DNA of 64,000 nucleotides from Astrocystis sublimbata (taxonomy: Eukaryota > Ascomycota > Sordariomycetes > Xylariales > Xylariaceae), in the NCBI GenBank assembly GCA_022453515.1, contig JAJNNY010000017.1, positions 1 to 64,000 on the forward strand, given 5' to 3'. Of the stretch, positions 1 through 64,000 are shown piece by piece. Position numbers and translations under genes: made by a program. The first letter of the stretch is position 1. Each line of letters starts with the position of its first letter. The notes under the pieces were generated by a model, which worked only from the letters and a program-made list of their open reading frames with translations, had not been told where the DNA came from and searched no databases.

Positions 1-1502
1 ATGGGGGTGACGTAAGGTGTAGGCGGCACGAACGTACCCTTGCTACTTGTTGGCCGAGGGGCAGTGACGACTGGAGCCATAGCGGCCCTCGCAGGGACAC
101 GCATAACTGGGGTCGTCTGGTGAATGAGAGAAGCAATCGCAGTCGATGATACCGGATCTTCCGACTCATCGTCCGTCGGGGACGAAACCTGCTCAAAATC
201 TACCTTGGTCTTAGCATCTTCGACGAGCGCGCCCAAGTTGCCATCAAACCCTCTACTTTTCAGAAGCCTTGAGAGATGTGGCGAGTCAGTCGAAGGGGCG
301 AATGCAGTTGGCGTGGCTGCGGATTTAGTCTCTGTTGGTTTGCCGGAAATTGTTGGCGTGGGTGTTACTCCTGGCAACCTCCCTTGACGGTAGAGTTCCA
401 AGGATTGCTGAATACGACGCACGACAGAGAAGCAAGCCTCCGAGTCGGCCAGGCTATCAGCGCGGGTGAATGGATGGGCAGTTCCAGTCGGCGGCGCAGT
501 AGACACAGTAGGCTTCTCCTCGACAGTGACACTTCTATTGGGAACATCCTCGACTTCTATTGGGTGACCGCAGTGAATAGCTGCCTCTTCGTGGCTCTTG
601 AAATCCCTCTTGTGCGCGATACGACAATGATTGATGAATCCCTGCGTGCTTGAGAAATTCTCACGGTGACAATCGATGCAGACCAGTTTAACAGTCTGAC
701 CATCAGACCGCTTGAGAACGCAGGGACCGCTCTGGGCTTTCGGCGGGGGATATCCACTAGATAGAGCGTGAAGCTTCTGGCCAGCAGTACCTCTGGACGG
801 CCGCGTTTTCCCCTGTGATGCATTTAGGTCCCCAAAGCTATTTCTCGTAGATCTGCCTTCAACAGCCGACCTCGTCCGCCACGAATCAGTTGGCGTTGGA
901 TTTTCGGGTACGATGCCGTCAAACTTGGGATCAGGTATGAGCCACTTGGCGTAATGTCGTGCATAAGGGCCATCGGTGACACCAAACGGCGGCGCCCACT
1001 GAGGCAATTTATCACCCGGACCGGGCCGCAACGAAGGCCCAGAGCCGTTGGTGACATTCAACATCTGCTCAGGCGTAGGGGTGGCGGATGGATACGGTAT
1101 CAAATGGCACCTGCGCAGCTGCTCTAGTGCGACTTGACACTTAGCAAGTTCTTGGTTGATGAGACGTAATTCATCGTGTTTTAATAGTATCTCAAGACTG
1201 AACTGTTCCTCAATAGCTTCCCTTGCTCGTTCCGTGTCAACGACGTCGCGTGCAGTGGGCTCAGTAGCTGCAGAAGACTCTGTTACCGGGGCCAAGGCCA
1301 CTTTCTTCTGTGGAGGGCTGGCATGGTCAGTAGCCAGATTCTCATCCCTTGTTCTCGGCCGCTTCAGGGATGAGAGAGGAGCGGGTGGCGGCGACTCTAT
1401 CGCGGCGTTGCTCTGCTTCCGCCGCTTGAGAGGCCGTTGTGACTGAGTAATGCAAGCCTCGGTTGCTATCCAAGGCTGCACTGGCTTGGCGAAATCGAGC
1501 AT
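1..1502 (-). CDS. AHC1-like C2H2 zinc-finger protein (partial, 3' end beyond left edge)
   Basis: One uninterrupted reading frame runs leftward from an ATG at 1502 and is still open at base 3, giving about 500 residues. The N terminus (MLDFAKPVQPWIATEAC) is followed by a basic K/R-rich stretch. A helical segment comes next (EILLKHDELRLINQELAKCQ), then a conserved block containing GPSLRPGPGDKLPQWAPPFG and YARHYAKWLIPDPKFDG. A zinc finger at about residues 275-297 has C275-x2-C278-x13-H292-x4-H297. This order matches the fungal family related to yeast Ahc1, a subunit of the ADA histone acetyltransferase complex, so a nuclear chromatin role is inferred from family only. The remainder is Pro/Thr/Ser-rich and looks disordered. 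The start was chosen because conserved sequence begins immediately at this Met and no in-frame upstream homology is evident. No intron is seen. Confidence 0.82.
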   Translation of the reverse strand, partial: MLDFAKPVQPWIATEACITQSQRPLKRRKQSNAAIESPPPAPLSSLKRPRTRDENLATDHASPPQKKVALAPVTESSAATEPTARDVVDTERAREAIEEQFSLEILLKHDELRLINQELAKCQVALEQLRRCHLIPYPSATPTPEQMLNVTNGSGPSLRPGPGDKLPQWAPPFGVTDGPYARHYAKWLIPDPKFDGIVPENPTPTDSWRTRSAVEGRSTRNSFGDLNASQGKTRPSRGTAGQKLHALSSGYPPPKAQSGPCVLKRSDGQTVKLVCIDCHRENFSSTQGFINHCRIAHKRDFKSHEEAAIHCGHPIEVEDVPNRSVTVEEKPTVSTAPPTGTAHPFTRADSLADSEACFSVVRRIQQSLELYRQGRLPGVTPTPTISGKPTETKSAATPTAFAPSTDSPHLSRLLKSRGFDGNLGALVEDAKTKVDFEQVSSPTDDESEDPVSSTAIASLIHQTTPVMRVPARAAMAPVVTAPRPTSSKGTFVPPTPYVTP

Positions 1503-3030
1503 AGGTCTATCAGCAAGTAGACTCTTGTCGCTTCCCCTGTGTTCCGAATTCCAGAATTTGAACATGGGCATACCCGAACTTGATATGGAGGAAAAACCAA
1601 GTGGGTAGCCCTGCATCTGAGAAGTAGGCGCGTGCTGAGACTGGCGTGAGTGGAAGGGAGGGTGCACAAGAGCAGGTCTAAATAACACGGAGGACTGTAG
1701 ACGGCGGTTGGAGCGTCAGGAAAGTCCAGCACTCTGCAACAGGCACGGGTGGGTGTGTTGGGCGACGCTTACGCTGCTGATGTGCTGCCTAAAGAGGGCG
1801 ACGGGTGAGTGCGACGGGCGCCTGAGACTGCGGATTGGGTAGGTGCAGCCTACCGGGAAAAGGGGGTGGGGGGGCGAAGACGTGTGTGTGTCAGACAGCC
1901 AGACGTGTGACGCCAGAGTAGGCAGGGGCCAGTGCTGACGTAAAGTGCGGGTCGGTCTTGACTGGAAACCCGACCAGGGGGACCTTGAAGGCTCGGGGAC
2001 TTGGGGACTTGGCTGCTTGAGCTCGGTCCTTAGCCAGCGTGACTGCCCGTCAGGAGGGTCCTCAGTAGGTACCAAGGTAGAGTCTGGCCCGCGGGCACGG
2101 TACCTATCTCAGGTTGCTGCGACGGGTGGCTCAGGGTGCACTGCAGTTCAGTGCTGGCCAAGCATATGATCGGAGGATCGGAACCTGCAACAGCTGAGGC
2201 AGATGGACAGTCCTGGATACGGCACCTGAAGCCTGCCTGCGGCACTTCAATGGCTGGCGATTCGCTGCGATCCGATACTTGATGCACCTGTGCCCAATCA
2301 AGAGCACGCGCGGTCCTTTCGCACCGAGTGCACCGAGTGGATTGCACTGGATTGGTGGTTGGCTGTAGGCTGTAGGTAGGCGGATTTGACGGACGCCGTA
2401 GTGGTGGACCAAGCTGCTGAAAGGAGGAAATAAGGGGAAACTCGGGGAGAAAGAGGATTCCTTTGGGTGATGTGGCCTGCGCCAATTTGCCCAAGCCAAG
2501 CGAAACTCTGTCTGAGTCAGGCCAGAGGTCCCGTCCAAGATCAAGGACGGAGTCAAGTGCCGCCTGGCGGTTGGATGGGCAAGGTGGCAGGTCCCAGGAT
2601 TAAGGCGGCGCAATGCGCTGCAGTGAGTGAGTTACAGGCGTTGTTGCAGGTGTGCTTGCAACAAGGCGGCTGTTAGTGACGGCGACGACAATGCCAGCGG
2701 TGACGCACGAGAAAACCGGCGCGCGACGAATGGTGATTAAAAAGTAGATAATGCGTGTGGTCGAAAATGGAAGGGTGAATGAAATAAAAGTACAAGGGGC
2801 CGTCGGAATCTCTGGTGGTTGCTGGAGTTGTCGCGTTGACTGACCGAATGCTGTGATGTTGTTGATTGACTTGGTTTAGTGATGGCCGCTGGCCGCTGGC
2901 TGCACACTTGCGACCGGCGACAGGACCGTGGGACAGTGCCACGACGCAGAATCAATGGGGCGCAATCAATCACCCTGCTCAGTCGGGAAGACGGGATACC
3001 GCATGTATTAAAATAGTTGTATATACTGTG

Positions 3031-3048
3031 CTGCTGCTGCTGCTGCTG
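3031..3048 (+). repeat. (CTG)6 microsatellite
   Basis: Six perfect CTG units lie in non-coding DNA. Confidence 0.9.
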
Positions 3049-5363
3049 CGTCTTGTTCTTCTTCTCTCCCTGATAGGGTTTTGAAGGGGCGGCTTGCGAC
3101 CGTGGAAATGATCGGCTGATGGCGCGTGCGCGCAAAAGTGACTATCTGGCTGACGGGGAGAGAATAACGAGGAAAGGAAGGAAAACGTTTGATAGCCGTC
3201 GCAGAAGAATGCGAGGGGTGGCAACTGAGATAAGACAATAGTGCACAATGTAAGCCGGTGGTGGTGGTATTATTAGCATGCGCAGGCAGGCGCAGGCGCA
3301 GGTAGGCAATCAGGATATGGCGAAGGATCAAAGGGAATGGCAAATGAATCGCCTCTGCGTGTGTGATGGTCTGCTGTGTGCTAGCAGCCTTAGGTATTGC
3401 GCGATGATGCGACTACAAAGGGCAGCACGGGAATGTATTGTAGAGGCAATGGGCAATGGCGGGCTACGAGCTAGAGCAGGACTCGGGAGCTGGCGAGCTG
3501 GGAAAGGGGGCCTGGGGGCCTGGGGGCTAACCAGAATTCGCCAGTCGAGCCCAGTCGACACGCGATGCTAGGGGACTGAGAGGCGTGAGTGCGTGAGTGC
3601 GGGTGGGCAAGTCCAATGTCGATACTTCCAGCTTAGTCGACGGTGAGATGATGTGTTTTGATTGTTTCTCATTTCAGATACCAACCATCCGTTGCGTCCA
3701 GTGTTGGGAATGCGCACGGTACTCGTAGATCCAAAGCGAGCAGGGGTCATCCGCAGGGAGTGCTTCACGTACTGTACAAGCATATGATTATGTCCTGTGT
3801 AGGTACTGTATGTGTACTAATGGTCTTGACGGTGATGCAACGTGCGCTAGCAGATACGGTACGACCACCCGATGTGGGGCACTGATCCCATCCATGTCTG
3901 GGAAATGTTTCTCGAAGGATAAAAGATCTGAACCATACCGCGCCGTACCCATCAGCCATCTATAAACGAGAGGCCCCTGCGAGCTCACCCCACAAAGTGA
4001 CGACGTGGTATCATGTACCTACTCAAGGCTAAGTGCCTCAGTACCTCCTGTTCATCAACACAAACGGCATCATGAAATAGAAATAGTGCCACTGCGAGAA
4101 AGACGGCGTTCTAGGTGCAGATCTTTCCAGAGAACCGGTTTCCCGGCCTCGTTATGCCGCCGAAGAAGCACTTGTGCATTTGCGTTACCTGCAACTTCTA
4201 AACCTACATACAATACAGCCTGGTACGGAATCGTACACGTACGCGACGGTATGCCTTTAGTACTTCACCCTGCAGCGTACTATGTATGTCAACAACATAC
4301 CTAGGTACATGTATATACATGCTGTACAGTCAACATCACAAAGTTGTATCGTATCGTCCGATGGTGCCGCTCGACGGCAAGAGGTTGTGTTGTGCGCCTT
4401 GACACAAGACGAAGTAACTGCTGTTAGGCAGATATCGAAATGTAGACTGTAAGCGGCAGCCTACCGCATCTCCGGTCTGCCTATCGATGGCGATGATCCA
4501 GTTTCGCAAAGATGACTGAGTGCACGGCTAAGGATGTGGTTGTGGTGGTGCTACGACCTTATGTACGTCGCTACAGAAGACATCCATGATGCAGCTTAGG
4601 ATCCGATAGTGATTTTATGCGCCAACGTTAGTCCGCGCCACGCGACATGGTGAGCTTACTCGTAGAATAAGGCTGCCTGCCTAACATTTCATTCTGCATA
4701 AACGAGCTTGGAAGTGCAGTTCATCGGCGCCTCATGCCGAGATACATGCACTGTTTCTGGATAGATACCATAGATGTTTGGAAGGTGAGCGTGGTGTCGT
4801 GGTGTCGGGTGGTGTCGTGTGTATCCGTCACTACACATGTAGCAGATGAGACATTCTTTCCTCTCCTATCTACTTGAACAGTCGAGATCGGCCGCCTGTG
4901 TCGCAGGTTGACGATAACAAAGTGCAAAGTACCCTCTTGGCGGTTGAGGTTGGCAGGCTTGGCAGGCTTGGCAGAAGCCCCGGCGATTCTGCGATGTTGC
5001 GATGCTGCATGCGAGAAAAGCAGGGGTGAGTCACCCTTGGCGCCCAATAGCGCGAAGGGTCTAGCTCCAAGACTTTCCCAAATGGAATCAGCTCCCGAAT
5101 GCATCCGTGAGCACGAGCCATCCTCTCAATCCTTCCGAGACGTGCGCTAGCCCGAATTCTAGAGTCTAGAAGTCTGAATGGGCTCCTCCAAACCATCAGT
5201 TAAACTAGGTACCTATAGTAGTATGTGTAAGTACAATATGTACGAGTAAGTAGGAGGTAACATCAGTAACAGCATTAGCAGTATGAATTACGTGCGGAGT
5301 ACTCGCAAATGAAGCGAGAACAACGATGGGATCGAGTGGATGCGACAGGATCTGATAGGATGT

Positions 5364-5416
5364 CGTAGACTAGGTACCTAGCTCGCCTAGGGTCCCTACA
5401 TAGGTCCCTAGATACC
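5364..5416. repeat. Cluster of CCTAGGTA-type words
   Basis: This stretch holds several overlapping or slightly diverged copies of the palindromic word family (CTAGGTACCTAG, CGCCTAGGGTCC, ATAGGTCCCTAG). It is one of many such clusters in the spacers of this window. Confidence 0.7.
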
Positions 5417-6122
5417 CACATACCTGTGCGGGCTCCGGCATCTCTATTCCTGGCCCTGCATAGCCCCTGCCAAATGAGATCAGGCAGGAGAAACAACAAA
5501 AAGCAAGCTCGGCAAGCATTCGTGTAATTCAATGCGACGTGTGGTAGATCATGTTGCTGATCATACTGCTGGCCTCTCCAGCATCTTCCCCAGAGAGGAC
5601 TCGGCTGGTTTTGTACTTACACATGCTTGGCTCGGATTTTGCAACAAACAACGCATTGGTCGGCACATATGTATGATGTTACTGAGTCTTTGAAACGGAA
5701 CTCGTCTACGTACGTACCTAGGTACTTTAGCTAAATATTTACGCCTTCCTTTACGTGCCTAGGGGTGTATCTACTGTACAGCTACTGTATCTGGTAGGAA
5801 AGCCACGTGAAAACGCCTGCTGCCATAATTAGCAAGTACTAGGTATCTACCAGGTATCTAAGCATGCCTGACGACGCCGTGCAGCAAAGCACTGCATTAT
5901 CGATAAGTCTGCTTAACGCAACCTCTTATCCATTTGTCAGATTCCCCATGCCGAGGCCCAAAGCAAAGACGCAGAACAGTTACCAGTCTACGGCTCGGCA
6001 CGACCACAGACTTTATCCGGACCTGATGCGTTTCTCAACCACCAGAAGGGCATAGAGATGGCAATGCTTGTGCGACAAAGGAGTTTCATTCTCGGCCCAA
6101 TCAACCCTGCCATAACATCGAG

Positions 6123-6887
6123 ATGCAGCCCGACGAGGCGCTCGCCCAACGCAAGCGCAAGCGCACCGACACAAAGAGCACCGTCGAACGCACCACCACA
6201 AGCAGCAACAAGCGCCAATGTCTCGCCACGAGCCTGGCCCTAAACGGCGTCGATGATGCGAAGATACTCGATACCGTCGGCGCCCGGTACGAGATCCATC
6301 TGCAGTCCGTCATCTCATCGTCCAAGATCCAACAGAGGGTAGCGGCCATGTTGCGCCATCTGACCCCGCCTGCGCAACTTTCCCCGAACGCGACCGAGAC
6401 GACGCCCAACACCACGACAGCAGCATCCAAGAAGACCAGGGTGTCGATCCTGAGAGCCAAGGCCACCGAGGCCGGCAAGCTCGTCTCCATCTCCGAGATC
6501 GCGAAGCGCGAGATCGAAAACGAAACACAGCCTGCAGACGCAGCGGACGACGAGAAAGCCGAGGCGCGTCGAGAAGAGAAGGGGAATGTAAGCACGGGCC
6601 GATGGTACCAATACATCACCCTCGGCGAAGAGCTCATACAGAGACCTCGAAATGTCGAAGGCGGCACCATTATCGAGGAGACCGTGCTAGGAGGTCCAGA
6701 TCATGACGAGCAACACCGCGACGAGGAGAAGGACGAGTTTGAGGTCATGAAGACGCCATTCGAGCGAGCGATCGAGGGCCGGCCACTGGTGAGAGGGGTT
6801 CCGGTCATGAGTTTGTTTCTGTCGAGGTCACCTATCGAGGAGCTGAAGAGGCGATACGGAGAACAGACGAACGCGCCGCCTACTTAG
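6123..6887 (+). CDS. Alba-domain DNA/RNA-binding protein
   Basis: This is a single-exon gene of 254 residues. After a basic N terminus (QRKRKRTDTKSTVERTTT) comes a nuclear-signal-like segment and then an Alba-like fold. The supporting blocks are SVISSSKIQQRVAAMLRHL at about 63-81, VSILRAKATEAGKLVSISE at about 107-125 with EIAKREIE, and GRWYQYITLG at about 157-166. Alba proteins bind nucleic acid; in eukaryotes they include RNase P/MRP subunits and translation-linked RNA binders, and I cannot tell which applies here. The acidic C-terminal tail (DHDEQHRDEEKDEFE) has no family assignment. The ATG was chosen because it opens the conserved protein and has no in-frame upstream Met nearby. The gene is convergent with VTC1. 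Confidence 0.85.
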   Translation: MQPDEALAQRKRKRTDTKSTVERTTTSSNKRQCLATSLALNGVDDAKILDTVGARYEIHLQSVISSSKIQQRVAAMLRHLTPPAQLSPNATETTPNTTTAASKKTRVSILRAKATEAGKLVSISEIAKREIENETQPADAADDEKAEARREEKGNVSTGRWYQYITLGEELIQRPRNVEGGTIIEETVLGGPDHDEQHRDEEKDEFEVMKTPFERAIEGRPLVRGVPVMSLFLSRSPIEELKRRYGEQTNAPPT

Positions 6888-7667
6888 CACACATACTCCA
6901 TTTAGGAACCGGCATCGAGCGAGCGATTGAAGGTCGAGAAATTGGGAAGAGTGTTCCATCGTGAAAATTTCCACCTTTGCCTGTTGAGATTCCGAAAAAA
7001 AAACAGAAAGCAGCTGGGCGGCTCTTCATATCAAGCAATAGCGACTGGCGACAAAGGTTTCACTGCAAAGGCAACCTCATAATGCCAATTTGAAAATCGA
7101 GACTATTTATAAGCGCGACCGCAACGTGGGCGACTTAGTCGTATGATATGGGGGTTTGTCTGGCGTCTGGGCCGTAAAACACATTTCCTTCACGCATATC
7201 GCAACGGGATAGTAGACTTGAGGCATCGGTCTTTGGTAGGTAACATGTCCCACATGCAAATCAATTCTGTACAACTACCTAGTACAATGTTCATTGGTAG
7301 TGCTCGCACAATGGTTTTGTACAATTTAATCAACCACCAGCCTAGTAGACAAGTCTCAGCAACTTGCTCGTCGGACCGAGTGTTATATGGCAATTTACCC
7401 TCACAGCGGGGTTTGCTCAAACGTATAAACAGGATCGGAGATCTCCGACTTCGTTCAGATAGTAGTAACACACTCCCAATAATTTCGGCATTGTCGACAT
7501 TTGCACCGGCTGCTTCTGCTCATATGGGAAGACCGGCCCGCGGGGCAGCCAACTGGGAATCTGTTCGACTAGGCGAAACGCGGCAGCTGTTAATCGCAAG
7601 CTGGGCAGGGTGGCAAAGACACCAATTCGCGTCGCGTTCGGACGGCCTGATGGGCTACGGTCTAGCG
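6888..7667. other. Spacer between convergent Alba and VTC1 genes
   Basis: About 780 bases contain the two 3' ends. An open frame runs through this stretch and on across VTC1 on the opposite strand, but only the VTC1 strand shows conservation. Nothing else is recognised. Confidence 0.6.
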
Positions 7668-8172
7668 CTAGTGTTTTCTACCGCCCTCGCTGCCCGCATA
7701 GGTTATGCGCAAAACGAAGTTGACAATTACGGCCAGCAGCAGAATGATGGCCAGCACCGTGGGGCCGAAGCGGTCATCGAAACCGGCCTGGCCCTTGACC
7801 CGTATCGACTTGGCGCGCCAGTGATATGTGAAGAGCGCGTATACCATGGTGAGCATGGCGACGCCGGTGAAGAGGAAGGCGGAGATGAAGGCGGGCCGGT
7901 CACCGAAGTTAAGCATGCCGATGGCGAGGGCGCCGAGGATGACGGTGAAGTTCAGCCATGACAGAAAGGTGCGCTCGTTGGCGAAGAAGACTTTGGGCTC
8001 GACGCGGGTCGGTAGCGCTATCCGTTTGCCTGCAGGTGGAACGAAGGGGTCAGCATCGAGATCATTGGGCTTGCGTCGTCCAGGGCCACCGTGGGCTCGA
8101 AGGGACTGGACGGCGGTTGGGTAAGTCTGTGTACGGACCGGGTGCGGTTTGGAGGAGTGGCTGGCTCGACAT
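7668..8172 (-). CDS. VTC1: Vacuolar transporter chaperone 1 (polyphosphate polymerase complex subunit)
   Basis: Exons are 8172-8139 and 8029-7668, giving 131 residues. The 109-base intron (donor GTCCGT, acceptor CTGCAG) splits codon 12, producing an N terminus of [18 protein letters not shown]. The protein is the DUF202 fold: a soluble lead with [20 protein letters not shown], then three membrane spans (roughly residues 35-55, 65-85 and 105-125) with [37 protein letters not shown] and [23 protein letters not shown]1 is the small membrane subunit of the vacuolar VTC complex, which makes polyphosphate from ATP and moves it into the vacuole. Length matches the family. A good Kozak context (CCGCCATG) supports the start. 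A CACGTG lies about 270 bases upstream. Confidence 0.96.
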
Positions 8173-9627
8173 GGCGGATAGCAATCGGGGCGCGTTGCGC
8201 AGATGTTGAATACTCAGATGGTCAATTGTCTCGTGTTGCCGTGTCACAACAGACCTCGAGACTCGGTTGTGTGACGGATAAGCTTAAGATGGCGTGTATT
8301 GATGTGTATATCGGTCGAAGTCGCGCGTGGTTACCTACCTCGACAAGCAATGACGATATCGATGAAAAAACAGCTGAGATTGGAGCTCTAGATGTGCCAA
8401 GTGCTGTGCCGCGGTAAGGACTGGGGAGCATCGTGCCCGCACGTGCATGTCTCGATGGACGTGAGTGGCCAGACCTTAGATGCTTACTTAAGGAGACACC
8501 TAGGTAAGTAGCTACATGTAGCTAGCACCTCCCCGTTCTGCGTTATTACCAGGATTTGATCATGATCCTTGGTCTTAGGTATGGAGGCGACCTCAGGTAA
8601 GGTGCCTGTCTAGGCACTACCTAGCAGTATGGCCTCGGATTCTCGAGTAGGTGACTACCTGCGTCAGTCTCCATGACTTACACTGGAGCTCCCTGATGAA
8701 GAGAGATATCGAGACAGTAATCAAAGTGGTGATGCCATGCTATTGAGCAAGATTTGGATGGATCTTTGTGTCGACGCTCCGAGACGTCGGGTTATTTCTT
8801 CAACTTCAAAGACATCCATCACATGCTGTGTTGCCCTGCGTAACCGAGCCCCCGAGTGTCGTCCCCATTACGTAAAGCAGTAAACGAAGACTCCAAGACA
8901 GATAAGATGGGTAGGTAACAACTTGCGAATCGCTCAGAGTGGACAGTGTCAAGAGTGTTGAATCACTGCAGTAAGGTAACGCTCTGACGTCGCTGGACAG
9001 AAGCTGGAGACGGCGTTGGATCGTGGGTTGGGTTCCTGCCGCCTGCGTCGGGGGCTAATGTGCAAGAAGCTTAGCTTTCTGGGGGGATTGGTACGGGCTA
9101 AGATTGGCTGCTGCGTAAGTAATGCTTAATAAAATCACACTCGATGGGGAGGTACCTGAAGAGACGATGCATGCAAAGGGAGAAGGCTGAAATTCGAAGT
9201 CGAGATGCGAAGTCCCAAGATTCGACCATCGACACAAGGCTGCCCAAGGTACTCTCGTATTGTTTAAGTACCCAGCGAGCCTAGGTAGTCCATTACCAAG
9301 GGGTATTAAATAATTATATAGCTAAATTGCTGTGATTTTACTTAGGAGGTGGGCTCGGTAAGTACCTAGTCAGAGAAACCTCCATAATCGGACGAGCGAT
9401 TGTACGACCCCCCACCGACGTCCGCCGACTCCCGCCAACGCGTCCGAATTACAGGACTGGCAATACTTACCTACCTCCCTGTACCTAAGTAGCACCTTAG
9501 TCGAACTCGAATACTTTTCTGCTTCCCCTCACCCAGCCAACCCAACTCTTTCAACAGGACGACAAGAGAAACCCGCCATATCGAAATCGCCAATACAACC
9601 ACCTCCTCCCCTGCCTAGTTATTGAAG
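8173..9627. other. Shared promoter region of divergent VTC1 and Tctex-1 genes
   Basis: About 1.45 kb of non-coding DNA serves as the only upstream region for both genes. It holds a CACGTG at 8440 and TAGGTA-type words near 8500, 8612, 9280, 9360 and 9470. No gene is seen. Confidence 0.65.
8440..8445. promoter_or_regulatory. CACGTG E-box, candidate Pho4/NUC-1-type phosphate-response site
   Basis: A perfect CACGTG palindrome lies about 270 bases upstream of the VTC1 ATG. In yeast and Neurospora the phosphate regulators Pho4 and NUC-1 bind CACGTG cores, and yeast VTC genes are phosphate-starvation induced. The hexamer also occurs elsewhere in the window, so the link is inference. Confidence 0.35.
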
Positions 9628-10364
9628 ATGGCCTCCACAACCAACACGGTAAGGACACACCACAGCCACATGACGCAAGCCCATGTGTCAAGGGAGGGAA
9701 AAACTTGGGATTTTTCGTCGGGAGCGCATGGCTGACTGTAGCGACCAGCCCATCAACGCGACCCGACTGCGCCAGATCGCCATGGACGTACGTTTTACCG
9801 CCATACCCGGGACCACCCATATCGGGGACAGCTTGCTAAGGGAACCGCGATACAATACAGGCTTGCCAGCTCGCCGTCGGCACCGCTGAATACTACGAAC
9901 ACTCCAAAGTCGAGGGCTGGAACTCGACCATCATCGTGCGTTTGTCCTACGCAGATCTAGTACCATGATAACCCTTTACACTGACATCAAAATCGCGCTT
10001 CTTTCCCCCCAAACAGAACTCCATCCTGCGCGCCGTCATCTCCGAGTCCACCCCATCCGGTTCCCAGGCGCCCACCTTCAAGTACGTCGTCAACAGCACC
10101 ATCGTGCAGCACTTGGTGCCCACCTCGGCCCTCAACAAGCCCAAGGGTGGCAGCGACGCCACCAAGGAGGAGCCACACGTGAGCACGAGCAGCGACACCC
10201 CCACGGCCACGGACGGGAAGCCGCACGTCGGCCGCCGCGGCATGCACTCGGCCACCCAGGCCTTCTGGAACGAGAAGACGGACGGCATGTGGAGCTTCAA
10301 GTACGATGGCGGTGAGGGCAAGGGCATGGACGTCGTCGTCAGTGTCATCTGGATCGGCATCTAA
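9628..10364 (+). CDS. Tctex-1 family dynein light chain
   Basis: The four exons are 9628-9648, 9749-9787, 9861-9935 and 10017-10364. All introns are phase 0, and the product is 160 residues. The spliced start is MASTTNT joined to PINATRLRQIAMD, then ACQLAVGTAEYYEHSKVEGW and NSTIINSILRAVISES. The C terminus carries the family's closing strands (QAFWNEKTDGMWSFKYDGG, then GKGMDVVVSVIWIGI). Tctex-1 light chains dimerise on the dynein intermediate chain and link cargo to the cytoplasmic motor. An insertion rich in Ser/Thr/Asp (about residues 89-113) lengthens the loop compared with the roughly 113-residue animal proteins. Short 5' exons and GTACGT/GTGCGT donors are typical of fungi. The gene is divergent from VTC1. 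Confidence 0.93.
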
Positions 10365-11845
10365 AGCCCTCCTTGCCCGCTTCATCTATCCCTCGCAATG
10401 ACGAAAGCAGCCACGACGGCAGCAACACTACGGAGTGGAGAGCCGCCGCTCCGTTTCCGCCAACCCAGTGATCCCGTGCACCTACCAAACTACATCTCTC
10501 CCATCCAACTCCACTCCATCCACTCGCTCGGCTACCCACTCACTCACATGTCCCATTTGCGAACTCCTTATGCGACTTCGATATCCGCAACAGGAGCAGT
10601 CGAATTCCAAAGGGCGAAGCAACCAATCTCGGAGTCTCCTCAAACCCCCGCCTGTATATCCTCCAACCCCACCAATACCCATTACCCTGGAACAGTGCTC
10701 GCATAAAAGAGACGGGGTCGGCTCGAATCGAATCGAATCCGAGTCGAACCGATACAGGCTAGAAGAAGAAAAAATGAACCGGAATCTCTAAAAAGGCGCG
10801 TGAGAGCAGGAACAGAAAGCAGAGTGCGAGGAGAGGCTCACGCCCGGCGACGAGGAAAGGGACAACAGAAAATCGGCTTCGACGAGGAATGCATTATCCT
10901 TGCGTTGAACATTTTTTCCGGCCTTGTGCCAACCCTGTACTACTTTGTTGCATCATAGCTGCATATACACATTCGGGTCTCTCTGTCTATACTATTACAC
11001 CTACTGCTACAACGGGAGGGGGGCAATCATTCGGGGGTTTGGCAACATACTATTTAATTGGCAACTTGTTTGATTGGGGTTTGGTGCATTTGGACATAGT
11101 TACAGGAGTGGGGGGAATTCTTTGATACCTTACATATCTCTTCCTACCTTCACACATGCATACCTACTTATATACTCTCACATATATCCTTTGCTTCTTC
11201 TGCGTTTCTTGTCCTTCGATAAATTCCCAATCGCTAGCAGATTGACCTACTTGTTGCCTTCTGTCGTACGGCACGGTTTTCGTTTCATGAACAAATGGGC
11301 AACTAAGCACGGATGTGTGTGTGTCAAATATTACGACTAAAGTACACACGCACACAAGAAAGAGCGGAGTATAGTAACCGGTTCGATGACATTTCCAATC
11401 AAGTTTTTTGAGAGTGACTCGTCATCTCTCTGCTCTGCATTTTATTTGTTGCTCTGAATTTCATGTTGCATACCATTGGATCGTTGAGCAGGTAGTGCAG
11501 GAAGCCAATAGACAAGACGTCTGGACCTATCATCCGTCTCTCGCTCAACCACCCAATCAACCCAATGAAATGAGCCAGTTTAGTTTTATTATTACAATCG
11601 GACGGACAGAATCGCCCCCCGCGTGATGAATCATTATTTTCCCATCGTTTACAGTTCTTAATCCGCCACGGTTACGTAGACAATGCCACTCTAGTACCAC
11701 CAATCCATTCGTCTCATTACAGTGAATCTCCTCGGCCACGTCTATGTTTGGGCAGTTTCATATAACTCTGAATATGCCGCCCAACTGTCGAGTCACCACC
11801 ACCCTCATCTTCGACATGCAGCGGGTGTACCAGCGATCTCTGAAC
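10365..11845. other. Spacer between convergent Tctex-1 and PCT1 genes
   Basis: About 1.5 kb lies between two 3' ends. The DNA is AT-richer and carries pyrimidine runs. No gene, RNA or repeat is recognised. Confidence 0.6.
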
Positions 11846-13542
<1,697 letters not shown>

Positions 13543-16074
13543 GGTGGCGTGTGACGTGTGACGTGTGGTGTGTGATGTGTGCTTGGATATCCGCTTCCGA
13601 CCAGGTCGCAGGTCGTGACTGGCCACCCGTGTAGGTATCAATCCCGTAACCTTAGGTAATGGGGATGCTTTGTTAGGGATGTAGCTTAGGTACCTAGGTA
13701 TGTGCGGAGCTGAGGAATGCAGGATGCAGGCAGACGGGCAGACAGCGACAGGCAAGCGGGAGGGACCGAATCTTGAAGGAAGTGTCAGTAGTCAGGGCCA
13801 TCTATCGGCAGGTGAGGCAGGAGATGCGCAATCTGTCTGAGCTGCAACAAGCCAAAGACAAAAAGTGAAGGTGGAAGTGGATGTGGAAGTGAAAGTGAAA
13901 GGACAGCTAGCGGCCGGCACGTCACGTCGAGTTGTGCTTGCCTACGGACCTAGAGCCTTGGGACAGGGGGCTCGAGAGCCAAGACCAGGACAAGGAACAG
14001 ATTCTGGATTCCGGGCTGGCTGGCGAGCTGGTCTGCTAATTGTCGCACAGTCGGGGAAAGTTGGGGATGGTGGTTTGGGTGGGACGAGGAGAGCACGCAA
14101 CTGCTCGACTGCGGGTGCAAATGTGGGTGTCGAGGTGTGGGCGTGGTAGGATAAGGTCCATAGACCATTAGGTACCTAGGTACATGCAGCTAAGCTAACC
14201 TCAATAGCAGGGCGTCTAGCCTTTGCTGCTGTTCGGTATTAAGATTGGCCCTTGAGCTTGGCTCGTCCTCTTGGCTGGCCACCTAAATAGAGGTAACCTC
14301 AAGTACCTTAGGTACCTACCTAGGTACACGCCTCACGCATCTCTGTAGGTAGACTCGGAAGGTACTAGATATCATGATGTACGTACACACGACAAACGGG
14401 CAGCTTACAAGGCACCGCTATTATGAACATTACCGACTATTATGTACCTAGGTACCTGGTAAATATAAATATATACTGGAGGTCATTAGGGAATCTTGAT
14501 TTGACGTGGCTTTTCAGCACAATGCGCTGCCCTCATGTGTCTTGCTGACCAGCTCTGCGATTGGGACGAGACACGGACACCCTGAACGGTTACAATGGTC
14601 CCAAATGGCAAGATTACGCAACATGAAGTTAATTGCAGCTGCGTACGTCACTATATCCAGGTATGATGGCACCAAAGATAAAGGATTGGGATGGCATGAA
14701 CACCATGACGTTTGGGGTAGTATCTGTACTTACCTTTTAGGGAACTCGCCAACCAATCAGATCTCGAGAATAGTCGGCATGTCGAACCGGCGTCAGTGGA
14801 AACCCCCTTGGTACATGGGCCACACACACCTCCTCTCCACGACTTTTCTTTTATTCAAGAGGTTCAAACCAGGTACCTAGAAAGGCCAATGATGCTGCAG
14901 TACTGAAAAGGAAGAAAAAAAAATATCCCAATTCCATACCTCACAACATGTATGATTGTTCCAGGGCTGCCTTGGATTCAATCAATCGTCTCCTACACGC
15001 GAGGGAGAGGATTGCTCAGGTACCGTTGCCGGCAACTCCACAGATTACGTAGATCGTCAACCCTTTAGTTGCGCCTTATGCGTAGGTACCTAGTTTTTGG
15101 GGTGCCTATCAGTGCGAGACGACCGACTACTTGCAAGCAAGGTTGACGTGACGTTAAAGGACGGTGTTGTTGAGCTACATAAGGGCAATTCCAACTTTGC
15201 GGCATGGTATCATTAACGCTGCTTGAACTTATACCTACACGATAATCCTGCACGGTTAGTTCTACGTATCTAAGGGGTATGTATGTAAGATAGCAAGAAG
15301 TATGTATGTCAGCTGTCATGTCTCTACATACAAGTGAGCTACACAATGGCGAGAATGGTATGCATGGATGGCTAAGTGATACTGGATTGATGAGGTGAGA
15401 CGCAACAACTCGGGAGTAGGTAAACCCCATCGCATAGGACATGGTTCTTGGTGGACATAAGCAATACTTGTATGCCACGTAGATGCTACTAGGTAGGAAC
15501 ACCATAGTCCAATGCAAGGCACGTCCGCCATCACCTCACCTCTGCAGCTGACCTCAGACAACTCCATCCTCGATTAAACTCTGAGCAATGTCAATCAACG
15601 GCAACATGTGTATCGTGGATTTGGAAGTTGGTGATATTAAGTCTCTTATTGTCAAAACAAATGAATGAAAGATGAAAGATGGAACCACAACTGCTCATGC
15701 TGATAATTGCAGAAATAGTCTGTACGCCTAAAATGAACTGCGTTCCTGCAACCTGTCATAAATGCCAGCCCATGGGTGGCGGTCTGATAATATCATGCTC
15801 GTGGTATTCCAATTCGACCCTTGTACCAATTTCGATTTGTATTCTTGGATGAACGCCATCTTGAACCGATAATAAAAAGGTCATATGCATCGTCTCGTAT
15901 CTATCGCTTTCTCTTCCTTCTCTTTTCTTCTTCTTCTTCTTCTTTCTTCGCTCAATTTCTAACCTCAACACCAAAAATGGACATCTAAATGCCCAAGCAA
16001 ATAACACCCGCCTCGCAGGGCATCTACAGGACGGAGCGGAGCGTGTGCCAGGCACGGCATCTCCAACAGCCTAT
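13543..16074. other. Spacer upstream of PCT1 and downstream of the F-box gene
   Basis: About 2.5 kb of non-coding DNA has a high density of TAGGTACC-type palindromes (near 13684, 14169, 14284-14330, 14444, 14872 and 15083) and a TC/TTC-rich run at about 15907-15948. Open frames are short and unrecognised. Confidence 0.6.
14281..14330. repeat. Cluster of TAGGTACC palindromes
   Basis: Adjacent words AGGTAACCTCAAGTACCTTA and GGTACCTACCTAGGTACAC lie in the PCT1 upstream region. They are good examples of the dispersed spacer motif. Confidence 0.7.
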
Positions 16075-17025
16075 TTAAACAAGGCGGACCTGGCGCCGGT
16101 TCCGCGTGTGCCGTCCGCAGCGGTTGGGATGCCTCGGCGAGCTGCGATAGCAGAAGCTCTTGGCGTCCTCGTCCGCCTTGCTCCCGAACTTCTCCGTGAC
16201 GACGCAGTACTCGAACTCCTCGCCCATCCAGTCTTTGATGTGCTTGTGCAGCTCGCACCGGGCCGTGCGGCACTTGCGGCAGTACACCTGGCCGCGCGGC
16301 GACAGCATGGCGAGCTCGTTCTGCTTGCCCAGGCCGCCGCCGCTGCCGCTGCGCAGGAGGAACGGTCCGGCGTGCCGCCACACCCACTCCATGTCGTTGG
16401 GCCCCTCGCGCCGCGCCGCCAGCGACACCTTGCCGTGCATCGTCCAGTGTACGGCGTAGAAGTGCCGACTCGTGAGGGCCAGGCACACGCTGTCGATCGG
16501 GTCCAGGAAGTCAAAGATGGCGTAGTGCAGCTCCGAGGGCAGGTGTCCGAGCTGCAGCGCAACGCCGGGCTGGTGTGTGAAGGGGATGGGCTCGTAGTCC
16601 ATGACCGAGTAGGATCGGGGTTTCGCTTGCTGCGAGATCATCCGCTGCAGCATCGTCCTCGGGTCTCTCGCTGCCGAAGGCATCGGTAATGCAGGAGACA
16701 GAGCAGGGGTAATGGATGGCGTCACAGCCAGTTCGAAGTACGAATCCGTCGCCATCGACTGCGGTGGGGTGGCGGACGGCGTCACAGCTCGCGATACCGG
16801 TGCTGTCGGGACAAGGTATTCGGCCGTGGTGAAGGCTCGCCGAGGCGGTACGTGTATACCGTCATTCTTCGATTTTTGATCTTTGCTTGGCCCCTTCTTG
16901 GGCTCCTCGTCGATAGGGCCAATGGTTGCCGATGTCATCAGCCGGCTTGATAGCTCCCTCACGTCCATGTTCATCATGTCGGATGATTTCTGCCTCTGGG
17001 AGGAGAACCGGATAACTTCCACCAT
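16075..17025 (-). CDS. F-box domain protein
   Basis: This is a single exon of 316 residues. The F-box lies at about 159-198 (LGHLPSELHYAIFDFLDPID then SVCLALTSRHFYAVHW). F-box proteins recruit substrates to SCF ubiquitin ligases by binding Skp1. A cysteine-containing block follows (YCRKCRTARCELHKHIKDWM) with EEFEYCVVTEKFGSKADEDA, a pattern I associate with a fungal F-box subfamily of unknown substrate. The N-terminal 150 residues are Thr/Pro/Ser-rich and look disordered. The ATG at 17025 sits in a strong CACCATGG context; a second Met cluster at about residue 17 is an alternative start. Upstream is the 3.6 kb spacer with the retroelement relic. Confidence 0.82.
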   Translation of the reverse strand: MVEVIRFSSQRQKSSDMMNMDVRELSSRLMTSATIGPIDEEPKKGPSKDQKSKNDGIHVPPRRAFTTAEYLVPTAPVSRAVTPSATPPQSMATDSYFELAVTPSITPALSPALPMPSAARDPRTMLQRMISQQAKPRSYSVMDYEPIPFTHQPGVALQLGHLPSELHYAIFDFLDPIDSVCLALTSRHFYAVHWTMHGKVSLAARREGPNDMEWVWRHAGPFLLRSGSGGGLGKQNELAMLSPRGQVYCRKCRTARCELHKHIKDWMGEEFEYCVVTEKFGSKADEDAKSFCYRSSPRHPNRCGRHTRNRRQVRLV

Positions 17026-20000
17026 GGTGAGGACAGAGGATAGTCGCAGTAAATTTTCGACCCTTCTCTAGTTATTCGGCCCACACTAAGGAATGGGTCT
17101 CAGAGCACGATCTTTGGGGAGACACCCCTACCAACAGAACGGCTTGAGGCGTCTAGGGGGTTTGCTGGCCACACGAAGAAGCCCCACGAGATTGTGGGAT
17201 ATTAGAACAACGGTTACGAACTAGCGGTATGATCGTGAGGATGGGTCAAACTAATGTGACCTTGTTCAGCCGTGGGGAAGAAAGTCAGGTCAGAGCGTAG
17301 TCGTCAGATGCCGTGGAAAGGGTCTTGTGCTCTGTCACGAAACCACTAAGGCAAGATGCTAAATATTTTCAGATACTCTTCTCGCAAAGAGCGGGATGTC
17401 CAGGCCACTATATACGAGACTGAGAGCATTCGCCTTCCCGATTTACGGTCAACGGAAAATCACGCTAGTCAGATCTCGAAAAAGCCATTTCTGGTGGGTA
17501 TGGTCCACTCTCTGCCTACTAGGTCCGCTGGTCTCCCACCTCACTAGTGCGTTCTCGTGCGTGGGAAACTATCGTGACATCTGGAGACGAAGGTGGAGCG
17601 GCGTGACCACCTTTTCCTGCGACTAACGTCAAGATGGAACCGCTGGACTCCATCTGCTCGCCGATCCAGGGACTGTCGTGTACTTTTTCCTTCCACACAC
17701 AAAAGGTACGATGAAAAAGGGGGACCGGCGAGACCCCACGGACAGCTAGTACCTTCCTGCCTTGCTTGCCTTCCACCCTTTTCGAAACACGATTTGCACA
17801 CTGATTCTTACTACTTCGGGCACGACGATGCTCCATTAAAAAGAGGGCCGGCTATCAAAACGCTCGTCACTCTACCATGGGTCCCGGGCCGCACGATAAC
17901 GGACAGTGCGCGCACACCCGGGCGATGACGAGCTGGCGCCGCAGTAAGAGGCGCTGAGAGTTGAGTTCTTCGTGTGCGTCTTGCGTTGGCCGAGCCGCAA
18001 TGACTGCCACTCGTCGCCAGCATTCTGCCCTGCAGACACTGTGCATTCGAGCCGGGAATTTGCGGGATGCGGCTCAGATAACTTCGGGGACTTGGGGCTG
18101 AGATTGAACTCCCGCTTCTCCGAAACCAAAAAAAAAAAATTTGGTGAGTGACCTGGCATTGTGTGGTGTATGGCAGATGGTGTAAGTACCTCGAATACCT
18201 AGTATCTTATAGGATCTGCGGTGTCTACCTAAGTACTCGCGCTTCGCCACTTGATCGAGTGGTTGAGTCAGCCAGCCGCTATGCCCGAGAACCGAAACCC
18301 CCACTCAGGATTGATCGCCCTCATCCACTTTGCTGCTTGGCTCTACTGTACATAAGGCCCACATAGTAGGTACCGACGTAGTTGTGGATGGTGTTCCAAC
18401 AGTCCCTTTTGAGAATGGGACTCTTTAATGGGAATAGGGTCGCGTGTTCGAGGTCTGGATATGCATCCCAACTTAGAAGCCAGTATATTTAAGCGGCAGA
18501 ATATACTTTTAACAAAATCTTGGACGTCGCTGAGGCTTATGGATCCAGCACTTGAAATATTAACAAGTCATGTGAAACGGTGAGCAGGGGCCATGGGAGA
18601 TCTCTCGCAATACGGTATGTCGAGGACCCTGGAATAACAGATCTTGTGTATGAATCCAACCCCTTGTCCATTAATCCGCATTGCGGGAGATGTGAGTCGA
18701 CATCTGGATATGTACAACGATTGCAGGCACACATGTAGGTAATCACTATGTAGATGGATTGGTGAAAGTACGAAAAGCGCTGCTCAGCAACAAAGTGTAC
18801 ATTGGGAAATGGGAACTCGCCGGCTGAAGCATGTTCTCAAGGTAGATGAGCCTTGATGGGGAGGATGGGAACTGCAATAACTCGTCATTGATAATGGCGC
18901 ATCAGTCATAATCACAGGAAACGGTTTTTAAAGCCACAATCCCCAATCCCCATATGTGATTTGTGTAGTTTCCCCATACCCACTCCTCGCTGCGCGTAAG
19001 CTCCGATCCAATCAAGAGTGCATGGAACTCTGGCGGTCTATCAGATCATCACGTACGATAGGTCCGAGGAATGACCGTGTACTTAAGCAGCTCGAGACGG
19101 CTTGCCAGTTGCGGTCGCCTCCCAGACGTAGTATGGGAAGTTGATAAATGCAAATGCCATATCTGGTCCGTGAAACTACGTTACACGGAAACACGTCATA
19201 ACCCTATCCGGTAGTAGTCTGAACCCTTCTTGTGAAAAAGCCTTGCACATGCGATCTGAGAATTGAGATGTTGTGTTAGGTTCACTGCCAAAGATGGTTG
19301 CTTGAACCATCAAGCGCTGCCAATTCAAAACTTTGTCAGATATAATGTGATGATAAATTTCACCTTTCTTGTGAGGGCATAACACGATTAATCACATATC
19401 CGATATGGATCTGCTATGATTACCATGGTCCCTTGTATGCTAATCACATTCAAGGGCGAGCTTCTCGTTCTCGTTCTCATTTTCATGGTTTTCTTATAGC
19501 CTCATGCCTCGGATTTCAACATAAGTAATATCTGGAACACAACCATTGAGGTCCGACAGACCACGGTAATTCGGATATTTTGATTCGGATATTTGACTCA
19601 GATATTTTTGGCTCGGGTTGCCAGGTATCGACACCGCTATTTGGTGGAACACGAAAGCGTCAAAATCGGGATGAGCTACAGTTATCCATATCCTAAGAAC
19701 GAGAAACCATAACTATTATGGTGATTCCTCACCAGTAATGGTGTCAGGTGTCACGGTAGCATGGGCTTCACCATGACCTAGGGGCTCCCCTGTAGGGGCT
19801 GTTTGGGCTACTAGATCTGTGTATATAAGGGCTGGGCGGCTCCCACTGAATGGGAGAGCCCAGGAATCAATAGAATTGACACCTGACCCCTACTATTCTA
19901 CTTGACTACTTGGCTACTGCTATATTCCTTCACTCTGGTGCAAAAGCGCTTGACACATGGCCGATTCTCACAATACCCAAATTCGGGGCAAGCGAGGTGG

Positions 20001-20611
20001 GATGACCCGTTTCATACTCCCACCCAATGCCATGCTGTATGAGTAGTTAGTGTTGTTGAAATTTAATATTTTGGCCTTGAGCTGGGAATTCCTCCATTAA
20101 TAAATGTACATGAATAACTTTTCTTGAGATAAAGTGTCTAAATAGCACCTTTGGCGCCATGCTGTGGCTCTTCCTACAAGCCAACCATGAGGAGAGAGAT
20201 TTACTACTAGGTATCGTTGAGAGTACGACGTTCTGCGCGGCATAAAATGAGCCTAAAGGTTGCGTATGGAAACTACCAAAACTTTAATAACAAGCCAGGA
20301 CACGTGTATAGCAGGTAATTATTGCATATATTTCACAAGGCCAAAGATTGAATTTGCTGCCTGCATCAAACATTGCATCACGGATTTTGAGATAAGGTTG
20401 GCTAGAGGTGGCTTTCAAACTAAAACTGGTAATATGAGAATCTATTAAATTTACTAGCTGTTCTTTATTGAGATAGAGGAAAAGAATGGGCGTCGAACCC
20501 TAATGATTTTCAAGATATGCATCCGGTCGCCCGCCCCCAGTGTCTATACTTGTACAACACCCCATCTCGAGAGCAAGCTCACTAATCGCACATTTCACTC
20601 TCTCCTCCATC
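17026..20611. other. Gene-poor, partly AT-rich spacer with retroelement relic
   Basis: About 3.6 kb holds no gene I can support. From about 18400 it becomes AT-rich with many TATAT and GATAT runs and stop-dense frames, consistent with old decayed repeats. The only piece with recognisable architecture is the LTR-like block at 19742-20046. Confidence 0.6.
19742..20046 (+). mobile_element. Decayed Copia-like LTR with primer-binding site and gag start
   Basis: A block begins TGTCAGGTGTCA and contains a TATATAAGG promoter-like box near 19833. It has an 11-base inverted match (TGACACCTGAC at 19877) to its start, and ends TTCCTTCA at 19932. Three bases later comes TGGTGCAAAAGCGCTTGACA, which has the TGG start expected of a tRNA primer-binding site. 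An ATG then opens a 29-codon frame (MADSHNTQIRGKRGGMTRFI onward) that stops at 20044-20046, resembling the first residues of a Copia gag. No pol remains and no second LTR is found, so this is a dead fragment. The identification rests on architecture and not on protein homology. Confidence 0.5.
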
Positions 20612-23125
20612 TCATTCATCGCTTCCACCCTCCTCTCCATCGCTCTCTTTATCTCCAGGCCCCATCCACCCAGTCGCCGCTTGCAGAACCGTCACAAACA
20701 CAATCAGCACAACCGCGGATTGGAAGAGCATTCTCAAAGCCGCACTATACCCCGCCACCGCCACCGTTCTTTCCTCATCGCTTAAGTTACCATGGTACAC
20801 CAACAATGGGCTCCCAATCAACTTTCTGATCAACTCCACCCTGTCTTTACTCAGATGGTCCTTCCCATCGAGAGCCAGCAGGCCCTTCTCCAGGCTACCT
20901 CGCAGCGCGCGTGCGAATATACCACCGCCGATGGCGGAGCCGAAGCTCCCCGCGAACCCGCGGAAGGTGTTTAGCAGACTGGTGGCCACATAGTGGGTTT
21001 CGGGGGTCGTCAGATGTAGCAGATGGGCGAGGGTGTAGTTCAACGCTCCGCCCGTGAACAGGCCGTTGAGGAAGACGATGATGACGTAGATGGGGAACGG
21101 GGTGTCGCGGGTGGAGCACACGGATAACACAGCGAGACTGAGCCCGGACAGAGCATAGCAGAGGATACTGGGACCCCAGAAACTGCCTGGGCGGCGGATG
21201 TGGAAGGCCTAGAGCTTTGGTCAGTTTACTATTTGGCGTGTCGGGGCAAGTATGCCGAGCTGTGGCCACGAGGGAGTGGGTGAGATTAGACTAACACCAA
21301 CTAGAAGACCCCCAAGGCCAAATCCAAAGTTCGTCGGTATGAGGATGCTCCCACTTGCAGCGGGGTTGAAGCCGAATACGGCGAGTGCTGTCATCGGGGT
21401 GTAGAACAGGACGGTCCATCGAGCGGCCACTTGAGTAAGCAAGGTAAGTTTTGTGTCCTTGTCTGATATTGATGGTAGATCAACTTACTATAACCAAGCT
21501 GAGAAAAGCACGACAGTAGAGCCCCGCGGTTTTGCAGAACGGAGAGGGGAATAATGGGATCAGCCGCAATGTATTTTTCGATCAGCACGAATATAACGAG
21601 TGATCCTAGAGAAGACGCGAGCGGGATGGGCTGGATCTTCCCCGAGAGTCCGAAGAGGAAGAGTACGACGGTAGTTGACTGTATATATGTAAGTTTAGAC
21701 ATGCCGATTAAAAATGAAAAAAAAATTGGATAGTGAATAGGCATGTAGTTTGCAGGGTAGGGCCTGCGTACCAGAAAAAAAGCGCCAGGGTAGTCAATAC
21801 GTTTTAGCTTCGCCCCCAAAGACATGTCCTGGTCTTTCTTCTGACTTGGTGATGTCATGGTATGTGGTATACTGAAGAAGATGAGACAACCAGCAATGAG
21901 AGTTGCCGGGGCTTGAGCCCAGAAAAGGGGTCTCTATTTGATGAATTAGTGTGCAAGTTCGGAAGATAGGGCCATGAGGAGCGCTATTTACCCATCCAAC
22001 AGTTTCAATCAAGCCGCCAAAAACCACCGCACCCAGGGAAACGCCTGTCGTCTTTAGCCCGCTGGAGTCAGTAACTGCCATTTACAGTGACGAGGTTGCT
22101 CTTGAAACGGGGGTTTGCAGGTATCTCGTAAGCATATATACCTGTTAGGGTAATTTATGCCTCGGAGACTTGCAAGAGGGGGGGATAAGTGACTTCAAGG
22201 AACACATACGAAGCCAGCGTTCCTGTGTGAGTGAAGTTAGCGATGGTGGATCTTTAAAACCCGAGGATTGTTGGTCGACGCCACGATAGCCGGTGTTTGG
22301 CATTCCAGCGTGCTCAAAGATTTCAACGGTCGCCTGAGTATATAATAGTAAAAGAGTTTCTGCACTCACGTCAATCCTATAAACAACCCCCTATTTCTCT
22401 TCGTCGTGAGCTCCAGTATTAGGATAAAAGCAAGCACCAGAGTCCCACCGCCGCCCAGCCCGGTGATGACACGGCCAAGTATGAAAACGGCGAAAGAGCG
22501 AGCTTGGGAGGTGACGAGGCATCCAATGGAGAACAAGACCGAGGAGACGAGCACCATGCTGCGCGGGGAGAAGATGGTGGCCAGCTTTCCTGTCAGCGGC
22601 GCCATGGAAGACAGTGCGACGAGAAACGAGGTGGTGAACCACATGGCGTTCTCGTAGGCGTCTAGATCGGCTGCGATGGTGGACTGCGCCATCGTTATGC
22701 CGCTCATATTCATGGCTGGCGTTGATGAACGGGTCAGCGTGTGGTCGTTGGTCCCTTGAGTCTGGGGGCCATTTCACGATGTCGCTGAGCAAAGACAGCC
22801 TTCGCGTTCGTTGACTTGACTTCGTATTTTCCCATTCCCAATTTGACGGATGAGACTAGGTGATGGGCATCATACCTTGAAAGAAAATGAGAATATAGAC
22901 GCTCAAGATGATTGCAATCCCTCGTTTTTTCGTGACCGTCTGATTCGCGGTATCCAAGTCCTCTCCATCTTCGGTATCGGTGAGCTCCGTCGGTGATCTT
23001 GAGCTCGGAGGGCTCGCGCTATTGCGCTCGGATCGCAGCAGCGGCGAGTCCTCGGTGGCCGTGGTCGAGGTTGTATCGTCCCTTAACAACGCGGCGTCTT
23101 CGCGCCATTGCGAGTTTCTTGCCAT
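20612..23125 (-). CDS. DHA2-type MFS transporter, vacuolar basic amino acid (Vba/Fnx1)-like
   Basis: The eight exons are 23125-22876, 22715-22370, 22222-22210, 22051-21992, 21933-21772, 21678-21489, 21429-21296 and 21208-20612, giving 583 residues. A cytosolic acidic Ser-rich N terminus (MARNSQWREDAALLRDDTTS) precedes a 14-span major facilitator core. Conserved pieces are NMSGITMAQSTIAADLDAYE, MAPLTGKLATIFSPRSMVLV, FILGRVITGLGGGGTLVL, GVSLGAVVFGGLIETVGWR and MAARWTVLFYTP. The family exports drugs or loads basic amino acids into the vacuole, and this member resembles the Vba/Fnx1 side by eye. Exon 3 is only 13 bases (GAACGCTGGCTTC), needed to restore GLTNAGFTTGVSLGAVVFG. The intron after it (22052-22209) is homologous to an intron in the GH43 gene at the right edge. 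Confidence 0.9.
22052..22209 (-). mobile_element. Introner-like element (intron 3 of the DHA2 transporter)
   Basis: This 158-base GT-AG intron (GTATG donor, CTAAAG acceptor, TACTGAC branch site) aligns along its entire length with the 157-base intron at 63779-63935. Shared plus-strand blocks include GCTGGAGTCAGTAA, TTGCAGGT, ACCTGTTAGGG and GAGACTTGC. It is in phase 0 and separates residues F and T of a conserved helix. The sequence is not coding, and the host genes are unrelated. Confidence 0.75.
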
Positions 23126-24564
23126 TGTAGACCGATCTCAACAGGGCCGAGAAAACCCAAGTCAAGGAAGTATGTAGGTAGATGCCGCGTATGATTAATA
23201 ACCCAAGAAGAACTGTGGTCGCGCAAGTGTGAAATGTCAAAAACAATGAGTGTGGGAATTATAAATGCAAAAGCATGTCTAATTGTGAGCAGAAACAATG
23301 AAAGTTGAAGTCAGCCGTAGCGCAACATCTAAAAGCACCCGAACGGCGTCTGCACACGCCGTACTTTGTAGTACCGACCTATCATGGATTGAAGTGAGGT
23401 TAATGCAGGACCAGGGACAGACAGCGATCATCGACTCCGACTCGCTGGGACTGGAGTGCTGTACCTTGTGATTGGTAAGCTCGGGGGGCTCGGTACAGTA
23501 CCAGGTAACCTTAGGAGGTACCTAAGTAGGTACCTAAAGCAAGCTACGCGGGCCGTTACGCTAACCTGTCGAGCTACCTGGCCCCCTGCTGTGGCTGACA
23601 TTGACCTCCATGATTGGCCACACCAATATCCAGTTGAACGGATACCTTCCGACAGTCCCGTCATGCATGCCCGATGGATGCACGCTGCAGGTGGAGTCTG
23701 CACTCCGACAAGATGATGTCTGCTATAAGACTGCTTGCTTCATTGCCGCTCTGTTGTTTTTCTGTTGCGCAACTTGCTGCCCAAGCTACCGACGTTGGAA
23801 TCTCTCCTTATATTCCCTCTATCGTAGGTATATAAGACAATTTGATGCTATGCGTTATGTAGAAATTAGGGAGAGGAGTGAGTCCATCTGGGATTAGTTC
23901 AGGTGCGAAAAGACTCGGTGGTGTGCATGAAACTGAGGTGTAATGAGGAACTCATAAAATGGTTATTCGTCTGTATCGAGTAGTCGCGGAACTACTATAT
24001 GGGTATCAAAGTATAGATGTATATATACACCCTGGGTGTTCAATTGTCCCTAATTCAAAAAGAGTCTCACTACCTTGGGTAGGTAGGTAGTATGAGACGT
24101 TCGCCCCGACGCCTGAAGCTGAAGACCAAAACTTAGCCCAAGAAGGTAGCCGTATGACATGATGATAAAATAGTACCGCCGAAAAGCCTGATCCGATTAC
24201 GCCTGTATCCGAATGCGCCTAGAAGCATCGTGTATATGCCGTTGTTGGTCCATTAAAAATGTTGGCCCTTGGTAGCTTGCGGCGTACAAAGAGATAGTTT
24301 CATTAGATGTTGAAGAGCCTTATGCTGATTGACTGCTGATTGATGCCACCAAGTTTATGGGGCTCTCGTCATCTGCGGACCCGTGGGTCATTATTTGCAA
24401 AAATTCGTCGTGGACGTCGGACTGCATGTCAAGGCAGGTTCGCGAAGGACCAACCAAGTTTGGTATGACTCCCATCTCTTTCCCTCCAGTAGTAGAGCCC
24501 ACTGCTGATAAAAGCACGGCTTCTCATGGATTTTCCTCGAGCTCTTGCATCCCAAATGGCATTT
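23126..24564. other. Spacer upstream of the DHA2 transporter
   Basis: About 1.4 kb includes the DHA2 promoter and the 3' end of the next gene. TAGGTACC words occur near 23515-23540. Short open frames show no recognisable domain. Confidence 0.6.
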
Positions 24565-27500
24565 TCATATCCGCTCTGCAATGCTTCTTTGAAACTCTCC
24601 ATGCTCGACAGAGGTCGGGTCGGAGTTGCTTCGATTCTTCGTCATAGCAACTGATAGTTTCCTGATGATGTTGTATTTCTCGGGATCAAAAGAGGAGGGA
24701 CCGAACCGGTCTATCTCGCTGATCGACGTCCGCCTTGTTGCCTCCATGATAGCGTCTAATTCTATCTCACGGTTCGCACGGTCTTGGATCTTCTTCTGTT
24801 GCTCGGGTCCGATACGTGCATCGACTAAAGCTCTGGCGTCGCGCTTGAGATTAAGGAATAGAGAGTAGATGCATGTGAATGCCATCATGGCAGGGACCAC
24901 CGCGAACGCGGTTTGATAGCCCACGCCGCCTTGGTGAATGCCGTATACTTCGAGATATATCGTTAGCACATTGTAGTGTTCAGATGAAGCAAATACACCG
25001 TGGTTCTTGGTGCACGCTAAGGGGGAAGCTCACCAACAAACGGCCAGAAGGCAGGTCCTGACGCCCCCATGGTGATATATGCAGCTGCTCGTTTGGTGCG
25101 TTTGCCTTGACCTCGGAGCCCAAGAGTATATATCAAAGGCCACATGGGCCCTTCGAAGAAAAAGAAAGCAACGACTGGAATAGCCAATAGGTTTGGGTTT
25201 TTTGGACGGATAGCGACCACGAGGATTCCGGTTATGACACCGAACACTGCGCAGATGTTCAATATAGTCCGGGGTTGAGGTATTTTTGGATGGGTAGGCG
25301 ATAAGTATGCCATGTACGCTGCAAGGAGGCGGGACGCAGCAAAAGAAGAATGGGCAATGAGTAGGTAGTCAGTAGTACTCATGGCATAACCCGTTGTCTT
25401 TACAGAAGTGTCCCGGGTTGTTGGCGTTACTATTTGCGAATTCAGACTAGGCTTCAAAAGGTTCCGGAAGAATATGCTCATCGTCTCCTGGCTGGCAACG
25501 TAAAACCATTGAGCCACAACCGCCAGCGCTAGGCTCCAAGTTCTCAATTGCAAGCCGAAAAAGCTCCTTTGCTTAGGGTCAACGGGGAGATATCGGGTAG
25601 AGTTCTCCATCTCGGCATCAGTAACTTCGGGGAGCGGCATGTAATAAAAGAACAGGGCTAATGCGACGCAGAGCAGCGTGATAGCCAGGAATGTCCACTG
25701 TACGTCAAGGAGAGTCATTGAGTTTACGTGCGTGGCGCTGCTGAGTTCGTTAAAGAACACCTTCTGAGCGAGGAGCCCACTCAAGACGGTGGCTACGGCC
25801 TGAAGGCCTTGCGCCACCAGAAGTCTCATTTCCGCGTAGTCCATAGGACCACAGAGCACGATGAAAGGGTTGGCCGCAGCTATTGGAGGCAATTCGTTAG
25901 CAGAGGACACTAAATGTGGGTATGATACTGGGTGGGCATTGGTGGAATATAATCAGATGAGAAATGAGGTCTGAGGCGAGGAAGGATGCTACAACACGTA
26001 CTTTCTAGGACGGCCAGCCCAAAACCGACAACGAAATTTGAGATCAAGAAGCCGGAAAAGGATGTAAGAACGGCACTGGGCCAGAAAATGATAGTTCCAA
26101 TGCCGTAAATGCATAACCCAAGCACTGTAAATAAATACGTCAGTATCTGGAACAACTCGAACTTGAAGGGGAGCTGGTCCAGCAAGGGTGTACTTACTGA
26201 AAGTGGCCTTGAAACCGCCTACGCTTCTTTCATGATGATGATGATGTCGCTTTCCCTTCCTTCCCAGTCTCCGATGCTCGTCGCGCCGCAAAATCCACTC
26301 TCCAACGAGAAGCGGCCCGAAGAAGTATCCGGCTCCGAAGTAAATGCTGGTGAGACCCAATGTCTCTGGAACGGTCATGTCAGATATCTGAGCCACAACA
26401 TTCGACAGCGTGTTGAGAAGTCCGTATGAGAAACCCCATATTATGAAGAGCATGGAGACTACTGTGCAGTATCTGATCGCATCTTTCGTGCATGTTCGGA
26501 TTATGCTCTTGGGCTTCCGCATGTTGACAAAGCCAAAGTATACCCCCGAGACGTCTTGGCTGCTCGAAGTTGCTGTATTGGTCAGAACGGAGCCATAGCT
26601 TCGATCTGTGTTTTCCTCCATCATCATGTCTGGCGTGGTGAGGAATTCCATGGCTGAGATCTGCGCATCGATGTCATCGGCTTCGGGTCGAGTAGCTTGG
26701 CCAGGGCCGCCATCGGCCATCTTATCGATCGTCCCGGATGGCCGACGTTCGCTGCCGTTCGGATCCCTGAGCATAGAGGGGAGAATACGAATGATCAGTG
26801 GCTTCAGTGTCAGAACGCAAGCGCACGTGATGCCGACGTTCACCTCAACAGCCGACCACATGAGGGCCAGCGACGCGTTCCAGGAGAACTCCGAGGTTCC
26901 ACCAAAAGCCACGTCTGGGCCACTCAGAGGTGACACGGGAGCATCGTTAACGGCCCGCTGGAGGTAATAGATGCGAATCACATCTACGATGGTAACGAAT
27001 ATACCCAGAGCGAACGTGAAAACTAGTATGATTTTCTGCCGTGGGGGGAGCCTCATGCTTGTCAAGATAGGTAGGGGAAGGGCGAGGATGGCAAGGTCTG
27101 TGACGACATTGACGGGAGCGGCGCAGATGAATTCAGTCAAGAGAGGGATACATCGCCCTGAATGGTTGGTGAAAGCAGCGTTGACCGGATTGCATTGGAA
27201 AATGTTGAGTATTGTCAACACGGTGCCAGCAACATTAACGATCACAAGTACTGTCCATGAAGCGAACCTGAGGAGCTTTTGCGTATTTCCCGACAGTCGG
27301 AGATAGAAGATGAGGATCGATGATTTCGTAGCCATTAGGGCGGGGTTCTATAGAATATCAGCCAGGTATTCGGATTTTGAAGTTGAAGGTAGTACGCACG
27401 TAGAGGATCGTGAAGGCATACTCGGAGCGCCTGAGCGCGTCCCAATATTGGTCGCTTATATCGTGGTCATGCTGGCCAAGTCCTTTCGCGGTGCCATAAT

Positions 27501-27714
27501 CGATGGCAAAGCTGAGACCAAACGCGAGGACCAAGGCAACGATTATACAATAGTCATCCGATGAGACCTTGCGAACAATAAACGTTCGACATGTCAGTCT
27601 CGCGCACACGAACACTGTAGTCAAAATGAGAGTCCCTGTTGTAACAGCGAACACAACAGGACCGCGATCCGGCTTGGCAGTGGTCGACGGACTATCCAAC
27701 ACTGCCGAAACCAT
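24565..27714 (-). CDS. Fusion of Pth11/SAT4-like seven-helix domain with FucP-type MFS transporter
   Basis: Exons are 27714-27400, 27347-26198, 26124-26002, 25879-25034 and 24947-24565, giving 938 residues. Residues 1 to about 285 are a fungal rhodopsin-like (SAT4) domain: seven helices with SSDDYCIIVALVLAFGLSF, NPALMATKSSILIFYLRLSG, FQCNPVNAAFT and APVNVVTDLAILALPLPILT. A Ser/Asp-rich linker with a cluster of acidic residues follows. From about residue 370 it is a major facilitator of the fucose/glucose-galactose permease group (FIIWGFSYGLLNTLSNVVAQ, GLAVLETAANPFIVLCGP, FWPFVVYGIHQGG). Exon 2 alone covers the end of the receptor domain, the linker and the first transporter helices in one open frame, so the fusion is read directly. 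SAT4 proteins include Pth11-type surface sensors, and FucP relatives carry sugars with protons. A sensor-transporter role is inference. A histidine run (KRHHHHHERS) lies in a cytosolic loop. Confidence 0.88.
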
Positions 27715-27960
27715 CCTTGGGAAGGCCGTGCAGAGGAAGAATGCCGTCAGTTCATGCCCGAAAACACAATATCGACTGGTTAAGCGACCGCGTAAATATC
27801 GTAGACAGCGGCCAACTCGCAAGGAGCAAAACGTCGTCGTTACCCTATCAGCGAGAAGGATTCGTATAATTCGAGAGATGACATGTTCGAGAGCGAGTCA
27901 ATGGACTGCTGATACGCTGGCCACGGAGTCTGGAATCGTATATCAGAACGTCGGCGATTT

Positions 27961-27989
27961 GCAGGCACAGGCACAGGCACAGGCACAGG
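27961..27989 (+). repeat. GGCACA tandem repeat
   Basis: There are a little over four copies of the hexamer GGCACA upstream of the transporter fusion gene. Confidence 0.85.
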
Positions 27990-29064
27990 ACCTATGTCGG
28001 TATTTGTAAATGAGTATACTTTTACAAAATTTTGATCATGGAATCCAGTTAGGGGGATGTATAAGTAGGTAGCTAGCTATAGTGCGGCGACAAGGGTGGA
28101 CTCGGCTTGTGTGTATGACTTGGTACAATTCGTGTGGGGGATTCTGGCCCACTGAGGCCAGCCAAGTACACCTACCTAGTAGTCTAGTGGCGAAGACGGG
28201 GCCATCGACATAAGTGAGGAGTTAGAGGCAAGCGACCTCGGGAGCAAGTAATAGTGTGTAGATGGTAGATTCGCTAGTGCCGTTCTACGAACTGGTGTGT
28301 TGTGTTGTTGGTCTGTGATAAATGTACGGGTTTTGGCGAGAGGGGAACGACGGAGCAGGATGAATAGTAGCCACCCAGCAGAAAGTAGGTGTTTTGTATT
28401 GACCTCGTCGGGGACCCTTACCAAACGATATTGCAAGCTTTGAGGATTTCCAACAGAGTGAGAAGAGCGAGTGGGTATCTAGAATACCAGGGTTTTCAAA
28501 TTGCCGGGTTGTCAGAATGCCGGCATTATGTGCATTACCTAGGGAGTCGAAGAGTGCCCAAATCCAGCGACAATCCTGACGCACATGCAGAAACGGATCC
28601 GTAGTTGACTACCTCTATAAAGCAAGGATCGGTAGCGTCTTCAATTGCATGTTTTGACTTCGCCGTAGGTGTGCGTATGAGAAGTGCGGTAGTGGAAACG
28701 CTGAGAATTTATGCTATACACGAGAGCAGGTGGTGCAAGGCAGGCCCCGAGCAATCCGATTTTGAACATAATAGACGTTTTACACCAATGGAAAAGCTTT
28801 GGCATGACCAGAAGGAGGAGGTTCGACTACGATGCACGCAACCAGTCTTCAGATTTCGTAACTCAGCCGCCTCGTAGCTTGGATAGACTGGCCACAGGGC
28901 GAGAGAAAAAAAGGTGGCAGTTGTTGCTCTGCCACTGCAGATAAGACAAGACATATACATAATGAACTTATGCAGTCCAGCGGTGTCACCAAGGGGGGCA
29001 GGGCAGTACCGAGAATATTGATACAACCAAATCAACACCAAAATCTGCACATGCATGGCACAGG

Positions 29065-29067
29065 GTG

Positions 29068-29117
<50 letters not shown>
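29065..29117 (+). repeat. (GT)n microsatellite
   Basis: About 53 bases of GT repeat are interrupted by a single C near 29074. Confidence 0.95.
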
Positions 29118-29121
<4 letters not shown>

Positions 29122-31500
29122 GCCTGGGGGCGGTATGTATGTACAGCGAACACACACAATGACGAGAACGACGGCTGATGTCAGCAGCTGCATCATCGTT
29201 GGGGTGGATCCATGGCAATTTCATCCATCCATCCCCTTCTTTGTTAGTCAAGTGAAGCCGCGTCTCTTGGTTGAGATCTAAGCAAGCGCCGAGTCTCGTT
29301 TGGGTACCCAAGCAACCAAGACAGCATGCTCTTATTAATTACTAGGGCTGATCAAATGACGCCTACACTTGGCGGTACTGTGTAGACAAAGGGAAAGGCG
29401 CAAGGCAGTACATAGGTAGTGGTAGTTTACTGCTTGACTACCTTCTCAATACAATTGAAAGAAACCCTGGGGCCGAGGGGGCCTGTTGCCTGGGTAAGAC
29501 TCGGGTGCTACAGCGTCCAGCTGAGTCGACTGTGGTCTATCTGGCCTTGCTGCCTTGCTGCCTTGCACAAGGAGAGTGAAGCGGGAGAGTCGCGAGATCT
29601 GGCCCTGCCAAGCAATGGAGGGAGCGAGTGAGCGAGCGGGTGAGTGTGCGTGGGAGCGATGCCCCGCGTGCGGATAGCGACGGCAACGGCCTCGAATAGT
29701 CATTGCGCAGTCGAACGGTCGTTCCACCCAATCAGAACAGCATGGTCTGGACAGCACCAAATTCGCTGCTGCTGCTGCTGCCAAGCAAGTCCACTGGGTG
29801 CAAGTTTATTGATGGCCAATTTTGGCGACTTGATCTATGTAGTTTCGATACCTTGGCCGCCGCCCTGACTCGCCAACGCGTAGGCAATGCCGACCACGTG
29901 CATGGCGACAGTAGGTAGTCTGTTTATCTACTGTAGGGTCAAGTTAAGGAGCGCGAGGGGTGTGGGAGAAGTTAGGAGTAAATGTCCGGACACTCGCCAA
30001 GTATGACACCGTCGTGAGGTCAACAGCATCGTTGGTCTGCCATTGGCGCACTCGCAGGCCCATCCCACCTAGCAGGCAACGGCGTTGAACCTACTCTGTA
30101 TCCTTCCCCAGATTTTCCGGGGTTGGGAAGATCGACACCCCAGCTCCTTGATCCGTGCGCCTGTCAAGCGATCTCCAATCTCCAAGTGAGTGCAAACTTC
30201 AAAGTACAGTGAGTGTTACAGTATAATGTGTGACTTTTCACTGCTCCATACCGCCAGAATCAAGGAATCTGGACTGTAACGAACTGTTCGAATCTCAAGA
30301 TATACCAAGGCCAGTTTGATTAGACAGACATCTCCAAAATGGCGAAAATGGTGTGCACTGAAGCCAGTGCTGAGATATGACATATCCATGCGTGCTTAAC
30401 CTAGCTAGGTAAGCTTCAGTTGAAAACTGCCATCTGGCCGTGTGCCAAAGCTTAGGGAGGATAGGAAAGGATACCTACCAACTTCGGGCTCGGAGTGGTC
30501 ACAGTCTGTCTAGAATCCATTGGTAGTATGTAGTAAGTAGACAAAGTACTAGAAATCACGACTCCATTTACCTCCAGGTAATCACTCAAAGCGTGATTTG
30601 CATCTGTTCCACTTTTCTACCGCTTGTCGATGTCGGCTGAAAAAAAAGTGTAACCTTGACACGCTTGATAGCCAGAAGAGAGATTTATTTGTCTTACCCT
30701 ACCCAGCTTGCCCAAGTCAGGCAGGACAGGACGCCATGATTTTGCTGGAGAGCTTGGCCGGCTTGGCAAGCCACCTTTGAGATACTGCTAATGTGCATAC
30801 TCGTAGTACTAGTAGTAGATTTAACCCCTAGTGATTTGCTGTAAAATCGAATTTTGTCCGTGTCTGCAACAATAGTACTATGTAGAAACGATGATTTTGA
30901 GACTTTCACCGACAGCAATATTCATGCGACAAAAACAATTACAAGTAACTACAAAGACGAGTGTAAAGAGATCAGATCCCTGCTACAGCTGCTGGTGTAG
31001 GTGGGACGGTCCGCAGACACTGCAGCAATCTAACCTGACCAGAACTTGACGAAGCTTGTCGAGCTTCGTCAGATAGGTTACCTGGCAAGCCTGGTTGTGA
31101 AAGCGTCGATCTTATGAGTCTTGCAGTTTGCAGTTCTTCCATTGTCCACCATCTCGCATGGGTTCGTAAGAAGTACCATGACTCGGCCAGTTCCTACTCT
31201 ATTCCGGCGATCTTTCAGCACGCCGAGCTGTCACTTACTGACGAATAATACCCGGGCGAGGCAACCGATACAGACAGGTAGCAAGTCCCTAAGCGCAGCG
31301 AGTCATCCAACCAATACTTTAAGTCTGATTGCTACAGGGTATGGGTGCTCACCCCAAAGTTCCGATAGTGGCACCGCGGAAGTCTACCAACTCACCAGGT
31401 GCGATAGCATAACCTTCCTGCCAATCAAGGTGGCCGGCCCGGCGTCACTCGATCTGCCAGCGAATTGAAGCCGCTAATGCGACTGGGCTAGGTAAATCTA

Positions 31501-31536
31501 GACTGGCGAGACTGGCGAGACTGGCGAGACTGGCGA
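31501..31536 (+). repeat. Nine-base minisatellite
   Basis: Four perfect direct copies of GACTGGCGA lie in non-coding DNA. Confidence 0.9.
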
Positions 31537-32695
31537 GATATCGGCCACAGGATCCCAGGCCTTTCAACGTGGTTATAGGAGACTAAAGCGCACGTGTCTC
31601 TGATGGCACAATTCATCGGCAATGATTGAGATCGCACACCTGGGCCAATGTCAATGGTGCAACGTCTCCCGAGTCTAATCTTGAGGCATTACTAACTTAT
31701 ACTTTGGGCTAAGGGGCCGAGATGGTTCTGGACCTCGGGACGCAGCCCGGAGGTTATCGAATCGGACGCTGGTTAGTAGCGAGTAGGTAAGCAAAGGGCA
31801 AGAGGAAGCTACGTCGTGCACTACTATGTTTAACCATTTGCACAGCTCGAGATTCCATGATCGGGACATTAACAATTTGGTGAATATTGTCCACGGACAC
31901 ACTGACTTGACTGGCTCCGTAGGGGTATGCTGCTGTAATGATTTGATCTGGGTTGAGCTTTCTAGAGCACATATCGAGTTCTTCTTCGAACCAATCGCCT
32001 ATTACGAGAAAGCGGCCTTGTCGAAATGAAAAGCTAAACTCTGGATGTGGGAGATGCATCGTACGTAGCATCGGCTGCTGCGAACAATGAGTCTTCATGT
32101 TAGAGCTCGGCAGGTGGAAATTGTATGCCAAACTGCACGAGTATGATTGGGCGGAGACAGATAGAGCATACCTATGTAGGTATCTACCTAAGTAGGCGAG
32201 TAGGTAAGCCACCAGTCGAGCCAGTCAGATAGATGGCTGGCAGACGGTTGGCGTCTGTCAATAAAGCTGGGTCCTGCAGGTGCCGGGGCCAATCAGGACG
32301 CATCATTTCCTGATTAGCGAAAAGTAGTTGCGGCCAGTCGTCAACGTCAATTGAGGGAAAGAGGGAAGCTTGGGATCGCGCGAGGCGAATGAATTCATGG
32401 TTGAGGTGCACCTGCCGACCAACTCCAGCTTCAGCCGAAGCCCATGCGACCGCCATCTTAGACGTCTTGCACATTGCACATTGCACATCCCCGACAAACC
32501 CTCTCCACTCCATCCACGCCCACACCCACGCCAACGCCAACGCCAACAACCTACGAGCATCATCAACATTGTAGCATTCATTGTTGCTGCTCTCTCCCGA
32601 CCCCTCGGTCCTCCGGCTTTCGACCGTTCGGTAACTCTGCATTCTGCATTCCGCATTCCGCAGTCCGCACGCCGTGCCTTGGCGCCAGAGCAAAG

Positions 32696-33486
32696 ATGCT
32701 GGCGTCTTCGAGAAGAGCAGCCACTCTGGCTATGCGAGGTGTGTGCCCTGCGCTGCCCCCGACTACATGATATATACATATACATATATATATATAATCT
32801 ACGTGCTGTATTTATTGCCGTCGCTGACCTGTTGTTCTGTCCCCCCTTGCACAGCGAACCCGACATCGCGCATCGCCATCGGCCCCCTCCAGTCCGCCGC
32901 CTCCATCTCGACGACGTCTAGGAACGATGCCGCCACCTCGGTAGCGCCCACCAGCCACGCTGGCCTCGCCCGCCAGCGCAAGGAGGTGCCGCTCGCCAGC
33001 GAGACGCCTAAGAAGGGCGTCATGCAGTACGCCCTGACCACGCTCGACCAGGTCGCCAACTGGGCCCGCCAGTCGTCGCTGTGGCCCATGACCTTCGGGC
33101 TCGCCTGCTGCGCCGTCGAGATGATGCACCTGTCCACGCCGCGCTACGACCAGGACCGTCTCGGCATCATCTTCCGCGCCTCGCCCCGCCAGTCCGATGT
33201 CATGATCGTCGCCGGCACCCTGACCAACAAGATGGCCCCCGCCCTGCGCCAGGTCTACGACCAGATGCCCGAACCCCGCTGGGTCATCAGCATGGGCAGC
33301 TGCGCCAACGGCGGCGGCTACTATCACTACAGCTACAGCGTCGTCCGCGGCTGCGACCGCATCGTCCCCGTCGACGTCTACGTCCCCGGCTGCCCCCCCA
33401 CCAGCGAAGCCCTCATGTACGGCATCTTCCAGCTGCAGCGGAAGATGCGGCAGACACGCATCACACGCATGTGGTACAGGAAGTAG
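32696..33486 (+). CDS. NADH:ubiquinone oxidoreductase PSST/20 kDa subunit, mitochondrial
   Basis: Exons are 32696-32738 and 32855-33486, giving 224 residues. This is the NDUFS7/NuoB-type subunit of respiratory complex I, which carries cluster N2, the last iron-sulfur centre before ubiquinone. The four ligand cysteines are visible: tandem Cys99-Cys100 ([11 protein letters not shown]), Cys164 ([16 protein letters not shown]) and Cys194 ([15 protein letters not shown]). The N terminus ([14 protein letters not shown]) is an Arg/Ser-rich mitochondrial presequence, interrupted after codon 14 by a 116-base intron (GTGTGT donor, CACAG acceptor). The core starts at about residue 70 ([18 protein letters not shown]) and ends RITRMWYRK. 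The length matches fungal orthologues (Neurospora 19.3 kDa, Yarrowia NUKM). The ORF remains highly GC-rich, as expected for a well-expressed gene. Confidence 0.97.
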
Positions 33487-34310
33487 AGCTATAGCAGAGC
33501 CAGGCTGGGCGAACCGGCGAGCAGAAACACGCATGATAGACAAATCTTTCATTTGTCTGGGGTTATTGTACATATATCTACCTACTCAGTGTTCCAGTCT
33601 ACGCACCAGGAAGGACTAGAACCCCCAAATTGCATTTTTGAATTCAAGCCATGCTGCCTTGCTGTTGACAGGAACTCGGAAATATCCTGGCACTCTCCAT
33701 ATGTGATCAATAAGCAGGCCAATCGCCTGCTTGGGCTCTGGGGGTCTGAATTACGTTGAATGCTATATAACGATATAGGTAGGATCTGCTTAGAGGCGCG
33801 AGAGAGCAAATCCAAAGCCAGCCCCTTGGCCCACGCGGCAAAGATGTGCCAGTCTGACCGGCTCACTCCGATGGCCAGGTGATAGACATAGGTAACCCTG
33901 CCTTCTTTGCCCCCAACGTACCTATTCATCTTCAGCAGCTCACCTTGGTCTTTCTTCCTATTCATCTCATTATGGCACCAGCTGTACGTAAAGCAATGTG
34001 CATGCATTGAAAGCCCTTACGCGCCGAACATTCCAATTATTTGCCCTCGATTAGAATCTTAAAACGAACGTGGAGATTTATACATATCGAACGGAAGCAT
34101 GTTTACCAGTCTCTCTGGCCCAACGACATTGGCGTCCCACCCTTTCGTTCCGCGCTAGCTCATCGCTTTTTCCCTCTTCACTTTCCTTTCCTTTCCTTTC
34201 GTGTGTAGCTCGTCTGACTGAGCTTATGTACTCAGTGACCGAGGGAAAAAAAGCTAACTAGCGACGTTGGGGAGGACAAGCCATGAGAGCCCCCCCCTTC
34301 TTTTCTCCTC
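33487..34310. other. Spacer between convergent complex I and GPI-protein genes
   Basis: About 820 bases hold the two 3' untranslated regions. CT-rich runs occur at about 34165-34200. Nothing else is recognised. Confidence 0.6.
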
Positions 34311-35106
34311 TTACAGCAATGCAGCAGCAGCGATGCCAAGCGCCGCCATCAGCTTGGGCCCGTTCTGGCCCGCGGCCGCGGTGGCTGTCGGGATGGTGTC
34401 GCCGTCGGTCGCCGTGTCGTCCGAGCCATGCGTCTTGGACGCCTTGTCCGAGGACTTCGCGTCGGTCGTGGTGGCTGAGTGGGTGCTGGCGCTTGTCTTG
34501 GAGGTCGTCTTGGTCGTCAATTTGGACGAGGAGAAGGCGCTTGCGTTGGAGCTGAGGCGGGGGGAGGGGAGGCTTCTGTGTTAGTTTCGCTCGCTTTTTT
34601 TTCACATTTTATATTTGGGTCCGCGTGGGGAACGGAAAATAGGGGGGAGCGAGAGAGAAAAAAAAGGGGGTATATGGATGGGAAGGCGGAACAGGGAGAT
34701 GGGAGAGGGGGATGAATGTTCAAACTCACCAGTAGAGCAGCCGCTCGCTGTCGAGTGAGTACTGTCGGCTATCGTTCGGGCAGTTGGCGAAGCACCTGTT
34801 CATGTGTGAATAGGCAAATCTTTAGAGAAACAGGGACCGATCCACATAGCACAGGAGAAGGAGCTCCTTTCTCCGCATATCAGATCGAGCGGCGTCAACG
34901 TACGTCATGATGGTTGTGTACTTTTCGCAGAGACAGCTGTAGTCCGTGCTTTGGCAGAGGGCGAGGTAACTCTCTGTCGTGTCGAGGCACGCGTCTAGGA
35001 TAGACTCCGCGGCGCATGCGGTCGTGGTCGTCGCTGATGTGGTTGTGGTGGTCTCTGCCAGCACACCGGCCGCCAGAGCGGCCATGGAGATGAACGCGGT
35101 TCTCAT
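34311..35106 (-). CDS. Small secreted eight-cysteine, Ser/Thr-rich GPI-anchored protein
   Basis: Exons are 35106-34904, 34795-34730 and 34551-34311, giving 169 residues. A signal peptide (MRTAFISMAALAAGVLAET) is followed by a short Thr run. A compact domain with eight cysteines comes next (ACAAESILDACLDTTESYLA, LCQSTDYSCLCEKYTT, then CFANCPNDSRQYSLDS and LLYCSN). A Ser/Thr/Asp stalk of about 60 residues likely to be O-glycosylated follows. The C terminus is hydrophobic (PKLMAALGIAAAALL) after small residues, as in GPI-attachment signals. The pattern resembles the common ascomycete family of GPI-anchored serine-threonine-rich wall proteins. It does not clearly follow the CFEM spacing. The function is probably cell-surface structural, but that is inferred from architecture only. 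Confidence 0.82.
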
Positions 35107-36911
35107 TATGTTCTAGTGTTGGCGGTTTCAATTAAAAAATAAAAAGCGCAAGGGTAAATCAATTTCAGCGTAGGGAATGTAGAGAAGTGAAAGTATTGCA
35201 GTGTATCAGATCATAGAAGTCAGGACGAGCATGGCACTACGAGTTTATGGTACCGGGTGTAAGTGAGTATCGGGACATGTTGGACAAGAAACAGAATGCC
35301 TGATTTCATATCACGACAGTCACGACTTCTTAAGACTTCGTGAGAAACTTGGATGCCTGCCCGAGACCCGATGAAGCGTTGTAGAATTATCGAAGTGCTA
35401 CAAGGCCTAGGCTTGTCGCTACATAAACGAGGCACATGACATGTTGTTGTTGAACCGAATTCCAGTTGTTCTGCTGGGTATTTTGAATGTGGTCGTAAAT
35501 CTGTATACGAATAACCCACGCCGTACTGTCTCGGAATGGGCCCGACGGGCGCTTCAAGTGGAATATTCGGATTTCGGTAAGCTAATGCAGTGTTAAAGGC
35601 AGGGTTTTAGATGCAAATGAATGAACAATTGACGGTTCACTTGTTTACGTTTCACTTCATCGGGAATGCGGTCCTATCAGAGCAGCGTGCCTTTTTGTTA
35701 TTGTCTCATTCCTAAATCGTGAAAGGGGCTGCGGGTATCAAAACATTATCGCCGTATTTAATCTGCTGCAGCCTTATAACTCGAGGCCATGATAACCAAC
35801 ATGCGTAAGTCAAGCTAAAACTTGCGTTGTGCCCGTGAAATAACAGACTCGCGGGGCTTCCCATGCACCGGTGCTGGAACATACCTGCTTTCCGTTCTCT
35901 CACTGGATGAGACCCTTCTCATGCAGTCTTCGTCTTGTATGCAAGTAAATCTCGGCCCGGGCGGGCGGGATGTATAATCTCCCAAAAGGAAGTCATGCGC
36001 AACAATTGGAGCCAAGAGAGATCGAATAGGGAAGCAGGTAAGAACCTTTATTACTGCCATCTGGAGCGTGGATAGACAACCCCAAGCCCAAGCCCCCCGG
36101 GTGAAGGAGTGTATGCTGTATGCAACATACTCGAGATTGGACGCATGTAGTGAAGTACAACAACTAAAATTTAGGCACGCATGCATTCAAGTGTCTGTTG
36201 CTTGTATTCATTTCCATCTGGTCTTCGATCCCACATATGTCCCAGAATTCAACTCCGTAATATCCAGGTCCCCACGACTTGCATTGGGCTTGAGATCACG
36301 AGAACGAGGCAACCCGACGCATAGCAAATGCCCGACAAAAGTCGAGCGCCGTGGCCGTGCATCTGACCTCGTTCTTGCAACCGTGCCTGGGAGCCTTAAC
36401 CCGAACACACACACATAACATACATCTCAGGTAGAGAAGCCCAGGACTTGATCTTGGGTACTACGCCCGCAGAAATCATGACAAATGACGGAAAATAACA
36501 TACGATCCACGAAGCTGCGGTCTGTTCATAGGATGTAAGGTAATGAATACACGAGATGTGTGGACGGTCAAAACCATGCGGCTTCTTTTCCATGGAATGG
36601 CGCTTGTGGTGAGCCGATTCAATCCTACACAATATACATTCTAGCAACATACAGACACCAATCATTCCTTCAACGTCAAGATCTGGTACCGTGCACTCTT
36701 CAATCACTTTCCGAGGTGTTCAGTACAGGAACAGGATCGTATTATCTAGTTGATCGATCATGTAAATACTCTCGAGGTGCCAGAGTAGTAGTAGGTTGTT
36801 TGAAGCCAACAAACATGCTCATGCTCTTCCTGGAATGCAAAGCACTCTTCCCAGACAACGCAATGGGTTTGTGTCACTCATTGCTCAGTGTCCTCGACTT
36901 TCTCTCATCAA
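35107..36911. other. Spacer between GPI-protein and DHOD-like genes
   Basis: About 1.8 kb contains the promoter of the GPI-protein gene and the 3' end of the dehydrogenase gene. No gene or repeat is recognised. Confidence 0.6.
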
Positions 36912-38309
36912 TCACCACTTCCCGCCCATACCTTCCTCAATCTCCCTAAATACCTCCACGCCTCTGATTCCCAGCGCCGTGCCAACACCAACAGCCGTGG
37001 CGCCAACGCTCCTCATCCTCCTATACCCCTCTGCATCCGCGACTCCGCCGATACCCAGGAGCACGATATGCTTCGTCGTGGGGTCTGCGTCGAGCATGCG
37101 CCGGAGCGTCGCAACGTTGCCCAGCGCGAGAGGATGTAGAGGTGCCCCAGCTAGGCCGCCGATGCCTGAACCGGGAAGAACGGGGCATAGTGTGTCTTGG
37201 AGATCGTGGCTTTCCTCAGTGGTGTCGCTTCTGCCGAGCAGGAGGCAGGAGCCAAGGGTGTTTGTTGCCGTGACGAAGCTGAGAGGGCAGGTTAATGACA
37301 GAATCTGATTCTTTTCATCCCTATTCCCTTCCTCATACCCTGGTGACACCACAGCGCATTGCCTCAGCGTGTCGACGAACATCTCGAACTGTCCCGCATG
37401 CGTATATGGAGGAGTTTTCACGCCCCAAGGGACCGCCCAGTCTGTTCCTTTTCCTTTTCCTTCCTCTTCGTCCCCATCTTCATCCCTTTCAGCTTTCCTT
37501 TCCTCTTGCGCATCGTTCCCATGTCTTACAGACTCCCGAATAACTTCCTCCGCAACCCTCGTAACATACACCCCGAGCGCCTCGCCATCATACGCAGGTG
37601 GCGGCTTACCCGGAATATTTGGGCATGAAAGATTGACTTCCATCGCGAGCGGGTGCTCAATGTCCCTGGCGCATTTCGAAATCCGACTGTAGCACTCTGC
37701 GACTTCGTCAGGCGTGCCTGTGACCGAGACGATAAATGGTTTTTTGCTTCTGCGCTCCCCTCGAAGTTCAGATCTCCTATTGGGTGACCATCCCTCATTG
37801 TTGTTGTTGCCTTTGCCGTTGCCGTTATCCATTTCGCCCTCCGACACGGGGGCCTCAGATGATTTAGATGTCATCTTCTTTTCATCTTCTCCTACAATCG
37901 CCTGTATAAACTCCAGATACCTACCGAGCGGCAACGGGCTATAGCCCAGTGTATTCAGGCTCGCATTCCCCCTACTACCATCTACTTTCCTCTCACCATC
38001 CCCATTACCACTATCCCCACACCGCACAACTCTCATATCCATCCCATCCCCAGTCCCGCCAACCTCGAAGATCGCATACCGATGCACCCTCCCATCGTGC
38101 TCAAATCCATCCAAGAGCGCCGTCCGCGTTGTCACAGCGCCCGTGGCAGCGCAGCGATACAGGGCCCTCAGCTGCTCCTGCGTCGTAGCCCATGGATTGG
38201 CCGAGTTGAAGAGTGGGGGATGTATGTGGAGAGCTGGCGGTAGAGGTAGTGGGTGATTTGGCTGGGGATTTTCTTTGGCTGTATTGGTGTTGTTGTTGTC
38301 GTCTACCAT
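36912..38309 (-). CDS. Dihydroorotate dehydrogenase class 1 (fumarate-type)-like protein
   Basis: This is one open frame of 465 residues. FMN-binding TIM-barrel features are present: PPLFNSANPWATTQEQL near the N terminus, SLNTLGYSPLPLGRYLEFI, the active-site loop VNLSCPNIPGKPPPAYDGEA (a Cys base typical of class 1A), CPLSFVTATNTLGSCLLL, GIGGLAGAPLHPLALGNV and GIGGVADAEGYRRMRSVGAT with VGVGTALG. Class 1A enzymes oxidise dihydroorotate with fumarate in the cytosol. Most filamentous ascomycetes make pyrimidines with the mitochondrial class 2 enzyme, so this may be an accessory paralogue. Two acidic, low-complexity insertions (about 145-195 and 275-300) are absent from bacterial relatives. A 60-base in-frame segment at 37279-37338 has intron-like ends, and splicing it would give 445 residues. 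I favour the unspliced reading because CPLSF matches the family. Confidence 0.85.
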   Translation of the reverse strand: MVDDNNNTNTAKENPQPNHPLPLPPALHIHPPLFNSANPWATTQEQLRALYRCAATGAVTTRTALLDGFEHDGRVHRYAIFEVGGTGDGMDMRVVRCGDSGNGDGERKVDGSRGNASLNTLGYSPLPLGRYLEFIQAIVGEDEKKMTSKSSEAPVSEGEMDNGNGKGNNNNEGWSPNRRSELRGERRSKKPFIVSVTGTPDEVAECYSRISKCARDIEHPLAMEVNLSCPNIPGKPPPAYDGEALGVYVTRVAEEVIRESVRHGNDAQEERKAERDEDGDEEEGKGKGTDWAVPWGVKTPPYTHAGQFEMFVDTLRQCAVVSPGYEEGNRDEKNQILSLTCPLSFVTATNTLGSCLLLGRSDTTEESHDLQDTLCPVLPGSGIGGLAGAPLHPLALGNVATLRRMLDADPTTKHIVLLGIGGVADAEGYRRMRSVGATAVGVGTALGIRGVEVFREIEEGMGGKW

Positions 38310-39542
38310 GTCTTAGGCCGTAGGTAGTACGTAGATAGATCCCTAGGTACCTATCTCGCTCAGTCTTTCTTTCCTTCCTTCTTTATATGCCTCGGCAAAT
38401 GACTTGGCTCGACTGGTCCCACGATGTAGGCTTCCTTCTGGATTTTTATTTTCGACAGTCTCTTGCGTGATATCATTTAGCACCACGGATGTCGTATGTT
38501 TGAAAGTAACACCTAACCCGAGGAACGTGAGTAGGTGGTAAAGTAAAGTACGTGTGGTTAAATTGCACAGGCCGTGAACCCCGAAAACCAGCGATCTTAG
38601 GCTTAGGTACCAAGGTATGCTACTATCGGGTCGGATTGATATGCGTCAAATCCCATTTTAGCACCAAAACCCACCACCTTTGCTAATTGATAAAAATTAC
38701 CCAAACTGATCAGAAAAGAAAAAAGAAAAGGCAGTTTAAGGGTTCAAAGCCTAAATAACAAGACCTACTAAGTCTCTTTTTTGTAGCTTTGCTTCGTATA
38801 ATATGGTATCAACGTAAATATCAGGTATTGAAACTACTAGTAATTTTGGTGGGGACTGCTGACGGATAGGAAACCAACAGGGGTGTAGGTGTATGCTACC
38901 TAGGTAGGTAGCTGTTTCTTGGGACCCTTGGTGAACGAGGAATCGAAATGCAATTCACTAGCAACGAGTATCAGAAGTATTGGAATCAAAGCACGGACTT
39001 GCCTACTGAATTATGAACGATTCATACAAGTATCCATTTTTTATAGATGCGTTCATTCATGTTATCTTCCATGATGTTACCACAGGTGGTAAAAATAGGC
39101 CATCCGACCAATGGGCGGGGAAGATAAGATAAGACGTGTGCAGTAGGACCCTAGAACGGCAAAGAACGAAGATATCATGCGTGGCCCGTCTCTCCTATCA
39201 CCAGTTAGATGCTGCTTGCTACCTACCTAGGTATTTCTCGTCTTCATCATCTACGGTGTGGACCGAAGTAAACAACATTGGACGTATTTGAGGTTGTCAA
39301 GGGGTTGAGTCTTTTCGATTCTCTTGTTTCAATGCGAGCACCTTCAGTAGATGATATTTGAGGTTGTATTCTGGAGCTGGCGCCATAGCCATAGCCATAG
39401 CCTTCAACGCCAATCTTCGAAGCTACAGCAAGTATATTGCGCCAAGTAACCTGGATATGATGCTCAATGTCAGAAGTGCACTTCTGCGTTTGAAACTTCT
39501 ACACGAGAACTGACTGCTTCTCAGTTCAACCGGCTTGTTATT
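38310..39542. other. Spacer upstream of DHOD-like gene
   Basis: About 1.2 kb of AT-rich DNA carries TAGGTACC words at about 38340, 38604, 38886 and 39221 and three copies of CATAGC near 39385. No gene is seen. Confidence 0.6.
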
Positions 39543-41651
39543 TCATGTACCACGACGACCACCGGTGCTCATCAGCGTGATTTTCTGTTTCTTTTTCTTC
39601 TTACCACCCCCGGCACCCCCCGTCGGGGTGCCTGACCCCGACGCCGCGCCGATTTCGTCCAGACCCATGGCTTCCATCTGCATAGCGATCTCGGCAGCCC
39701 CCAGGATATCGTCATCTTTGAGCCACCCATCGTCCGTTGGTCGCTTCGTCAAGGGCTTCATGTCGGGCGAAGCCGCAATGGCCGGCGTACCCCACACCGT
39801 CCTCGAGGTCGTCGGGCTCGTAGACATGTCCGCGAGGCGTTCAAAGCCGGGTCGCGGGGTGGGTGGCGACGTCCCGGCCGGAGGCCCTAAAGGTAGGAAG
39901 TCCTCCGAGTTTACAACAGGGGTAGGTTCGAAACTGTCCCCATTCAAGTTATCGTAGTGGCGTCGCGTGGTGCGACCAATGGCCGCAGCCTCCATGCGCT
40001 CGGCTTGTACTCTTTCCCGTTCCTCTTGTGCTTCCTTGTCTCGATGTGATTTGCGACGCTTCTCTAAATCATTGGCGAAAGTGTCCAGTATTTCTGGAGG
40101 CACAATGTCTGTCCAATCACACTCTAGAAAGCTTATGACACAACCTTGGGGAAGATGAGCCAAGTACTTCGCCCGTTTCCGCAAGGCATCATCCACCACA
40201 TGGCCAGTCGATATATGCTCCACTCGGGGAAGCATCGCGGATGGAAAGTCAGAAAAGTCGCCAAAATTCGTTTTGAGGATGCGGATGTCGAGAGGCGACA
40301 GGTACAGGTGTGGCGGCGCTTCGTAGAAGTGGAACTTTTGTTGTCTAGGATGGTGTTTGGAACCCGACGGTGCCAAAGAAGGCGCTGATCCCGCCTCCTG
40401 ATGCTGTTCCAAAACCTTTTCCTTGGCCATATTTATCGCTCGTATGGCACGCTGCGTCCAGTCGCCCTCCTCGACACCGTAGTGCAACTCGTCTTCCTGG
40501 GCCTGCTTTCGCAGATCCTCCGTCTCGCGTTCGAATTGCTCGATGACATACTCGTTGGTTCCCTTCATGATCCGGGCATAATCCATAACACTGGCGGCGA
40601 AATGCCAAGGGATGTCCTCGCCCATGTTTGCAATATCACTTGCTCCTTCGCCCGGTAAGGCTAGTATAGACCCGGCATTCCGTACCATTAATCGCAATAC
40701 AACATCCGCCCCTATCTCGGGCAAGGGGTTCTCCTGCCCCTCGTAGAAGCGGACTGGCCGAACCTCGGAGAGCCGAAAGGTATCATCGCAGATAGGACAT
40801 TTCTTCCAGCGCGCCTCTCTCCTGGGGGCAGGTTCGTCTTCATTTGTCGAGTTCATGAATCTCAGCAGGCAGGTAAGGCAGAAGACATGACCGCAGCGGG
40901 CCATGCGAGGGGCCACGGGGTCGCAGAAGCATATGGGGCATTTTGCCAATTGGGACCTGGAGGAGGCTATGATCTGAAGGACATCGGACCAGTCGAGGTG
41001 CTTGTCGGCATCGGCAGCCTGGGCGCTGTAGTTGCCTGTCGGCGACACCACAAAACGGTAATTGGCGTGGACGAATCTGACGACGCCGTGTTAGCAAGAC
41101 GACGAAGACCTTTTCGTTGGGGCTTGAAGGGGGTGTATACGAACCTGGCCTTGTCCACGGCGTGATAGCCGGAGCCGGTGCTCCATGTGGGATGGCGACG
41201 GGATGCTCTGTGGTGGTCCTGGTAGTGATGGGAGGGTATGGAGTAGTTTAGAAGATGGGTGATGGACGTCTGTCCACGGCGACTCGAGGCATTCCGGACG
41301 GCTCTCTGTGCCGCAGCAATCAGTCGAGGCTCAAGATTCAGTCATGGCTCCAGAGGAAGACCGGAACGGGAAGACAGAAGCAGGGGCGGCATGGCGACTT
41401 ACCAGCTCTGCCAGGTGGCCGTCATCATCCAGGTTCCCGTTCGGCCTCCGCATATTCCGATGCTGTTTCCGCGACGACTGTCCCTTCCTCGGAGCAGCCG
41501 AGACGGGGACCGACGGACTCGACTGGCCGGAACGTCGCGAGGCGGACTCGTAGCTGGACTGCGGAGCGGCTATCTGCTGTGGGGAGGAGCTGTACGATGC
41601 CGGAGTCGAGAGGGATTTGGCACCCTGATTGCTCGAGCCGCCGGAGCTCAT
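39543..41651 (-). CDS. RNF10/Mag2-type RING finger E3 ubiquitin ligase
   Basis: Exons are 41651-41403, 41305-41145 and 41076-39543, giving 647 residues. A Ser-rich, basic N terminus leads to TSITHLLNYSIPSHHYQ and KARFVHANYRFVVSPTGNYS, the conserved segment just before the RING in RNF10-family proteins. The C3HC4 RING lies at about 183-235 (CPICFCDPVAPRMARCGHVF, CLTCLLRFM, then KKCPICDDTFRLSEVRPVRF). Further conserved blocks are FHFYEAPPHLYLSPLDIRIL and VISFLECDWTDIVPPEILD. The C terminus ends in a Gly-rich segment and a lysine run (GGKKKKKQKITL). RNF10 ubiquitinates 40S ribosomal proteins during translation surveillance; yeast Mag2 is the related protein. Splice junction K-A-R-F-V is rebuilt across a GTTCGT donor. 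The start is the only Met opening exon 1. Confidence 0.92.
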
Positions 41652-42689
41652 GGTGGTGACGTGCCGAGCACCCAGCGAGACCGAAAGGTGTCTACGATGA
41701 TCGACTCAACGCCACCACAACGCGCTGCGATCAAGGTGTCGGTCGAGTGACTAGAGTGGAGGGGATGGGCAGTCTATAGATACATCAGATCAGCAACGAT
41801 GAGATAGATGATGGGGATGAGTTCGAGATGGTAATAGATGCGGAAGAGAGAGCGTCTCGGCCAGCCAGATTGAGAGACAGACCCCAGAGACGGAACGGGC
41901 CAAGGAGTCACGACTCGGCGGGGCGCCTAGTCTAAGTGTAAGTGCGTGGGTGCTACATACAAGCGACAAGGTTGGTTGCCGGGCGTATGAGGTGATGCGA
42001 GGACGGGGCGTGATACGATGATGGAGCTCACTCGGTTGCTCACGCCAGTAGAGCGTCCCCCCGAGCCCCCCCAACCTGGAAGCTGTCCACTGAACGCCAC
42101 ACTGGGGGCGTGCCCCGCACCTGCAGCTAAGCCATTCCACAGCAGACCCCACCTGACTGATACAGAGAGGTACAACATTAGGCATGTACCTACCTAAGGT
42201 ACCTAGCACGCCTAGGTACGACCTACAGGAGGTACCCAATCTTAGCAAGAGAACAACATGAACCAACCTCTGGAACCCACGATGTAGTGTTCTCGAGCAC
42301 CGTGGACACATACACGCATGGATAATGGTAAGTGCCCAAAAATGTAGTTTCAACGTACCTAGGTAGTCTCAAAAGGCCATGCCATCTTCACCGCCTGGGA
42401 CTTTAATTTCCATTGATGTCCAAGAGTAAATAAAAAGCGTAGGTGATTAACACTATCTGCTCCATTATGGATTACAAGTTACAACCGACTCAAGTACTAA
42501 TGCGATATGAAATATATCGTAAAAAGTAAACCGCTTAACTATCAAACATTTCTATGACTAGGAAGAAATATGCGAGTGAAACTGGACCAGTCGCGCCTTT
42601 CGTCCAAATTCAACAAGATATTTACTGCTCTCAGAGGCCTCTTCTGAACAAGAGCCACGTCTTCGAGATAAAGACAAATGGCACTTTGG
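41652..42689. other. Spacer between RNF10-like gene and tRNA-Ser
   Basis: About 1 kb holds the RNF10-like promoter and an AT-rich stretch before the tRNA. A TAGGTACC cluster lies at 42183-42240. No gene is seen. Confidence 0.6.
42183..42240. repeat. Cluster of TAGGTACC palindromes
   Basis: ATGTACCTACCTAAGGTACC, TAGCACGCCTAGGTACG and GGAGGTACCCA lie in tandem in non-coding DNA upstream of the tRNA. Confidence 0.7.
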
Positions 42690-42770
42690 GGCAACGTGGC
42701 TGAGTGGTTAAAGCGTATGACTAGAAATCATATCCCTTCGGGGTCACAGGTTCGAGTCCTGTCGTTGTCG
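42690..42770 (+). tRNA. tRNA-Ser (anticodon AGA)
   Basis: The acceptor stem GGCAACG pairs with CGTTGTC (one G-T pair) with discriminator G. The D arm contains GGCTGAGTGGTTAAAGC. The anticodon arm TATGA-CTAGAAA-TCATA carries anticodon AGA. A long class II variable arm (TCCCTTCGGGGT region) is present, and the T arm is ACAGG-TTCGAGT-CCTGT. The gene has no intron and no encoded CCA. The long variable arm and anticodon agree on serine. The gene stands alone between two protein genes. Confidence 0.96.
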
Positions 42771-43411
42771 TGTGATGAGTTTTGTTGCTTGTTGTCGTGA
42801 TGGATGGCTATCGATGTCTGCGTATGTGTGGTGCTTCCATTATTTTTCAAACATCTTCTTGGTTGGACCATGAGTACCAGCTATTCCAACGAATGCTGCT
42901 GCTCGTGGGGCTGAGGTAGTACCGGTCTAAACTACCTCACCAAAGGAACATTGGCCGAGATTAATGCCTCCAAAATAACAAGTAGAGCCAATAATCAGTT
43001 GTTCTGTCACACAAGCACATCAATCAGATTAAGTATATAACGGTAGCCATAGTTCGAAGTACGAGATATGACAACGTAGATATTTGTTGCGAGTGGTACC
43101 AGATACCAGGCAGGTCCAGGTCCAGGTCCAAGTGCGAGCAAGCAAAAGACCAAAAAAACAACTACCAAGTAAGTCTGTTTGTATCATACACATGTGTCTT
43201 ATGTACGCTAGATAGATAGATGCCTGAGAAGTGCGCGATGCCGATCCGCCGTCGTCATCTACTTATTAGGTAAGGCGGGAAGAGACGCGTTGGGGGGAAT
43301 CATCAACTTCAAACATTGCAAAAAAGGAAAATCAACCGTGCACCATCAGAAACAACCAGCGCCGTCCTCACCGGCAGAGAAGCAACCCAACTGGGCCTTC
43401 GGCCGGGCCGC
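42771..43411. other. Spacer between tRNA-Ser and CBM48 gene
   Basis: About 640 bases contain no recognised feature. Confidence 0.6.
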
Positions 43412-46400
43412 CTAATTTTTGGACGAGAGCTTCGCCTTCACCTTGCCGAACATGGCGCTGAGCCGGTTCTTCTTCTTCTTCTCCGCATTGGTCGCCGTGC
43501 TTTCGCTTGCCTTGCTGCTGGCTGGCGTGGCAACCTCGGTGGGCTTAGAGGGTGTCGTCGGGGCCGTGGCAGCGTTAGTGCCATTCGTCGCCTTCGTCTC
43601 CTCGGTGGCTTTAGATTCTGTGGCAGCGGGAGTCTCCGTGGTTGGGGCAGCCACTGATGTGGCGGGTGCCTCCGTAGTCGCCGGGACAGCCAGAGCCGGA
43701 GTTGTTTTGGTGTCAGAAGTCGTGTTCGTTGATGGTGCCTCAGTCACAGCGGCCTCCTTGGGAACCGACACGTCAGCTAGCTCCGTTGTCTTGGCGTCCT
43801 TCTCAATCTCCTTCTCAACAGTGTTAGTCAGCTCGTTGTCAACGGCCTTCTTGTTCTCGACGGCCTCCGCGTTGGTGGCAGCCTCTGGGGATCTCCCTGA
43901 GGCGGCAATAGAATCTTGGACTGCGGAGGGAACATCAGAGGCGATCTCTTCGCGAGGAGGCTCCCCGTTGGCTGACGCATCGATAGTCTTGACCTCTTTC
44001 AACAGAGCCGATTCAACAGCCTTCTTCTCCTCCACTGCCTCGGTATTGGCAGCGGCCTCGGGTGATTCGCCAGCGGCAGTGATGGATTCTTTGACTTGGG
44101 TAGGTGCCTCAGGTGACACTTCTTCCCGCACTTCTTCTTTTTGGGTTGTGCCAATTGCGTTCTGAACGGACTCCGGCAACTGCTGCTGAATTGAAGCAGG
44201 AAGCTGTGCAGCAGCCGAGGTCACAGCGGAAGCAGCAATAGGCTGAGCAGCCGAATAAGCATCCTGAGTCTTCTCAATAGCGGTGTCCTTGGCGGCGTAG
44301 GCCCCAACGACAGCGGCACCGGCAGCAGCCGACGCGGCAGCAACAACCGACGCGGCAGCCTCGCCGGGAGTGACAGCGCCCTCTGTCTTCTCGGTGCCTT
44401 TGCCGGCGGTACCCTCCGAGGTGGATGGGGCCTCCTTCACCCTGTCGAGCAACTCCTTCTCAACGGCGGCCTTCTCGTCCACCTCCTCTGGTACCGCACT
44501 CGCTTCAGGGCTGGCATGAACCTTCTCTTGGCTTTCCTTGACGACATCGGGTACCTGCTTGTGCTCGAGGGGCGCATCAGCTGCTAGGGCAGCAGTGGTG
44601 GATACAGGAGCCGCCGAGGAGATGGTGAAGGGATTGACTCCTATGTCAAGTCAGTATTTTCATTTGCTCTGAAACACTGAGATGACAAAACGTACCCGGA
44701 AGTGAGTCACTCTTCTCGTATGATTCGGGGTCCAACTTCACATGGCTCGTGGTGTCTTGGGCATGTACATCTTCGGGGACCGTCTCTCCCGGAGCAAGCT
44801 GGACAGGGTTGACAGCGCCGGCTGCGGCTGGAAGAGGGTTGACACCAAACGTCGTTTCAACGTTGTTATCAGCAGCGGGTGTTTCGGGAAAAGACCCAGG
44901 CAGGTTCGAGTTTTCAGTCTTCTCTCCCTTCACATCACTGTCCGGAGTCGTCTCCTTTTGTATAAAAGCATCGGCGGCTAAGCCGGCGGTGCTGGACAAG
45001 GGCGCAGCAGAGCTCATGATAGCGGTGGTAGGAGGGACTTCCGAGATAATCCGTTCGGGGCTTAATACGTTGTTTTCGTTTCCGCTTCCGTCTGTTTCTT
45101 TCGGTGCGGTGTGATCAATTACCCATTCGCCGTCGACGACAAACTAAAGCAGGACGCTCGGTTAGCACAGGGAGGTGAGGGTGAAGAGGGAATGTGTGGT
45201 TGAGACGATGGTCTTCAGATTGGGAGGGAGGCTTAGGTAACGGGAATGAGGGGGTCCCGAGTTTAACTTCAGGGCCAGAGTTTAAAAACAGGGTACAGAG
45301 GCTCCCAGGCAGTAAGTATACCATTCGCACCTAGGCGAGTGGTCAGCAGCACACGCGTCGAGTCGGCAAAGTCGGGATGACGGGAGCGAACAGGACTAGG
45401 TAGGCCTCGAGGCTGCTGGGCCTCTGTTCGCACGTTACTGCTCTGGGCTTGGGGGGTTGGGGGCTGAGATGCATGCACGTTGCACGGCACACAGGACATC
45501 CAGGGCTCGCGGAATGCTAGTTGCCGCTATCCTTCAGACTGTTGCTCGATCAAGACATCCAGACTGGATGTAGGCAGGCAGCCCGCCCGTGTCTGAGTCG
45601 GTCTGTCTCGCTGTAGTACGAGGCCATGACTAGCCCACGTGCCAATACGGCCATTGCACGTCGCCAATCTCTATCGCGCAGCACTTGCGTGGGCGTAGAC
45701 GCGCGAGTTCGCTGCCCTCTTCTTGGCTCTCGCTACTCCACGATGAGTTATGTGCATCCCATCCAATTGGCCTATCAGCGATCGGCGCTCAGGCCGCTCC
45801 GCCGCCCCAGCAGATGCTTGCCGGGGCACTCCATGACTCCAATTGCGTCATAAGCCCCTGCTACAAATTGCGCTCCAGGGATGGATGTGTGAACTGGGTG
45901 GTATCCCTCGCCGTGCACGTGCAGAATGCGATAGCCGGCTGAAGCTCACGAGCAACGCAACCGCGACAATGGCGCTTGCGTTCAGTGATTTCGGGTGAGC
46001 ATATATATCGTGGCAGGTTGAAGACAGTAGTGAGGCGTGGAGGTGAGATTGCGTTGTCCCTGGCTCTCAGATAGAACCACTGCAGCCGGCGTCGAGAAAC
46101 AACGGAAAAGGTTGTAGGGAGCACGGGATGACAAGACGGCGGTGAGATAGGAATGGCAGGCAAATCGACGAACCTTGTACAATATGTTGCTCGAGATGCC
46201 GGGTAAGAAAACCGTCTTCTCGAAGCCGTCGCCCGTCTTTTCCAACTTTTCAGTCTTCTTCCAGTCGTCGAAAGTACCGGTCACGTAGACTTCGGTGGCA
46301 GGATGATTCCTATATAAGGAGTCATGGGCATCCGGTCAGTGAGCTGCAATGGTACGATGCGAAGTAAAACAGCCAAGGTACGGCAGTCCAGCAAAGAAAA

Positions 46401-46637
46401 AAAGCTGAGCAGGCTGTGTGAAGGTCCGGGGGGCGCCCTGGCGAATGGCAACGGTTGTTGCGGCACAGGGTCCAGCAGAGACAAGGAGAAGTGATGGATT
46501 AAACCGAGAGCGGGTGGTGACCGCCTCGGCGGATCTGCGTCCTTTCCACGTCCATCTCTTTATGCTGCCGGCTGCGATAAAGGGCGCGCGCGGGCTGGGA
46601 GGATTGTGACTTACCACTTGAACACGAAGCTTCCCAT
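43412..46637 (-). CDS. CBM48 (AMPK-beta-like glycogen-binding) domain protein with Ala/Glu-rich tail
   Basis: Exons are 46637-46615, 46309-46174, 45143-44696 and 44640-43412, giving 611 residues. The first about 85 residues are a carbohydrate-binding module 48: MGSFVFKWNHPATEVYVTGT, FDDWKKTEKLEKTGDGFEKT, VFLPGISSNILYKFVVDGEW and VIDHTAPKETD. The rest is low-complexity Ala/Glu/Thr. Three related segments at about 235-271, 384-420 and 442-478 carry (S/G)xSPEAxxxxEAVxEKKAVxxEL. The tail ends basic (KKKKNRLSAMFGKVKAKLSS). The nearest described proteins are yeast Crp1 (called cruciform-DNA binding) and Mdg1; their exact function is unclear. Intron 2 is about 1,030 bases, ten times the local norm, and intron 1 is 305 bases. 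Exon 1 is only 23 bases, chosen because it restores the KWNHP strand. Confidence 0.88.
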
Positions 46638-48191
46638 AGTAGGTATGTAAGAATGGAGGGGAGACACGCGAGGGAGGTATTGCAAAGGTAATATAAGATG
46701 GGTAGTAGATGGGATATGGAGCAAGGCGACGGCGCAGGATTGCTCTGCGTTGCTTTTCCTCGTTGTCGGGGGGGCTTGGGGGCGCAACACACAAATTTTA
46801 CACTGCGGCGATGATCGGTCGGCAGAATACTAGGGAGGCAAGGCAGGTAGAGTAGCAGGATAGTAGTAGCGAAGGCTAAGGTGTAACTAAAGGTGTTAGT
46901 AACTTAGGGTTGACAAAGGGATTGAAAGAAGCAGTAGTCCCGTCGTCCCCGGGTAATGCTTTGTACTAGCAGCAGGAGCTTGGATCCTGCTTGGGATAGC
47001 CTGGAGGTATGGGAGCAAGTATTTCCTTCATATCCACCTGCACTAGGAAGACTTGGGACTTGGGGCAGAAGCAGAAGCCGAGAGCTTGGGTGGAGGTTGC
47101 GAGGGTCAGTCAGCTAAGGTACAAGGTTCTGCTCGCAGCAGGGGTTGGTTGGTTAGTATGATAGAGCTCGATAGAGCTTGACAGCAGCAGCAACATGCCA
47201 GTTCTGCCTACAGGACTGCCCCCACTAGTTCGTACCTGCTCCTCGTTCGCGATCCATTACCGTCACCGTCACCGTCACCGTTACCATCAATCACCGTGCA
47301 CCCCCTCGCCCACTGACGAACGCAGACTCCACCGCTCCAAAACGCTATATTATATATACACTGTGATCAATTGCGGAAACCCTATACCCAGGTCAGCTGA
47401 ATATCTCAGCTTACGAGTAAGACAGACCCGACACATGCAACAGTTCAGAGCCGGAGACAATGTGCTTCCTACTACTTATACAAGATATGCATTATGTAAC
47501 CTCCCTCTCCCGATTTCCGGCTCTCTCACTTCCACTAAGCTCAGGGCTGGCAACTGCCCAGGCTATCCAATCCACCTCGCGTACATGAGTGCCTGTAAAA
47601 CGACCCCCAAAACGTACTAGCTCCCAGTCTAATCCGTTCAGATCCACGGCGGCCTATACCCTTCCGAGCGCCCCGCTGGTGACCAGCATCAGACCCATTC
47701 AGCGGCTACTTGCAACTAAGCCCATCTCGCCCACGCCTCCTCGCATGGTGCTCTTTTTACAGCTTTCCATCTGCTTCTCTAGAGTCCAGCGGCGTTGATC
47801 ACGAGGTTGAACTACTTACTGGCGCCATCCTCGAATAGAATAAAGGCTGCTTCTACAGCTGTTGCACTACGGCCGAAAGAGTATAAACACCCGTTGGGAC
47901 CGTTTGGGCTGAGCGAAGGGCGAGAAGGGCATGCAAATGCAAATGCAAGTGCAGCAGCTAGCTGTAAGGTACTTGAGCTGTCAGGATAGCTGATCCATGT
48001 ACTAGAGGTATGTAAGCATGTAGGTACCGACATAAGGACAAATTACGAATGGGGCCTCGACATTAACCACCCAAGACAAGCACTTCCGTTTGCATGCGAG
48101 ACAACACAGAGATCCATGCGGGCCATGATGCGAGTCACTGGAGCGCCCTATCCCATGCTTACATACATCCATTTTATCTCCCTCTTTCTCC

Positions 48192-48231
<40 letters not shown>

Positions 48232-49507
48232 TACATACTATATATATATATATACACATGATATCTGCACCCAGCCGTCAGCTTCTTCGTTTTGGACACA
48301 TTCGCGCAAGACCGCTCCTGCAACAATTGACAACTGTCTTGTTCCGTTCCGAGGCACGTCCCATGTGCGAGGTTGGTGATGGTGCATGCCACATGCCACA
48401 TGCGTGTCTAAATTGGATCCCCCCGTTTTAATTTTTCTGCTCAAGCCAGCCAGGCTCCAGTTCTTATCTGGCGGACAGGAGGCGGCCTCGGTAAGGACCC
48501 TACGTCATTGGACAGGAGTGGGCCGGCAACAAGAGACTATTGCAGACCGCTATCAGCCTGCACATACATAATACGTGTACGTCTAAGTATGTCGCTTATT
48601 TCAGTCAGGCTCTTTCTTGGAACGGCTCGGGTAAGGCTCCGAGCATTACATCGTGGGATGCAGGACAACTGTCCACTCTTCTTTCTTTTCCGTGCCCATT
48701 ATCTTGCAAATACTCGTAGTTGATTGTATTTTTTTTTTTACATCTATGGCTCTTGTCTACAGATAGGAAGTAAATAGCCGCCATTTTCTTTGTACCTCGG
48801 GTGTAGTAATATGTAATTATCCGCCAGGTGTGAACATACTAATACTTCGTAGAAGCTATGAATAAACTTATGTGTACATCAAGCTCAACCCAAGAGGCAT
48901 GTTGAGGAGGAAACTATCCGGGATGGATCCAATAGTAAATAAGGATGGTGGTATTGTTTGTGGCGTCCTTGTGTATCCCTTATTGCGCCCTAGCTATCAC
49001 TTGAAAGTCGAACTCAACAATACTTATCATACATCATTCTCGTCGTCATCTCATGTTGCTCGCTTGCTAAGATGGGAAAGCAGGTATGAAGGAATGTGAA
49101 TGTGTATATGAATGGACAGGGGTCCATGGAAACAAGGAAAGACAGAGATCCTCCCGCCACGCACCCAATGCGTAACTCTCATAACCATGACTTAAGCCTC
49201 CCCTTATGCGAATCTTGTCCTGGTGGTGTTACAAGATGTCTATGCGCTGCCAACATGCGTCTAAATGCGTTGCGTATAGGGTGGTTGGTTGAAATGTGAG
49301 AGATGGAACGAAAGGCGTGTCGTTACTCAACGGCAAGTACAAAAGTTGAAGGAATATATGTAGAAACATAACCGTAGGATGAGGAAATTAAGAAATAAAC
49401 AAGAAGTAGGTCAGCATGAGAAACATTAATAGGAAACATTAGAAGAGAAGAGGGGGTTAGAATATCAAGGAAAGTCACGCCCGCTAGTGGTTTCCCTCGT
49501 CACTTTC
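46638..49507. other. Spacer between CBM48 gene and transcription-factor gene
   Basis: About 2.9 kb contains a CGTCAC repeat near 47262 and a compound microsatellite at 48191. The open frames are short and low in conservation. No gene is seen. Confidence 0.6.
48191..48254 (+). repeat. Compound (CT)n(CA)n(TA)n microsatellite
   Basis: A CT tract (to 48212) runs directly into a CA tract (to about 48230) and then a TA tract. Confidence 0.92.
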
Positions 49508-52500
49508 TTAGAAGCGCTGCTTGGTGAAATCCTCATCGAGGCGCTTCAGCACATGGACGACATCCATGAGGAGTTTGCTCTTGTTGCCGACAGTCTCGCT
49601 CTCGAGTCTCCTCCGCACCAAAGCGATGACGCCGAAGGCCTCCCGCCGCCCTCGCAAACGTTGAAACGCAGTCTCAGGGCTCAAGCTTGCCACCATCTTC
49701 AACCATTCTTTTGCCTCTTTCTCCTCTCTGGCAGAGGCTGGATTGACAATAGCATGGTGGGTAGATACGGACGAGAGTCCAGTTTTGCCGTTGCCATTAC
49801 GCCCGTGGACACTCCTTGCTGTGCGAGCACCGGTGGCCCAGCAGATGAGGGCAGAGACATAAAGAGCCCAGTAATCTGAGATATCGGATATGTTCGATTC
49901 TTCTCTTTGATGGGCACTATTCGCTGAATTTTGGGAATTATATCTTTCGTGGCCGGTGAGGAAGGCCAAGAGTGCTTTGGCAGCAAAAGTGGCAGCAACC
50001 CCTGCCTGGACACTATTACTCCATGAATGAAAATTTTGTTTGTGTCGTTCATATTTCTCCATGGATGAGACTTTCTCGGCAAATAGCCAGCTGTTGCCGC
50101 ACACGGCAAGTAAGCCACGAAGAGGTGTGAAATGTATGGCGAGATAAGTGTTGGCGACTGCAGATTCGGGGAACAAAGTGGAGATCCGCTTTATTGACTC
50201 GAGATCCAGAGCTGCCGAGAGGTCCTTGTCTGGCAGGCGGAGTGCTTCCGAGGCCATATAAATCGCCAGGTCTAAAGGCGGGGCCGATTGTACACGAGTT
50301 TTGGTGATCTCTTCATCAGCCAGGTTGTTAGGCTGGAGCTGAGTCGGGTCAGAGCGTATAAGGGATTGCCAGGCTTTGGGGTCTTGAGCTGCCCAAAGTT
50401 GCTGCGTGGCTTTGACCAAGGGTATAGGGGATGTTGGCGTGAATAGATGCGAAGAGGAATTTTCATGGTAGACGGATGTGTGAACATCAAGAATGTAATA
50501 GGCAGCAAGAAGTCGGCGGCGGGATTCGGTAAGTATCCATTCCTCCCAGTTTTCCGCAGGAGAAGTACCAAAGTCAATCGAGGTTTGCGAGTCGACCATC
50601 TGTAGAGGAGATGTTGAGTATTGCTGCCAACCTGGAGTGGAAGATGAAAGGAAAATACTAAAGAAATGATCCTGAAAAGAAGAGCATGTGAGGGAGCCAA
50701 CATATAAGAAGGGGAACATGGAGGAGAAGAATGACTTACCCTGGAGTATAGCGACTGGAAGGGCTCCGACGTGCGAGTCATTGCCCTCGACCCTCTAAAC
50801 CTGCCGTAGAATTCGCAAAGGAGGATCGCCTGCATGTTGTGGAGGTTCCATCCAGGGCGCTATCGGCGTTCAGCTTGTGTGTCTGGAACGGCAGGGAGTG
50901 AGGCTCAGCTTACGTTTTGGGCTTCCTGCCAGGCAAACTGATGCAGGATATGCCCATTATTACGATCCTCCTTGTTCTGGAGAAACTGTGACCCTACAGC
51001 TGCCATAGCACATCGGAGTACAAGATCGTCAGAAATCTCGAGGCTTTGGCGGTGAACGAGTGGAAAGAGGGCGTCGAAGCGCTTCCAGTATACATCGAGG
51101 TAGCGGGGAATAGCTTTATGTGCCGCCGACGACGGAATCAAAGCCGTCAGAACGGCAGCGTCGGGATACGAGCCCAGTAACGCTGCCGGGTTTTTCTGAC
51201 GGCCTAGTATCGCCGAGGAATTCGGCATTGAGAGGTTAAGGGTGACTAAATTATCAACCGGTTGAGCGGACAGCATGACGGTCGGTGGAGTCGGACTACG
51301 AACAGAAAATGGCTGGGATTGGAGGTCGTAGTATCCTCCAGCATCTTCGGAGAATGCAGTATAGTCTGGTATTGGGTAGACAGGTTGCTGCGGTGAGCTG
51401 AAGTAGTAGAGTTCATGATTGGCGACGTCAGGTGTTGGTGATTCATAGCCGCGAATCATAGCCCCGTCAGGTGTTGAATACGGACTGCCAGAGGCCGAAG
51501 AAGGCCAATTTGATTCGTGAGAGAGATGACCTGGGAGGCTACTGTCAGGTATTGTCAAGCTAGGAAGCCCCTCAAGGCTCATGTAAGGATACTCAGGGGG
51601 CCTGCGGGGTTGAAACTCCAGGCCGTAAGAAGTAGTTTGAAAATAGGAACCATCCATACTTGAACGAGGCATCTCGTAGGACACGGGAGGAATGGTTGAT
51701 GACAAGATGTATTCATCTTGTGGGCCTGCCGAATGAGATCGAGGAGAGTGCGTCGAAGGAGACATTGGTCCCGGTGCCGACATACTGCCGCGATGACTCG
51801 CTGAGTATGAGGAAGAAGTTCCCGGATAGTCTGGGTGCGCAGGCATCTCATTTACCAACGATAGAGCGTGATTAGGTAGCATATGGGCCTGTACAATATC
51901 CACCGATGGATTTCGCTCCATTGGAGTATGAGAAGTCCGACGACTGGCGTTACTCGCCACATCTGTTCCGGACCTGTCATCTTGTTCACTTTCACCCAAC
52001 GTTAGTTCTTGCCTAGCACAAAAACCTGTTGGGAACTCACTGTCTTTGTATGTGACGCGCCAGGAGGTCCTGCCGGTGAAATGTCTTCTCGCACCCGTCA
52101 CACGGGCATGGGAAAGCGGCCGGCTTGTGGCTTAGCTGATGCCGTCTGTACATTATGGTTATTAAGAGGCTGGTTCTCATAAGACGTAAGGCAGTTGATT
52201 TCTTACCTCAAATGCTCCGCTCTTGTAAATGTCTATTCACAATTAATGAAACTCCTTTTGACCGGAATAGTACGACTTACCTTGGGCGGCTTGCAGTCGT
52301 TGCAAACGTGGACTGGTACACCTTTCTTGGCTCGGCTTACACGTCCAGTAACAGGGGTCAGTTTAATTGGGATGTTGCTCTCTCCCGGGCCACTAGTCAT
52401 CGGCCTCGAGGTCATATTCGAACGACTGGATGGCGGCATATTGGACGACGATGAGCTGTGAGCGTAACTTCCGTACCCAACAGAATCCATGGGCTCGGTT

Positions 52501-52802
52501 CTGTCGTGCCCGGCAAAGGAAGAACGGTATGGCGAAGCTTTATCCTCACTCGAAGGTGCCTTTGCGGGCGGCGCCGTTGCTATTGTAGTGTTTGGCGATC
52601 GGTTTAATGGACTACGACGACTTGGTTGAGGTTTGTATAAGTCAATGTTCGACCGTGAGGGATTGTCGTCACTTGTTGTCTTGCTTGTCGATGAAGGAAT
52701 TGGACTACGAGCCGACCCGGAAAGTCTAGGTTGGCGGGAGTACTTATCCATTCCGAGGTCTTCATCGTCTTCCGCGTCCAGAATATATTTTAGGTCGGAC
52801 AT
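49508..52802 (-). CDS. C2H2 zinc-finger transcription factor with fungal-trans domain
   Basis: The six exons are 52802-52281, 52232-52207, 52145-52041, 51988-50914, 50859-50740 and 50671-49508, giving 1003 residues. Two C2H2 fingers are assembled across introns: CNDCKPPKTFTRAEHLRRHQ with LSH (about 169-191), and CPCDGCEKTFHRQDLLARHI with QRH (about 197-219). The last His codon is completed by the AAAG acceptor at 51989, preceded by a CTAAC branch site. A long Ser/Pro/Tyr-rich linker follows. The fungal-specific regulatory domain then starts near residue 510 (YLDVYWKRFDALFPLVHRQS, RCAMAAVGSQFLQNKEDRNN, WNLHNMQAILLCEFYGRFRG, WEEWILTESRRRLLAAYYIL). It is a nuclear DNA-binding regulator with unknown targets. 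The second in-frame Met was taken as the start because conservation-like sequence (MSDLKYILDAEDDEDL) begins there; an upstream Met would add 13 residues. Confidence 0.9.
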
Positions 52803-55800
52803 GGTTACAGTAGAGCAAGAAAGGCTCTGGCTTTGGCTCAAAAGGGAAAATAAACCGCAAAAAATAGTAATCGCACAGCCCTGTCTTGATAAATAAAGTA
52901 TAGATGGTTCAGAACAGGCAAGGAGAGGAAGTAGGCAGACGGGGGGTGTGGCTCAAGAAGGCTACGCGGACATTCAGCCTTCTCACGAGTGTGACAGAGT
53001 AATGTGTGGATGTTTGGAGGGCACGTATCCAGTGACTCCGTCTGCAATGGAACGGAAATACCAACAGAGCAGCAGCAGGCTGGGTGACATTGCTATATTC
53101 AGGTGTAGGGTTGATCGCATGCGGGTAACAAGACAACTAAGCTGGCTGACATATAGAGAAAAAAATGAAAAGACAAATTATAGAATAGAATCAGAGCCAA
53201 ACACAAGATGGCTACGCATGCGATCCGGGCTTGGGGCAAAGCAGGCTGGGCCGTTGCCTTGCAGCCCTGAATGGTCGTGCATGGATGGGCATGAGGCACC
53301 CCTGCCAGCTGGATAAGATGCTTGTGTGCATGGGTAGAGGCGAGGTCGCGCGCCAGACCGAGTTGACAGACCTTCCAGGGGCTTATTTCGAACTGGGTAA
53401 GAGTACCGTGCTACTGGTGCAACCATGTTATTAATTGCTGTCGAGCCTACTCCCCGTGGAGACAGTTCTCTTCACCAATCTCAAACAAGACCTTTCTTGC
53501 CTGTAACATAACGGCGAGCAATCTAACGATTGCCCGGAACCCCGTCAGTGTGGAATAGGAGCTTCTCTAACACCCCCAGTATCGCGGGAATGGTGCGGGC
53601 TGCAACAGTCGAGGACGAGAGCCCCCACCTGCGATCTTCCGAAACGGAGACGGACTCTACCTTCACTATCTAGAGAGAGGTTTGGGCAGGAAATCGTTGG
53701 CAAACCATGACGAATAGTGCCGTAATTGGTAGCAGACGAAAAGTAGTACGGTACCTATAGTCTACAAGGCAAGGCCCGCAACCGGGAGACTGGGTCGCGC
53801 CGAGAGTGCCAAAATTAGAAAATGCGGGCCTCTAGAGACTAAACAACAGGCATTTAGGGAGCAGCATCTTGGTTCTCAGGCTGAGAAGTATGGGCATTGT
53901 GCGCCATTCTCGTAGGCCTGTACAACTTGCACCGCGCCATGTGCGGTACACGTAGCCATGGTGCTATCGGTGTGGGCTCATCTGTACAATACTACCTAAT
54001 GCTAGGTACACGTAGGAACTTACCTAGTGTGTGTGTGTGTGTGTGTGTGTGTAGATCATGTTGGTGGTAGAGGGTAACAAAAAGGAGGACCCGATTAACG
54101 AGGGACATCATCTTCCTCACCCAAGGCGTGGCCGTGGCCGTACCTAAGCGTAGGGCCTGCACAATGACTGAGACAGACAGAGCTTGGTGCATTGTAGGGT
54201 ATGGTCAGGGGCCGACAGCAACGAGGAGTTGTCACCCATGGCCGGGAGTCTGAATATCCAAGAGTGTTGACACTGGTAGATCTCCACGAGATGCGTCGCA
54301 GGATGCAGCCACACACGCGCACAGTTCTAGCGCACCGAAGCACGGCAGCAGGGCCCAGCACTGCCGTACATGGAAACGATTAGTCTTGGTCTCAAGTTCA
54401 TCTATAAGGTTGGGGGGCCGGGGTAAGAACAGTCTCAGATCGGTCCACTCGATCTGCTGTATACCAAGTGCCTCGGGCCTCGTGCCTTGTGCCTTGTGCC
54501 TCGTGCCCGTGCCGGCTCGTGCTGTTGTTTAGGCGAGCTAATAGACAATCAAAGTAGAGGCTAACTCGAACCTAATCGCCAGCAAGCACCTGCAAGGCGC
54601 AGTTCGTACATGAGGCTGCAGACAGCCAGCCCAAAGTAGAATGTTAGCGCCGGGACACCAGATCATCAGTACTAATTCGATCTTGTCTGCAGCATGGCTC
54701 GCTCGCAGTCGGATCATTCCAAGTTGCACGGAAAAAGATCATGCAACTGTGCCGATTCGCTTTGCACAGCCATCTGATCAATCAATCGAAAGTCGACGGT
54801 GCCTTAGGTACGAGACTGTTCTTTGGCGGCCATCGTCAAAGCTAGTAGGCCTCAGGGGCAGTATACTCAGTACACATATCGACCTGCCATGCTCAGCGGT
54901 GCAAAAGGTGGTACTTGAGAAGGTACCGATACCGAGCCCGGGACGATACTCGTCAGACCTGTCAGACTTGGCTTCCCGTCTAGGACACGACTAATGTAGG
55001 CTACCGGAACCTAACTCGCCCAAGACATCGGCTCCTATCGTACATAGTGGCATACTGGTCCTGGCCCATGGACCGTTGGTGTTTGAAAGCGCGAGCCGCG
55101 GGATTGAGGATGTGTACCTAATGTAGTATGTGCATGCATGCCTCTGTACCTTCGTGACGAATTGTACTATCTAGGTAGGTAGGTAAGTAGAAGTACTAGT
55201 AGGTATGTACCTGTTCAGAGGATCTCCAACCGACGCCAGGAGAGAGCTCGACTAAAAAAGTACCGATGAGCCAAGTGAGCCCCTAGGTACCTAGCGAGCC
55301 CAGGATGCCAGGCTCGCCAGGAAGCCTTCTGCTGGGCAAGCGGATCTGTCCTCCAGTCTCCAGATGCTGGGGTTTGTGGAGCGGCCGGACATGGGCCACG
55401 GTACGCTCATTGCTGCTCACAGTGTATCAGACTTGCCGAAATAACTGTAACAATTGCAACACCAAAGAGTACATGTATGGAGATGAGTTAGTACCTGCCG
55501 TAAAGAGACCCCTGAGCCTGGTGAGCCTGGCGAACTGGTTCCATCCCCCTCCCCCCTCGAGACCCAAGGCGATCTGATCGACACGTGTGCCGAGTTCATC
55601 AACATCTGGGTAGGTACATGTGTATGTGGTAGATTTCACAGGTTTCTAGATCCATTTTCAAACTTGTCAGTCGATGCCGTGCATGAGGAAAACGTATCTT
55701 GAAGCTATCGAGTTTCGAAAGAGTGAGAGCGAGCACACAAGTGTCTGGAGACAGGAGACAGGACACCGGAGACAGGAGCATTCGCCCGCTGGCTGGTTCG

Positions 55801-58800
55801 GATCCTCCTGCTGACAGTCAATCATCTCACTTGCAGGAAAGTCACCGAGCAATTGGCTGGGTTCTGCCCAGCCAACCTCGCCAACCAGGGTACTGCCCCG
55901 GTAACCTGCGCCAAGGTGGCACATCTGCGCAAAGGACTTGCCTGGTGGGGTGTCAAGGGTGTAAACAAAGGGTCTCGACAATGACTTGGTTCTCACGAGG
56001 CTTAGACAAGGTTCTCTGCACGCCCATTGGCCTCGCAGCCAATTGCGGGAGCACCCACCTGAATCAATCATACTCGTACATGTATGTAATGTAAGCAGCA
56101 GAGTCCTATTTATAACAGGATGCAACATGGGCGTACTGTGTGCCATGTAACTAACCAGCACGAAGTACTCCCCTCTCTCTCTCTCTCTCCTCTATGGTCC
56201 TGAAGACAAACAGACGAGAGCTCGGGTGGCTAGGAGGATGGTGTAGGCCGCTATATGTGTGATCTAAGGATTGGGCGACATCAGTGAAAATCACCACCAG
56301 CACCACACCAGACCAGTTCCAGTTGCAGTAGGCGAAGGAATCGATATCAAGCATCGACTTCGCTGCAGGGGAAGTGTTGGGCGAGCAATATGTTTCATTC
56401 AACCCGCTCGTTTCAACATCGCGCCTATTCGTATATGGTGTGCACAGGCATGCAGCGCGTCTAAAGCGCTTCGGCAGTGGCCCGGCGGAACGGTGAGATG
56501 GGGGCTGTCTTGCATTCCATTGTGGCATACATTCAACAGGTACCTGAGGAATCTGCCGGGATGGGCAAGACGCGATTGATGTCATTCGTGATGCAGCCAC
56601 TCCGTGAGTGCTGGAGGTGGAGGTACATTGGTGAAGTCATCACCAGCAACCACAGGACACAGGCACACAGGGCCACAATGACATCTACGGATGTGTGCCT
56701 TTCTCTGAGGTCCCCATTTAGAGCGGGCAGCGCTTGGCGTATAAGCCCTGGAGCTAGTGATGCAGATAGATGTGCACCGATCAGTGATGGCTCGGCTGAT
56801 TGGCTTCAGTGTCTCTGTTGGCGATGACATGCATATAAGTGTTGCTTAGGTAGGTTCGGCTTGGGCCAGGTATCGAATGTCCATCCTATTTTCGATGCGT
56901 GCATGTGAGTGAGCAAGCAATACGTTCCTGAAATAACATCATAGATTCATAGGTAGAATTAGATATATCAACCATATGCACCTATTCACAAAATAGTAGT
57001 ATGTGCTACCGGTTTAAGCCAGGCGGGTTGCCAAATCAGTCGAACAAGGTCGGTGGATGGTCGACGGAAAAGTTGGGGTCATGCTACTACATGCTTCGAA
57101 ATTGGATTGCTACCAATCTTCTCACGGGCCAAGTCTTTGAGATGATACCCCAGCATCAACAGACTGCCTGGGACTCTGTCTCTTCGCATCTTCGCCTTTA
57201 CACTATCTCCTATCGTGTCTAGTCCTCGCACAACGACTGCAATTCCTATCAGTTAACAACAATAACCACAGCCTTCTTCACCGGCGCTTAATTGTTAATA
57301 ATAGTCTATCCAAATTGATGAGCCTCTTATATCCATACATATTCCTGGCCCGGCTTCCCAGCTCCTCCCAAAAGAGAAGGTCACACCACATCCGTCATGT
57401 AGGACTAGATCTACAGTTCTGCTACTGGTAATGAACTTGATTATTACATGAAGCGAAGCCGAACGTATGAATATCGTTGCTCGAGTGAGGATGGTGTGTA
57501 CCTGGTCCATTGTAGCCAATAAACCTCACAAGCTTCCGCGCGGATGCCACACAAGCGCGTGGCTGTCTCGAAGGCAGTGCCGCAGTGCTTGATACCACCA
57601 TCGCGTCTCGGCCGGCATCGAGGTCCTGGAGAACCTTTTTTGAGCCCCGCCTTCATGCGCCTATCCCCCATCATTGGACTCGGCCGTTGATGAATGATGT
57701 TTGCGGCTCGTCAGCGGCACCTGCGAGTCCCGATATGCATGCCATTGGACCCGAATTCGACGTGCTTGATGTACGTCAGATCTGGACCTTGCATCACACA
57801 TCGTGTGAACTAAATCAGCTAGAGCACCACACTTAAGGTGTGTATTAGCGAATATTATCGACAGTTTTTCGGTCCGATGAACTAGACTAACGTCTTCCAT
57901 CTGTGTTCTTGGAATCGTTGCGGCAGTAATGAGATAGCCCATGCCTGCCGTGCCGAACTTGCAGATCAAGCGGAAGCCGACAGAACCCTGCCTCGCATTC
58001 GGTGACACTTTCCACCTGGTCGCTATTCCCAGGGTCTAACCTTGAGCTGATATGGACTTCTCATTCGCCACATGTGTTTATTGGCGGCCGGGGCGAAGCA
58101 TGTATTCAACTAAGGTACGTTAGGAACAACTCGGTATTTGTTATCAACAACCAAGAGGAGACACGGATCGCGGGTCTATATGCTTGATCTGCCCCTGGGT
58201 GCTCTCGAAGATGATTCTTTGTCAGTAGCCCTGAGGCCTGATTCTTGAACTGCACAACGATCGGAGTTCACATCCCCATTACATCGTCTACTACAACTCA
58301 CGAGCGAGTGATGTTGCTACGTTGCTGATACAAAAGCCGTGATAGGCAATCGAAGACTCTTCTCTCCATGAGTGACCTTAACGTCCTGGAGTAACCACAT
58401 TGGCATCGGTCACGCCCGTATTGCATTCGCCCCCCCCAATGTATTTATACAATGGGGCACATACCACATCACCACAGCATCTATTTGTCATTTAGATGTG
58501 TTTCCAATAGGTGAGTGCCCAGCCTGCTGCGGGACACTATTGGAAACTCAAACAACCCCGGGGTAGAGAACCACGGATTGGAGAACGGAGGTGTAATTCA
58601 AGATCCCCTTCCGGCCGCTATGTGCCAAATAACGTGTATATGTCAGCCAGATGCCAGGCCCCAAGTTGATATCTGATACTCCAGAACTGCCACTAAGAGG
58701 ACCTTGCCACCTTACCAGGTCAACCCGCTTAACGCCTACTTACGCGAACTACTACTGTACATACTTAGTACAGTCGTTTATGGCAAAGCTGCAAGCCACC

Positions 58801-60561
58801 TGATACTTACTATGTGCTGACTCGCCGATGTTCCTTCCTTCCCCCACAACTCACAAGTAGATTGATACCCTGCATGACCCGAAACAGGCGAGGTTCTGAC
58901 ACGACCTCCACAATCCATCCGTACTACATACAGCGAAGCGGCAACGGCAATCTCAGCGACGGTGACGCAAGCTAGGCTTATTCACTCTGCTGTCGATCTC
59001 GCCACTCGGTTCCATCGTCGGAGCGTCTTTCCGATGAAGACAATCTGTAGGGCTGAATTCTCCTGGGCAATGCTGAGTCCTTCGGTAGCTCGTTGCTCCA
59101 GACCCGGATCTGCAGTCCATCTTACAACGTCAACTTCACGCCCAAACTAGCAACGTCTTAGACATAGCCCGGGTTCTCGTCTTATTGTATTGCAACGTCG
59201 TTTGATAATCCGAACTAGCAACGCCTCAGAAATGGGCTCTCAGTGGCTCGCGAGTAACAGCCTCCACTGCTTGACGAGTATGCCTTACTCGATCACAAAG
59301 GTCAAATTGACCCGTACTAAGGCTAAGGCGTCCTTGGTCAAACAAAAAAACAAAACGGAATGAAGTGACATTTTGAAATCCAACACTAATCAGATGGAGC
59401 GAAAGGCTTTCACAGAATTATTTGCAATGAGGTACATTGTCTTGAATGAAGGCGTGGAGATAGCATCGGATGTGACTTACAGCCTACTACGACAAGCCCT
59501 TCAATCAAGCGACCCTCCCACCTCTCGTGCAATCGTGACATGCTGCTGTACAACCCGCTGAGAATCTAATTCAGAGACAGAAACTTGAATTAATGTTCGG
59601 GTTTCAGTTGTTGCCTAGGCGTAATATCCTACAACATACATTGTGTTGTAACTCAAAACTATCATTGATCTTCACACGTCTGGTGTGTGAATTCGACAGC
59701 GATATCTGTTTCGAATTGAAAAGTCACATTTGACGCCAATTTCGCTGAAAGAGGTAATTATGATGGACAATCATCCGATGTCAACTGGGTCGCGATACTT
59801 CGAGGCTTGCGACAGCTACTAGTCAATTCAATGCGCATCCGGCATGACCACCGACCGAACCTTAGGTACCTACCATCTCAAGCATTCAATCATCAGGGGA
59901 GTCAATAGGCCAGCGAGTATTGTAAAGGTCCATTAAACAATCACCGCTTTTTGGTAATTATGTGATTGCCAGTCCACTGTTCTGCGAAAAAGCTTTTCTT
60001 CCTGCATTATCTAATGGGTCCGGTCGGGCGAGGCGAGCGAGGTACGCACTATATCCATCGTGATGCAGCAGTCCTGCCCCAAACCGGATGTCGAGTGATA
60101 GATCTCGCAGCAAAATTGTTGGGACCATCGCGCATGTGCATTTGAACTCCCAAAATATTGGGCCTGGGCTTTGCTGGCAACCAGCAATGTTCCACGGGAA
60201 TAGACACCCGGGCTCGGCGGGTTTGGTGGGTACTGGGTCCGAGTCTTTAAGGCGGTCGTGATAGGGTCGCAAAGACGGAGCTTCCAGGTACGGTGCGAAT
60301 CAACTATCCAATTGTGTCGTAGACAGCGACGATAGGAGAGAGCAAACCAAGCAAGGGATAGAAGAAGAAGAGAATTTAAGTAAGGGATGGGCTTGAATAA
60401 AGATATCTGATACAATGCCTTCTCTTGGACTCTAATTATATCCTTGTCTGTAATTACCTATTGACCATATCTGTAATTCGTGAACCAATCATTCTCAATA
60501 TCACACTACAAATATATCGACGTTAGGGCTCAAGAGAGTCCATAAGCTTAGGTAGTCAGTC
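52803..60561. other. 7.8 kb gene-poor region
   Basis: This is the longest stretch without a supported gene. It contains a (GT)13 tract, TAGGTACC words near 53751, 53993, 55171, 55276, 56847 and 59860, and a CT run near 56167. Open frames are all short. Around 57450-58010 minus-strand frames look slightly more protein-like but match nothing I know, and could be gene remnants. Confidence 0.55.
54027..54052 (+). repeat. (GT)13 microsatellite
   Basis: A perfect GT dinucleotide tract lies in non-coding DNA. Confidence 0.95.
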
Positions 60562-62608
60562 ATGACATCTACGTTGAGCAATCGGGTCCGTGGCGGCCAA
60601 TTGGTTGCTCTAATTACCTTTATTGATGCCAGTCAGTATACAGCAGAACCCATACAATGATTACCCGCTAACAATATGGTTCAGTGTCTGCATGTTGGTT
60701 TGGTTATTGCCAGGTTCGCGAGTCAAATCATGATAAATGAGAGTGCCGCAACTCATTCGTGCCGAACTTTAGGGTGTTTTTGCTGGCGTGCTGGTGTCGC
60801 CGGACTTCATGAGGCTCTTCCCAGAGCTTAACAACGGGACAATTTCTGGCGCTGTGACAAGTAGCTTCTTTGTGAGTTTTACCTAGCTGTCGTATCGTTT
60901 ACCAACGTTGATCATCTTTCTGGCCGAATCAAGTCTAATGGATCAATACTTGCTAGTTAGGAGCATTCGTTGGTGCTGTGGTCGCCTTCGTCTTAGGCGA
61001 CAAACTCGGTCGCAAGAAGACCATTATAGCAGGGCACATTTTGAATACGGTGGGCGCAGCATTGCAAACCTCTCCGTACAGTCTGGTGCAGCTCGTCATC
61101 GGAAGAACGCTGAACGGTATTGGAATTGGAATCACATCCACGATGTCGCCAGTTTACCTAGGCGAATGTGTACAGCCTCACCACCGGGGTCGTTTACTCG
61201 TCATTGGAGCGTCGTCTAATGTTTCATCCTTTGCGCTGGCCAACTGGGTCAGCTATGCACTTGCATTCCGCGATGGACCGATACAATGGCGTCTGCCTCT
61301 AGGGATCCAGCTCATTTTCCCGTTTCTCATTTTCCCGATCGCACCATTTGTGCCGGAAAGCCCAAGGTGGCTCCTACTGGTCGGTCGAGAGGATGAGGCG
61401 AAGCAAGTGCTCGCGAGATTGAACGACGAGTCTGTTACGGGCGAGTCTGTTACTGTCGACTATAACTCCATCAAGGCGTCTATCCGCCTCGAGAGAAGCC
61501 ATCGGGTCCCTCTCATGGATGTCCTGCGAAATCGAGACAAGACCCAGAATCTTCGAAGGCTAATTCTATCATGCGGGGGCCAGTTCATGCAGCAATTTAC
61601 CGGAATCAACAGCCTAGTATGTATAATCAAGATAGCCATGGAACTAGAGTCATCACGCCTCTTTACTAACCGCGAGTGTAGGGCTTTTACCTGCCGACAT
61701 TGCTCCATGAGAGTGTAGGATACAGCCTACAAATGAGCAGATTGCTCGCTGCGATAAACGGGACAGTTTATTTCGTCTTTGCGTTCTTTTCTCTTGTAGT
61801 AGTGGACCGGGTTGGGCGGCGCAAGTAAGCATTTCTCTAGTGCCTTTCACATCACATAGCTAACAACTAAAGACTCATGCTATACGGTTGTCTGCTAATG
61901 ACAGCTTGTCATCTTATATCGTCGCTATCGCTCAAAGCCGCCCAGGAACAACCTTCTCAAGCGAAGACAGTGAGCCAAGAGAAATTTAGTATAGCTTCTA
62001 GTAAAATCTAACCGTCTCGCAGTTTGGCAGCGTGACTGTAGCGTTCTTCGTTATCTACCACGCCGTGTTTGCACCCACCTGGGCCGGTATTCCATGGGGT
62101 GAGTATATCAATCATAGTCCCGGAAAACTTGGGCTTGAGGAGGACATACTAACACACTTTATGCACAGTGTATGCTGCGGAAGTCAACTCCATTGGTTGG
62201 CGGACTCGCGGCGCAGGTGCAGCAACCGCCACCAACTGGTTAACCGGATTCGCAGTGGTACAATTTACTAAAGTGGGCATCGACAACTTACATTGGGCGT
62301 TTTTCTTGAGTATGTCTCACCCAGCACAGACATCTGCAAATCCACAACGGACTGACCGACTTACAGTTTTCGCCGTCCTCTGTCTGCTATTCTTTCCTGT
62401 AGTGTACTGCTTCTACCCAGAGACTGCTCGACGCAAGCTCGAGGATATGGACGAGATGTTCTTCCGTAACCCGTCATGGTTCGTCTTCGGCAAGGAGGAG
62501 ATGACGCAGCCTACGCGGCCACAGACTCTCGTAGATGCGGAGCTGGCACGCATATCGGACAGCCAGGTCACTGTTATCGAGGTAGCGCCTGATAAAATTG
62601 AGAAGTAA
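60562..62608 (+). CDS. MFS sugar transporter (sugar porter family)
   Basis: The nine exons are 60562-60631, 60685-60713, 60773-60871, 60957-61616, 61682-61824, 61873-61969, 62023-62098, 62169-62309 and 62367-62608, giving 518 residues and twelve predicted spans. Sugar-porter signatures are LGDKLGRKKTIIAG, GRTLNGIGIGITSTMSPVYL, APFVPESPRWLLL, GGQFMQQFTGINSL joined to GFYLPTLLHESVG, VVVDRVGRRK, VYAAEVNSIGWRTRGAGAAT and FYPETARRKLEDMDEMFF. It should import sugars with protons at the plasma membrane. The helix-1 motif normally reading FGYDQGV is FGYCQGV here (Cys32). Small introns of about 48-85 bases explain why the frame appears broken. The stop is 284 bases from the stop of a convergent GH43 gene, suggesting shared use in polysaccharide breakdown. 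Confidence 0.92.
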
Positions 62609-62891
62609 TTGGCTGTCCTGAAATGACTGGCTGGTGCAGTAGGGACGGTACACTGATGGAACGGACTCGCGTATACTGGATTTGACTCATAATTACACAG
62701 TTAGGGAAAGACATAGAACTTGGACGAAACTTTTAGATTTAGATTGACACATGAATATCAACTATAATAATAAGATTTTAGACCAGAAGCAAAGGATTTC
62801 AATACTTTCCATGGCCTTTCCGATCCCTCTTACCACCATTCTTGTATCTTGCATTCATTGTGTACTTGAGGTATTGAATTAGTCTAAACCT

Positions 62892-64000
62892 TTACACTGC
62901 CGCTACCCTTTCGGTAGCTGATATGTACTGCGCCTCTCCCATATAACTCCAGCGACCAAAATATGCATTCCCGCCCCCGGGACATTTGTGTCCCAAGCCA
63001 GCTCCATTGCAAGTAGCGTAAGCGCCTAAAAGACTACCAACAAATGAGCCATTGCCACCACTCACAAGTCCAGCGTAAGCTGTACCGATGATTAACTTCT
63101 GTTCAGGCCGAGCCGCAGGCATAGCTGCCAAGCTGTAGTGTGTTGTGTTCAAGGTCTGGATCTGAAGCTCAATGCTTTCATAAGTCCAATCTAACGGGAC
63201 AGGCACTGTTGTTTGCGGGGGCGGAATTCCTGTTCCTTCGGCGCGAAATCGGAAGACTAGGCGAGAGCTCCCGGTCGCCTCGTGCGTATTCGAGGGATCA
63301 GATGAGGGGAGGAGAACCACGCCTAGATCGATGTGATTTGTCTGCGTGAGGAAGACAGTGATACCAGCCTCCTGACCGACGGACTGAGGATCGAAAAACA
63401 GTTCGACGCTGAATGTGAACAGGGTATGCGTCTGCCGTCGCCCTATGAAAGAAAGTCCATCTTGACCTGTCAGTTCTGGCGTCGACTGCGAATAAGGTGT
63501 ACCCGTAAGATTGTTTCTGCTTGGAACGATCTTTAGCCCCCTCTCCGTGGTCTCGAACACACCCTCGCGAGGGACGCGCCAAAACACCAAATTGCGAGGA
63601 AGTCTTGTTCCTTTCCTGAAGTCATAGACGTCGTCGTCGGGATTGAACGGTCCATCTCCAGGAAGATCCCGATCAGGCACCGGCAATTGCCAACCAGTCA
63701 TATTGCCTCTAACGGGCTGCAGGACAGGCCACTCGCCCTCGTCCCACGTCACGGGAAATAGCACGGTCTCACGGCCCACTGAAACAGCTGGAGTCAGTAA
63801 TTGCCTTTCACAGTAAAAGAATTGCTCATGAAACAGTGGGTTGCAGGTGTCTCGGCAGTAAAGAGACCTGTTAGGGCAATACATGCGCCCGAGACTTGCC
63901 AGAAGGGGGATTAAATGACTCCAGAAGTTGCATACTGGGATACACCTCATACTGGGGCCCGGAGCGCGTCGCTAGGCACATCCCCCACCAGTTCCCCTCA
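62892..64000 (-). CDS. GH43 family glycoside hydrolase (partial, 5' end beyond right edge)
   Basis: Two exons are visible, 63936 to beyond 64000 and 63778-62892; together they encode the C-terminal about 317 residues. The first exon gives GNWWGMCLATRSGPQYEVYP, joined to MGRETVLFPVTWDEGEWPVL and QPVRGNMTGWQLPVP. This is the last blade region of the five-bladed beta-propeller of fungal beta-xylosidase/arabinofuranosidase-type GH43 enzymes. The rest is the beta-sandwich (concanavalin-like) C-terminal domain (RNLVFWRVPREGVFETTERG, LSFIGRRQTHTLFTFSVELF, GQEAGITVFLTQTNHIDLGV). The catalytic acids lie outside the window, so the substrate (xylan or arabinan side chains) is inference. The 157-base intron belongs to the introner-like pair. 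N-glycosylation sequons (NMT, NLT, NTT, NGS) fit a secreted enzyme. Confidence 0.88.
63779..63935 (-). mobile_element. Introner-like element (intron of the GH43 gene)
   Basis: This 157-base GT-AG intron (GTATG donor, TTTCAG acceptor) is homologous to the DHA2 intron at 22052-22209. It carries a perfect nine-base inverted repeat near its ends (CTGGAGTCA at 63788-63796 and TGACTCCAG at 63916-63924) and an inner seven-base one (GTCTCGG at 63849-63855 and CCGAGAC at 63889-63895). The removed RNA could therefore fold into nested hairpins. It is in phase 1 and splits the Met of the MGRE motif. Confidence 0.75.

What the first reader, a model, noticed from the sequence alone, without database searches (positions are those of the whole stretch)
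22052..22209. Homologous introns in two unrelated genes: an introner-like element family
The intron at 22052-22209 (DHA2 transporter, 158 bases) and the one at 63779-63935 (GH43 gene, 157 bases) align end to end. By eye about two thirds of bases agree, in blocks such as GCTGGAGTCAGTAA, CAGT, TTGCTC, TGAAAC, TTGCAGGT, TCTCG, ACCTGTTAGGG and GAGACTTGC. Both run in the sense direction, start GTATG and use a TACTGAC branch site at the same place. The host proteins are unrelated and the intron phases differ (0 and 1), so common gene ancestry cannot explain the match. Introner-like elements, introns that multiply as introns, are known in some fungi. A family in this lineage could be new.
Basis: partly seen in the sequence, partly recalled or inferred. 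Interest (0 to 1): 0.92.

Follow-up and report, generated by a model that had tools for sequence, protein, structure and literature searches.

The report
Self-copying introns in a Xylariaceae fungus
A 157-base intron has copied itself into well over a hundred places, mostly in unrelated genes, of one fungus, in reading direction and without scars, and the main lineages of copies sit next to their own characteristic exon letters, which gives a handle on how new introns are born.

Summary
The two introns are 77% identical over 137 bases (E 4e-25). The same genome (42.6 Mb; GH43 host nearest to Xylariaceae proteins) holds at least 176 related places; reversed-pattern controls gave none. Of 77 copies read closely, 59 join open reading frames in sense (antisense 27); Pfam domains cross the junction in 16 of 20 spliced hosts. 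The 15 neighbouring pairs within 2 kb all share a strand. No target-site duplication was found. Two copies with unlike flanks are identical. So this is an introner-like family, recently active. It is neither a stwintron nor a TSD-making DNA introner. Two features differ from descriptions I read: young S2 copies pair 16 of 17 near-terminal bases (ascomycete introners were reported without TIRs), and junction letters are lineage-specific (S2: next exon base T in 36 of 38; Xylariales elements were reported without exon bias). A second, unrelated family has 24 places. RNA-mediated insertion is the best reading; the enzyme is unknown. Splicing was not tested with RNA, gain not with related genomes.

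The parts
22052..22209 (-). Introner copy 1 (lineage S1), 158 nt, phase 0 in an MFS_1 transporter gene
22204..22209 (-). 5' splice site GTATGT of copy 1
22190..22198 (-). 5' arm of near-terminal inverted repeat, TTGAAGTCA (family consensus CTGGAGTCA)
22062..22070 (-). 3' arm of near-terminal inverted repeat, TGACTCCAG, overlapping the branch-site motif
22067..22073 (-). branch-site-like TACTGAC of copy 1
   Evidence: meaning of the motif recalled
22156..22173 (-). 5' arm of central hairpin of copy 1
22117..22136 (-). 3' arm of central hairpin of copy 1
22210..22222 (-). 13-nt exon left between an upstream 147-nt intron (22223-22369) and copy 1
   Evidence: read by eye, checked
63779..63935 (-). 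Introner copy 2 (lineage S2), 157 nt, phase 1 in a GH43 gene
63916..63931 (-). 5' arm of near-terminal inverted repeat of copy 2, GCAACTTCTGGAGTCA
63781..63796 (-). 3' arm of near-terminal inverted repeat of copy 2, TGACTCCAGCTGTTTC
63793..63799 (-). branch-site-like TACTGAC of copy 2

Best explanation
This is an introner-like element family: a short spliceosomal intron that multiplies as an intron. Shown: many related copies in unrelated genes, ends at GT and AG, sense orientation where it can be judged, seamless insertion in the tested hosts, no target-site duplication, recent activity, lineages with their own exon junction letters. Inferred: the spliced-out intron RNA is the mobile form. 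A near-terminal stem (best in young S2 copies) holds its two ends together and may protect it; the RNA is put into a transcribed gene, by reverse splicing or an equivalent ligation, and copied into DNA. After insertion the copy is simply spliced, so its stem is free to decay.
For: Copies: 40 of 40 scored candidates match, 101 candidates in all; 95, 140 and 158 pattern hits, controls 0; 176 distinct places merged from the listed rows of those calls plus 17 rows. Splicing opens the frame: at least 30 codons on both sides in 59 of 77 and at least 50 in 42 of 77, against 27 and 13 antisense, 25 and 9 with the intron kept. Codon score favours sense in 68 of 77, and in 28 of 28 with a score over 10. 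Pfam matches span the junction in 16 of 20 hosts, in the MFS_1 host and the full GH43 host. Neighbour pairs within 2 kb: 15 (1.45 expected), all same strand. No TSD: longest shared repeat 4.26 bases, shuffled 4.28. L010 and L011: identical over 157 bases, unlike flanks. Copies with a close relative fold better (Spearman -0.49, p 3e-5, n 67); this holds inside S2 (-0.51, p 0.001, n 38) but not inside S1 (-0.05, n 16) or S3 (-0.34, p 0.36, n 9). L010 z -7.0.
Against: No RNA-seq: splicing is inferred. No DNA of related species: gain is inferred from intron-less paralogues only. 8 of 77 copies lack clear coding sequence on either side and 9 of 77 score at least as well antisense; these could be untranslated-region, intergenic or decayed copies. 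Within lineages the stem shows no covariation (pairing equals expectation). The window copies fold only slightly better than shuffles (z -1.9, -1.5). Generic reverse splicing does not predict lineage-specific junction letters. The stem would also fit a terminal inverted repeat of a DNA transposon.
Confidence: 0.8

Rival explanations
1. DNA transposition: the family is a miniature inverted-repeat transposon that happens to carry splice sites, as in algal introners.
For: Inverted repeat near both ends, 16 pairs and one mismatch in L010. S3 (AG before) and S4 (GT after) junctions could hide a fixed 2-base duplication.
Against: No target-site duplication overall. Orientation: 28 of 28 well-scored copies sense, though 9 of 77 poorly scored or near-tied ones lean antisense; 15 of 15 close pairs same strand. 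In S1 and S2 both splice sites lie inside the element, so none is taken from a duplication.
Confidence: 0.12
2. Intron RNA is ligated into double-strand breaks as a filler and copied into DNA during repair (the proposal in print for Xylariales stwintrons), rather than reverse spliced.
For: Seamless, TSD-free, near-terminal stem as in the stwintrons. It is itself an RNA-mediated route and so overlaps with the best explanation.
Against: Random breaks predict no exon bias; here S2 has T next in 36 of 38 and S4 GT in 4 of 4. Breaks outside genes should receive copies in both orientations.
Confidence: 0.2
3. Template switching with microhomology: a stretch holding the intron and one or two flanking exon letters of a source gene is copied into a site that shares those letters, so junction letters mirror each lineage's source locus.
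For: In S2 the preference fades outwards: +1 T 36, +2 G 25, -1 A 20, -2 C 17, each of 38. Lineages defined by ends agree with a tree of the interiors (7 changes, shuffled mean 26.4).
Against: Does not by itself explain sense orientation. No source locus was identified.
Confidence: 0.2
4. Shared ancestry of the host genes, or introns conserved because they hold a functional RNA.
For: Predicted structure in young copies.
Against: Hosts belong to unrelated families; flanks unrelated; no covariation and weak folds in the window copies; Rfam at gathering scores finds only a tRNA in the window.
Confidence: 0.02

Closest known systems
Introner-like elements of Capnodiales (Fulvia, Dothistroma, Zymoseptoria)
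   Same: Near-identical spliceosomal introns in unrelated genes, several families per genome, two copies in one gene, recent activity (PMC4457414, parts 1-3 of 4 of the text read).
   Different: Other class of fungi. The AG/GY insertion preference reported for them (as cited in PMC8469720) is not the rule in S1, S2 or S4; junction letters differ by lineage here.
[quoted passage not shown]
   Same: Same order of fungi; seamless, no TSD, working only on the coding strand, inverted repeat near the ends, internal-deletion derivatives (PMC8469720: abstract, section 15, section 17 part 1 of 2; PMC12403724: abstract, sections 14-16, passages).
   Different: Not nested introns; repeat sequence unrelated (published 10-mer pair: 0 exact matches here); 3' arm overlaps the branch site instead of lying beyond it; exon bias present, reported absent there. 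Here the one deleted copy found has not multiplied.
Introners surveyed across eukaryotes by Gozashti et al. 2022
   Same: Definition met: sequence-similar introns in many genes (PMC9860276: section 8 and passages).
   Different: Ascomycete families are described there as without TIRs or TSDs; this one has a near-terminal inverted repeat and no TSD. Its supplementary species list was not read.
DNA-transposon introners of Micromonas and Aureococcus (Huff et al. 2016; not read, recalled and as described in PMC12403724 and PMC9860276)
   Same: Inverted repeats.
   Different: No TSD, no co-opted splice site in S1 and S2, no clear antisense copies.

Membership tests
Introner-like elements (fungal) | Similar introns in many unrelated genes | tested here: met
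   At least 176 places; hosts of unrelated Pfam families
Introner-like elements (fungal) | Element ends coincide with GT and AG splice sites | tested here: met
   A GT and an AG within 8 bases of the element ends in 77 of 80 copies; 67 of the 77 align with GT and AG at the ends, the other 10 are odd or truncated
Introner-like elements (fungal) | Excised from mRNA | not testable with these tools
   No RNA data; frame restoration only
Introner-like elements (fungal) | Sense orientation inside genes | tested here: met
   8 of 77 unresolved
Introner-like elements (fungal) | New positions, absent from orthologues | tested here: inconclusive
   Intron-less paralogues only: cutinase (1 place) and MFS (48 of 65 other matches are stop-free across the site); no orthologous DNA
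Introner-like elements (fungal) | Stable predicted structure | tested here: met
   Met in a young copy, L010 z -7.0; weak in the older window copies, z -1.9 and -1.5
[D1,2] sister stwintrons | Internal intron between G1 and U2 of an external donor | tested here: not met
   The exon base before GT is not fixed as G and TATG does not regularly follow the AG
[D1,2] sister stwintrons | Published NTIRE-10 pair | tested here: not met
   0 exact matches to the pair at 140-170 spacing; diverged forms not sought
DNA-transposon introners | Target-site duplication | tested here: not met
   4.26 against 4.28 shuffled; a fixed 2-base duplication in S3 or S4 cannot be told from target preference
DNA-transposon introners | Inverted repeats at the ends | tested here: met

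The most novel reading that the evidence does not exclude
Insertion is sequence-specific and heritable with the element: lineages of introner, defined by their ends, select (or were copied together with) their own exon letters, (C)A|TG for S2, AG| for S3, |GT for S4, and more loosely |A or T for S1. New introns in this fungus would then arise neither by random breaks nor by generic reverse splicing, but by a route that reads the intron's ends together with the target, and lengthening of the near-terminal stem preceded the latest burst.
Probability: 0.35. Interest if true: 0.88.

Novelty: new variant of a known kind. Interest (0 to 1): 0.74.

Why it matters
How spliceosomal introns are gained is a long-standing question, and ascomycete introners are the group where the DNA-transposon answer is reported to fit worst (PMC9860276). 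A family with identical copies, a visible chain of lineages (S1 to S2 with intermediates) and junction letters that change with the lineage lets the insertion step be tested instead of only inferred.

Tried and rejected
Rejected: gene duplication (unrelated hosts); stwintron; TSD-making transposon; a multiplying short derivative (one match to a 32-base pattern of the 59-nt deleted copy L106). A longer autonomous parent was looked for only in three places with a perfect 3' end and no listed middle match: one divergent copy, one copy with an S3-like start and S2 end, one deleted copy. Within-lineage covariation: none. Low-score opposite-strand hits were first taken as possible antisense copies and dropped: they are the inverted repeat matching itself. 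A literature search for the repeat letters gave 14 papers, none on introns by title. The count of structure pairs, fold_alignment, covariance models and protein folding were not used.

Rows dropped and weak points: of 97 rows, 17 below 44 bits were left out; of the 80 left, 3 had no usable splice sites. For A1, 67 of 77 were aligned. Lineage labels come from end motifs. In one search the rule for S4 itself asked for GT after the intron, so its 5 of 5, and the p-value for S4, are circular, whose rule uses the intron alone, gives 4 of 4. One search also left 7 unlabelled and some S2 in the S1 bin. In some searches and 88 matches with a mismatch elsewhere carry the expected last letter by design; only those with a perfect intron end inform. 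Pfam was run on 20 of the 36 hosts printed (36 of 77 copies), chosen by me.

Full report
Observation. The two introns lie on the minus strand at 22052-22209 and 63779-63935. They match over 137 bases without a gap at 76.6% identity, E 4e-25, and no other part of the window matches either below E 1. Spliced, the first sits in phase 0 in an MFS_1 match, 13 bases downstream of another, 147-base intron; the second sits in phase 1 in a GH43 match. Around the GH43 junction (residue 295) the 7 relatives aligned, of 120 listed, have neither gap nor insert, so that insertion was seamless.

Genome. The window belongs to a 42.6-Mb assembly of 189 contigs without a name. Its GH43 protein is nearest to Xylaria, Nemania and other Xylariaceae, best identity 79%, with Hypoxylaceae close behind, so the fungus is most likely a Xylariaceae species without an annotated close relative in that database. 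This rests on one protein.

Copy number. BLASTN with copy 1 scored 40 of 101 candidates, all matching; with a lineage S2 copy it scored 40 of 159. Three family patterns with up to 3 mismatches hit 95, 140 and 158 times, and their reversed controls 0 times. Merging the listed rows of these with 17 rows gives 176 distinct places, 92 plus and 84 minus. This is a lower bound because searches listed only part of their hits; on the other side it counts at least one duplicated segment twice (C11; L046 and L047).

Genes and orientation. An nhmmer scan of the held loci gave 97 rows; 80 scored 44 bits or more and 77 of these had usable splice sites. With the intron taken out, a frame is open at least 30 codons on both sides in 59 of 77, at least 50 in 42 of 77. 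Antisense: 27 and 13. With the intron kept: 25 and 9. A codon score, trained without the copy under test but on frames chosen as sense, favours sense in 68 of 77 and in 28 of 28 above 10; the 9 others are low or near-tied. Of the 18 copies below 30 codons, 10 have a frame of at least 60 codons on one side, the window copy among them; 8 stay unresolved. Pfam matches cross the junction in 16 of 20 hosts tried (L004 is below the curated cut-off and L018 crosses by one residue, so 14 strictly). Without any gene model, neighbouring copies within 2 kb number 15 (1.45 expected) and are all on the same strand; two of these pairs, 156 and 165 bases apart, may be tandem duplications. Within 5 kb it is 16 of 21. 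In L032 one copy follows another with no base between.

Insertion. No target-site duplication: the longest direct repeat at the two borders averages 4.26 bases, against 4.28 with shuffled 3' flanks. Phases are mixed, 20, 24 and 15 for 0, 1 and 2, in the 59 copies with open frames. In MFS paralogues of the same genome 48 of 65 matches run stop-free across the site, and one cutinase paralogue does so at its site: no intron there.

Lineages and junction letters. The 67 aligned copies fall by their ends into S1 (16), S2 (38), S3 (9) and S4 (4). A tree of the interiors alone agrees with these labels: 7 changes, shuffled mean 26.4, though 37 of 63 inner branches are open and S1 is scattered. The exon base after the intron is T in 36 of 38 S2 copies (TG in 24), A or T in 16 of 16 S1 copies, GT in 4 of 4 S4 copies; the two bases before it are AG in 8 of 9 S3 copies. 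Genome-wide, of the 20 matches with a perfect S2 end 19 are followed by T and 1 by A (the 26 other matches there carry T by design of the pattern). For the S1 end the 3 perfect matches are followed by A, T and G once each, so the S1 rule is loose or absent. 27 ordinary introns picked by rule from the same loci show no such bias (A 10, G 6, T 6, C 5). S3's AG may only be what its weak donor GTCAG needs for U1 pairing (recalled). S2's T has no such reading that I know.

Structure. In L010 (S2) TGCAACTC-CTGGAGTCA near the 5' end pairs with TGACTCCAG-C-GGTTGCA near the 3' end: 16 pairs and one C-C mismatch, starting three bases from the intron's 5' end and one from its 3' end. Across S2 the same positions pair in 78-97% of copies, the mismatch excepted. 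The 3' arm overlaps the branch-site motif. In S1 the outer part pairs less: positions 2-5 in 62-88%, 6 and 7 in 6%. Early branches of the S2 clade (L007, L009, L091) are intermediate in sequence. A second, central hairpin lies inside. Copies with a close relative fold better (Spearman -0.49, p 3e-5), which holds inside S2 (-0.51, p 0.001) but not inside S1 or S3. L010 has z -7.0, the two window copies -1.9 and -1.5. Inside a lineage, pairing is what column composition predicts: there is no covariation, so the stem is inherited and then decays. It may matter for moving, not for splicing; this is inference.

Age. L010 (6PGD match) and L011 are identical over 157 bases with unlike flanks; 12 young S2 copies average 92% identity, S1 77%. 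The family has been active recently.

Mechanism. Sense, genic, exact ends, seamless, no duplication: this favours an RNA copy of the spliced intron over DNA transposition. Whether it enters by reverse splicing, by ligation into breaks or by template switching is open. Random breaks or generic reverse splicing do not predict lineage-specific letters.

Comparison. Capnodiales introner-like elements behave alike (PMC4457414; parts 1-3 of 4 read). For Xylariales, Fekete and colleagues describe stwintrons and derived introns with inverted repeats and without exon bias (PMC8469720, PMC12403724; sections read). The present elements are not stwintrons, and the published repeat pair has 0 exact matches here. 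Gozashti et al. state that ascomycete introners have neither TIRs nor TSDs (PMC9860276; section 8 and passages). In searches for introner, stwintron and Xylaria with intron gain I saw no paper whose title or start of abstract describes this family; supplementary tables were not read, so it may be listed unseen.

Second family. An all-against-all comparison of the flanks showed another repeated intron, 114-120 bases, also GTATG to AG; 24 of 24 candidates in the genome match, the query included. Six lie within 2 kb of a family-A copy, all on the same strand, 0.4 expected; two of the six are those by which it was found; within 3 kb it is 7 of 8. Its two sequenced copies fold little better than shuffles (z -1.9, -0.6), and only these two were read.

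Noticed in passing
L034:832-945, L043:2601-2720; 24 places in the genome: A second, unrelated introner-like family (B), 114-120 nt; several copies lie near family-A copies and on the same strand.
   Followed up: partly
L106 (C179:226603): A 59-nt copy consisting of little more than the two inverted-repeat arms; the deletion lies between two CATTTA repeats. The host looks like an amino-acid permease by eye (no Pfam run). One match in the genome.
   Followed up: partly
L032 (C126, about 167200-167860): Three copies within about 650 bases, two of them head to tail with no base between; an S2 3' border followed by T is itself an S2-type target.
   Followed up: partly
window 22210-22222: 13-nt exon between a 147-nt intron and the introner.
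   Followed up: partly
C11, C16, C45: Pairs of matches in opposite orientation about 13-15 kb apart on one contig: inverted duplication or fold-back assembly.
   Followed up: no
L105 (C124:452420-452920): Copy with an S3-like start and an S2 end, perhaps a recombinant between lineages.
   Followed up: no
L006 (C167:85056): Copy with a lost donor (CTATATG) and only 15 open codons on either side: a decayed or non-genic insertion.
   Followed up: no
window 42690-42770: tRNA gene (Rfam).
   Followed up: no
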